Assembly (NCBI GenBank): GCA_012517315.1
Contig: JAAYVE010000004.1
Span: 1-44,691 of the forward strand
Direction of reading: 5' to 3'
DNA length: 44,691 bases
Source: Deltaproteobacteria bacterium
GTDB taxonomy: Bacteria > Desulfobacterota > Syntrophobacteria > Syntrophobacterales > Syntrophobacteraceae
The notes beneath the pieces are model-generated. The model saw nothing but the letters and a program-made list of their open reading frames with translations, was not told the origin of the DNA and did no database searches. Shown piece after piece: positions 1 to 44,691 of this stretch. Position 1 is the first letter of the stretch; the number at the start of each line of letters is the position of its first letter. The position numbers were made by a program, and so were the translations under genes.

Positions 1-1420
1 GGAGAAATGCGTCCGTTGCCTCTCTGGCATTCGGCAGATGCTGTACGTGGTTGAGAATGACGGTGACGGCATAAGCGGCGTTTCCCGGCATGGATACGAT
101 TCCCGCAAAGCCCAGGACATTGCTCAGTGTTCCCGTTTTTCCGCGGATGACGAAGGGGGAATCGCTCATTCGCCTGCAAAGCGTCCCCATTTGGCCATTG
201 ACGGCTAAGGAATCGATCAGTGGCTGTCCGAACAAGGGGTCCCCATAAGCTTTCTGGAGGATCCGGCTGAAAGCTCTCGGGCTTGCCCTGCTCCTGCGGC
301 TGAGCCCCGAACCGTTGTCCAGCTGCACTTCGTCGTCAGGAATATCCAGTTCCTTCAGGAACTGCCGGATGACCTCGAGTCCTTTCTGCATGTTCCCTGG
401 GATTCCGAATACCTTGGCCCCCATGGTGCAAAGAAGGGTCTCAGCCATGAAATTGTTGCTGTGGCGGTTCAGACCGTGAAGAAGATCCTTCAATGGGAGC
501 GATTGGTGGGATGTGAGCACGGTGACGTGGGGGGGGACTTTTCTCTCCCCCGCCCCGGTGCCTTGGACCTCGATTCCCGCATCACGGAGAACTGCACGAA
601 ACGACCGGCAAAAAAAACTCGCAGGATCCTCCACGGTAAACCGTCGGTCGATCCCGCTTTGGGCTGTTAAAGCCAGCCTTCCTTCCAAAATGAAGGATTC
701 GCGCCCCTCCCTGGTCGGACCAATTGAGCGGATGCTTACGGAAGGGACACTCCTCCGGGGCCCGGTGTTCCCTTTATTCCTGATCTGGACGTAATCCCCG
801 CTAGGAGTCCAGCTGACATGGAGGGGCGTGCGGGGTCTTATTCCGGGAGTGACGTGGAACTCAAGGCTGTTGAAGCCGAGAGAGGTTCCGGAAATGACAG
901 GGTTGTATGCCTCACTGCAGTCCTCATCCAGGCACACGCGCAAGGACGCGGGTTCGAAGTAGGAGTTGTCCACGAAAATCGAGCCTTCCACCGTTGTGAC
1001 CCCCAGTTGTTTCAGCTGAGTTGCAAGCTTTGAAGCGTCTTCCAAGAGGAAGAAAATGTCCCCTTCACCTTTGATCCAGAGATGACCCCTTACTGTTCCC
1101 TGGACGGGGCCTTGGAGGGCAAAGATAGATGTGTTGAAGCGGCTCTCCGGCCCGAGGGACTTCAGGGCGGCGTAACTGGTGAAGAGCTTCACCAGGGAGG
1201 CGGGGATGAAGGTGGCTTGGCTGTTGAGTTCGAAAACGGTGTGGCCGGTTTCCAGGGAGACGATGTGGATGCCAACCTCCCCTGCCCAGAGCCGCAGTTG
1301 GTCCACGTGAGACTGAAAGGACGCAGCATTGGTGTTTGCAGCAAATGCAGACAGATGAGGGAGGATCTGGACCGTCAGCAGGTAAAGCAAAAACAGCGAG
1401 ATGGAGGTTCTGATGTTCAT
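1..1420 (-). CDS. dacB: D-alanyl-D-alanine carboxypeptidase/endopeptidase, PBP4 family (C-terminus cut by window edge)
   Basis: Peptidase S13 (class C penicillin-binding protein), which trims D-Ala or cleaves cross-links in peptidoglycan in the periplasm. The reading frame begins at the ATG at 1420 and stays open to base 1, giving about 473 codons with the end missing. Residues 6-28 form a hydrophobic signal peptide ending in AFA. All three active-site motifs are visible: SLVK with Ser75 and Lys78, SNN near residue 321, and KTG near residue 428. The family is usually 450-500 residues, so little is missing. It follows aroA by 36 bases on the same strand and is probably the last gene of the aromatic operon, an unusual partner for amino acid genes. 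The function is firm; membership of the operon is inferred from spacing. Confidence 0.93.
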   Translation of the reverse strand, partial: MNIRTSISLFLLYLLTVQILPHLSAFAANTNAASFQSHVDQLRLWAGEVGIHIVSLETGHTVFELNSQATFIPASLVKLFTSYAALKSLGPESRFNTSIFALQGPVQGTVRGHLWIKGEGDIFFLLEDASKLATQLKQLGVTTVEGSIFVDNSYFEPASLRVCLDEDCSEAYNPVISGTSLGFNSLEFHVTPGIRPRTPLHVSWTPSGDYVQIRNKGNTGPRRSVPSVSIRSIGPTREGRESFILEGRLALTAQSGIDRRFTVEDPASFFCRSFRAVLRDAGIEVQGTGAGERKVPPHVTVLTSHQSLPLKDLLHGLNRHSNNFMAETLLCTMGAKVFGIPGNMQKGLEVIRQFLKELDIPDDEVQLDNGSGLSRRSRASPRAFSRILQKAYGDPLFGQPLIDSLAVNGQMGTLCRRMSDSPFVIRGKTGTLSNVLGFAGIVSMPGNAAYAVTVILNHVQHLPNAREATDAFL

Positions 1421-1456
1421 GGGCGCACTTTGAGTGTTGCTAAATATGGACATGTT

Positions 1457-2740
1457 CTATGGGGAGTAAAGCTGATCAAAGAACTCCCAGAAGCCAGGGA
1501 AAGACTTGGCGACTGCTTCTGCTCCTCCGATCTCAACTCCACCCACACACAGTCCGGCCATGGCAAAGGCCATGGCAATGCGGTGATCGTCGTGGGCTTC
1601 TATGGTTTCCACAGGGGGGAGCACCCGGCCCCCTTCTATCACCAGGCCGTCGGGGAGTTCTTCCACCGGAACGTGGAATTTCCTCAGCTGGGAAGCCACA
1701 ACATGCAGCCTGTCGGATTCTTTCAGTCGCAAATGGGCCACATTGCGAATTTTGCTTTTCCCTTCGGCAAAAGCGGAGAGGACCGCCAGGGTCGGGACCA
1801 TGTCCGGCATCGCGTTCATGTCGCGGTCTACGGGCTGCAGTCGACGCGGTCCACGCACGCAGACTCCTTGTTCTTCCCAGTTCAGACTGCAACCCATCTG
1901 TTCCAGGACCTCCAGAAAACGGCTGTCGCCCTGAAGACTCTTTGACGACACAGGATACGTGAACACCTCGCCTCCGGTGATGGCCGCCGCTCCCCAAAAA
2001 TAGGACGCAGAGGAGCAGTCCCCTTCCACGAGGTAGTCCATGGGCGTATAGGTCTGAGGAGCAGGGAATAGCAAGCGGTTGCTTTCAAGCGGCGAATAGC
2101 GGATGCCCGCTTGGTGAAGCATGGAGAGGGTGATGGCGACGTAAGGGTACGATGCGACAGGTTCAAGCCATCCTAGCCTGACATCGCTTTGAGCACAGGG
2201 GCAGGCCAAGAGGAGTGCGGAGAGAAACTGGCTGCTCTGCCGCGCATCCACTGTCACCTCCCCTCCCCTCAAGCCCTTGCTCACTACCTCAACAGGAGGG
2301 AATCCCTCTTCTTGAAGGCAGCGGCAGCTCACACCCAGTTGGCGAAGGGTCTCGAGAAGGGGGCCCACAGGCCTTTCGCGCAGGCGGGGGGTCCCATCGA
2401 AGATGAAAGTTCCCGTCCCGGCCGCCGCAAGCGCAAGAAGGAGCCGCATACTGGTTCCGCTGTTCCCCAAGAAAATCGGTGCTTCGGAGGTTGCCCACCG
2501 TTTCTCTGGGGAGACAACCCTCACGGTCTCACCGTCCCGGCTGATTCCCACTCCCAGCTGTTCCAGGGCCTGTGCCGTGAGTTGTGTGTCTTCGGCGATG
2601 AGGGCATTGCGGATTGTGGTTTCCCCAGGCGCAAGAGACGCCATGACGAGAGCGCGGTGCGTGATGGACTTGGACCCGGGAAGCCGGATCCGGCACTTCA
2701 TCCGGCGCCCTGGGTTGATGCTTTGGATTTTCCTATTCAT
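1457..2740 (-). CDS. aroA: 3-phosphoshikimate 1-carboxyvinyltransferase (EPSP synthase)
   Basis: Joins shikimate 3-phosphate and phosphoenolpyruvate to give EPSP, the sixth step of the shikimate pathway, in the cytoplasm. The 427-residue length is normal. The N-terminal signature GSKSITHRAL (Lys24), the LGNSGTSMRLL phosphate-binding segment near residue 95, and the late HDDHRIAMAFAMAG motif are all intact. The start ATG lies inside the end of aroE (8-base overlap, sharing ATGAATAG), which points to translational coupling. A second in-frame ATG at codon 14 is possible but less well placed. Part of the operon controlled by the attenuator upstream of the dehydroquinate synthase gene. Confidence 0.96.
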   Translation of the reverse strand: MNRKIQSINPGRRMKCRIRLPGSKSITHRALVMASLAPGETTIRNALIAEDTQLTAQALEQLGVGISRDGETVRVVSPEKRWATSEAPIFLGNSGTSMRLLLALAAAGTGTFIFDGTPRLRERPVGPLLETLRQLGVSCRCLQEEGFPPVEVVSKGLRGGEVTVDARQSSQFLSALLLACPCAQSDVRLGWLEPVASYPYVAITLSMLHQAGIRYSPLESNRLLFPAPQTYTPMDYLVEGDCSSASYFWGAAAITGGEVFTYPVSSKSLQGDSRFLEVLEQMGCSLNWEEQGVCVRGPRRLQPVDRDMNAMPDMVPTLAVLSAFAEGKSKIRNVAHLRLKESDRLHVVASQLRKFHVPVEELPDGLVIEGGRVLPPVETIEAHDDHRIAMAFAMAGLCVGGVEIGGAEAVAKSFPGFWEFFDQLYSP

Positions 2741-3575
2741 GGCAGAGAGCCTTCACGAGTGCATTGTGCATTGCCTGGACCACATTGGAGGGGAGCGGGC
2801 CCGTCTCCAGCCACCATTCCAACTGGGCTATTCCTTGGTGGACCAGCATTTCGATACCAGAAATGGTGACACTGCCTACATCCCTGGCGGCCCTGAGGAA
2901 GTCCGTCCAGAGAGGTCGGTAGACCGTGTCCATGACCACCATTCCCCGCTGAAAGAATGCCTGGGGAACAAGATGTCCCGGGGTTCCTCCTGTGAGGCCC
3001 ACGGAGGTGCATTGGACGACGACGTGGAAGAAGGGAAGCTGTTCTCCCCCTTGCAGTCGGTGAAAGGGCAAGAACTCGCATCCAAAAGCCTTTGCCAGGG
3101 CTTCCCCTCTTTCAGGAGTGCGGTTTGAAACGTGAACTTCCGCTCCTGACCGGATGAGACCGTACACGACGGCTCTCGCTGCGCCTCCGGCTCCCAAAAC
3201 CAGAGCCCTTTTCCCCTCGAGGGGGAGAATTGATTCCAGGGCCCGGTTGGAACCCAGCCAGTCCGTGTTTTTGCCGGCCCAGCCGTATGCCTCGCGACGC
3301 AGGGTGTTGACGGCACCGATGGCTCCAGCCGTTTCGTCCTTTGAAGAGCACAGGACAAACGCGGACTCCTTATGGGGCAATGTGACACTGACTCCACGGA
3401 ATCCCATTTTCCAAAGCGTGTCCAGATCCTCTTCCAAAGCATCCGATTCCAGCGCCATATACAGAGCCGGATGCCCAAGCTCCCTGAAAGCCGCGTTCAT
3501 CATGACAGGACTAAGACTGTGGGCGATTGGATTGCCGATGACCGCGAAAAGGTCCTGTTGTCTGGGACGGATCAT
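2733..3575 (-). CDS. aroE: Shikimate dehydrogenase (NADP+)
   Basis: Reduces 3-dehydroshikimate to shikimate with NADPH. The 280-residue protein carries the substrate-binding GNPIAHSLSP near residue 14, the catalytic lysine in LPHKES, the GKNTDWLG motif with its catalytic Asp, and the Rossmann nucleotide loop VLGAGGAARAVVYGL. A C-terminal helix matches the family. It begins 9 bases after aroD and overlaps aroA by 8 bases, so aroD, aroE and aroA are almost certainly one transcript. No defects were seen. Confidence 0.96.
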   Translation of the reverse strand: MIRPRQQDLFAVIGNPIAHSLSPVMMNAAFRELGHPALYMALESDALEEDLDTLWKMGFRGVSVTLPHKESAFVLCSSKDETAGAIGAVNTLRREAYGWAGKNTDWLGSNRALESILPLEGKRALVLGAGGAARAVVYGLIRSGAEVHVSNRTPERGEALAKAFGCEFLPFHRLQGGEQLPFFHVVVQCTSVGLTGGTPGHLVPQAFFQRGMVVMDTVYRPLWTDFLRAARDVGSVTISGIEMLVHQGIAQLEWWLETGPLPSNVVQAMHNALVKALCHE

Positions 3576-3584
3576 TTCTTCAGT

Positions 3585-4352
3585 TCAGGGGTTTCTTGTT
3601 GGGTGTGCAAGTCTGGTTGCCCCTGGTGGCTGACATGGCCCGGCGTTTTGTGCAAGGAGCTCCAGGAGACGTCGCATTTCCTCCACGGTCAACTGACCCG
3701 GTGCGCCAACATCCTGATCAGGCAGGCACACGTAACTCCACGGGCTTCCAAGAAGAAGACACACCGCCCTGCTCCACCTGCCCTCACGCCCCATGCAGAA
3801 TGCAACCACACGAACGTTAAACGCCTTATTCCCATATGCAATGAGCTCCAGGACCCGCAGATTGTCTTCAGGTTTCCGGGCGAAGGTTGCAATCTTGACG
3901 ACGTGAGCCCCGGTTGCAGCCATTTGTTCCAGTTTTCTCCGGAGATGCGAAACAGCGGGGGTTCCTGAGAAATCGTGATGGGAAACGACCAGGCGGCAAC
4001 CGGTGGAGAGAAACCGGCGGTAGAGCCCCACGTCCAGGCCGACTTCCAAATCGATCCAGTCCGCTCCGGCTTCCGTTGCTCTCTCAAGGATGTGCATTCT
4101 TTGGGCTTCATCCCCTTCGAACCGGCCGCCATCCCGCTTGAGGCGGCTTGTGGCGATGACGGGTTTCCTGTCAGGTACTGAGAGGAACCTCAGCATGTCA
4201 AGTGTCTTTGGGGTGCCGTGCATTTCTGAGAAGGAGTCCAGTCGCCATTCCACAAGGTCGAGGTCCGGATGATTCAACATGCGAAGGAGTTCCTCGGGGG
4301 GGCATTGCATCAGGCAACCACAGAGTCCGCCCTGGAGAAGTCCCCTCCTCAT
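3585..4352 (-). CDS. aroD: 3-dehydroquinate dehydratase, type I
   Basis: Converts 3-dehydroquinate to 3-dehydroshikimate through a Schiff base. The type I fold is shown by EWRLDS (residues 35-40), the catalytic His in VVSHHDFSGTP (His125/126), and the Schiff-base Lys153 in VVKIATFA. Length 255 residues, normal for type I. The start codon overlaps the pheA stop as ATGA. The C-terminal ~25 residues after the lid region (rich in Pro, Ala and Arg) look non-conserved. Many relatives use the unrelated type II enzyme, so type I next to DHQ synthase II resembles the archaeal arrangement. Confidence 0.95.
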   Translation of the reverse strand: MRRGLLQGGLCGCLMQCPPEELLRMLNHPDLDLVEWRLDSFSEMHGTPKTLDMLRFLSVPDRKPVIATSRLKRDGGRFEGDEAQRMHILERATEAGADWIDLEVGLDVGLYRRFLSTGCRLVVSHHDFSGTPAVSHLRRKLEQMAATGAHVVKIATFARKPEDNLRVLELIAYGNKAFNVRVVAFCMGREGRWSRAVCLLLGSPWSYVCLPDQDVGAPGQLTVEEMRRLLELLAQNAGPCQPPGATRLAHPTRNP

Positions 4353-5503
4353 CGCTGCCCCACCGTTCTCATCTTTTCCATTTCCACGCGGATGGGCCGC
4401 TTAGGATCGCTCTTGGGATAGGATCCCAGAAGTTTCAGCAAAGTGACGTGGCGGCCCAGGTCATCGAGAGCGGAGCGCACAGGCTCTTCCTCCATATGTC
4501 CCTCGATGTCGACACAGAAGAGGTATTGCCATGGAAACTGGCGATTGGGGCGGGATTCGATGCGACTCATGTTCACCCGATGCCTGGCGAAGGCCTCCAG
4601 TGCGGTGTGGAGGGCTCCGGGGCGGTCGGCGACAGTGAAAAGGATAGAGGTCTTGTCGCTTCCGGTAGGGCCACTGGGGTGGTCTGCCAAGGCAAGGAAA
4701 CGGGTCGTATTCTCCGTGTGATCCTCGATGCGCTCTGCCAAAACGTCTAGCCCGTAATGATGAGCCGCGTAAAGATTGCACAAGGCAGCTCCGGCGGTGT
4801 CCTTTCGGGCCATCTGGGCAGCCTGGGCTGTGGACGAGCACTCATAGATCTCTGCACTGCGCAGATGCTCCAGGATCCACCGGCGGCACTGTTCCACGGC
4901 CTGAGGGTGAGCATACAGACGCTGGATCTGGGCAATGTCTTGCGCTGTGCTGCAGAGGTAATGGGTCACCTCCAGGTAGCATTCGCGAACGACGCCCACC
5001 TCTCTTTCATAGAGGAGATCGATGGTTCGGCCTACACCGCCCTGGAGAGAATTTTCCACAGGAACGATGGCCACGTGGGACTTCCCCTTCTGGAGCGCGT
5101 CGAAGACATCCTCCAGCGTGGAAAAAGGCTCGTAAACGGCAGAGTGCCCATAGAGGGACATGGCTGCCAGATGGGAGTAGGTCCAGGCAGGGCCAAGAAA
5201 AGCGACGCGCAGGACATACTGAAGAAGCCGCGAGGCGGCCAAGATTTCTCTGTAGATGGATCGGAGGGATTCATTGGAGAGGGGTCCCGGGTTGATTTGG
5301 GTGAGCCGCTCATAAATGCTTTGCTCCCGGCTTGGGTCGAAAAGGCTGAGACCCTTCGCCGCCTTGATGCGTCCCACCTCCTGAGCCAATTCCATCCGGC
5401 GGTTGAGCAGCCGGAGCAACTCCAGATCCACCTGGTCGATGGCTTCCCGGATCTCTCTGAGTTCGGTTTCCGCATCGTTTTGGGCTATTGGGTGTGCTTT
5501 CAT
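4349..5503 (-). CDS. pheA: Bifunctional chorismate mutase / prephenate dehydratase (P-protein)
   Basis: Turns chorismate into prephenate and then phenylpyruvate, the committed route to phenylalanine. Domains in order: an AroQ chorismate mutase helix bundle at about residues 12-95 (LREIREAIDQVDLELLRLLNRR), a prephenate dehydratase domain from about 98 (VAFLGPAWTYSHLAA) that includes the TTRFLAL motif, and a C-terminal ACT domain with the Phe-binding ESRP motif. The ACT domain predicts allosteric inhibition by Phe on top of the transcriptional control upstream. 384 residues is the usual size. The gene lies 69 bases after the dehydroquinate synthase gene and overlaps aroD by 4 bases. Confidence 0.96.
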   Translation of the reverse strand: MKAHPIAQNDAETELREIREAIDQVDLELLRLLNRRMELAQEVGRIKAAKGLSLFDPSREQSIYERLTQINPGPLSNESLRSIYREILAASRLLQYVLRVAFLGPAWTYSHLAAMSLYGHSAVYEPFSTLEDVFDALQKGKSHVAIVPVENSLQGGVGRTIDLLYEREVGVVRECYLEVTHYLCSTAQDIAQIQRLYAHPQAVEQCRRWILEHLRSAEIYECSSTAQAAQMARKDTAGAALCNLYAAHHYGLDVLAERIEDHTENTTRFLALADHPSGPTGSDKTSILFTVADRPGALHTALEAFARHRVNMSRIESRPNRQFPWQYLFCVDIEGHMEEEPVRSALDDLGRHVTLLKLLGSYPKSDPKRPIRVEMEKMRTVGQR

Positions 5504-5572
5504 GGAAACTTTGCCCCTTATTCAAGATGTCCTTGTGCAGGTTCCTCTGCGCGCCCCAACTGGGGTCCTCCG

Positions 5573-6607
5573 TCACCGTTCCCGAATGGATTCACTCACC
5601 CGGATCCCGAAATGACGTCCGGCCTCTTCTGTTGCCACCAGCACCGCATCGCCGGGCTGTGCCTGGACCACCGACAGGGCCTCCCCGCCGGGCCGTGTGA
5701 GCCTGATAGTCTCAGCGTTCTGAAGCAGTATAGAGCCGTGTCCGCTTTTGCTTTCTGCGTGAAGGAGAAGAAGGGGGCGGCGTTCGATTTTGATGCGACC
5801 GGCGGTAGCCGGCTGGGTGGTTCCCCGGGCATGGACGAGGAGGAGCGGATCTCCCGCCTCGAGTTCACTCAAGTAACGGGTACGCCCGTTGGGAACCCGC
5901 ACGTAAGCGTGCACAGGCCCTGCATTGACCCGGAACGGTCGCGGGGCGACGTAGGGATTCTCTTTTGCCTCGGCTTGAACCAGGAAGAGAAAGGCGCTGG
6001 AGTTCCCCACCAGCATGCCTTCTCCTTCCCCCATCAACGTGCAGGTGTCAACGCAGACTCGGTCCCCAAAGCCTGAAGACCGGATTTGCCGGATGGTTGC
6101 CGTTTCCAGCGGTACCTGCTCCCCTGAGCCCTTAACGCGCGAGAGCATCTCTCCGAGACTCACCGGATCCTGTGCATGAATAACGACACCCGCTACACCC
6201 TTTTCAAGAATTCCCAGTGCAAGGACAGCTTCATCAAGACTGTACACGGGAACGAGCAGGCGAGCTCCCTGGGCGACGAGGTTTTCCAGGGGGATCACCT
6301 CCCAACTGCGTGAGGGGTAAGAGTGAGCATCCTGCGCCGTGGCCCCGGGTTCCGTATCGAGAACGACAGGAGCGTGGTGGAGAATCCGCCCGATCCGAGC
6401 CTCGTCCTCGGGCGAGGAGAGTGTCTCGAAGAAGACGTCCTTCCCCGGAACCAGATCCCCCTTCTCATGGACCGTCGGGATTCTGCCAAGCTCTTTAACG
6501 CGGCTCTCCCATTCCGACGGGATTACCAGCGCGTCGGCACCACCCTCGATGGCGGTGGTCACCATTGTCTTGGACCACTTTTCCAGAAAGACCCACGCTT
6601 CCTTCAA
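5573..6607 (-). CDS. aroB': 3-dehydroquinate synthase II (archaeal-type, MJ1249 family)
   Basis: Makes 3-dehydroquinate from 2-amino-3,7-dideoxy-D-threo-hept-6-ulosonate (ADTH) by NAD-dependent oxidative deamination and cyclisation, replacing the usual AroB. It is recognised by the N-terminal KEAWVFLEKW and GGADALVIP segments, the central TATIRQIRSSGFGDRVCVDTC region, NPYVAPRPFRVNAGPVHAYV, and the C-terminal AQPGDAVLV. I chose the TTG at 6607 because GGGGAG sits 6 bases upstream of it and homologues begin at this point. The frame is open to a TTG at 6628, but that codon lies in the terminator U-tract. This gives 344 residues. No ADTH synthase gene is in the window. First structural gene of the aromatic operon. 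Confidence 0.92.
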   Translation of the reverse strand: MKEAWVFLEKWSKTMVTTAIEGGADALVIPSEWESRVKELGRIPTVHEKGDLVPGKDVFFETLSSPEDEARIGRILHHAPVVLDTEPGATAQDAHSYPSRSWEVIPLENLVAQGARLLVPVYSLDEAVLALGILEKGVAGVVIHAQDPVSLGEMLSRVKGSGEQVPLETATIRQIRSSGFGDRVCVDTCTLMGEGEGMLVGNSSAFLFLVQAEAKENPYVAPRPFRVNAGPVHAYVRVPNGRTRYLSELEAGDPLLLVHARGTTQPATAGRIKIERRPLLLLHAESKSGHGSILLQNAETIRLTRPGGEALSVVQAQPGDAVLVATEEAGRHFGIRVSESIRER

Positions 6608-6619
6608 ATCTTTCTCCCC

Positions 6620-6655
6620 AAAAAACAAAAGCCGCAGGCTGATCCTGCGGCTTTT
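6620..6655 (-). terminator. Intrinsic terminator of the aromatic-operon attenuator
   Basis: A perfect 12-bp stem (5' arm 6655-6644, 3' arm 6638-6627) encloses the 5-base loop ATCAG. The 3' arm ends in TTTT and is followed by GTTTTTT, a classic Rho-independent terminator. It lies between the leader peptide stop (6680) and the TTG start of the dehydroquinate synthase (6607), so it would end transcription before the structural genes. The segment GCAGG-AT-CAG (6648-6639) in its 5' arm and loop can instead pair with CTG-G-CCTGC at 6694-6686, which would form an antiterminator. Confidence 0.92.
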
Positions 6656-6679
6656 GTAACAGACTCGGTTGCCCGAAGC

Positions 6680-6745
6680 TCAACGGCAGGCCAGCACGCC
6701 CTCGCTCCACCTCGCAAAATAAAAGTAACTGCAAAAAAACGACAT
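6680..6745 (-). CDS. Aromatic-rich leader peptide of the attenuator (21 codons)
   Basis: A 21-residue ORF from ATG 6745 to TGA 6680 with a GAGG ribosome-binding site 6 bases upstream. Residues 3-13 read FFCSYFYFARW: four Phe, two Tyr and one Trp in eleven codons. It starts about 45 bases after a consensus promoter and ends 24 bases before the terminator stem of the aromatic operon. By analogy with the trp and pheA leaders of enteric bacteria, a ribosome stalled at scarce Phe, Tyr or Trp tRNA would leave 6694-6686 free to form an antiterminator. A ribosome reaching the stop codon would cover that segment and let the terminator form. The peptide is seen directly; the mechanism is inference. Confidence 0.88.
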   Translation of the reverse strand: MSFFCSYFYFARWSEGVLACR

Positions 6746-6791
6746 GCCCTGCCTCTTTTTGTTCCATATTCAAAGAATAAGCGACTAGAAC

Positions 6792-6821
6792 ATCATATGC
6801 TTCAGGGTAGGCACCTGTCAA
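6792..6821 (-). promoter_or_regulatory. Sigma-70 type promoter of the aromatic operon
   Basis: TTGACA (6821-6816) and TATGAT (6797-6792) are separated by 18 bases on the minus strand. That is a perfect -35 box and a -10 box with one mismatch. Predicted transcription start is near 6785, giving a leader of about 175 bases that holds the peptide and the attenuator hairpins. Confidence 0.8.
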
Positions 6822-6862
6822 CAGAAAACTGATTGTGCCCGGCGCTCGGGGAACTGATGGAT

Positions 6863-7172
6863 TCAGAATGTGATGACTTTGTCGGCTTCTTTGGCTGGTT
6901 TATAGAGATCATCCATCCAACCGATGGGACACGTAGAGGAACCCACCAACCGTGGGTTTTTATCAGACCCCTCAGACATGGAAATCTCCCTCGTACTGCT
7001 TGATCTGTCCCATGACATCGAATTCGCCGGTGCTTCGCTGCTCAAAGAGAACCCCCTTCCCCTGCATGAACACGTTCACCTCATCCCCCTTCTTGACGCC
7101 GACGTTTGCAAGACGCATCGCATTGTATATGGCCTCTGCGTCGTCTGAATTGATGATGAAAAGAGTCTTCAT
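6863..7172 (-). pseudogene. DsrE-like small protein gene with in-frame UGA at a Cys site and a one-base shift (candidate selenoprotein or pseudogene)
   Basis: The first 66 codons from ATG 7172 encode a DsrE/DsrF-like domain (MKTLFIINSDDAEAIYNAMR, KKGDEVNVFMQGKGV) and stop at TGA 6974-6972. The rest of the domain continues one base out of frame: GSSTCPIGWMDDLYK and KEADKVITF end at TGA 6865-6863. Dropping one G from the GGGG run just after the UGA joins the halves into 102 codons, with UGA exactly where relatives have the first Cys of their CGxC motif. AGGGAGGG provides a good ribosome-binding site. Either the gene is decaying, or UGA is read as selenocysteine and the extra G is a sequence error. 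The second Cys of the motif is replaced by Asp. Confidence 0.7.
6936..6974 (-). other. SECIS-like hairpin beginning at the UGA of the DsrE-like gene
   Basis: Immediately after the UGA (6974-6972) the transcript can fold. GAGG (6973-6970) pairs with CCTC (6939-6936). After an unpaired stretch, AACCCAC (6958-6952) pairs perfectly with GTGGGTT (6946-6940) around a GGTTG loop. The loop starts 20 bases after the UGA, within the range known for bacterial SECIS elements, which also often have a G-U-containing apical loop. The hairpin is seen directly; its role in selenocysteine insertion is a hypothesis. Confidence 0.4.
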
Positions 7173-7385
7173 AAGAAGTGCCCTCCCTATCGTAAGTATC
7201 GACCGCCCCCGAGATTGATGCCGTCAATGCTGAAAACGGCCATAACGGAATACTGCGCCCGTGCAACCGGGTAACGGGAGGGCAAGATGGACAAGGGAGG
7301 GAACGGGAAATATAATTTAAAATATCGCGTATTCAATCCATTCCCGAACTCCATCGCCAACACATTGAAAAGGAAGGTCACGGCC

Positions 7386-8843
7386 ATGATCTCCACCAAA
7401 GCCTTCAGGAAAATCTCGGATACCATTTGGGAGATTCCAGTCGATTACAAGGAGGGGATGCGTGTTCCCGCCCGCATCTTTGCAACGGAGAAGCTGCTCC
7501 GGGAGATGGATGAAGGCGTGTTGGAGCAGGTGACCAACGTGGCCACTCTACCTGGGATCATCGATTACGCATATTGCATGCCGGACGGCCACTGGGGTTA
7601 CGGTTTTCCCATCGGAGGCGTTGCTGCCATGGATGTGGAGACAGGGGTCATCTCCCCCGGAGGGATCGGTTTCGACGTCAACTGCGGCATGCGCCTGCTG
7701 CTCACCAATCTGACCCATGAGGAAGTCAAGCCTCACCTGAACACTCTTGTGGACAGGCTTTTCGCAAGGGTTCCGGCCGGGGTCGGAAGCAGTGGCTTCG
7801 TGAAGATATCTCAGGATGAATTTCGCATGGTCGTGGAGCAAGGTGCCCGTTGGTGCCTGAGAAACGGTTACGGATGGCCCGAGGATCTGGATCGCACTGA
7901 GGAGTTCGGTTGCGTTGGGGGCGCGGACGCGGCCAAGATCAGCAACAAGGCCGTGGAGCGTGGATTCAGGCAGATCGGAACTCTGGGTTCAGGCAACCAT
8001 TACCTGGAAATCCAGGTGGCGAAGCCCGAAAACATCTTCGATACCTCCATTGCTGAGGCATGGGGAATCACCATACCCAACCAGGTGGTCGTCATGTTTC
8101 ATTGTGGCAGTCGGGGCTTCGGTCACCAGGTTGCCACGGAGTATCTGAAGGTCTTTCTGAGTGTGACGGAAAAAAAATACGGAATCAAGGTCAGGGATCG
8201 CGAGCTGGCCTGTGCGCCGTTTCGGTCTCCCGAGGGCCGGGATTACTTTGCGGCCATGAACTGTGCCATCAACATGTCCTTCGCCAACCGGCAGGTGATC
8301 CTCCACCGGGTGCGAGAGGTCTTTTCGGAGGTGTTCCACAGAGATCCCCTGGACCTTGGAATGCACCAGGTATACGATGTAGCCCACAACACGGCCAAGT
8401 TGGAACGTCACCGCATCGCAGGCTGCCTGAAAGAGGTCCTGGTGCATCGAAAGGGGGCCACCCGGGCATTGGGTCCGGGAGCGGAAGAACTTCCCGGCAC
8501 CTACCGGGAGACGGGGCAACCGGTCATCGTGGGTGGCAGCATGGAGACCGGCTCATATCTCCTGGTGGGTGTTCCGGGAGGGGAAAAGACCTTCTTCAGC
8601 ACGGCGCACGGGAGTGGGCGGACCATGAGTCGCCGCGAAGCCAAAAAGAGATTTCATGGCAAGCAGCTCCTGCAGGACATGGAGAACCGAGGAATCTACG
8701 TGAGGGCTGCCTCCTATGGAGGGCTGGCAGAAGAGGCCGGCCCCGCATATAAGGATATCGACGACGTAGTGGGCGCCACGGAATCCGCTTCCATCAGCAA
8801 GAGAGTGGCGCGGTTCGTGCCTATCGGGAACGTCAAGGGATGA
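7386..8843 (+). CDS. rtcB: RNA-splicing ligase RtcB
   Basis: GTP- and Mn2+-dependent ligase joining RNA 3'-phosphate or 2',3'-cyclic phosphate ends to 5'-OH ends; in bacteria it serves RNA repair. The 485-residue product has GGIGFDVNCG (metal ligands Asp97 and Cys100), GTLGSGNHYLEIQ, the HCGSRGFGHQ metal-binding motif, and AHGSGR with the His that becomes guanylylated (about residue 408). I start at ATG 7386, behind GGAAGG; the frame is open further upstream, but homologues begin here. Its partner archease follows 155 bases downstream. No RtcR-type regulator is nearby. Confidence 0.95.
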   Translation: MISTKAFRKISDTIWEIPVDYKEGMRVPARIFATEKLLREMDEGVLEQVTNVATLPGIIDYAYCMPDGHWGYGFPIGGVAAMDVETGVISPGGIGFDVNCGMRLLLTNLTHEEVKPHLNTLVDRLFARVPAGVGSSGFVKISQDEFRMVVEQGARWCLRNGYGWPEDLDRTEEFGCVGGADAAKISNKAVERGFRQIGTLGSGNHYLEIQVAKPENIFDTSIAEAWGITIPNQVVVMFHCGSRGFGHQVATEYLKVFLSVTEKKYGIKVRDRELACAPFRSPEGRDYFAAMNCAINMSFANRQVILHRVREVFSEVFHRDPLDLGMHQVYDVAHNTAKLERHRIAGCLKEVLVHRKGATRALGPGAEELPGTYRETGQPVIVGGSMETGSYLLVGVPGGEKTFFSTAHGSGRTMSRREAKKRFHGKQLLQDMENRGIYVRAASYGGLAEEAGPAYKDIDDVVGATESASISKRVARFVPIGNVKG

Positions 8844-8998
8844 GTTTCCCGCGAACGCGTGGAACAGACTCCTGACCATCTTCCACCAACCTGGGCCTTG
8901 CCGGCACGGAACAGTGTGCCGCCGCTGTTTGCGTGGCATTGAGGTTGGAATTGGAAAAACACTGAGCTTCTGAAGTCTTCCCACTCGCGAGCCTGTCC

Positions 8999-9430
8999 AT
9001 GCCATATGCATACCTGGATGATGTGGCCACAGCGGACGTCGCATTCCTGGCCTGGGGAGAGACGCTCGAAGAGCTCTTCATCGCTGCGGCTGATGCGACC
9101 ATGAACGCAATGGTGACAGACCTTGAAAGCATTTCTCCCTCGCTTACCCAAGGGATTGTCCTGGAAAGCGAGGCGCTGGATCTCCTTCTTTTCGACCTGC
9201 TTCAGGAAATCATCTTTCTCAAGGACGCGGAAGGGTTGCTTCTGCGCGTTTCCCGTATCGAATTCATGAGGACGGAGAACGCGTTCCGCCTTGTGGCTAC
9301 GGCCCGGGGCGAGGAAATCGACCCTGGAAAGCATGAGTTCGTCGTGGACGTAAAGGCTGTGACGCTTTACCGGTACCGACTGGAAGAAACCCCCAGGGGA
9401 TGGGAGGCCACGGTCATTCTGGACGTGTAA
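8999..9430 (+). CDS. Archease, RtcB activator
   Basis: A 143-residue archease (MTH1598/TM1083 family), a chaperone-like factor that speeds guanylylation and turnover of RtcB. Support: the N-terminal DDVATADVAFLAWGETLEELF segment, where an Asp-rich start and ADV are typical, and the C-terminal KHEFVVDVKAVTLYRY followed by EATVILDV, which normally supplies Ca2+-binding acidic residues. It lies downstream of rtcB on the same strand, the usual pairing. The 155-base gap leaves room for a separate promoter, but none was convincing. No clear Shine-Dalgarno sequence precedes the ATG, so the start is likely rather than certain. Confidence 0.88.
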   Translation: MPYAYLDDVATADVAFLAWGETLEELFIAAADATMNAMVTDLESISPSLTQGIVLESEALDLLLFDLLQEIIFLKDAEGLLLRVSRIEFMRTENAFRLVATARGEEIDPGKHEFVVDVKAVTLYRYRLEETPRGWEATVILDV

Positions 9431-9589
9431 AGGCCGAGTCCAAGAGGCCTCTTTCCCGGTGGAATTGGGAACGGTCCCAAAGGCTTGGAGGAATGCAGTG
9501 GAGCCCACCGGAGCTTCAGAGGGGCCGACGGACGAAGCCGGGTCCGCGGTTTTGATGGGAGGGAGCACCGGTCGCAGCCACTGCGCATA

Positions 9590-11116
9590 TCAGAACATTC
9601 TGCGATCCAGGCTTCGGTATTGTAAGGCTTCGAGAAGGTGGTGCGGAGCGATGCGCTGTTCCCCGTCCAAGTCCGCGATGGTTCGGGCGACTTTGAGGAT
9701 CCGGTGGTAGGCGCGGGCGCTCAACCCCAGCTTCTGGACAGCTTCCTGGAGCAGCCCCTGGGAGCTCTTGTCCAGTTCGCAGGCTTTCCGGATCTGCTTC
9801 GGTTTCATCATGGCATTGCAGTAAATGCCTTCCCCAGCGAAACGCTGTAACTGTGTGGCTCTTGCCTGGGAAACTCTCTGTCGGATGTGGAAGGAAGGCT
9901 CCGCTGCCTTGGTGGAATGCAGGTCCTCGTAGCGAACCGCAGGGACCTCGATATGCAAGTCGATGCGATCCAAAATGGGCCCCGAGACCCTGGCCTTGTA
10001 ACGCTGCACTTGGGTGGTGCTGCAGCGGCAGGAGTGGGCCGGATCTCCCCAGTAGCCGCAGGGGCAGGGGTTCATGGCTGCAACGAGCATGAAGCGGGCG
10101 GGATAGGTGAGAGACATGCTCGCGCGGGCGATAGTCACCTTTCCGTCTTCCAAGGGCTGTCTCAGAAGATCCAGGATATTCCTTCGAAACTCAGGAAGTT
10201 CGTCCAGGAAGAGCACCCCATTGTGGGCAAGGCTCACCTCGCCGGGTCGCGGAATGTGGCCCCCGCCGATGAGTCCCGCATCGGATATGGTGTGGTGAGG
10301 GGCCCGAAAGGGGCGCTTCACCAGCAGAGCTTCTCCTTGCAACAACCCTGCGACGCTGAAGATCTTGGTCGTCTCCAGTGCCTCCTCGAAGCTGAGCACG
10401 GGAAGCACTCCCCCCATGCGTTGGGCCAGCATGGTCTTGCCTGAACCTGGAGGACCGATGAGAAGGACGTTGTGACCTCCAGCCGCCGCCACTTCCAGCC
10501 CCCTTTTTGCGAGTTCCTGGCCCTTCACCTCATCGAAGTCCGGTTCTTCGATCTTTGTCGACTGCCCCAGGGAATGGATGTCCACGGTAAAAGGTTGGAT
10601 TTCCCGGGTTCCGTTGAGGTATGCCACAGCCTCCGGGAGGTCGTTGACGGGAATGACGGACAAATCCTTCGCGACAGCGGCCTCGAGAGCGTTGGTTGCT
10701 GGAACCAGGAACTGCCGGTAGCCGTTTCTTCGCGCCTGAACGGCCATAGCCAGGGTTCCGGCTACGGCTTTGATGCGCCCATCCAAGGAGAGTTCCCCCA
10801 CAAGAAGGACCTCTCCCAACTTTTCACCCTTTACGACACCCATCGCGGCCAAAATCCCGATGGCAATGGGGAGGTCGAATCCGGCCCCTTCCTTCTTGAT
10901 GTGGGCAGGTGCCAGGTTGACCGTGATCCGTTCCGATGGTAAAGGATATCCACTGTTCTGAAGCGCCGTTTTCACGCGGTCTTTGCTCTCCCTCACCACA
11001 CTGTCGGGCAGTCCTACCGTGGCAAAAACCGGAAGCCCCGGAGAGAGATCCACTTCGACCTCCACAAGGATGGCCTCGATCCCCATCAGGCTGAACGTAT
11101 AGGTCTTGGCGATCAT
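9590..11116 (-). CDS. comM: YifB/ComM family Mg-chelatase-like AAA+ ATPase
   Basis: A 508-residue AAA+ protein of the YifB/ComM family; ComM is a helicase aiding branch migration during natural transformation, but the role in anaerobes like this is unproven. The N-terminal ChlI/Lon-like fold is seen in the [20 protein letters not shown] stretch and [18 protein letters not shown]. Walker A GPPGSGKT has Lys227, and Walker B appears in [13 protein letters not shown] Cys pair region ([17 protein letters not shown]) and C-terminal ChlI helices ([22 protein letters not shown]) follow. The start at ATG 11116 matches homologues; the frame continues 14 codons upstream. It converges on the archease gene. 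Confidence 0.93.
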
Positions 11117-11353
11117 GTTTTCGCGATCATCTTGGAACAGAAGAGACGGTGAGGGCATGAACGCGCCATAATCCCTGTTCCAGCTTGTTTTCCTGGTTCC
11201 TTGCAGTAAAATATGCCTTGCGTGATCCTTTTCTTCCTGTGTGCTTCAGTTGGCTTGCCCCGCACCCGTATACACGGCGCAGCGTTTGCGGATGTTCCGC
11301 AGGTGCGGCTTCAAGGAGATCCGTTCTGCAAACAGTGGACAACAGGACTTCCT

Positions 11354-12004
11354 GTGGACTGCTATTATAAGATACTAGGTATACCTTTTCGAGCGAGTCA
11401 AGAGGAAATCAAGAAGGCGTTCCGAGCCCTTGCTCTGAGGTGGCATCCGGACAGGAATCCCGGCAACCCACGAGCGGCGGAGCATTTCCGCGAAGTCCTG
11501 GAAGCATACGAGTCTCTTGTTGAAGAATCCCAGCGTCGCACGCGTCGGGAGTTGCGCCGGAGCGAAAAGGCGGCGCGCGACTCTTGGGGGGTTGGATTCG
11601 AGGGTGCTCCGGAAGAGGGCGTTTTTTCAATCCTTGATGAGATTCTCCAGGAAACCTTCGGGGTCGACTTCGCGCGGCGCAAGAGCAGAAGAGGCACCGA
11701 CCTGCGTTTTGACGTGCAGATTCCGAGATCGCATGCAGCCTGCGGTGTGCAAGAGGACATCGCTTTTCAGCGGCTGATGTACTGCCGGAGGTGTTCAGGG
11801 GAAAAGAGCTCCCCAGCTGTGTCCCGATGTGACCTTTGCATGGGAAACGGGCAACTGGAAGAACACTGTAACCTACGAATCTGGATCCCGCCCGGCAGTG
11901 AAAACGGAACGAGGCTAAGAATCGTCGGGCAGGGAGATCATCCTGCCCCGGGCATTCCCCCCGGAGACCTGGTGGTTTGCGTCCACCTGGTGGACGGGAT
12001 GTGA
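11354..12004 (+). CDS. DnaJ-like co-chaperone with a reduced zinc-finger and C-terminal region
   Basis: The N-terminal J-domain (YYKILGIPFRASQEEIKKAF and HPD at residues 31-33) should stimulate a DnaK-type Hsp70. A loop follows, then a substrate-binding-like part starting GTDLRFDVQIPRSHAACG. It holds only two CxxC motifs (CRRC and CDLC) where full DnaJ has four, and it ends after one beta domain (RIWIPPGSENGTRLRIVGQGDH, PPGDLVVCVHL). At about 216 residues it is far shorter than DnaJ (~375) and lacks the second domain and dimer tail. I chose GTG 11354 with AGGA upstream; an ATG at 11213 would add 47 residues lacking any J-domain features. It is probably a specialised co-chaperone rather than the housekeeping DnaJ. 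Confidence 0.8.
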   Translation: MDCYYKILGIPFRASQEEIKKAFRALALRWHPDRNPGNPRAAEHFREVLEAYESLVEESQRRTRRELRRSEKAARDSWGVGFEGAPEEGVFSILDEILQETFGVDFARRKSRRGTDLRFDVQIPRSHAACGVQEDIAFQRLMYCRRCSGEKSSPAVSRCDLCMGNGQLEEHCNLRIWIPPGSENGTRLRIVGQGDHPAPGIPPGDLVVCVHLVDGM

Positions 12005-12243
12005 CCGCTATTCCTAAGGGATGCCTTAGGGTCCCTCACCACTCGCCATTTTCTTCCAGAGGTGCTTGTGCCAACCCCTGGAAGAGTGGGGCCTTGCATT
12101 TTCTTGTGGATTTCCAACCCATTGACCACCTCAGAGAACCTGCGGGAAAAGACGGCTGTCGTTCACTTGGAAACATGCAAAGTCAGAATCCTGAAGGTAT
12201 CGCGGCGTCGCCGCCCAAGAGCTTGGGCCCAAGGCGGCCGCGC
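12005..12243 (+). other. Hairpin-rich stretch between the DnaJ-like gene and the moaC promoter
   Basis: No gene is seen here. Three inverted repeats stand out: CCTAAGG/CCTTAGG (12013-12030, 4-base loop); an 11-bp imperfect stem at 12052-12085 (TCTTCCAG with CTGGAAGA, then GGT with ACC); and a GC-rich element at 12210-12238 (GCCGCC with GGCGGC enclosing CCAA/TTGG) just upstream of the moaC -35 box. None is followed by a T-run, so they are not ordinary intrinsic terminators. Their role is unknown. Confidence 0.35.
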
Positions 12244-12272
12244 TTTACATGTCATTCAGTGTGCCTTATATT
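12244..12272 (+). promoter_or_regulatory. Predicted sigma-70 promoter of moaC
   Basis: TTTACA (12244-12249) and TATATT (12267-12272) are separated by 17 bases, 60 bases before the moaC ATG. Each box matches five of the six consensus bases. The resulting leader is too short for a molybdenum-cofactor riboswitch. Confidence 0.6.
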
Positions 12273-12331
12273 CAGCATTTGGACAAAGGTTGGACGATTC
12301 GCAGGATCAACGGGGAAAGGAACGGTTGGGC

Positions 12332-12820
12332 ATGAAACACTCCGAACCGCAGTGGACCCATATGGACGCTTCAGGACAGGTGCGCATGGTGGATGTGAGT
12401 GACAAAGGTGTCACCGTTCGGGAGGCCAGGGCGGAGACAACCGTGAGAGTTTCCAGGAAGACGATGGAAAGCATCCTGGATCGGAGCGTGCCGAAGGGAA
12501 ATGTTTTGGAGGCGGCAAGAATCGCCGGGATCATGGCCGGCAAGAAAACATGGGAGTGGATTCCCCTGTGTCACCCCATTCAAATCACGGGGATCGACAT
12601 CGAATTCGACTTGAAAGAGGAGTTGAATGAGATTCACATCTCATCCAGGGTTCGCAGTCTCGACCGCACCGGGGTGGAAATGGAGGCAATGGTCGCCGTC
12701 ACCGCCGCCGCCTTGACGGTCTATGACATGTGTAAGGCCATCGATCGGGCAATGAGCATCGACCACATTCGTCTGACCTACAAGAGTGGAGGGCGGAGCG
12801 GGACATACGAGCGGGGGTGA
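12332..12820 (+). CDS. moaC: Cyclic pyranopterin monophosphate synthase MoaC
   Basis: Second half of the first step of molybdenum cofactor synthesis: converts 3',8-cyclo-7,8-dihydro-GTP to cyclic pyranopterin monophosphate. The 162-residue length is typical. Signature motifs: MVDVSDKGVTVREARA near the start, GIMAGKKTWEWIPLCHPI with the substrate-binding CHP at 80-82, GVEMEAMVAVTAAALTVYDMCKA with catalytic Asp and Lys, and SIDHIRLTYKSGG. The open frame extends 90 codons upstream, but the extra sequence has no homology features and contains the promoter, so ATG 12332 is preferred. No other moa genes are nearby. Confidence 0.95.
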   Translation: MKHSEPQWTHMDASGQVRMVDVSDKGVTVREARAETTVRVSRKTMESILDRSVPKGNVLEAARIAGIMAGKKTWEWIPLCHPIQITGIDIEFDLKEELNEIHISSRVRSLDRTGVEMEAMVAVTAAALTVYDMCKAIDRAMSIDHIRLTYKSGGRSGTYERG

Positions 12821-12896
12821 AGCCACGTTTTTTCTTGCCTCTCCGTTGTGAGTGTGTTAGCGAGATACCTTTCAAGAAAACCAGGGAGGTATTCCT

Positions 12897-13259
12897 ATGG
12901 ACAAGGAGACTCAGCAGCAGTTCAAGGAGATATTGCTCAAGCGTCTGGAAGAGCTCTACAACGATGCGGAAAAGACCGTGGCCGGTATGACAGACACAGA
13001 GGAGACTTTTCCTGATCCGACCGATCGAGCCACTCTGGAATCGGACCGCAATTTCATGCTCCGCATCCGCGACAGGGAGAGAAAACTCATCATCAAGATT
13101 CGAGAGGCGCTCCAAAGGATAGAAGACGGCACATTTGGCCAGTGTGAGGAGTGTGAAGAGGACATCGGGATTGAGCGCCTGAAAGCCCGCCCTGTCACGA
13201 CGCTTTGTATCGAATGCAAACGCAAACAGGAGGCCAGTGAGAAAGCACGGGGAGCTTGA
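12897..13259 (+). CDS. dksA: DksA/TraR family RNA polymerase-binding zinc-finger protein
   Basis: A 120-residue DksA-like factor that enters the RNA polymerase secondary channel and, with ppGpp, adjusts rRNA and amino acid promoters. A long coiled coil (residues 1-75) carries the acidic tip DPTDRA (Asp40, Asp43, Ala45), matching the DxxDxA needed for function. A four-Cys zinc finger follows (Cys83, Cys86, Cys104, Cys107). AGGGAGG precedes the ATG by about 8 bases. It is 76 bases downstream of moaC and converges with birA. Confidence 0.93.
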   Translation: MDKETQQQFKEILLKRLEELYNDAEKTVAGMTDTEETFPDPTDRATLESDRNFMLRIRDRERKLIIKIREALQRIEDGTFGQCEECEEDIGIERLKARPVTTLCIECKRKQEASEKARGA

Positions 13260-13265
13260 CGCACT

Positions 13266-13298
13266 CTGATTGCCGCCGTGCAGTCAGCCCGCAATCAG
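13266..13298. terminator. Inverted repeat between the convergent dksA and birA genes
   Basis: CTGATTGC (13266-13273) and GCAATCAG (13291-13298) can form an 8-bp perfect stem with a 17-base loop between the dksA stop and the birA stop. The position suits a shared terminator, but there is no T-run on either side, so this is tentative. Confidence 0.3.
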
Positions 13299-14294
13299 TC
13301 ATTCCATTCCCTCCAACCGGGTGATGTCACCCGCCCAGATGGTTTCTTCGTTGCCGCTTTCATCCCAAACCCTCAATCCTCCCTCCGGGGAAAATGCAGC
13401 GGCTCTCCCCCGAATTTCCCGGTTTCCCACGAGAACCCTGATTCTCTTACCCAAAACTGCTGAAAGCAATTCCATTCTGGGCAGAAAGGCGGAAAAGCCT
13501 TCCTGTAGATAGAGGTCGTATTGGTTTTCAAATCGGGCGAGAAATTGAACCAGGAGATCTTTTCGGTTGGTGGTCCGGCCGCATTCCAGGGCCACGGAGG
13601 TGGCGGGATATCGAAAAGGTCCTTCCAGATCGCGAGGTTGATGGTTCACATTGATTCCCACGCCGATCACGAGGAAGCGGGTATAGTCCTGGTCTGACTG
13701 GAGTTCTGTGAGAATGCCCGCGATCTTTCGCCCGTTGACCAGAATGTCGTTGGGCCATTTGATCCTCGCCGGCAGTGTCCAGATAGTGATCAGGACTTCT
13801 GACAGAGCGACCGCTGCGACGCTTGTGGCGTGATGGGCTTCCATGAGAGGCAAGGGGGTCCTCAGGACAAGAGAAGCGTAAATTCCAAGACGGGGGCTGG
13901 ATATCCAGGAGCGTGACAGGCGGCCCTTGCCCTGGGTCTGCTCTTCAGCAATGACTACCGTGCCGTGGGGGGCGCCCCGGAGGGCTAGTTCCATGGCAAC
14001 CTCGTTCGTTGACCCGATCTGTGCGAAGTGATGGAGATGACGCCCCGCCCAGGAGGTATGGAGTTCGGGAACGATCTCCTCGGCGATGAGCGCATCGGGC
14101 AAACCGGTCAGACGATAACCTTCTTTGGGGTGACTGGTAATCTCATAGCCAAGCAATTTCAGGTTTTGAACGTGCTTCCAGATGCTCGTTCGGCTCAATC
14201 CACAAAGGGACGCGAGTGTGGTGCCGGAAATCGGCTGGCCGAAATCTTGCTTCAACAACTGAAGGATCTTCAAGTGGGTCGATTCTCTTTTCAT
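13299..14294 (-). CDS. birA: Bifunctional biotin-[acetyl-CoA-carboxylase] ligase / biotin operon repressor
   Basis: Activates biotin to biotinyl-AMP and attaches it to carrier proteins. The N-terminal winged helix (residues 1-65, with GTTLASLCGLSRTSIWKHVQNL as recognition region) predicts that it also represses biotin genes. The catalytic core has GSTNE, the biotin-binding QGKGRLSRSWIS loop and KWPNDILVNGRKIAGILTE with the catalytic Lys. A C-terminal SH3-like domain follows. 331 residues fits group II BirA. It lies 34 bases after cobS and is likely the last gene of that transcript. Confidence 0.95.
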   Translation of the reverse strand: MKRESTHLKILQLLKQDFGQPISGTTLASLCGLSRTSIWKHVQNLKLLGYEITSHPKEGYRLTGLPDALIAEEIVPELHTSWAGRHLHHFAQIGSTNEVAMELALRGAPHGTVVIAEEQTQGKGRLSRSWISSPRLGIYASLVLRTPLPLMEAHHATSVAAVALSEVLITIWTLPARIKWPNDILVNGRKIAGILTELQSDQDYTRFLVIGVGINVNHQPRDLEGPFRYPATSVALECGRTTNRKDLLVQFLARFENQYDLYLQEGFSAFLPRMELLSAVLGKRIRVLVGNREIRGRAAAFSPEGGLRVWDESGNEETIWAGDITRLEGME

Positions 14295-14328
14295 GGGTGC
14301 CTATTTTTACTCCAGGCAGGATTCAATT

Positions 14329-15135
14329 TCATGAGGTTACGGAGAAACAAGCGCCTGCCGTAAGCAGGAGCACCTCGATGATTTCGTTTGTCGCCCCCAG
14401 CACATCGCCCGTGACACCGCCCAGGAACCTGCCGCTGAAACCCTTCATCGCCGCAACGGCGAGGAAAGTCCCCCCTGCAAAAAGAAGGGAGAATTTGAGA
14501 GTGATGGGGATGGTGACGAGGATGAGGAAGGTGGCGGCTGTGATCAAGTCCACGGGTCTCATGGCATCCAGGAACGGCTTGCCGAGACCTCCCGAGGGGC
14601 GGGCGTAAGGGCTGCTTGTTGCGAGGAGGACCATGCCGAAGCGACTGAATGCGGGAGTGATGAGGAGGACGGGCCAAAGGCGGTTTGTGAGGATTGCGTG
14701 AAAAGCAGCCATTTTCAACGCAAGGGTCAGGATCAGGGCAAGAGTCCCGAATGCACCGATGTGGCTGTCTTTCATGATCTCAAGGCGTTTTTCGGGGGTG
14801 AATCCTCCTCCCAGCCCGTCCGCCATGTCTGCCAGACCGTCCATATGGAGACCCCTGGTGAGCACGACGTTGAAAGCGGTGACAACAGCGGCGAGAAGCA
14901 ATGGGGGAAAACAGGAGGAAAGCCCCCATCCCGCGAGAAACCAGCAAGACCCTAGAATTCCACCTACCAGAGGATAGAAGGCAAAACTCTTTGCCAAGTC
15001 CTCGGGGCGCATCGCTGATGCCGAAAACCAGGGTGTGGGAAAGACCGTCAGAAAAGAGAGTGCCATGGAGAAGTCTGTGAATCGGTATGGGCTTCCCCGC
15101 ATCGGATCTCCAGCCCCTTTCCTTTCCGATGTCAT
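14329..15135 (-). CDS. cobS: Adenosylcobinamide-GDP ribazoletransferase (cobalamin synthase)
   Basis: Membrane enzyme joining adenosylcobinamide-GDP to alpha-ribazole (phosphate), the last assembly step of cobalamin. Recognised by FLTVFPTP near the N-terminus, FYPLVGGILG, the GLHMDGLADMADG motif that binds metal and substrate, and KDSHIGAFGTLALIL. Several hydrophobic segments are present. The ATG at 15135 shares ATGA with the stop of a small upstream ORF. An alternative start at ATG 15102 has GGAG 5 bases upstream. 268 residues, normal. Works with CobU encoded just upstream. Confidence 0.94.
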   Translation of the reverse strand: MTSERKGAGDPMRGSPYRFTDFSMALSFLTVFPTPWFSASAMRPEDLAKSFAFYPLVGGILGSCWFLAGWGLSSCFPPLLLAAVVTAFNVVLTRGLHMDGLADMADGLGGGFTPEKRLEIMKDSHIGAFGTLALILTLALKMAAFHAILTNRLWPVLLITPAFSRFGMVLLATSSPYARPSGGLGKPFLDAMRPVDLITAATFLILVTIPITLKFSLLFAGGTFLAVAAMKGFSGRFLGGVTGDVLGATNEIIEVLLLTAGACFSVTS

Positions 15136-15281
15136 AGCAGCAAACAGGGCCTCAACCCGTCCGCTTCTCCGAGGGTCGTCGGGCCTCGTCTCGGCGACCG
15201 CATCCGCATGTGCGTGGGCGTACGGCGAAGAATGCCGCAGCAGAATGAAGGGAGGCGGTCCCGGGTGAGCAGCGGCATCAT
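15132..15281 (-). CDS. Small ORF (49 codons) coupled to cobU and cobS; function unknown
   Basis: The ORF begins with an ATG that overlaps the cobU stop (ATGA) and ends with a TGA that overlaps the cobS start (ATGA), so a ribosome could pass through all three. The peptide is rich in Arg, Pro and Leu, has a CC pair, and resembles nothing I know. The cobS frame is also open through this stretch, but without a start codon, and has a more coding-like composition (LLRHS, then Ala- and Asp-rich). The stretch could therefore be a decayed gene, a cobS extension or a non-coding spacer. The overlaps are clear; the existence of a protein is uncertain. Confidence 0.3.
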   Translation of the reverse strand: MMPLLTRDRLPSFCCGILRRTPTHMRMRSPRRGPTTLGEADGLRPCLLL

Positions 15282-15811
15282 TTCAACCTGAGGGGGATAC
15301 CGGCTGCCACAAGCGTGACGCTGCGGCACGCTGCGGCAACCTTCTGATTAGCGAATCCAGCTAGATCCCTGAACTGCCTTGCCAAGGCGTTGTCCGGCAC
15401 AATCCCCCATCCCACCTCATTGGAGACGAGGACGAGGGGGTAGTCTGCCCGCTGGATACAGAGACACAATTCATGAATTCTCGTTTCTATTTCCTCGCCG
15501 TCTCCCCTTAGGAGTAAGTTGCTGATCCATATGGTGAGACAATCCACCAAGACGGCTTTTCCCGCTCCCCCGAGCCGACCAAGCGCCCCCGACAAATCGT
15601 ACGGCGTCTCCAGGGTTTCCCAGTCGGCCGTGCGTCGAGCCTGATGCCGCGCGACACGATCCCGCATCTCTTCATCCAGCACTTGGGCCGTGGCTACATA
15701 GACGTAGGGAGGGTGAAAGGAAGCGAGGGTTTGTTCCGCGAAAGCACTCTTCCCGCTTCTCGCCCCCCCCAGAACCAGGTGGGGGATCGAGTCAAATGGG
15801 TCCTTCCACAT
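15278..15811 (-). CDS. cobU: Bifunctional adenosylcobinamide kinase / adenosylcobinamide-phosphate guanylyltransferase
   Basis: Phosphorylates adenosylcobinamide and transfers GMP to it, supplying the substrate of CobS. The P-loop GGARSGKS is at residues 15-22, the guanylylated His lies in VARHQARR, and the signatures LVDCLTIWISNLLL and LVSNEVGWGIVPDNALARQFRDLAG are intact. 177 residues, the usual size. It begins one base after the stop of the DUF3842-like gene, implying coupling. With cobS it forms the nucleotide-loop part of B12 synthesis or cobinamide salvage. Confidence 0.95.
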   Translation of the reverse strand: MWKDPFDSIPHLVLGGARSGKSAFAEQTLASFHPPYVYVATAQVLDEEMRDRVARHQARRTADWETLETPYDLSGALGRLGGAGKAVLVDCLTIWISNLLLRGDGEEIETRIHELCLCIQRADYPLVLVSNEVGWGIVPDNALARQFRDLAGFANQKVAAACRSVTLVAAGIPLRLK

Positions 15812-15812
15812 T

Positions 15813-16241
15813 CTATCGATCTTCCAGGGGAATGTGGATGGAAAGATGCTCAGCCACCAGTTTGTCTACAAGGTGGGGAAGAGGTTCGTGCACCGTTCCA
15901 ACGACGACAATCGCTTCCTGAGTAAGGGGGAGAAGGAGTTTGGGAGCACGCGACGCACCGATGGATTGAACCATGGCTGGTGTCACTTCTCCCATCATGG
16001 CATTGCTGATGAGGATGGAGATGGGTCCGATGATCACATCCACCTGACCTGCGCAGTGGCAGATGGCATTTTCACCTGTTGCCCCACGGTTTGCCCGTGC
16101 CTTCATCATTTGTGAGGTGGCGATGGCGTTGGTCCCCAAGGCCCACAGTTCCACCCGCTCTCCATATGCCTCCTTGATCTTCTTGATAATGGTGGCACCA
16201 ATGCCTCCTCCCTGACCATCGATAACCGCAATGCGAATCAA
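15813..16241 (-). CDS. DUF3842-like conserved protein
   Basis: A 142-residue protein of unknown function resembling the DUF3842 family. It starts with a Rossmann-like MIRIAVIDGQGGGIGATIIKKI and contains the family-like ALGTNAIATSQMMKARANRGATGENAI, then VDVIIGPISILISNAMMGEVTP, and a C-terminal IVVVGTV strand. The glycine-rich start suggests nucleotide binding; the substrate is unknown. It lies between parB and cobU and is tightly joined to cobU (one base apart), which hints at a link to cobalamin or cofactor metabolism, though neighbourhood alone is weak evidence. Confidence 0.8.
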   Translation of the reverse strand: MIRIAVIDGQGGGIGATIIKKIKEAYGERVELWALGTNAIATSQMMKARANRGATGENAICHCAGQVDVIIGPISILISNAMMGEVTPAMVQSIGASRAPKLLLPLTQEAIVVVGTVHEPLPHLVDKLVAEHLSIHIPLEDR

Positions 16242-16349
16242 CGACAGCTCCCTTCTCTCGGTTGGAGCGCGGTTGCGACCGGAAAACCGGCCTCCGCAGT
16301 CTCCTCATTCACGGGCCCCCTTCGCAGATGCAAAGCCGATCGCTTGAGC

Positions 16350-17216
16350 TCACTCGAGACCGAGCGCCGCGAGCACCCGCTCCAGTTCCATTTCAGAACG
16401 AAAGGAGATGGTGATGCGACCGCGCCGGCCACGTCTGTTCAGACTGACCCGGACTCCCAGGAGGGACTGCAGTCTCTCCTGGATATCGCGAATCTTTCTT
16501 TGCTCCTCGTCATGAGCGGGGCCATGGCCGGGAAGCGTTTTTCGGAGCTCTGCCGCGACGGCCTGTTCCGTCTGGCGCACGGACAGATGCCGGGACAAGA
16601 TCCTTCGAAAGAGCACCATCTGGTCCTGCTCGGTTTCGAGGCCGAGGATGGCACGGGCGTGCCCCATGGCGATTTGCCCGTTGAGGACCGCCCCCTGTAT
16701 TTCCTCGGGCAATTGAAGGAGTCTCAGGAGGTTGGCAATGGTGGATCGATCCTTTCCCACGCGTTTGGCGATTTTTTCCTGTGTCAGATGGAATTCGTCC
16801 TGGAGGCGCTTGTAGGCCAGGGCCTCTTCGATGCAATTCAAATCCCTGCGCTGAATGTTTTCGATAAGGGCGATCTCCAGGGCTTCCTCCGAAGTGGAGT
16901 CCCTAAGCAGCACCGGAACATCGGGCAACCCCGCCAGCTTTGCAGCTCTCCACCGCCTCTCCCCCGCGAGGATCCTGTATATATCCGGATCGTCCGTTCT
17001 TGTCACCAGGATGGGTTGCAGAACCCCTTTTTCCCGGATGGAGCAGGCCATCTCCTCCATCCCATCATCTCCTCCAACCTGCCTTGGCTGGTGGGGGTTC
17101 GGTTCCAGCATGTCAACAGGCCAGTAGAAGAGCTGAATATCATCCCTTTTGAGCCAATCTGCGGTGGACAGAAGTTCCTGCAGTCCTCGCCCCAGTCCCC
17201 TTCGTTTGTCAGGCAT
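16350..17216 (-). CDS. parB: Chromosome partitioning protein ParB (Spo0J family)
   Basis: CTP-dependent clamp that loads at parS sites and, with ParA, segregates origin regions. The 288-residue protein shows the N-terminal [10 protein letters not shown] ParA-interaction motif, the nuclease-like core with [10 protein letters not shown] and [13 protein letters not shown] (the GERR box that binds CTP), [14 protein letters not shown], and a helix-turn-helix ([23 protein letters not shown]). A C-terminal dimer domain follows. Its start overlaps parA by 8 bases. I found no obvious parS sequence in this window. Confidence 0.95.
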
Positions 17217-17988
17217 TCGTCCTCGCTCCGTTTATGATGATTTCATCGGCCAATTCCCCGTATGCTTTCGCCCCCGGGCACTGAGGATCATAGAACATGA
17301 CAGGCAGGCCGAAACTGGGAGACTCGCTCAGCCGCACGTTGCGGGGAATCAGGGTCCTGAACACGCGGAACTGCAGATGGCTGCGGATTTCATTCACCAC
17401 CTGATGGGAAAGGTTGTTGCGACGATCAAACATGGTCAGAAGAATGCCCTCCACGCGGAGGCTGGGATTGATGCGCAGCTTGATTCTCCGGACGGTGTCG
17501 AGCAGACGGGAGAGCCCCTCCATGGCGAAATATTCGCATTGAAGGGGGATCAACACACTCTCCGCAGCGGCCAAGCTGTTGACCGTGAGCAATCCGAGAG
17601 ACGGAGGGCAGTCAAGAATGATGTAAGCGTACTGATCTCTTAAGGAGGCCAGTCTCCCGAGAAGGACGCGTTCGGGCTCGGAGCGGGTGCAAAGTTCAAG
17701 TTCGGCAGAAGCAAGATCTGTGTTGGAAGGCAGTACATCCAGGTTGAGCCGAGGATAGAGGGGCGTGTAGATGGGAGGAGGTGCATTGTCGCTCTTGAGA
17801 AAAGAATGAAACGATCTCGCCTTCGATTTCAGTCGAAGTCCGACGGCACTGGAGGCATTCCCCTGGGGATCACAGTCAACAAGCAGGACCTTTTCACCTT
17901 TCCCCGCAAGGCAAGCGGCCAGATTGACCGCCGTGGTCGTCTTGCCCACCCCGCCTTTCTGATTTGCGATGGCGATAATTCTCGACAT
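17209..17988 (-). CDS. parA: Chromosome partitioning ATPase ParA (Soj family)
   Basis: Deviant Walker ATPase that forms nucleoid-bound dimers and drives ParB-parS movement. The motif [16 protein letters not shown] is at residues 8-23, the switch region [12 protein letters not shown] follows, and later come [18 protein letters not shown] and [17 protein letters not shown]. With the start at ATG 17988 it has 259 residues, typical of chromosomal ParA. The frame is open to 18054, but the upstream 22 codons lack family similarity. The Shine-Dalgarno match is poor. Confidence 0.95.
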
Positions 17989-18057
17989 TCTGACTTGGTT
18001 CCAATACCGCTGCAGTGCCGATGCAGCCCTGCTGACCGCCTCAAAATCCCACAACGC

Positions 18058-18318
18058 TCAGCCCTGCCCTGGTGAACCGGTGATGAGCAGGCTCCATGCA
18101 CCGAAAAACTCGTGATGGCGAAGGATGAAAATCAGACCCTCCCCCGTCTTGACCTTGAAATAGCGCAGAGGCAATCGGGTGGAATCCATGTGTCCTTCGT
18201 ACCATCGGTCCAGGATTTCATGAACGGTGTATCTCTTGCCCCTCCACACAAATGAGGCGGGTTCCTGGCCTGTCCTGTATGCATCTCGCGTGGTGACCCT
18301 GATACGCTCAAGTTCCAT
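18058..18318 (-). CDS. Small conserved hypothetical protein upstream of parA
   Basis: An 86-residue soluble protein with no signal or membrane segment. Its core reads RGKRYTVHEILDRWYEG, PLRYFKVKTGEGLIFILRHHEFFGAWSLL. It resembles the short beta-rich proteins with a WRGRRY, ILDRWYE and YF-V pattern found across the delta group (DUF6504-like, tentative). It lies 69 bases upstream of the predicted parA start on the same strand, so it may head the parA-parB-cob-birA transcript. I do not know its function. Confidence 0.6.
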   Translation of the reverse strand: MELERIRVTTRDAYRTGQEPASFVWRGKRYTVHEILDRWYEGHMDSTRLPLRYFKVKTGEGLIFILRHHEFFGAWSLLITGSPGQG

Positions 18319-18739
18319 GGGGATGACAAAGTTGAGGTGCCATGCGGTCCGCCCGGCAACAAATCACCCTCCCTACACTGGAGGGGAGCTCATCGTTTTT
18401 CCCGGCCTGAGAGCGAGGGTACTTTTCAGGTTCTGCTCCGCAGCTCCCGTCCGGCAGTCTCTGACCATCACGATGCATGGAGTCCCGAGGACCTCCGGAA
18501 ACTTCTCATAAACTCTCAGAGTATACTGACTTCCTATTTCAAATCATATGGTTTTTTGTTATAAAAATTATAATAAGTTAAACGCGTTTTGCAGTTTCAG
18601 GGTCTGTTGAAGGACTTCGTCAACCCAGGGTCAGATGAGGATTATTTTACTCGCAGCCTTTCATCCTGTCTTGTCCGTCTCGGGGGTGGTGGAAGGCTTG
18701 TAGCAATAAGGCTGGAGCGGTAGGAAAAAGGAGGTGCAG
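18319..18739. other. Divergent intergenic region with an AT-rich island
   Basis: No convincing gene lies between the hypothetical gene on the minus strand and the nicotinamidase on the plus strand. Positions 18530-18590 are markedly AT-rich compared with their surroundings and contain TATAAT (18568-18573). No good -35 box is at the right distance on either strand. The short repeat GTTGA/TCAAC near 18606-18624 could form a weak hairpin. The promoters of both flanking transcripts should be here. Confidence 0.4.
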
Positions 18740-19279
18740 ATGGCGAACCCCGTCAATGTTCTCCTCGTCATCGACATGCTCAATGATTTCATGGACCCCG
18801 GGGGTGCTCTTTACTGCGGTGATGCGGCACGGAAGATCATCCCAGCTGTGCGGTCCCTCATCGATCGCTTTACGGCGGAAAAGAACCCTGTCATCTACCT
18901 GTGTGATGCCCATGACCAAAAAGATCGGGAATTCGAACTCTTTTCTCCCCATGCCGTAGCAGGAACCTGGGGGGCTGAGATCATTCCTCAGTTGCGTCCT
19001 CCGGAGAGGAGCATCGTTCTCGCGAAAACGAGGTTTTCCGCGTTTTACAAGACGGATCTGGACCGAGTCCTGGCGTCCGTTCAGCCTCAGGAAGTCTGGT
19101 TGTCCGGTGTTTGCACGTCCATCTGCATCATGGACACTGCGGGGGATTTGCGCAATCGGGACTATTCCGCCGTAGTGCCTGTAGATGCCGTGGCTGATTT
19201 TGATCCAGAATACCATGCCTTTGCGCTGAAACGCATGGAAAGGGTCTACGGGGTGAGGCTCACGCGGGTTTCCGCCTGA
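18740..19279 (+). CDS. pncA: Nicotinamidase (isochorismatase-family hydrolase)
   Basis: Likely hydrolyses nicotinamide to nicotinate for NAD salvage. Catalytic triad: Asp in LLVIDMLNDFM (residue 12), Lys in LAKTRFSAF, and the nucleophile Cys in LSGVCTSICIMDTA. Metal-binding Asp and His appear in YLCDAHDQKD and FSPHAVAGTWGAEI, and the TWGAEI segment is characteristic of this branch. Start ATG 18740 has GGAGG 5 bases upstream; a GTG at 18734 is in frame but lies within that site. The next gene, 43 bases on, is nicotinate phosphoribosyltransferase, which strengthens the substrate assignment. 179 residues. Confidence 0.88.
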   Translation: MANPVNVLLVIDMLNDFMDPGGALYCGDAARKIIPAVRSLIDRFTAEKNPVIYLCDAHDQKDREFELFSPHAVAGTWGAEIIPQLRPPERSIVLAKTRFSAFYKTDLDRVLASVQPQEVWLSGVCTSICIMDTAGDLRNRDYSAVVPVDAVADFDPEYHAFALKRMERVYGVRLTRVSA

Positions 19280-19322
19280 AACCCTTCGGTCGCCGGGAAC
19301 CGGCGGGAGAAAAGGAGTTTTG

Positions 19323-20687
19323 ATGGGTGTTTGGGACCAGTACACTCCGGAATTGCTGACTGATCTCTATGAACTCACGATGGCCGCTGCTTATCTCCAG
19401 GAAGGGATGAACGAGGAGGCGACCTTCGATCTGTATATCCGTGATTACCCCCCAGACCGGGGATATTTCGTCCTCGCCGGGATCGAGCACTTCCTCGAAC
19501 TGTTGAGCCAGTTGCGCTTTTCCGAGGGTTCCCTGGCCTATATCCAATCCATCGGGCAGTTCACCCCCTCTTTCATCGAGTACCTCAGGGGGCTTCGGTT
19601 TACCGGCAGCGTTCGAGCCATGCGGGAAGGGCGCATCTTCTTCCCCAACGAACCCGTCCTTGAAGTGACTGCTCCAATCATCGAGGCCCAAGTCATTGAA
19701 ACCCTGGCCCTCAACGTCATCCAAGTGGAGACGCTCATGGCGAGCAAGGCCGCCCGCTGTGTCCATGCGGCTCAAGGACGGGGTCTCATCGATTTTTCCT
19801 TTCGGCGGACGCAGGGCATCGATGCGGGAGTCAAGGCGGCCAGGGCGAGCTATATCGTGGGCTTTAGCGGTACCAGCAATCTTCTGGCGGGGAAGATCTA
19901 CGGCATTCCCGTTTTCGGAACAATGGCACATTCTTACGTCACCGGTTTTTCCCATGAGTTGGATGCCTTCATGGCCTTTGCCAGGGCGTTTCCAGAAAAT
20001 ACGGTGCTCCTCATCGACACCTACGACACCATCAGTGGTGCGAGGAAAGCCTTGGAAGTGGCCAGACAGATGAACCTGGAGGGGAAACGCCTTCGAGGGG
20101 TGAGATTGGACAGTGGCGACATGGTTCAGCTCAGCCGCGAGGTGCGGTCGATCTTTCGGAAGGCAGGGATGGAAAATGTTCTAATCCTAGCCAGTGGCAA
20201 CCTAGACGAGTTTCGGGTCGAGGAAATGGTTCATGGTGGGGCGGAGATAGACGTCTTTGCGGTGGGAACCCGAATGGGGGTCTCGGCAGATGCGCCCTAT
20301 TTCGATATCGCATACAAAATGGTGGAGTACAGGGGGCGCCCCGTTCTCAAACTCAGCAGTGGAAAACGGACTTGGGTGGGCAGAAAGCAGGTTTTCCGCC
20401 ACCGTCAGGACGGAATGATGCGAGAGGATGTGCTGGCCCTCCAATCAGAAAACCTCCATGCGGGTGAGCCTCTGCTCGAGACGGTCATAGAGCGGGGAAG
20501 GCTTGTCAGGCCCATTGAGTCCATTTCTGACATTCGGCAACGGTTTGCACACGAGTGGCGGTCGCTCCCCCCTGAGTATCGGAAACTGAAGGCTCCTTCC
20601 CGCTATCCGGTGCATATCAGTCCTGCTCTTGAGGAGTTGGAGAGGCGGGTATCGGATGAAAAAAGCCGGCAGGAGATCGGGAGGTGA
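19323..20687 (+). CDS. pncB: Nicotinate phosphoribosyltransferase
   Basis: Converts nicotinate and PRPP to nicotinate mononucleotide, completing the salvage started by the nicotinamidase. N-terminal LLTDLYELTMAAAYLQEGM is the family hallmark. Further support: FDLYIRDYPPDRGYFVLAG, DFSFRRTQGIDAGVKAARASYIVGFSGTSN, the GTMAHSYV segment with the conserved His, LLIDTYDT, and RGVRLDSGDM with DEFRVEEM for phosphate binding. ATG 19323 has GGAG upstream and a TTG directly before it. 454 residues, normal. Two-gene operon with pncA. Confidence 0.95.
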   Translation: MGVWDQYTPELLTDLYELTMAAAYLQEGMNEEATFDLYIRDYPPDRGYFVLAGIEHFLELLSQLRFSEGSLAYIQSIGQFTPSFIEYLRGLRFTGSVRAMREGRIFFPNEPVLEVTAPIIEAQVIETLALNVIQVETLMASKAARCVHAAQGRGLIDFSFRRTQGIDAGVKAARASYIVGFSGTSNLLAGKIYGIPVFGTMAHSYVTGFSHELDAFMAFARAFPENTVLLIDTYDTISGARKALEVARQMNLEGKRLRGVRLDSGDMVQLSREVRSIFRKAGMENVLILASGNLDEFRVEEMVHGGAEIDVFAVGTRMGVSADAPYFDIAYKMVEYRGRPVLKLSSGKRTWVGRKQVFRHRQDGMMREDVLALQSENLHAGEPLLETVIERGRLVRPIESISDIRQRFAHEWRSLPPEYRKLKAPSRYPVHISPALEELERRVSDEKSRQEIGR

Positions 20688-20721
20688 GGGCTCTGATCGC
20701 TAGGCGCAGGAAGCGTGCGTA

Positions 20722-21408
20722 TCAGGCATCGCGTCGCCATGTGAAGAACTGACGGGGCTGAAAAGTGCCCGGCAGAGTATATGAATCTGCCGTGTTCAGA
20801 ACAATCTGTTCCCCCCCGGGGCGTCTGGAGGTAAGTCTCTCCAAGGTTTCCGCCTGAACTCCCGGTCCGGCCCACCAGGCGAGGATGCCGCCCGGGGAGA
20901 GGAGTTTTCCCAACCCAAGGATATCTCTCCCCTCAAGGCGTAGTGCCCGTACGGTAATGAGAGAAAACGCCTCCCCTTCCTGAGTGCTGTGACGGCCTGC
21001 GAAGTCCTCCCATCGGCTCTGCACCGCCTGGATTTCCTTCAGGGCAAGTCTTGCAAGCACGACTTTGAGAAAACTCACCTTTTTTCGCTGGGCTTCCAGC
21101 AAGAGCATCCTCAGACCGGGTTTGATGATCTTAAGAGGAATGCCCGGGAAGCCAGGACCTGTGCCGACGTCGACGGCCCATCCCTCCCGGGGAAGCCAGC
21201 GGGAAGGGAGCAGGGAATCGAGGACGTGTTTCACCAGCACCTCGTCGGGTTGCGTGATGCGGGTCAGGTTTAGGCGTTGGTTCCACTGGAGCATGAGGCA
21301 CACATGATCGTTGATCAGGCATGCCTGCTCCTTGCTGAGTGGGATTTCCGCCGTCTCGGCATACGCAAGTATCTTTCGAACGAGGGACTCCTTGGGGATG
21401 ATTTCCAT
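20722..21408 (-). CDS. rsmG: 16S rRNA (guanine527-N7)-methyltransferase RsmG
   Basis: Methylates N7 of G527 in 16S rRNA with S-adenosylmethionine. Evidence: LMLQWNQRLNLTRI in the N-terminal helical part, VKHVLDSLLP, the SAM-binding VDVGTGPGFPGIPLKI, LLEAQRKKVSFLKVV, and a C-terminal beta region. 228 residues, typical. It follows mnmE by 74 bases in the order seen near many bacterial origins (mnmE then rsmG). The C-terminus converges on the pncB end, 34 bases away. Confidence 0.95.
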   Translation of the reverse strand: MEIIPKESLVRKILAYAETAEIPLSKEQACLINDHVCLMLQWNQRLNLTRITQPDEVLVKHVLDSLLPSRWLPREGWAVDVGTGPGFPGIPLKIIKPGLRMLLLEAQRKKVSFLKVVLARLALKEIQAVQSRWEDFAGRHSTQEGEAFSLITVRALRLEGRDILGLGKLLSPGGILAWWAGPGVQAETLERLTSRRPGGEQIVLNTADSYTLPGTFQPRQFFTWRRDA

Positions 21409-21482
21409 TTCAGGGGTTCCCCTGACCGTTCAGTGTGTTCCATGATGGATGACACATGGCCCCCCTGCTCTTCAGTGGAGGG

Positions 21483-22880
21483 CTATTTGCCCACGCAAAA
21501 CCTCGCAAAGATGGAATCGAGAAGCGCTTCGTCGCAATTGAGGCCCAGAATCGTCTCCAGGTGCCTGCGGGCAGCTCCAAGCTCCAGACTAACCAATTCA
21601 GTGCCTTGGCCCGATACGAGCAATTCATGTGCTCGGCGGAGTGCATCCAGTGACTCCTCGAGGCATTTCTGCTGTCTCAGATTTGGGACGATCATGGATT
21701 GAGATAAGGCGAGGGGTTGTTTGATTATGGTCTCGTTCAGAACCTCCCGCAGCCTCTGAAGATCCCCTTCCTTCAAGACGGATAGGCTCAGCAGAGGGGC
21801 TTCCATTCCGTAACGCTCCCGGACCGCTTCCTCGCTAAAGGAGGGAGGGAGGTCCGCCTTATTCAGGAGAATGATATGTCGGGTGGCGGCCACGGCCCTG
21901 AAGACCGCATCGTCTTCTTCCTCAAGAGGGCGGCTTCGGTCGAGGAGCCACAAGACCGCGTCGGCGACCCCCACCGATTGCAGAGTCCTTTCGATTCCCA
22001 TGGATTCGATGGCATCGGGCTGGTGGCGAATTCCCGCGGTGTCGAGCACGCGGACCAGGATTCCCGAGAGGAGGAAGGAGTCTTCCACCACGTCTCTCGT
22101 GGTGCCCGGCCATGGGGTGACAATGGCCCGCTCCTTCCCGATTAGGGCGTTGAGAAGAGAGGACTTGCCCACGTTGGGTTTCCCTACCAGGACGAGAGTC
22201 AATCCCTCCCTGACAATCCTGCCTGCGGCGAACTCTGCGGAAAGGCGGCTGATAGGATCAATGAGTTCTGTTGCAAGTCTGGAAGCCAGCATGGACAGAT
22301 CGGCTGGATCTTCGGACACATCGTCGGAGAAATCGATATGCACTTCAAGCTCTGACTGGAATTGGAGCAGCCTCTCGCGCCAGTTCCCCAGGCGACGGCC
22401 AAGATCTCCCTGCAGGTGACGCCCGGCAAGAGTCAGGCTCTTCTCGGAGCGGGACTGGATGAGGTCGATGACTGCCTCTGCCTGGGACAAATCGATGCGA
22501 CCGTTGAGGAAAGCCCTGCGGGTGAATTCTCCCGGCTCCGCCAGCCGGGCTCCTCTCTGGAGGATGAGTTCCAAGGCCCTGTTCAGGACGGCGAACCCAC
22601 TGTGACAGTTGATTTCCACCACGTCCTGCCGCGTGTACGTGCGGGGGGCCGCCATGAAAGTGACGAGAACCTCGTCCAGAGTCGCACCCGTGACCGGGTC
22701 TCTCAGCCACCCGTGGTAGAGCCGATGCGATTCGAAGGGGCAGAGGCGGGCCGAAGGGGTGAAAAGCCCGCGCAAAATGGGGAGAGCATGCGGTCCGCTG
22801 ATTTTGACAATGCCGATTCCCCCCTCGCCGATGGGTGTACTGATGGCACAGATCGTGTCGTCAATAGAAGGAGTCAACAT
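21483..22880 (-). CDS. mnmE: tRNA-5-carboxymethylaminomethyl-2-thiouridine GTPase MnmE
   Basis: With MnmG, modifies U34 of several tRNAs. An N-terminal tetrahydrofolate-binding domain (DTICAISTPIGEGGIGIVKISG) is followed by a helical domain (EFTRRAFLNGRIDLSQAEAVIDLI) and an inserted G domain with G1 GKPNVGKSSLLNAL, G3 DTAGIR and G4 NKAD. The C-terminal FCVGK carries the conserved Cys. 465 residues, full length. It lies 29 bases downstream of the khpB/jag gene. Confidence 0.97.
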   Translation of the reverse strand: MLTPSIDDTICAISTPIGEGGIGIVKISGPHALPILRGLFTPSARLCPFESHRLYHGWLRDPVTGATLDEVLVTFMAAPRTYTRQDVVEINCHSGFAVLNRALELILQRGARLAEPGEFTRRAFLNGRIDLSQAEAVIDLIQSRSEKSLTLAGRHLQGDLGRRLGNWRERLLQFQSELEVHIDFSDDVSEDPADLSMLASRLATELIDPISRLSAEFAAGRIVREGLTLVLVGKPNVGKSSLLNALIGKERAIVTPWPGTTRDVVEDSFLLSGILVRVLDTAGIRHQPDAIESMGIERTLQSVGVADAVLWLLDRSRPLEEEDDAVFRAVAATRHIILLNKADLPPSFSEEAVRERYGMEAPLLSLSVLKEGDLQRLREVLNETIIKQPLALSQSMIVPNLRQQKCLEESLDALRRAHELLVSGQGTELVSLELGAARRHLETILGLNCDEALLDSIFARFCVGK

Positions 22881-22909
22881 CGGTTATGCGGCAGGAATTC
22901 CAGTTTTCC

Positions 22910-23587
22910 CTAGACTTCTTCCTGAGATTCGGCGGGCCGCTGCTGCTTTCTCCCCTTCCTCACAGGGTAGATGACCACACGACGGAGATTGCCCTCTCCC
23001 TTGCTCTTGGTACGCACTTCATGGTCTTCCTTGAGGGCAAGATGGACAATGCGGCGGTCCTGGGCATTCATGGGCCCGGTGGTGAGTGATCGCTTGGACT
23101 TCTTCACCTTCTCACCGAGTTGCTGTGCCAGCTCCATCAGGCTCATTTCCCGCTTGGACCGATAGTTTTCCGTGTCCACGATGACGGAAACGTTTTCCCC
23201 ACCCATGCGGTGGAGGATTCGGGTAACCAGGTACTGCAACGCACTGAGGGTCTTACCCCTCTTTCCAATGAGCAGTCCGGAGCCGTTGCTGATGATGTTC
23301 AGGTAGACGCAGTCGTCTTTGACGACAGGTTCAATGACCGTGGGCACGTCCACGTGTTTGAGTATTTCTGCCAGGATTTCCTTCGCCTGGTCTGCGGCGG
23401 CCTCAAGGGGCATCTCCTGGAAGGTCACTCTGATTTTGGCTTTTCTTACTCCAACGATACCGAAAATGCCGGACGATCCCTTGGAAAGGATCTCGATTTC
23501 GAGCTTCTCTCGAGGCAGGTTGAGCTTTTGACAGGCCGCGGCGATGGCTTCCTCGACAGATTTCTCTTCGAATTCAAGGACGGACAT
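22910..23587 (-). CDS. khpB: RNA-binding protein KhpB (Jag/SpoIIIJ-associated)
   Basis: A Jag-family RNA-binding protein; in Gram-positives KhpB partners KhpA and affects cell envelope genes. Domains: Jag-N (residues ~1-50, LEFEEKSVEEAIAAACQKL and GSSGIFGIVGVRKAKI), a KH domain (~75-150, LLIGKRGKTLSALQYLVTRI) and an R3H domain (~155-215) ending in a basic tail. I start at ATG 23587 because GGAGGAGA sits directly upstream; the frame is open to 23674, but that would overlap yidC. 225 residues. It lies 65 bases after yidC, the usual partner. Confidence 0.93.
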   Translation of the reverse strand: MSVLEFEEKSVEEAIAAACQKLNLPREKLEIEILSKGSSGIFGIVGVRKAKIRVTFQEMPLEAAADQAKEILAEILKHVDVPTVIEPVVKDDCVYLNIISNGSGLLIGKRGKTLSALQYLVTRILHRMGGENVSVIVDTENYRSKREMSLMELAQQLGEKVKKSKRSLTTGPMNAQDRRIVHLALKEDHEVRTKSKGEGNLRRVVIYPVRKGRKQQRPAESQEEV

Positions 23588-23652
23588 GCTCTCCTCCGAC
23601 AGTGCCCCCGTTGCGGATGGGTTGGTGGATGTTGAATACGGGGAGATGGTGA

Positions 23653-25323
23653 TCATGCATGGCGATTGATCCAATACTGCTGCACAATGGAAAGGATGTT
23701 GTTGATAAGCCAGTATAGCACAAGGCCCGAGGGAAAGTTGAGAAAGAAAAAAGTGAAAACCACGGGCATGAGCAGCATGATCTGCTCCTGGCGTGGGTCA
23801 CCACTGGAGGGTGTCATTTTCTGCTGAATGAACATGGTGGCTCCCATGAGGATGGTCAAGATGGGCAAGCCCGGGTCTCCCGACAGGTAGGGAATGCGGA
23901 AGCCGACATCCAGACGGTCGGGTGCGGTGAGATCGTTGATCCAGAGCATGAAAGGCTGGTGGCGCAATTCCACCGACCCGTAGAGCATGCGATAGAGTGC
24001 GATGAAAACCGGTATCTGAAGCAACATGGGCAGACAGCCGCCCATGGGGTTCACCTTGTAGGTCCGGTAGAGATTCATCAGTTCCTGGTTGAGCTTCTCG
24101 CGATCATCTTTGAATTTCTCGCGGACTTGAGCGATCTTGGGCTGGATCTTCTTCATGGCCTGCATGGACTGATAGCTCTTCTGAGTGAGGGGCCAGAAGA
24201 TGATCTTGATAAGGATCGTGAGGAGAATGATGGCGACTCCATAGTTGTGCGTGTATTTGTAGAGCCAGTTGAGCAGGTAAAGGGAGGGCTTGGCGAGGAT
24301 GCTGAACCATCCGTAATCCACGGCTTCCTGCAGTCGGTTCTCGGCCTTGGCCAGTTGACCCAGTTCCTTGGGGCCGATGTAGAGGCGCAGTTTGAAGGTT
24401 TTTTCTTCCTGGCTGTCCAGTTGGAAGGGGTCAGTGAGGTAGACAATCTGCATCAGCCGGCTTTCTGCATCCAGGACCCTTGGAACGATCTGGTATCCAC
24501 TTTTCTCCAAGGGAATGATGGCTTGGATGAAATAGCTGTCCTGGTAGCCGATCCAGTCTAAGGGCGGTTTGACCACCACCTCCTTTTTGAGCATCTCCTT
24601 CAGGTCCAGGGTGGTGGTTGATCCCTTTTCGAAATAGGCGAGGCTGGACGGATTCCAGGACTGGTCCTTGCCCCCCGTCGAAAAAGGCTGTGCGTAAAAG
24701 CTGATTCCCAGTTGGTCCGTCAGTTTTTCATGAGACAGGTTTTGCAACTGGAGTTCGATGTCTATCACATAGCTGTCGGGGCTGAAGTGGAAAGTCTTCG
24801 TCAGGCGAATCCTATCAGGGACTTCCGTTTGGAAGGCAAGCAGCGGCGAAGGTTCGCCGGCTTTAAGGGCAATGCGATCAGGAGCCTGGCTTTTGAAGGG
24901 CCTGGTGGAGAGCTGCCAATCCTGGTGCTGGAGGAGGTCCACCGCAAAAGGCAGATATCCGCTCGCCTGGGTTGGCACCATTTCCATGGGGGGAGAGTCC
25001 TTGGCCACTTCTTGGCGGTACTGTCTGAGTTGGTTGGACTTGATGCGGGCGCCGGGCGAAAGGATCTGCATGATGTAGAGGGGACTTTCCACCTCCCACT
25101 TCTCCGGCCCAAGGCCCGTCTGGACCAGGGGATCCTTCGGCAGGGGTTTGGAAGCAACTGCCCCGAGGGGGCGATCCGGGACAGGCGCTTTCTCCTGTTC
25201 AGGCGCACTGGATGGTGGGTGGGGTGTCTTCTCTGGCGGTTTGGTGTCAGGGGTGAAAAAAAACTGCCAAAAAACGAGGACAAGAAGAGAGAGGACAAAA
25301 GCGAGCAAAGCCCTTTTTTCCAT
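23653..25323 (-). CDS. yidC: Membrane protein insertase YidC
   Basis: Inserts and folds inner-membrane proteins, alone or with Sec. An N-terminal membrane anchor (residues 5-24) and a large periplasmic beta domain of the Gram-negative type (to about residue 340) precede the conserved insertase core: YTHNYGVAIILLTILIKIIFWPLT, a charged cytoplasmic coiled region (KKIQPKIAQVREKFKDDREKLNQE), NPMGGCLPMLLQIPVFIALY, and two further membrane helices. 556 residues. The Pro-rich linker at 28-55 is ordinary. It lies between yidD and khpB. Confidence 0.97.
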   Translation of the reverse strand: MEKRALLAFVLSLLVLVFWQFFFTPDTKPPEKTPHPPSSAPEQEKAPVPDRPLGAVASKPLPKDPLVQTGLGPEKWEVESPLYIMQILSPGARIKSNQLRQYRQEVAKDSPPMEMVPTQASGYLPFAVDLLQHQDWQLSTRPFKSQAPDRIALKAGEPSPLLAFQTEVPDRIRLTKTFHFSPDSYVIDIELQLQNLSHEKLTDQLGISFYAQPFSTGGKDQSWNPSSLAYFEKGSTTTLDLKEMLKKEVVVKPPLDWIGYQDSYFIQAIIPLEKSGYQIVPRVLDAESRLMQIVYLTDPFQLDSQEEKTFKLRLYIGPKELGQLAKAENRLQEAVDYGWFSILAKPSLYLLNWLYKYTHNYGVAIILLTILIKIIFWPLTQKSYQSMQAMKKIQPKIAQVREKFKDDREKLNQELMNLYRTYKVNPMGGCLPMLLQIPVFIALYRMLYGSVELRHQPFMLWINDLTAPDRLDVGFRIPYLSGDPGLPILTILMGATMFIQQKMTPSSGDPRQEQIMLLMPVVFTFFFLNFPSGLVLYWLINNILSIVQQYWINRHA

Positions 25324-25340
25324 ATCGAGTGTTCTCCGTT

Positions 25341-25586
25341 CTACTCAGTCGATTTGGGGCGCACGAGACCTTCAGCGGGGACGGGGTCATAGCCTCCTGG
25401 ATGAAACGGATGGCAGCGGGCAAGCCGTTTGATGCCCATGAAGAGTCCCTTGAGAGGGCCGTGCAACCGAATGGCGTCGAAGGCGTATTGCGAACATGAC
25501 GGGGTGAATCGACAGGAGGGGCCGAGCAGAGGGGAGATAAGAAACTGATAGGCGCGTATCATTACAAGGAAAAAAAGGCGAACCAT
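25341..25586 (-). CDS. yidD: Membrane protein insertion efficiency factor YidD
   Basis: An 81-residue YidD-family protein thought to assist YidC. The amphipathic N-terminus ([18 protein letters not shown]) is followed by the conserved Cys-containing [11 protein letters not shown] and the [14 protein letters not shown] motif. Here the third conserved Cys is RLARCHPF. It is placed between rnpA (9 bases) and yidC (17 bases), the canonical order. The exact start is uncertain because in-frame GTG/ATG codons occur early. Confidence 0.95.
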
Positions 25587-25595
25587 ACAGTCCGG

Positions 25596-26042
25596 TTATC
25601 CCGTATTGTGAAACGCTGCGTTGAGCTCTCCCACCACGTGTGCGGCTGAAAGCCTTTCGGCGCCGGGTCGGGCGACGGCAACGATGTCTTTGCCCGGCAA
25701 TGGGATCCTCGACTTGTTCAGACGAAACCATTCCCGAAGGCGCCTCTTGATCAGATTTCGCTCCACCGCCCTCCAGTAGCGCTTTTGGACGACCGTTCCC
25801 AGCCTGTGAAAGGAGAGGCCGTTTTCCGCCACACTCAGGATGAAGTGTCGTGTGCGCAAGCGCCTCCCGCGTTTCCTGACCCTCTGGTATTCGGCGGAAA
25901 CATGGAGTCTTTCGTGTGCTCGAAAACCGTATTGTCCTCGTTCCAACGAGTTGCCCAGTCGCGCACCCTTTCCGCGTTGCGAGAAATGGGATGACCGCCG
26001 TCTACGCGACTCATCCTCATTGGTGAACCCGACTTCGGGCAT
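25596..26042 (-). CDS. rnpA: Ribonuclease P protein component
   Basis: Protein subunit that helps the RNase P RNA cleave tRNA 5' leaders. The conserved core is FRAHERLHVSAEYQRVRKRGRRLRTRHFIL, then the RNR-type motif RAVERNLIKRRLREWFR. It ends with the C-terminal strand DIVAVARPGA. As annotated from ATG 26042 it has 148 residues, about 35 more at the N-terminus than the conserved core needs. A TTG at codon 33 could be the true start, but neither has a strong ribosome-binding site. It lies 56 bases after rpmH. Confidence 0.92.
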   Translation of the reverse strand: MPEVGFTNEDESRRRRSSHFSQRGKGARLGNSLERGQYGFRAHERLHVSAEYQRVRKRGRRLRTRHFILSVAENGLSFHRLGTVVQKRYWRAVERNLIKRRLREWFRLNKSRIPLPGKDIVAVARPGAERLSAAHVVGELNAAFHNTG

Positions 26043-26098
26043 GAAATCCCGGGAGCAGGCTCTGCCAGGTAGCGGTGTCAGTCGGAGGCGCTAATCGC

Positions 26099-26233
26099 TC
26101 ATGCAGAGAGGCGCTTACGCCCCTTTGCGCGTCTTCTCTTTAGAACGTCGCGCCCGGACTTCGTGGACATTCTCTCCAGGAAACCGTGAGTTCGCTTGCG
26201 CTTCAAGTTGCTGGGCTGAAAAGTCCTCTTCAT
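26099..26233 (-). CDS. rpmH: 50S ribosomal protein L34
   Basis: A 44-codon gene. The product starts [20 protein letters not shown] and continues [19 protein letters not shown], the unmistakable L34 pattern of a very basic short protein of the large ribosomal subunit. GAGGA lies 6 bases before the ATG. It heads the rpmH-rnpA-yidD-yidC-khpB-mnmE-rsmG run and is preceded by a good promoter. dnaA, the common upstream neighbour, is absent; mreB is divergent instead. Confidence 0.98.
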
Positions 26234-26282
26234 GGTCGTCCTCAGTAACATTAATACAACAAAGCCACAGGCCCACTGCCGG

Positions 26283-26324
26283 GAACAGCCTTATCGACGC
26301 CCAAGATGGGCAGCGCCGCTGTTC
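26283..26324 (-). promoter_or_regulatory. Structured 5' leader of rpmH
   Basis: In the rpmH transcript, GAACAGC (26324-26318) pairs with GCTGTTC (26289-26283). Inside it, GCCCA (26311-26307) pairs with TGGGC (26303-26299) around a TCT loop. Two nested perfect stems in a ~125-base leader suggest a regulatory or stabilising fold. No known ribosomal protein leader family is recognised. Confidence 0.4.
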
Positions 26325-26367
26325 TGCTCCGGGCATGCCTCCGTAAGGCGGGCAGAAGGAAAGCGTA

Positions 26368-26397
26368 TTTCTAATCGATTCCCTCCTGCCTTGTCAA
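26368..26397 (-). promoter_or_regulatory. Predicted promoter of the rpmH operon
   Basis: On the minus strand a perfect TTGACA (26397-26392) is followed after 18 bases by TAGAAA (26373-26368). It would give a leader of about 125 bases before the rpmH ATG. Confidence 0.65.
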
Positions 26398-26532
26398 GGT
26401 GCAAAATGCTTTCAATACGTCGTCGGGAACGGCGTGAAAGAGCCGGTTGCGACCCGTCAAATCAGAGCATGAACTCATTAGGTAGGCCGGCGGAAGGCGA
26501 TGTGCAAACTTTCGCTTGCACTTTCTTAATGA

Positions 26533-26561
26533 TTGAAGATACTCGAGGCACGTGCTATGAA
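26533..26561 (+). promoter_or_regulatory. Predicted promoter of the mre operon
   Basis: TTGAAG (26533-26538) and TATGAA (26556-26561) are 17 bases apart, about 45 bases before the mreB ATG. Both boxes are good but not perfect matches. Confidence 0.5.
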
Positions 26562-26602
26562 GTGGAGCCTTAAACACGAGTCAGGCGAAAGGAGAGGCAT
26601 AG

Positions 26603-27637
<1,035 letters not shown>

Positions 27638-27745
27638 TGGCGCTGGGAGGTATTCTTCCGCTCAAACGGCGGACACCTTTTCTTCACGGGAGCAGGGGCG
27701 TCCCCTTGTTTGCTCGATTATTCGCCGGATCAAGGCAAAATACCT

Positions 27746-28591
27746 ATGACCGACTGGATGCGCCGACTGAGAGGCGCTATCATCATTGTGGTTTTTTTTA
27801 GCGTTTTCTTCTACGTCCTTTCGCTCAACTTCCGCCCGCCTGCCCGCATGGATCTTGTTCAAAGGTTTTTCATCGAGTCCCTCACCCCGGTGGTGAAGTT
27901 CGTGGGCAACGTGACTTCTGGCCTGGAGGATTTGCTGGCTCAATACTTCTGGCTTCACAACCTGCGTGACGAAAACCAGACCTTGAAAAACCAGATCGCA
28001 GATCTGCAGCAGAAGGTCACGGAATACCGCGAAGCATACATCGAAAACATGCGATTGAGGCGGCTTCTTGACTTCAAGGCTACGATCGAGGCGGAGACGG
28101 TACCCGCGCAGGTGGTTCTCCACGACCTCACAGGATGGTTTCAAACACTCATCGTGGACAAGGGGTTTCGGGACGGCATCGGTCCGGACATGCCGGTAGT
28201 GAACGATGAGGGCATCGTGGGCCGTGTTCTTGATGTGTCCGATCGCTATTCGAGAATCCTCCTGATCACTGACCCGGGGAGCTCCGTGGATGCCATCGTT
28301 CAAAGAAACCGGGTGAGAGGAATCCTCAGCGGCAAGGACGGCAATTCCTGTTTGCTCAAATATGTGCGGAGCAATCTGGACGTCCAGGTTGGGGATCTCA
28401 TCACGACCTCGGGAAAGGACGGGGTTTTTCCGAAAGGGCTGCGGCTGGGGGTGGTGCAGGGTATTTTCAAGGACCCCGTCGATCTGTTCCAGCGGATCGA
28501 AGTGAAGCCAATGGTGAGATTGAGCGCCTTGGAAGAACTGCTCATCATCAATCGTCAAGCGAATGTGCCTGAGAAGATGGTGGGAAACTGA
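27746..28591 (+). CDS. mreC: Rod shape-determining protein MreC
   Basis: Periplasmic elongasome scaffold anchored by one N-terminal membrane helix (IIIVVFFSVFFYVLSL). A coiled coil (DENQTLKNQIADLQQKVTEY) is followed by the double beta-barrel region (NDEGIVGRVLDVSDRYSRILLITDPGSSVDAI and GDLITTSGKDGVFPKGLRLGVV). I choose ATG 27746, giving 281 residues, with the anchor starting a few residues in. A TTG at 27710 would add 12 residues but lacks a good ribosome-binding site. It interacts with MreB, MreD and PBP2 encoded around it. Confidence 0.94.
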   Translation: MTDWMRRLRGAIIIVVFFSVFFYVLSLNFRPPARMDLVQRFFIESLTPVVKFVGNVTSGLEDLLAQYFWLHNLRDENQTLKNQIADLQQKVTEYREAYIENMRLRRLLDFKATIEAETVPAQVVLHDLTGWFQTLIVDKGFRDGIGPDMPVVNDEGIVGRVLDVSDRYSRILLITDPGSSVDAIVQRNRVRGILSGKDGNSCLLKYVRSNLDVQVGDLITTSGKDGVFPKGLRLGVVQGIFKDPVDLFQRIEVKPMVRLSALEELLIINRQANVPEKMVGN

Positions 28592-28624
28592 AAGCAGCTT
28601 GATTACAAGGCACCTTTGAGGAGG

Positions 28625-29152
28625 ATGAAGAACCTGTCGACTCTGTATTGTGCTGGAAGATCTGTGCGCTGGCCGTCTTTTGCCAAAATCCTTCCCTACA
28701 CCATCCTTCTGGTCGTGGTCCAGTCCCAGTGGGTCTCCCGTATCGACCAAGACTCTTTAAGGGCCGACCTCTTGCTACCGCTCATGTTTGGTGTGGCCGT
28801 GGAGTGGCCACCTCTGCCAAGCGTTGGCTGGGCCCTCGTGTGGGGATACGCCCTGGACGCCTTATCGGGCAAATTCTGGGGGTTCCACGTCGTTTCCTAT
28901 TTGCTTGCAGTATGCCTTGTGCACATGGCGTCGGAAAAACTCGAAGTCGAGAGTCCTCTTTATCAGATGACGTTTGTGGGGATGTGCGCCTTGGCCCAGT
29001 CCTTCGTCCTGGGAGCTTTTCTGTTCTTCGAATCTTCAGGTGCTTTCGGGACCCTGATCAACTGGGTTCATCTTCTTTTCCGTGCCGTGTTCACGACGGT
29101 GGTTGCCCCCCTGGTCATTTACCCGGTGTGCTCTCGAGACCGGGCACCGTGA
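28625..29152 (+). CDS. mreD: Rod shape-determining protein MreD
   Basis: Polytopic membrane partner of MreC. Five to six hydrophobic stretches are visible, with the MreD-like GVAVEWPPLPSVGWALVWGYALDALSG segment and FWGFHVVSYLLAVCLVHM. About 175 residues. The ATG at 28625 follows GAGGAGG almost without spacing, and a TTG at 28616 is also possible, so the start is uncertain. The assignment rests on weak family similarity plus firm position between mreC and the PBP2 gene. Confidence 0.85.
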   Translation: MKNLSTLYCAGRSVRWPSFAKILPYTILLVVVQSQWVSRIDQDSLRADLLLPLMFGVAVEWPPLPSVGWALVWGYALDALSGKFWGFHVVSYLLAVCLVHMASEKLEVESPLYQMTFVGMCALAQSFVLGAFLFFESSGAFGTLINWVHLLFRAVFTTVVAPLVIYPVCSRDRAP

Positions 29153-29305
29153 AAGGGACGGCTATGGAGAAAGGGAAAGATTTCCTTTTCATGAGATTCC
29201 GACGAACAGAACGGTTTCCCGGGGAAGTCCGGTCCCTTTGTACCCTGACACGCCGCAATTGTTGAGCCGCGTTGGGGGGCAGATCCTAGGGGATGATTTG
29301 AAGCC

Positions 29306-31192
29306 ATGAGTTCAAACAGCAAAAGGAGCGAGAGTCTCCTCCTCGTGAACTGGGAAACCGCCGAGATTGCGGGTTTCCAGAGGCAATACCTCCTTCTCGG
29401 GGCGGTTCTCCTGCTGATTCTCATCGTGTATCTCCTCCGCATGTGGCATCTTCAAGTGATGCAAGGTGAGAGATACCGCTACCAGTCCGAAAACAATCGT
29501 ATTCGGCTGGAGGATATTCCCTCGCCCCGCGGGATCATCTACGACAAGAACGGCGTTCCCCTCGTGGAAAACCGGCCTGCCTACCACCTTCAGATTATCC
29601 GCGAGGATGTGCAGGACATTGAGCAGACGGTCGGTGAACTTGCGAAGCTGTGCGAGAAGACGCCGGAAGAGTTGATGGCTGTTCTTGAGGCCAACAAGCA
29701 AACGCCCAAGTTCTTGCCCCTGCGGCTTGTCAGTGACCTGGACCGAGACTGCCTGGCTCGCATCGAAGCGAGGCGCGTTCGTCTTCCAGGGGTTTACATC
29801 CAGTTGGAGCCCAAGAGGGAATACAAATGGAACGGCACGGCAGCTCATCTGGTGGGATATCTCAGTGAGATCACCGAGTCGGAACTCAAGTCCGACACCT
29901 ACCGCGGCTATTTTTCCGGGGAGGACATCGGACGATTCGGAGTGGAAAGCGCATTTGAAAATCATCTCCATGGCAGAAGGGGGGGGAGGCAGGTGGAGGT
30001 GGATGCCATCGGGCGGCGCATGCGCCTCCTGGACGAGGTCTTGCCCATACCGGGGCGAAACATCTGGCTCACTATCGACATCGAACTGCAAAAGGCCGCC
30101 GAATCTTACCTGGAGGGACACACAGGTGCTATCGTGGCCATCGATGTGAAAAACGGGGCCGTCCTGGCCATGGCGACGAAACCCACGTTCGACCAGGAGA
30201 AGTTTATCCGGGGACTGAAGAAAGAAGAGTGGCAGAAACTGAGCAAAGACCCGAGGCATCCCCTGTTAAACCGTGCACTGGGAGCGGCCTACCCACCGGG
30301 GTCCACATTCAAGCCTTTTGTGGCCCTGGCTGCCCTCAAAGAGGGTGTGGTTTCCCCCGAGACCACATTCCACTGTCCCGGCTACATTGAGTTTGCCAAC
30401 AGGAGATACCGTTGCTGGCGCGACCATGGGCACGGTGCCGTGTCGGTGCAGCGAGCCATCACGGAGTCCTGTGACGTCTACTTTTACAATTGCGGTATGC
30501 GTCTCGGAGTGGACCGCATTGCCCATTACGCCAACCTGTTCGGATTGGGGGAAAAGACGGGGGTCGGTCTTGCGGGGGAGCATGCCGGGTTGATTCCCAC
30601 CTCGTGGTGGAAAAAGCACTCCATCGGCGTGCCGTGGCAGAAAGGAGAGACGCTTTCCGTGGCCATCGGGCAGGGGTTCGATTTGGCGACCCCTCTCCAG
30701 ATGACTCTGGCTTATGCGGCTCTCGCCAGTGGGGGCAAACTGTGGCAGCCTTTTGTGGTGCGGCGCATAGAGGGGAACTCCATGGGGGAGATGAGCGAGA
30801 CGAAGGGAAAACTCAAGCGAAAAATCCCTATCGATCAAAAATACTTCGACATTGTCAGCAAGGGACTCGTAGGAGTCGTGGAGGATTCGAGGGGAACGGC
30901 CCACGCCGTCCGGGACAAGTCGTTTCAAATGGCCGGCAAGACGGGAACGGCCCAGGTCGTGCACTTGGCGGAAGGGGCCAATCGAAAACTCCTGGCAAAA
31001 ACGGCGAGATATGAGGAGAGGGACCATGCCTGGTTCGTGGGGTATGCTCCCGCCTCCGATCCCCAGATAGCCGTGGGCGCACTGGTGGAACACGGCGGGC
31101 ACGGCTCTTCCGCTGCAGCTCCTCTAGTGCATAAAGTGATCGCTGCATATCTCAAAGGCGATTTCTCCCAATCCCCTCCTTCATCTCAATAA
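29306..31192 (+). CDS. mrdA: Penicillin-binding protein 2 (transpeptidase of the elongasome)
   Basis: Cross-links peptidoglycan during rod elongation. An N-terminal membrane helix (residues ~27-45), a dimerisation domain starting PSPRGIIYDKNGVPLVENRP, and a transpeptidase domain with the catalytic Ser333 in STFK, SCD at 388-390 and KTGT at 545-548. 628 residues, full length. A 153-base gap separates it from mreD and carries no credible gene. It is followed by rodA, whose glycosyltransferase it activates. Confidence 0.97.
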   Translation: MSSNSKRSESLLLVNWETAEIAGFQRQYLLLGAVLLLILIVYLLRMWHLQVMQGERYRYQSENNRIRLEDIPSPRGIIYDKNGVPLVENRPAYHLQIIREDVQDIEQTVGELAKLCEKTPEELMAVLEANKQTPKFLPLRLVSDLDRDCLARIEARRVRLPGVYIQLEPKREYKWNGTAAHLVGYLSEITESELKSDTYRGYFSGEDIGRFGVESAFENHLHGRRGGRQVEVDAIGRRMRLLDEVLPIPGRNIWLTIDIELQKAAESYLEGHTGAIVAIDVKNGAVLAMATKPTFDQEKFIRGLKKEEWQKLSKDPRHPLLNRALGAAYPPGSTFKPFVALAALKEGVVSPETTFHCPGYIEFANRRYRCWRDHGHGAVSVQRAITESCDVYFYNCGMRLGVDRIAHYANLFGLGEKTGVGLAGEHAGLIPTSWWKKHSIGVPWQKGETLSVAIGQGFDLATPLQMTLAYAALASGGKLWQPFVVRRIEGNSMGEMSETKGKLKRKIPIDQKYFDIVSKGLVGVVEDSRGTAHAVRDKSFQMAGKTGTAQVVHLAEGANRKLLAKTARYEERDHAWFVGYAPASDPQIAVGALVEHGGHGSSAAAPLVHKVIAAYLKGDFSQSPPSSQ

Positions 31193-31239
31193 GCGCTCCC
31201 CGCTGATCGAGGATGGTATCCAAGGAGAGTTGCGACGCC

Positions 31240-32355
31240 ATGATGGATCGAAGGCTCATCGAGAATTTCGACTGGTCGATCATTTGGGTGATGATCGGCA
31301 TCATTTCCGTGGGACTCCTAAGCGTTTACAGTGCACTGTACCCGCAGATCAAGGTCAACCCTACGCACAATCTCTTCATAAAGCAGTTGATCTGGCTCTC
31401 TTTCGGCTTCGTCTTTCTCTTTTGCAGTCTCCTTGTGGACTATCAGCAACTGAGGGCCGTGAGCGTTTGGATCTACGCCCTGGGAATTGTCATGCTGGTG
31501 GCGGTCCTTGTCATCGGCAAAGAGGTCAACGGGTCCAGGCGATGGCTTGAGATGGGAGGACTTCAGTTCCAACCGTCAGAGTATATGAAAGTCGCCATCG
31601 TTATCCAGTTGGCAAGTTACTTCTCATCGCAGGAAATCACACCGTATCCGAGCCTTCGGCGGTTGCTGATCCCATTGGGGATCATCCTCTTGCCCATGAT
31701 TCTGGTGCTTGCGGAACCGGACCTGGGAACGACCATCTCCCTTGGTGCCGTTGGTTTCACGGTTCTTTTTTTCATGGGGGTCAGGTGGCGATACGTCATC
31801 GTTTCCACCATCTTGTTGTTGCCCCTCCTTTTCCCTATTTGGGAGCACGTTCTGAAGCCCTACCAGAAGCGACGCATCCTGATCCTGTTGCGTCCGGATC
31901 TGGACCCGCTGGGAGCGGGCTATCACATACGGCAGTCCAAGATCGCCATCGGATCGGGAATGCTGTGGGGAAAAGGGTTTCTCAACGGTACGCAGAACAA
32001 ACTCCATTTTCTTCCAGAAAAACACACCGACTTCATCTTCTCGGTCTGGGCGGAGGAGTGGGGATTCGTGGGATGTTCCGTTCTGCTGGTTCTCTTCGCG
32101 AGCCTCATCTTCTTCAGCCTGAGGGTTGCGAGGCGATCAAAGGACAGGTACGGGTCTCTGTTGGTTGTTGGCATGACGGCCCTGATTCTCTGGCAGGTGG
32201 TCATCAACATTGGCATGGTCATCGGTCTGCTTCCAGTCGTGGGAATCACCCTCCCTTTTGTGAGTTACGGCGGCTCTTCTCTCATCACTCTCTGTGTGGC
32301 CATTGGGCTCATCGAGAACGTGAGCATGCGAAGGTACATTTTCCACGCCCGCTAG
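31240..32355 (+). CDS. rodA: Peptidoglycan glycosyltransferase RodA (SEDS family)
   Basis: Integral membrane polymerase of glycan strands, working with PBP2. About ten membrane helices are visible, with SEDS signatures GSRRWLEMGGLQFQPSEYMKVAIV, AEPDLGTTISLGAVG, the catalytic-region QSKIAIGSGMLWGKGF, FLPEKHTDFIFSVWAEEWGFVG, and GITLPFVSYGGSSLI. I start at ATG 31240 (371 residues); an ATG at 31213 in the same frame is possible. Last gene of the mre cluster. Confidence 0.96.
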   Translation: MMDRRLIENFDWSIIWVMIGIISVGLLSVYSALYPQIKVNPTHNLFIKQLIWLSFGFVFLFCSLLVDYQQLRAVSVWIYALGIVMLVAVLVIGKEVNGSRRWLEMGGLQFQPSEYMKVAIVIQLASYFSSQEITPYPSLRRLLIPLGIILLPMILVLAEPDLGTTISLGAVGFTVLFFMGVRWRYVIVSTILLLPLLFPIWEHVLKPYQKRRILILLRPDLDPLGAGYHIRQSKIAIGSGMLWGKGFLNGTQNKLHFLPEKHTDFIFSVWAEEWGFVGCSVLLVLFASLIFFSLRVARRSKDRYGSLLVVGMTALILWQVVINIGMVIGLLPVVGITLPFVSYGGSSLITLCVAIGLIENVSMRRYIFHAR

Positions 32356-32601
32356 CCATAGCCATGGCTGACGGGTGAAGATCACCCCGTGGAAATCGGT
32401 TGAGATTGTTCTTTTTTCTGCTTGCCAATGGGGTGAACTTGTGCTAACAGCCTCCGTCATACTCCACTTCCATGCCGTTGCAAACGTTGCCTGGAGGCGC
32501 ATTGAGGGAAATGCGCCCATAGGGGTGGTTTGCGCAACGCGCCACAAGTACAGTTTGTTTTCCGTCACAAAGTTCTCGTGCAGGAATTAGGAAGGGGAAC
32601 C

Positions 32602-33027
32602 ATGATTAGCATTAATCTGACGTTTGTCATCCAACTGGTCAATGTCCTCATCTTGGTCTTTCTCATGAATTTGGTCTTGTTTCGACCCATTCGCCGCGTG
32701 CTGGCGGAAAGGCAGAAATTCGTTGAAGGCCAGCAAGGGCGAATTGACCGTGCCAACGCTGCGGTCACGGCTGCCATCGAGGAATTCAACAGCAGGATCC
32801 AGGAGGCGCGCAAGGCCGGGCGACAGAAGGTTCAGGAAATGAAAGGCGCAGCATACGAGCATGAGAAACAGGTGCTTCAGGAGGCGGTGGAGGAAGCTGC
32901 AGCCAGGGTGCAAGCCGGCCGGGATGCAATCCGTCATGATATTCAGGGCGCCCGCGAGCAACTAAAGGCACAGGTCCAGGCGTTCTCAAGGGAATTGGCG
33001 CAGAAGATATTGGGAAGAAGTGTCTAG
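32602..33027 (+). CDS. atpF': ATP synthase F0 subunit b'
   Basis: Peripheral-stalk subunit. The 141-residue protein has one N-terminal membrane helix (LTFVIQLVNVLILVFLMNLVLF), the RPIRRVLAERQKFVEG turn, and a long charged coiled coil. Start ATG 32602 has AGGAAGGGG upstream; the frame continues upstream without family similarity. The gene is followed by a second b-type gene, so the stalk is probably a b/b' heterodimer as in many delta-group bacteria, cyanobacteria and phototrophs. Confidence 0.92.
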   Translation: MISINLTFVIQLVNVLILVFLMNLVLFRPIRRVLAERQKFVEGQQGRIDRANAAVTAAIEEFNSRIQEARKAGRQKVQEMKGAAYEHEKQVLQEAVEEAAARVQAGRDAIRHDIQGAREQLKAQVQAFSRELAQKILGRSV

Positions 33028-33049
33028 TCCAGGAGATTCAGAGGGGGAG

Positions 33050-33631
33050 ATGATGAGGAAAGGATGCTTGTCGCTTCTTCTGGGAGCAGGTTTGCTGCTG
33101 GCCCTCAGCGGTTTGGCATCGGCTTCCGGAGAGGGAGGCCACGGAGCACACTTGAACTGGGCGGATTTCTTCACCCGGACTCTAGTGTTCGCTGTTCTGG
33201 TGGGATTGATCGTGAAACTCACCCGCAAGCCCATCGCGGGCTTCTTTTCGTCGAGGAAGGAACAGATCCAGAAGTTGCTCGCCGAACTCGAGGTGAAGAT
33301 AAAGGAAGCCGAGGAAAAGAGCAGTGAATACGCGGCGAAATTGGCTGCCCTGGATGCCGAGGCGAGCAAGATCATGGCGGAATATGTGGCGGAAGGTGAG
33401 GCTGAAAAGCAGCGGATCATCGATTCGGCCAAGAGGCAGGCGGATTACATCAGGGAACAGGCACAGATTGCCATTCAACAGGAGATCAAAGCGGCCAGGG
33501 AGAGTCTGCAGGGGGAGATTGCGGACCTTTCTGTGGCCGCGGCTGAGGAGTTGTTACGGAAAAGTATCGCTGGGGATGATCAGGAACGCCTGGTACGCGA
33601 ATTCATGACAAGGGTAGCGGAGGCAAAGTGA
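33050..33631 (+). CDS. atpF: ATP synthase F0 subunit b
   Basis: Second peripheral-stalk subunit. It starts with a hydrophobic, signal-like segment (LSLLLGAGLLLALSGLASASG), then a histidine-containing linker (GEGGHGAHLNWADFF), the true membrane helix (RTLVFAVLVGLIVKL) and an Ala/Glu-rich coiled coil. The extra N-terminal hydrophobic stretch may be a cleavable signal peptide or a second helix. Start ATG 33050 with GAGGGGGAG immediately upstream. It overlaps the delta-subunit start by 4 bases. Confidence 0.93.
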   Translation: MMRKGCLSLLLGAGLLLALSGLASASGEGGHGAHLNWADFFTRTLVFAVLVGLIVKLTRKPIAGFFSSRKEQIQKLLAELEVKIKEAEEKSSEYAAKLAALDAEASKIMAEYVAEGEAEKQRIIDSAKRQADYIREQAQIAIQQEIKAARESLQGEIADLSVAAAEELLRKSIAGDDQERLVREFMTRVAEAK

Positions 33632-34179
33632 AAAACTTAATCATCGCCAAAAAATATGCGAAGGCCCTTTTCAATCTAGCCCTCGGGGAAGGAAAGGTCG
33701 ACCAGTACGGGGAGGAACTGGATGCTTTGGCTAAACTGATGCAGGAAATGCCCGACCTCTCCGATGCGCTCCGCAATCCCCTTTACCCCGAAGCGGCCAG
33801 GAAATCACTCTTTTTCTCGGTGGCCGAGAATGCTGGCATGTCGCCCATTTTGAAGAGTTTCGTCAACCTCCTCATCGAGAGAGGACGTGTGCAGCACTTG
33901 TCAGAGATCGCTGAATACTACCACCGGTTGATCGATGAACATGCCAACATAGCCCGTGCACAGGTCAAGGCAGCGGTGGAACTGGAGGAACCGGTTCTGG
34001 AGGAGATTGCCAAAACACTGGAAAAAATGACCGGCAAGAAAGTCGTCGTGGAGTTCCAGCAGGATCCTGACCTCATCGGGGGAGTGCTGGCGAAGATCGG
34101 CGATTTGGTTCTGGATGGCAGTGTGCGGCGACAGTTACTCAATTTCAAAGAAACCATGAAGAAGGGTGGGTTAGGTTGA
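33628..34179 (+). CDS. atpH: ATP synthase F1 subunit delta
   Basis: Links the peripheral stalk to the top of the alpha3beta3 head (OSCP homologue). 183 residues, starting with GTG 33628 that shares GTGA with the atpF stop. N-terminal [13 protein letters not shown] is the family hallmark, with the C-terminal [25 protein letters not shown] motif. Its TGA overlaps the ATG of atpA. Confidence 0.96.
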
Positions 34180-35699
34180 TGGAAATCAGAGCAGAAGAAA
34201 TAAGCCAAATTATTCGAGAGCAGATCAAGGACTATGAAAAGCGGGTCGACCTCAGCGAGACCGGACGCGTGCTCTCCGTTGGCGATGGAATTGCCCGCGT
34301 CTACGGGGTGGAGAAATGCATGTCCATGGAATTGCTGGAGTTCCCCACCGATCACGGGCCCATTTTCGGCCTGGCCCTGAACCTTGAGGAAGACAATGTG
34401 GGTGTCGCCATCATGGGGGAAGACTACCTCGTGAAAGAGGGGAGCGAGGTGCGCCGCACGGGCCGCATCGCCGAAGTACCCGTGGGGGATGCCGTGCTGG
34501 GCCGTGTCATTGACTCCGTGGGAAATCCCCTGGATGGAAAGGGGCCCATCGAGGCGAAGGAATTTCGCAGAATCGAGGTCATTGCCCCAGGCGTTATCGC
34601 CCGGCAATCGGTTAATGAACCCATGTACACAGGACTCAAGGCCGTCGATGCCATGACACCCGTAGGGCGAGGGCAGCGCGAGTTGATCATTGGGGACCGG
34701 CAGATCGGCAAGACGGCCATTGCGGTGGACTCCATCATCAACCAGAAAGATAGCGGCATCATCTGCATCTATGTGGCCGTGGGGCAAAAGAAATCCACGG
34801 TGGCCCAAGTGGTGGAAACGCTGCGTAGGCACGGTGCCATGGAGTACACCGTCGTGGTGGCGGCCAATGCGAGCGATCCAGCGCCGCTGCAGTATATCGC
34901 TCCTTATGCGGGCACGGCCATGGGCGAGTATTACCGTGACAATAAGAAGCACGCCCTCATCATCTATGACGACCTGTCCAAGCAGGCTGCAGCTTATCGG
35001 CAGGTATCCCTCCTGCTCCGGCGACCTCCTGCGCGGGAAGCCTATCCCGGTGACATTTTCTACAATCACTCCCGTCTGTTGGAGCGTTCGGCCAAACTAA
35101 ACGAGGAATTGGGGGCTGGGTCACTCACCGCCCTTCCCATCATTGAAACACAGGCGGGTGACGTGTCGGCGTACATTCCCACCAACGTGATCTCCATCAC
35201 CGACGGCCAGATCTATCTGGAGCCGAGCCTGTTTTTCTCCGGCGTTCGCCCGGCCATCAACGTCGGTCTTTCCGTATCGCGAGTGGGCGGTGCCGCCCAG
35301 ACGAAGGCGATGAAACAGGTGGCGGGCCGCTTGAGACTCGATCTGGCGCAATACCGGGAACTGGAAGCTTTCGCGAAATTCGGCAGCGACCTGGACAAGT
35401 CCACGCAGGCCCAGCTGAACCGTGGGATGCGCCTGGTGGAACTGCTCAAACAGCCTCAGTATCAGCCCATGCCAGCGGAAAAGATGGTGCTCTCTCTCTA
35501 TTCCGGAACTCGCGGTTTCCTGGATGCCATCCCCGTCGATCGTGTGCAGCAGTACGAAGTGCAGATGCTCTCGTTTGTGGAGCGCAAGTACCCTGAGATC
35601 TTGAGCGAGATCAAGGAAAAGAATGTCATCAGCGACGAGCTGGATGCCAAGATTCAGAAGGTCCTTGGAGAGTTCGGCGAGGTTTTTCAGGCGGGTTAG
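34179..35699 (+). CDS. atpA: ATP synthase F1 subunit alpha
   Basis: Non-catalytic nucleotide-binding subunit. Motifs: [15 protein letters not shown], the P-loop [37 protein letters not shown], the arginine-finger region [10 protein letters not shown], and a C-terminal helical bundle. 506 residues from ATG 34179. It overlaps atpH by one base in ATGA form, so translation is probably coupled. Confidence 0.98.
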
Positions 35700-35741
35700 G
35701 GCGTCACAAATGGAACGCACTGAGACGAGAGAGCGAGGAAA

Positions 35742-36617
35742 ATGGCGACCTTAAGAGATATCAAGAGGAAAATTGACGCCGTAAAGAAAACTTCGCAGAT
35801 CACCAAGGCCATGAATATGGTCGCTGCGGCGAAACTCCGCGGTGCGCAGCAGAACATGGAGCGCTTCAACCCGTATGCCCTGAAGTTCACTGAAGTCATC
35901 CGGAGGCTGGCGGCCGGAGTGGAAGAAGTCGGGTCCTACGCGCTTCTTGCCCGCAGAGAGGAGGTCAAGAAGATCGAGGTGGTCCTCATCACCGCGGATC
36001 GGGGTCTTTGCGGCAGCTTCAACAACAGTCTGATCACGTTTGCCGAAAAATTCGTTCACGGCAAGCAGGCCGAGGGACTGGATGTCTCCTTCACCGCCGT
36101 GGGGCGTAAGGGGGCGGATTATTTCAGACGGCGGCGCTATGACGTGAGGAAGAGGCTTATCGGCCTCTTGAACAAGCCCAATTATGAGGACGCGTCCACG
36201 CTTGGCCTGGAATTGGTGGAAATGTTTGAAACGGGAACAGTGGACGAGGTCTATGTGGTCTATCCGAAGTTCGTGAGTATGGTGAAGCAGGTGCCGACAC
36301 TGGTCAACATTCTCCCCATCGTCCCGGAGACGGGTCAGGAAGGAATGGAGGGGGCCCGGAGGGAGTACCTCTTTGAGCCGTCCCACGAGGAACTGTTGAC
36401 AGACCTGTTGCCCAACTACGTGCATATTCAACTCCTTGGTTTCTTTTATCAGTCTGCGGTGGGGGAGCATGCCGCCCGCATGGCTGCCATGGAGAATGCA
36501 ACCAGCAACTGCAAAGAGTTGGTGAAAAGCCTGACGCTGACGTACAACAAAGCACGGCAAGCTGGAATCACCAAGGAGTTGATGGATATCGTCGGCGGTG
36601 CTGAAGCTCTCAAATAG
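35742..36617 (+). CDS. atpG: ATP synthase F1 subunit gamma
   Basis: Central rotor shaft. N-terminal TLRDIKRKIDAVKKTSQITKAMNMVAAAKL and the C-terminal MAAMENATSNCKELVKSLTLTYNKARQAGITKEL helix pair, which form the coiled coil, are intact, as is VVLITADRGLCGSFNNSL. 291 residues, normal. It lies 42 bases after atpA and 47 before atpD. Confidence 0.97.
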   Translation: MATLRDIKRKIDAVKKTSQITKAMNMVAAAKLRGAQQNMERFNPYALKFTEVIRRLAAGVEEVGSYALLARREEVKKIEVVLITADRGLCGSFNNSLITFAEKFVHGKQAEGLDVSFTAVGRKGADYFRRRRYDVRKRLIGLLNKPNYEDASTLGLELVEMFETGTVDEVYVVYPKFVSMVKQVPTLVNILPIVPETGQEGMEGARREYLFEPSHEELLTDLLPNYVHIQLLGFFYQSAVGEHAARMAAMENATSNCKELVKSLTLTYNKARQAGITKELMDIVGGAEALK

Positions 36618-36649
36618 GAGCACCCCTTTGCAGCCCTTTCAGTGCCTAA

Positions 36650-38071
<1,422 letters not shown>

Positions 38072-38091
38072 GCCAGGAAAATGGTGAACTT

Positions 38092-38496
38092 ATGGCCGAT
38101 AAGATTCTGTTGGAAATCGTGACACCGGAGAGGAAAGTCCTCAGTGAAATGGTGGACATCGTCGTCGCCCCTGGTGAGGAAGGGGAGTTCGGTGTTCTGC
38201 CTAATCACATTCCTTTTCTGAGTAAGCTCAAGGTGGGTGAGCTGCGTTTCCGTGTTGGGAGTGCCACGCGTTTCGTCGCCATTATGGGAGGTTATGCCGA
38301 AGTGCTCCCCGACCACGTCACCGTGCTTGCTACAGCGGCTGAGGAGGCGACGGAAATCGATGTGATTCGTGCCAAAGCAGCCAGGGAGCGGGCGGAACGC
38401 CGACTGGCCGAGGCGAGGGACCGCTTTGAGTTCGCGCAGGCCCAGGCCGCCCTGCAGCGTGCCATGGCTCGGCTGAGAATCGCGGAAAAGAAGTAG
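38092..38496 (+). CDS. atpC: ATP synthase F1 subunit epsilon
   Basis: Rotor subunit and regulator. The N-terminal beta sandwich reads ILLEIVTPERKVLSEMVDIVVAPGEEGEFGVLPNHIPFLSKLKVG. A C-terminal helical hairpin (RERAERRLAEARDRFEFAQAQAALQRA), which can extend to inhibit ATP hydrolysis, follows. 134 residues. It is the last gene of the cluster and precedes an intrinsic terminator. Confidence 0.97.
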   Translation: MADKILLEIVTPERKVLSEMVDIVVAPGEEGEFGVLPNHIPFLSKLKVGELRFRVGSATRFVAIMGGYAEVLPDHVTVLATAAEEATEIDVIRAKAARERAERRLAEARDRFEFAQAQAALQRAMARLRIAEKK

Positions 38497-38537
38497 GCGA
38501 CGACCCAGTTAGATATTCATGCTTATTGCTTCTTGGG

Positions 38538-38569
38538 GCCCTTCCCTGTCGGGAAGGGCTTTTCTGTTT
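38538..38569 (+). terminator. Intrinsic terminator of the atp operon
   Basis: A perfect 9-bp GC-rich stem, GCCCTTCCC (38538-38546) with GGGAAGGGC (38551-38559), has a TGTC loop and is followed by TTTTCTGTTT. It lies 41 bases after the atpC stop. Confidence 0.9.
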
Positions 38570-38782
38570 GGAAAAAGGGGCCAAAATCCGATTTGCACGG
38601 GGTTCGTCGGCGAGGAGATGTCGATATGTGTGACGATTCGGTGTCGATGACCCTGAGAGAACGAATCTGGGTTGTCCGGTAGCCTGCTGAGAAATAGAAT
38701 CAGGAACCGAGGAAAGGATGCCTGAGACAGCGGGCTTTTTCTCCACAGGAATAGTGGATTTCTGGAGACGAGGGAGCGCAGC

Positions 38783-40615
38783 ATGTGTGGAATCGTTGGT
38801 TACGTGGGAAAAATGGATTGCAGAGGCATTCTCGTGGAGGGCCTTAAGCGCCTCGAATACAGGGGATACGACAGCGCGGGAATTGCGGTGCTCGATCCTT
38901 CCAATGATCTCAAAATCGTCCGTTCGCAGGGAAAGATAGCGGTCCTGGAGGAAAGGTTGAAAGAGGAGCCCGTGAGCGGCACTGTGGGCATAGCTCACAC
39001 GCGATGGGCGACTCACGGGAAGCCGTCGGACGAGAATGCCCATCCGCACCGGTCCGGCCCGTTCGTGGTGGTCCACAATGGAATCATTGAGAACTATGCG
39101 GATGTGAAGACGCGACTTGAGAGGGAAGGCTACACGTTTTCGTCTCAAACGGACACGGAAGTGATCGTTAAGCTTGCCGAATCCTTGTGGCGTTCCGGTG
39201 CCGATCACAGGGAGAGCGTGGTGGGAGCCTTGAGACAGCTCAGGGGAAGCTATGCGGTGGCGGTGCTCAGCTCGGAGAACCCGGGGGGGATGATCGCCGC
39301 TCGCAAGGAATCCCCCCTGATTTTGGGGTTGGGTGAAGACGGTTACTATCTTGCATCCGACGTACCCGCCATCCTTCCCTACACCAATCGAATCGTTTAC
39401 CTGGAAGATGGAGACCTTGCCTATCTGACCAGGGATGGTTACCGCATCGAAAACCTTGCAGGGGAGGAGCAGATCAGGATACCCCAGACCATAGACTGGA
39501 ATCCGGTGATGGCCGAGAAGGCCGGATACAAGCATTTTATGCTCAAGGAGATCCATGAGCAACCGCAGGCTGTGATCGACACGTTCCGGAGTGCTCTGGA
39601 TCTCAACACGCAGATGGTGCGATTGGACGAACTGAAACTTTCGAAAGAGGATGTCCTCAGGTTGGAAAGGATTTATCTGGTAGCCTGTGGAACATCCTAC
39701 CATGCTTGCATGGTGGGCAAGTACATGCTTGAGTCCATGTGCCGCATACCCGTGGAGGTGGATCTGGGTTCCGAGTTTCGCTATCGCAATCCCGTCATCA
39801 GCGACAGAACGCTTCTCGTGGTCATCAGCCAGTCGGGCGAGACGGCGGACACACGGGCGGCTCTTGCAGAGGGAATTGCCAGGGGAGCGCCCTGCAGGGC
39901 AATTGTGAACGTCGTCGGCAGCAGTCTCGCCAGGATGGCCGAAGGCGTTATTTATACTCATGCTGGACCGGAGATAGGGGTTGCCTCTACGAAGGCTTTC
40001 ACGGCTCAGTTGGTCGCCCTGTACCTCTTCAGCGTCTATTGTGCCGATGCATTGGGATGCATCGGCCGGGATGAACTCGCACGATATGCGCAGGACCTTG
40101 TCGAACTGCCGGGTAAAATGGAAGAAGTCCTCTCCCTGGGTGAGCGCATCAGGGGATGGGCGAGGCAGTATATGCATGCGTCGGACTTTCTCTACTTGGG
40201 GAGGGGAATTCTATATCCAGTGGCTCTGGAAGGTGCCCTCAAGCTCAAGGAAATTTCTTATATCCACGCCGAAGGCTATGCTGCCGGTGAAATGAAACAT
40301 GGCCCCATCGCCCTCATAGACGAGAATATGCCGGTATTGGCCCTCATGCAGCGGGGCGAAATGTATGAGAAGATGGTGAGCAACGTGCAGGAAGTGGTCG
40401 CAAGGGATGGTCAAATTCTGGCGTTGGTTGAGGAGCATCCGGATGCAAAGTTGGGGAGTGCCGATACCCAGTTGGTGATACCGAAAACATCACCCTGGCT
40501 GGCGCCCGTTTTGTTCACCATCCCTCTTCAGTTGCTGGCGTATCACATTGCGGTGTTGCGCGGAACGGATGTGGATCAACCCAGGAATTTGGCAAAAAGC
40601 GTAACGGTTGAGTAG
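38783..40615 (+). CDS. glmS: Glutamine-fructose-6-phosphate aminotransferase (isomerising)
   Basis: Makes glucosamine 6-phosphate from fructose 6-phosphate and glutamine, the first step toward UDP-GlcNAc and the cell wall. The N-terminal glutaminase begins MCGIVGYVG with nucleophile Cys2, and has EYRGYDSAG and THGKPSDENAHPH. Two SIS domains follow (ACGTSYHACMVGKYMLE; SQSGETADTRAAL; TKAFTAQLVAL), and the protein ends in the conserved PRNLAKSVTVE. 610 residues, full length. glmU is not adjacent. No glmS ribozyme-like core was recognised upstream. Confidence 0.98.
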   Translation: MCGIVGYVGKMDCRGILVEGLKRLEYRGYDSAGIAVLDPSNDLKIVRSQGKIAVLEERLKEEPVSGTVGIAHTRWATHGKPSDENAHPHRSGPFVVVHNGIIENYADVKTRLEREGYTFSSQTDTEVIVKLAESLWRSGADHRESVVGALRQLRGSYAVAVLSSENPGGMIAARKESPLILGLGEDGYYLASDVPAILPYTNRIVYLEDGDLAYLTRDGYRIENLAGEEQIRIPQTIDWNPVMAEKAGYKHFMLKEIHEQPQAVIDTFRSALDLNTQMVRLDELKLSKEDVLRLERIYLVACGTSYHACMVGKYMLESMCRIPVEVDLGSEFRYRNPVISDRTLLVVISQSGETADTRAALAEGIARGAPCRAIVNVVGSSLARMAEGVIYTHAGPEIGVASTKAFTAQLVALYLFSVYCADALGCIGRDELARYAQDLVELPGKMEEVLSLGERIRGWARQYMHASDFLYLGRGILYPVALEGALKLKEISYIHAEGYAAGEMKHGPIALIDENMPVLALMQRGEMYEKMVSNVQEVVARDGQILALVEEHPDAKLGSADTQLVIPKTSPWLAPVLFTIPLQLLAYHIAVLRGTDVDQPRNLAKSVTVE

Positions 40616-40654
40616 AGCATCTGCAGAACGCCCTTGGGACGGAGGAAACACTAC

Positions 40655-40684
40655 TTGACTTGGTTTCGCTAACTTGCATAGAAT
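40655..40684 (+). promoter_or_regulatory. Predicted sigma-70 promoter in the glmS-rny gap
   Basis: TTGACT (40655-40660) and TAGAAT (40679-40684) are separated by 18 bases. They lie 40 bases after the glmS stop and 18 bases before a small ORF. This implies a transcript starting near 40691 that is independent of glmS. Confidence 0.5.
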
Positions 40685-40702
40685 GAAAATGGTGAAGTGG
40701 CC

Positions 40703-40876
40703 ATGGAGAGCACCTTTCACAGACGGGGCAACGCCCGAGAGGTGAAAAGAGATCTTGATGCGCTGCTCTCATTTAGAATGGACGGATGTGACAAGCAAGA
40801 AAGAAGGGAAGTGCTCACTGAGGCAGTAGCTGCTTTGGAACGAAGGCCATTGGGGAGAGCCTTGGACCGGATTTGA
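40703..40876 (+). CDS. Possible small protein (57 residues), function unknown
   Basis: ATG 40703 to TGA 40876 encodes a charged peptide without membrane segments. Its middle reads REVKRDLDALLSFRMDG and its end is Arg- and Leu-rich (EAVAALERRPLGRALDRI), consistent with two amphipathic helices. A promoter-like sequence lies just upstream, but the ribosome-binding site is weak and the predicted transcription start is only ~12 bases before the ATG. It could be a real small gene, a leaderless-like message or chance. No family is recognised. Confidence 0.3.
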   Translation: MESTFHRRGNAREVKRDLDALLSFRMDGCDKQERREVLTEAVAALERRPLGRALDRI

Positions 40877-41560
40877 GACCTTTTTACCCGATTATTTGCA
40901 CGATCCAATAAAGCAATCCCGAACGACACGGGTTCGATAGACGAAAGGGCGAGGAAAGTGTATGAATCAGAGGGACCAATGGAACTGAGGGTTGGTCTTC
41001 ATGGTCACGCTGCCAGGATCCTTCGCATGCATGTCCCTGCAATCATGTCTTTTGCGGGGCCCTGGATCAAGCCCATATCAAGAACTGAAGCCCCCTGCGG
41101 TGTTAGTGATTGGCAGAAAGTCCCTGACCCAACACCAAATGACGCGGGAACTTCCTCTTGCTTCCGTGTGCATGTCAGGAAACTGAAAGCCTAAAGGAGC
41201 AACGGAGTGCCCACCTTGAACGTATCGGTTCAAGACAGCCTGCTGACACGGCATCATGCGGGGGACTCTATTTTGAACCTGGTTTGAGACTCTCTCCCCT
41301 TCCATGCGACTGAGCGAATCCATGGATTCGTGCATCCCGATTTTGCTGGGAAAATGCAGCCTTTTCTGCCCCGCCCGGTGATCCTTCCTCCCACCCGGTA
41401 GTTGCCTCGTGTGTGCACTGCCCCGCTTTTTCCGGACTCTTGCCCGGTTGCGGAGGAGTTCGCGAAAGGGAGTGCCTGCTTCTGTGAGGTGCCTACCCCA
41501 ATTCAATGGAATCCGGTTTCATCCGGCATGGGATTCAATATTCCTACGAGAAAGGATTGT
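40877..41560. other. Gene-poor region upstream of rny
   Basis: This region of about 680 bases contains only short ORFs with no recognisable features. Notable items are the 16-base perfect palindrome at 41315-41330 (centre CCATGG) and a short inverted pair CGAAC/GTTCG near 40920-40935. No tRNA, RNase P RNA, tmRNA or SRP RNA signature was seen. The promoter of rny should lie here, but no clear one was found. Confidence 0.4.
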
Positions 41561-43129
41561 ATGAGCATGGGCTACGTATCGGGTGCAATACTGCTGCTGG
41601 TGGGGGCGATGGCGGGAGTTGGCTTGGGCATACTCATTCGTCAGTACTGGCTCGAGCGCAAGAACACCCAACTCCAGGAACAGGGAAAGAATATCCTGGC
41701 GGAGGCTAGGAAAGAGGCGGAGACAATCAAGAAAGAGGCAATTCTCCAGGCGAAGGACACCCTCTTCCAAATGAAAGCCGAGTTCGAACGGGAGAGCAAG
41801 GAATCGAGGAGAGAGTTCCAGAACTTGGAAAAAAGGATTCTGCAAAAAGAGGAAAACCTGGAGAAAAAGGCCGAGACCCTCGACAAGAAAGAGATAAGCA
41901 TTGCCAAGCGGGAAAAGCAACTGCAGCAACAGGAACAGGAGATGATTCAGAAGGAAAGAGAACTGCAGATGCTTATGGACGAACATCAACGCCGGCTGGA
42001 AAGCCTCTCAGGCATATCGAGTCTGGAGGCGAAGGAAATGCTTATCCGCTCCATAGAGAACGAAGCCCGGCGGGATGCGGCGATCCTCGTGAAGAAGCTG
42101 GAGACGGAAGCGAGGGAGGCGGCCGACAGGAAGGCTAAGAACATCATCTCCTTGGCGGTTCAACGATATGCCGGCGACTACGTGGCGGAAAAAACGGTCT
42201 CTGTGGTGAATCTTCCCAACGAAGAGATGAAGGGCCGCATCATTGGCAGGGAGGGGCGAAACATTCGTGCCATCGAGGCGACGACCGGCGTGGATGTCAT
42301 CATCGATGACACCCCGGAAGCCGTCATATTGTCGGGCTTCAATCCCATCCGCCGTGAAGTGGCCCGGGTGTCTCTCGAGAGGCTCATTTCGGACGGCAGG
42401 ATTCATCCCGCCCGGATTGAAGAAATCGTGGAGAAGGTCAACGGTGAAATCGAGAATGCCATCCGGGAATCCGGTGAACAGGCCGCTTTTGACGTCGGGG
42501 TTCATGGGATTCATCCCGAATTGATCAAGCTCCTGGGAAAACTTAAGTACAGAACGAGCTATGCGCAGAATGTCCTGCAGCATTCCCTGGAGGTCGCTTT
42601 TCTTTGCGGCATTATGGCCGCTGAACTCGGCTTGAACGAAAAGCAGGCCAAAAGAGCCGGCCTTCTCCATGACATCGGAAAGGCCGTGGATCACGAGATA
42701 GAGGGTCCCCACGCGACCATCGGAGCAGACCTTGCCCGTCGGCATGGGGAGGCTCCTGCAATCGTGCACGCCATTGCGGCGCACCACGAGGATGTGCCTG
42801 CAGAGGATATCCTGGCTATCCTGGTTCAGGCTGCCGATGCACTGTCAGGTGCGAGGCCCGGTGCACGGAAAGAATTGTTGGAAACCTATGTCAAGCGGCT
42901 GGAAGACCTCGAGCGCATCGCCAATGGGTTTCCGGGGATAAGCAAATCGTATGCCATTCAGGCTGGCAGGGAGTTGCGCATCATCGTGGAGAGCGACCAC
43001 GTGAGTGATGCGGAGGTGGTCATGCTCAGCCGCGATGTGGCCAAAAAAATCGAGAGTGAGTTGACGTATCCGGGACAAATCAAGGTGACGGTCATTCGGG
43101 AAACACGGGCCGTTGAATACGCCAAGTGA
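41561..43129 (+). CDS. rny: Ribonuclease Y (membrane-anchored endoribonuclease)
   Basis: Starts mRNA decay at the inner membrane. An N-terminal membrane helix (residues ~5-27) is followed by a long coiled coil (~30-180, very rich in Glu, Lys and Gln), a KH domain ([29 protein letters not shown]) and an HD domain with His370-Asp371 in [12 protein letters not shown], then a family C-terminus ending [13 protein letters not shown]. Start ATG 41561 has AAAGGA upstream; the frame is open further, but homologues begin here. 522 residues, typical. Confidence 0.96.
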
Positions 43130-43142
43130 TATGGGTGGAGGG

Positions 43143-44480
43143 ATGGAGTTGTCCAACATCGCGGATCGGGAAAAGGTGGAAACGGATGAAAGACTGCAGG
43201 GTCCGGAGGGGGTGCTGGGTGTCCTGCAGGAAAGAGGGTTTGTCGCCCAGTTGACGGATGGAACTGAACTGTCCCGTTACTTGGAAGAGCCTGCGACCTG
43301 TTATGTCGGGTTTGATCCGACAGCGGACAGCCTCCACGTGGGACATCTACTGCCTATCATGGCCCTGGTGCATATGCAGCGATTTGGACACCGCCCCATC
43401 GTGCTGGTTGGGGGGGGTACCGGCCTGGTGGGAGATCCCAGTGGAAAAACCGAAATGCGCCAGCTTCTCAGTATCGAGGAGATTGATGCCAACGCAAAGG
43501 CTCTCAAGCGGCAGCTTTCCGCGTTTCTCGATTTCTCACCTGGAAAAGCCATGCTTCTAAACAATGCGGACTGGTTGGTCGGGTTGAAGTATATCGAGTT
43601 CCTGAGGGATATTGGCAGGCACTTCAGTGTGAATCGCATGCTGGCGGCGGAGAGTTACAAGCAGAGACTGGAGACGGGTCTCAATTTCATTGAGTTCAAT
43701 TACATGCTTCTCCAGGCTTACGACTTCTATTACTTGGCAAAACACCACCAGTGTTACCTCCAGATGGGGGGAAATGACCAATGGGGAAACATCGTTGCCG
43801 GGATCGAGCTCATTCGGCGAAAGGACGCGAAGGAAGCGCATGCCATCACTTTCCCTCTTCTCACCACCGCGTCGGGGGCAAAGATGGGAAAGACGGCCTC
43901 GGGTGCCGTCTGGTTGAGCCGCGAGAAGACTTCCCCATTCGACTTTTACCAGTACTGGGTCAATACGGATGACCAGGACGTGTCGCGTTTTCTGAAGCTT
44001 TACACTCTTATCCCCACGGAGGAGATCGAGGCGGCAAAGCACCTTCAGGGGCAGGAGCTGAACGCCTGCAAGTCAATTCTCGCATACGAGGTGACGGCGC
44101 TGGCCCATGGAGAAAAAGAAGCCCGTGATGCGTTGGAGGCAGCCAGTGGTGTTTTCGGCAGGAGGCATTTTCCCCAGGGTCTGCTGCCCTCCAGCTCGAT
44201 ACCCAGACAGGTGGAAAAGGAACTCACCGCAGTACCCACAACGGAAATTGAAAAGGGCCGTCTCAGAGCGGGAATTCCTGCCTATGAACTGTTTGCGGAG
44301 GTGGGACTATGCAAGTCGAGGGGCGAGGCTCGCAGGTTGATCCAACAGGGAGGGGGCTATGTGAACGACGAGCGCATCAATGGGCACGACTACCGCATCA
44401 GCGAGGGTCACGTGGGAAGAGAAGGCCTCCTTCTCAAGGCGGGAAAGAAGAAAGTCCATCGAATACGGATAGTTGGCTAG
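43143..44480 (+). CDS. tyrS: Tyrosyl-tRNA synthetase
   Basis: Charges tRNA-Tyr. Class I motifs: HVGH in DSLHVGHLLPIMAL (HIGH equivalent) and KMGKT in GAKMGKTASGAVWL (KMSKS equivalent). Tyrosine recognition is in QAYDFYYLAKHHQCYLQMGGNDQWGNI. A C-terminal S4 RNA-binding domain (GLCKSRGEARRLIQQGGGYVNDERI) completes it. About 445 residues from ATG 43143. An ATG at 43131 and in-frame upstream codons make the exact start uncertain; the first ~30 residues lack conservation. It lies just downstream of rny and upstream of the rRNA operon. Confidence 0.95.
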   Translation: MELSNIADREKVETDERLQGPEGVLGVLQERGFVAQLTDGTELSRYLEEPATCYVGFDPTADSLHVGHLLPIMALVHMQRFGHRPIVLVGGGTGLVGDPSGKTEMRQLLSIEEIDANAKALKRQLSAFLDFSPGKAMLLNNADWLVGLKYIEFLRDIGRHFSVNRMLAAESYKQRLETGLNFIEFNYMLLQAYDFYYLAKHHQCYLQMGGNDQWGNIVAGIELIRRKDAKEAHAITFPLLTTASGAKMGKTASGAVWLSREKTSPFDFYQYWVNTDDQDVSRFLKLYTLIPTEEIEAAKHLQGQELNACKSILAYEVTALAHGEKEARDALEAASGVFGRRHFPQGLLPSSSIPRQVEKELTAVPTTEIEKGRLRAGIPAYELFAEVGLCKSRGEARRLIQQGGGYVNDERINGHDYRISEGHVGREGLLLKAGKKKVHRIRIVG

Positions 44481-44514
44481 AAGTGTGAGAGCGTATTTTT
44501 TTGGAGTTTCCTGC

Positions 44515-44543
44515 TTGACACTCAAAAGCAGTTTTGCTATACA
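44515..44543 (+). promoter_or_regulatory. Strong rRNA operon promoter
   Basis: TTGACA (44515-44520) and TATACA (44538-44543) are separated by exactly 17 bases, about 90 bases before mature 16S rRNA. That is a perfect -35 box and a five-of-six -10 box, as expected for rrn promoters. DksA encoded in this window is a likely regulator by family knowledge. Confidence 0.88.
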
Positions 44544-44570
44544 AGAAAGTCCCTGGTTGGTGGTGGGGGC

Positions 44571-44582
44571 TGTTCTTTGGAA
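44571..44582 (+). promoter_or_regulatory. boxA-like antitermination element in the rRNA leader
   Basis: TGTTCTTTGGAA in the leader resembles the boxA consensus TGCTCTTTAACA, the binding site for NusB-S10. It is followed by AACTAAATAG, similar to pre-16S leader sequences in other bacteria. Confidence 0.5.
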
Positions 44583-44632
44583 ACTAAATAGTGGGTGAGT
44601 GCTGGGCCTGAGTAAGGTTTTAGGTTAGGGAT

Positions 44633-44691
<59 letters not shown>

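Follow-up and report, generated by a model that had tools for sequence, protein, structure and literature searches.

The stretch of Syntrophobacteraceae DNA analysed here (44,691 nucleotides, hereafter the window) very probably carries, on its minus strand, a ribosome-mediated transcription attenuator in front of the operon DHQS II - pheA - aroD - aroE - aroA, where DHQS II is 3-dehydroquinate synthase II. We put the probability of this reading, which is drawn from DNA sequence and its comparison between genomes, at about 0.93. The promoter, the leader, the co-varying 2:3 and 3:4 stems and the spacing are supported, and the 1:2 pairing is supported more weakly; ribosome stalling, termination and the response to amino acids are what we infer from them. 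In loci of the window's order, Syntrophobacterales, we found a promoter and a translatable ORF with a ribosome-binding site, a cluster of codons for products of the pathway, a terminator, a 2:3 antiterminator and the spacing that links them (Table 1). A preliminary description of this DNA had proposed such an attenuator, and conservation, covariation and spacing now strongly support it.

Table 1. Elements of the predicted attenuator and genes of the operon behind it, in window coordinates.
Feature	Position	Strand	Basis or remark
Sigma-70-type promoter TTGACA-18-TATGAT	6792..6821	-	11/12 consensus matches
Leader-ORF ribosome-binding site AGAGG	6752..6756	-	Read from sequence
Leader ORF MSFFCSYFYFARWSEGVLACR (then stop), 21 codons	6680..6745	-	ATG 6745, stop 6682-6680; counterparts in relatives
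Control codons 3-10, TTT TTT TGC AGT TAC TTT TAT TTT (Phe, Tyr)	6716..6739	-	
Segment 1 GGCAGG, between ribosome-binding site and leader start codon	6748..6753	-	Shuffle test
Segment 2 GCTGGCCTGCC, 3' end of leader ORF	6685..6695	-	Alignment, shuffles, spacing
Segment 3 GCAGGATCAGC, terminator 5' arm and loop, partner of segment 2 (antiterminator)	6638..6648	-	
Intrinsic terminator stem-loop, segments 3:4, 14 pairs	6625..6657	-	
U-tract TTTTGTTTTTT	6620..6630	-	
3-dehydroquinate synthase II (DHQS II)	5573..6607	-	PF01959 362 bits; NF002627 436 bits, cut-off 392
Chorismate mutase - prephenate dehydratase (PheA)	4349..5503	-	
Type I 3-dehydroquinate dehydratase (AroD)	3585..4352	-	
Shikimate dehydrogenase (AroE)	2733..3575	-	
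EPSP synthase (AroA)	1457..2740	-	

The consensus promoter, the 21-codon leader ORF, the three competing pairings and the terminator with its U-tract had all been proposed in the preliminary description, and all were recovered at their sites. Promoter sites as good as this one are expected 0.4 times in shuffles of the 501-base region. The terminator lies directly before the DHQS II operon; the scan that located it is loose, alone expecting 0.7 terminator-like sites in shuffles. None of 200 shuffles folds as well as the terminator half of the region (z = −3.2), and for the whole leader only one of 200 does (z = −3.3). Pairing 1:2 joins GGCAGG (6753-6748) to CCTGCC (6690-6685), pairing 2:3 joins 6695-6685 to 6648-6638, and the leader stop codon starts 3 nt past the last base of segment 2. 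DHQS II itself more likely starts at TTG 6607 than at TTG 6628; the former matches the start kept in relatives and lies 13 nt past the U-tract.

From this layout, transcription would initiate near 6792 from the promoter, with a ribosome then translating the leader. A shortage of charged Phe- or Tyr-tRNA would stall this ribosome in codons 3-10, where, given its known footprint, its front edge would stay short of segment 2. The free segment 2 would then pair with the emerging segment 3, the terminator would not form, and DHQS II - pheA - aroD - aroE - aroA would be transcribed. When Phe and Tyr are plentiful, the ribosome would reach the stop codon in or beside segment 2 and cover this segment, which would allow the 3:4 terminator to form and stop transcription near 6620. 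If the leader were not translated, segment 1 would pair with segment 2, and the terminator would form in this case too.

The alternative stems were tested on a MAFFT alignment of 15 loci of the order, which was fitted to no structure. The 2:3 antiterminator was paired in 88.7% of the cells and contained 13 cells with a double change, values that were each reached by none of 500 shuffles. Its covariation score was 0.327 compared to 0.163 in shuffles, again with none of 500 reaching it, and versions of the stem slid along the alignment gave at most 53.2% paired cells and a covariation of at most 0.114. The 3:4 terminator was paired in 90.7% of the cells, with ten doubly changed (0/500 shuffles). 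Two of the five 2:3 measures do not exceed shuffles: neither the 4 pairs that carry double changes (3.1 in shuffles, 185 of 500 reaching this value) nor the variety of pair types (67/500) is unusual. For the 3:4 stem, four pairs with a double change were reached by 20 of 500 shuffles, a modest result, and the number of pair types was not unusual (91/500). Individual families illustrate the changes, as family f1 pairs CTGACCTGC against GCAGGTTCAG and family f2 pairs CTGACCCCG against CGGGGTTCAG with one bulged base. In genome G006 joint changes affect segment 2 and the terminator loop, a part on which the 3:4 stem places no constraint. The loop and segment 2 also change jointly in G002 in the register of the alignment, where the best free duplex is a different one.

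Tested locus by locus (1000 shuffles each), the 2:3 pairing had p ≤ 0.04 in nine of the 15 loci. It missed p = 0.05 in the remaining six, including the window, where 73 shuffles were as good and the pairing is not significant by itself (G008, 104; G012, 139; G002, 345; G016, 363; G010, 726). The combined p of 2.8 × 10−9 over the 15 loci is overstated, as the loci are related. The 1:2 pairing, for which segment 1 was sought solely at −30 to +15 of the leader start, was weakly significant in the window (25 of 1000 shuffles as good). Its combined p over the 15 loci, 3.5 × 10−7, is likewise too small for related loci and is unevenly distributed, with p < 0.05 in six loci and > 0.2 in five (G006, G012, G009, G010 and G038). 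Because 2:3 is not significant in the window alone and 1:2 only weakly so, the case for the attenuator rests on conservation. Spacing is part of this conservation: in 14 of 14 loci, a count that leaves out G010 with its lack of aromatic codons, segment 2 starts 15-25 nt downstream of the final aromatic codon in the cluster, measured from the first base of that codon, and it overlaps the stop codon or ends at most 4 nt before it.

DHQS II is present in 25 of the 39 genomes of the order. The preliminary description had suggested aligning the DNA upstream of DHQS II genes, and doing so yielded both of the features it anticipated, namely short aromatic ORFs and compensatory changes in the 2:3 and 3:4 stems. 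A clear aromatic leader followed by a terminator was read at 15 of the 25 loci (G000, G002, G005, G006, G008, G009, G012, G015, G026, G028, G030, G032, G034, G037 and G038), with leaders such as MTGQAFFDYYFYYYFPASGELR, MPARDFFFFGFYFFAEESFG and MTNNSYFRYYYFCYDVGKTSLQTCL. Those of G032 and G034 have four aromatic codons only, that of G005 precedes ADH synthase, and that of G037 precedes a broken DHQS II. The leader of G016 is weak (Phe-Tyr-His-Tyr, FYHY). In G001, which belongs to the same genus as the window, a contig end cuts the locus; the leader survives there in its second half, along with segment 2 and the terminator. No leader was found at seven of the 25 DHQS II loci (G021, G024, G029, G031, G033, G035 and G036).

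Several loci of the order deviate from this arrangement. G010 (L068 1828-1960) keeps segment 2 and the terminator and is missing the aromatic codons; its leader has possibly decayed or been refitted. The DHQS II gene of G037 (L280 654-1230) looks broken, with just its ends recognisable by eye, and the leader MGGASRFFMYFFYRPKSRRLTRL, segment 2 and terminator are all intact before pheA. In G027, a genome without DHQS II, a Phe-rich leader MKKTRWDGFANFFFFFFMKPPG and a terminator lie upstream of pheA (L276 247-400). This leader and that of G037 were the matches in a scan of 23 pheA loci, covering the 15 genomes of the order without a full DHQS II plus G000; weaker candidates at L267, L275 and L284 were not counted as leaders. 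The 29 loci of the order with ADH-synthase-like genes (L238-L266) gave no convincing leader upstream of these genes.

We also determined how widespread the leaders are in the phylum, Thermodesulfobacteriota in NCBI terms, which comprises sulfate-reducing and syntrophic bacteria. The sample of 121 loci consisted of the window and 120 loci hand-picked from profile-search hits. It leaves out 12 of the 15 hits of family f33, genomes G031, G037 and G038, and hits at contig ends (e.g. G059, G095, G279, G361, G378, G430, G123 and G198), and it counts loci truncated upstream by a contig end as negatives (e.g. L194, L190, L182, L186 and L236). In many other families, DHQS II follows an ADH synthase gene (TIGR01949, 398 bits in L117 and 390 bits in L200), and the leader precedes ADH synthase. 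Under a strict automatic rule, 18 of the 37 sampled families have at least one leader; 19 have none under this rule, some of them because the upstream DNA is cut off. An initial distinction of other classes without a leader, made from 450 nt upstream of DHQS II, was dropped after 1600 nt revealed the leader before ADH synthase. There was no leader within 1600 nt at 15 DHQS II loci (L035-L046 and L048-L050; 532 nt in L036), a small mixed sample from Aquificota, Lindowbacteria, Gracilibacteria, archaea, unplaced bins and two delta-type bins, among others.

At 73 of 80 target loci, a cluster of at least five aromatic codons in nine lies ahead of the terminator. The same is true of 4 of 387 other terminators in this DNA, one of the four being the leader of L208 itself. 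The clusters have 5-9 aromatic codons in nine at most loci. A set of 70 leaders was defined by at least five aromatic codons in nine and a terminator. It omits the weaker leaders of G016, G032 and G034 and that of G006, whose U-tract misses the filter, and its start codons were assigned by rule and are possibly off in some loci. These leaders contain 276 Tyr, 248 Phe and 52 Trp codons, and an exact TTGACA lies 25-160 nt upstream of 66 of the 70, where 2.3 are expected. Preferred codons are TTT (0.90) and TAT (0.79); the DHQS II genes at these loci use them at 0.52 and 0.54.

These counts bear on the simplest alternative, an ordinary terminator of the upstream DNA behind a short ORF whose richness in aromatic codons is accidental. 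T-rich DNA readily yields Phe codons, the 2:3 pairing of the window is matched by 73 of 1000 shuffles, and small ORFs on the same strand end upstream of the leader at 6972 and 6863. Yet a near-consensus promoter separates these ORFs from the leader, aromatic clusters are concentrated before the target terminators, Tyr codons match Phe codons in frequency, the core is enriched in Trp, and the 2:3 stem contains double changes. We consider that this alternative has a negligible chance of being correct.

The finer anatomy of the attenuator is less uniform across the phylum. Over the 70 leaders, the 2:3 pairing had a combined p of 6.5 × 10−27, a value that, as in the order, is too small because related loci are not independent, and it was individually significant (p ≤ 0.05) in 28. 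Only at 20 of the 70 loci does the sequence that pairs best with the terminator arm overlap the stop codon of the leader; at some loci this best partner belongs to an adjacent hairpin located past the leader. The fine anatomy is therefore best supported for the order of the window. In many loci of the phylum the partner lies within the final leader codons, as in a stretch coding for GLP. Tandem terminator-like hairpins were observed behind the leader in L144, L148, L160, L163, L167, L175, L197, L138 and L201.

Sensors of other kinds were searched with Rfam. At the gathering score, no family matched the leader or any of 20 related loci, and a permissive scan of 6560-6900 (E up to 5) returned only sub-threshold sRNA and miRNA families. 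The sole Rfam match in the window is distant from the leader, a 6S RNA at 41089-41268 on the plus strand (94 bits). A T-box, a metabolite riboswitch or an RNA-binding protein could in principle control the terminator, with the ORF being incidental, and PMC1262725 names T-boxes as the RNA elements that regulate tyrosine genes in different species. Besides the lack of an Rfam family, the conservation pattern argues against such a sensor, as the reading frame, the aromatic codons and the spacing to segment 2 are conserved and a ligand aptamer needs none of these. We regard another sensor as very unlikely. It is even harder to credit a leader peptide acting in trans as the explanation, as described for peTrpL of Sinorhizobium (PMC7298713). 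Leader peptides may have second roles, but outside the aromatic cluster the sequence and length of this peptide vary between families, and a role in trans would add to attenuation rather than replace it.

Given attenuation by a translating ribosome, we asked which amino acids are read. The preliminary description had called the leader a Phe/Tyr/Trp leader; Phe and Tyr are borne out, and Trp is not. The TGG of the window is codon 13 (6709-6707), outside the cluster, and is replaced by TTG (Leu) in G001, the only comparison genome of the same genus. Only two of the 15 aligned leaders of the order contain a W. Moreover, the window genome has a second aromatic attenuator, consisting of the leader MLSRSSNFEGFWFWWRKGGGDGCALMV and a terminator (L292 935-1078, contig C22). 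It precedes DAHP synthase - trpE - trpG - trpD, an operon apart from the aro operon. The signal in the window genome is thus likely Phe/Tyr rather than Phe/Tyr/Trp, and an operon with pheA and common-pathway genes agrees with these control codons. A Trp-rich leader with a terminator was found upstream of trpE in at least 12 of the 30 order loci scanned, including the window genome, where alone the genes between leader and trpE were identified. As 11 of the 12 lie at most 130 nt from the end of the locus, the 1500-nt flank may have missed others.

Outside the order, Trp does enter the cluster. Over the 70 leaders, Trp occupies 40 of 630 core positions versus 12 of 1219 flanking positions, which contradicts the view that leaders throughout the phylum are Phe/Tyr-only. 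A three-amino-acid leader therefore exists, though elsewhere than in the window. Operons with pheA, aroA, tyrA and trpEGDCFBA behind DHQS II, a gene order known from Desulfovibrio, have leaders with two Trp codons (L117, L126 and L132). L127, with the same gene content including the trp genes, has neither a terminator nor a leader under the rule. Trp codons occur in the leaders of all four loci with at least two trp genes in the operon (mean 1.75), versus 25 of 43 loci without (mean 0.67). That the split in control codons follows the split in operons is a trend that these four loci suggest and do not prove. More tentatively, and with the odds somewhat against it, the leaders may form a phylum-wide attenuator for any aromatic amino acid. 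This would act as an OR gate over shikimate entry via ADH synthase and DHQS II, responding to Phe or Tyr and in many lineages also to Trp, with codons tuned to operon content and with segment 1 also closing the ribosome-binding site of the leader and so gating its translation.

The aromatic pathway of the window genome is of mixed character. ADH synthase and DHQS II genes were first known from archaea, and the preliminary description spoke of an archaeal-type shikimate operon. This holds for DHQS II, but the genome also encodes a classical AroB (L295 955-2046, minus strand, TIGR01357) and a DAHP synthase that adjoins trpE. The AroB family PF01761 was present in all 12 genomes of the order that were checked. 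A relative of ADH synthase, unlinked to the operon (L255 1477-2352, minus strand), passes NF005556 (283 bits, cut-off 241) and falls below the stricter TIGR01949 (256 bits, cut-off 299). Both routes may be present. An MqnA-like label for the neighbour of the ADH synthase relative was dropped for want of an NCBIfam match at 1e-30. An RtcB-family gene (7287-9430, plus strand, including the next ORF) runs divergently to the aro operon; NCBIfam places it closest to RtcB families, with scores under the respective cut-offs, and the ORF after it presumably resembles archease, although NCBIfam at 1e-30 gives no match.

Ribosome-mediated attenuation is textbook knowledge for enteric bacteria. The pheL and trpL systems consist of a leader ORF with control codons for the pathway product, 1:2, 2:3 and 3:4 pairings, and a stop codon at segment 2, and the attenuator of the window shares this general scheme. 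It differs in that pheL reads Phe and trpL reads Trp, whereas here Phe and Tyr are read (Trp too in other families), and in that the best segment 1 lies around the leader ribosome-binding region and first codons, within the −30 to +15 interval searched. The preliminary description was mistaken that classic attenuators read one amino acid, since mixed leaders are known, such as the ilv leaders and the Phe-Tyr-Phe leader of C. glutamicum aroR. The aroR attenuator, the nearest parallel described, was reportedly presented by Neshat et al. in 2014. According to PMC11802643, which also lists the E. coli pheL-pheA and trpL-trpE attenuators, the aroR leader precedes aroF (DAHP synthase), and Tyr availability had no effect. 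Both aroR and the window have an aromatic leader peptide before a shikimate gene, which for aroR is the first-step aroF. The lineage and target are different, as DHQS II or ADH synthase is preceded here by mostly 5-9 aromatic codons in nine, in many families.

Two further systems are similar in part. The uORFC-13-1 motif upstream of aroF in Acholeplasma has a short ORF with at least one Phe codon, a promoter and a terminator, according to PMC8632094. Like the leader of the window, it is a short Phe-coding ORF with a promoter and a terminator before a shikimate gene, in its case that of the first step, but it belongs to other bacteria and another gene and is described with at least one Phe codon. 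The trp leader of the window genome is of the same leader-terminator kind in the same organism. It is Trp-rich rather than Phe/Tyr (FWFWW here, FWWRWWW in G027) and serves a separate operon. Within the open-access literature that we searched, there was no account of ribosome-mediated attenuation in this phylum or on ADH synthase - DHQS II genes. PMC2965389 does not mention Desulfovibrio, phenylalanine, aromatic or shikimate; PMC545781, on regulation in delta-proteobacteria, does not mention leader peptide, aromatic, phenylalanine or tryptophan; and PMC1262725, in the sections consulted, covers Actinobacteria. As far as this search extends, the attenuator is classical in mechanism and new in place and spread.

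Judging from the genomes compared, the arrangement most likely turns on the genes for aromatic amino acids only at times of shortage, and it recurs in many bacteria of the phylum. It would offer an explanation for how such organisms sense a shortage of aromatic amino acids. As the leader codons vary between lineages, they provide a natural series for testing how an attenuator is tuned to more than one amino acid.
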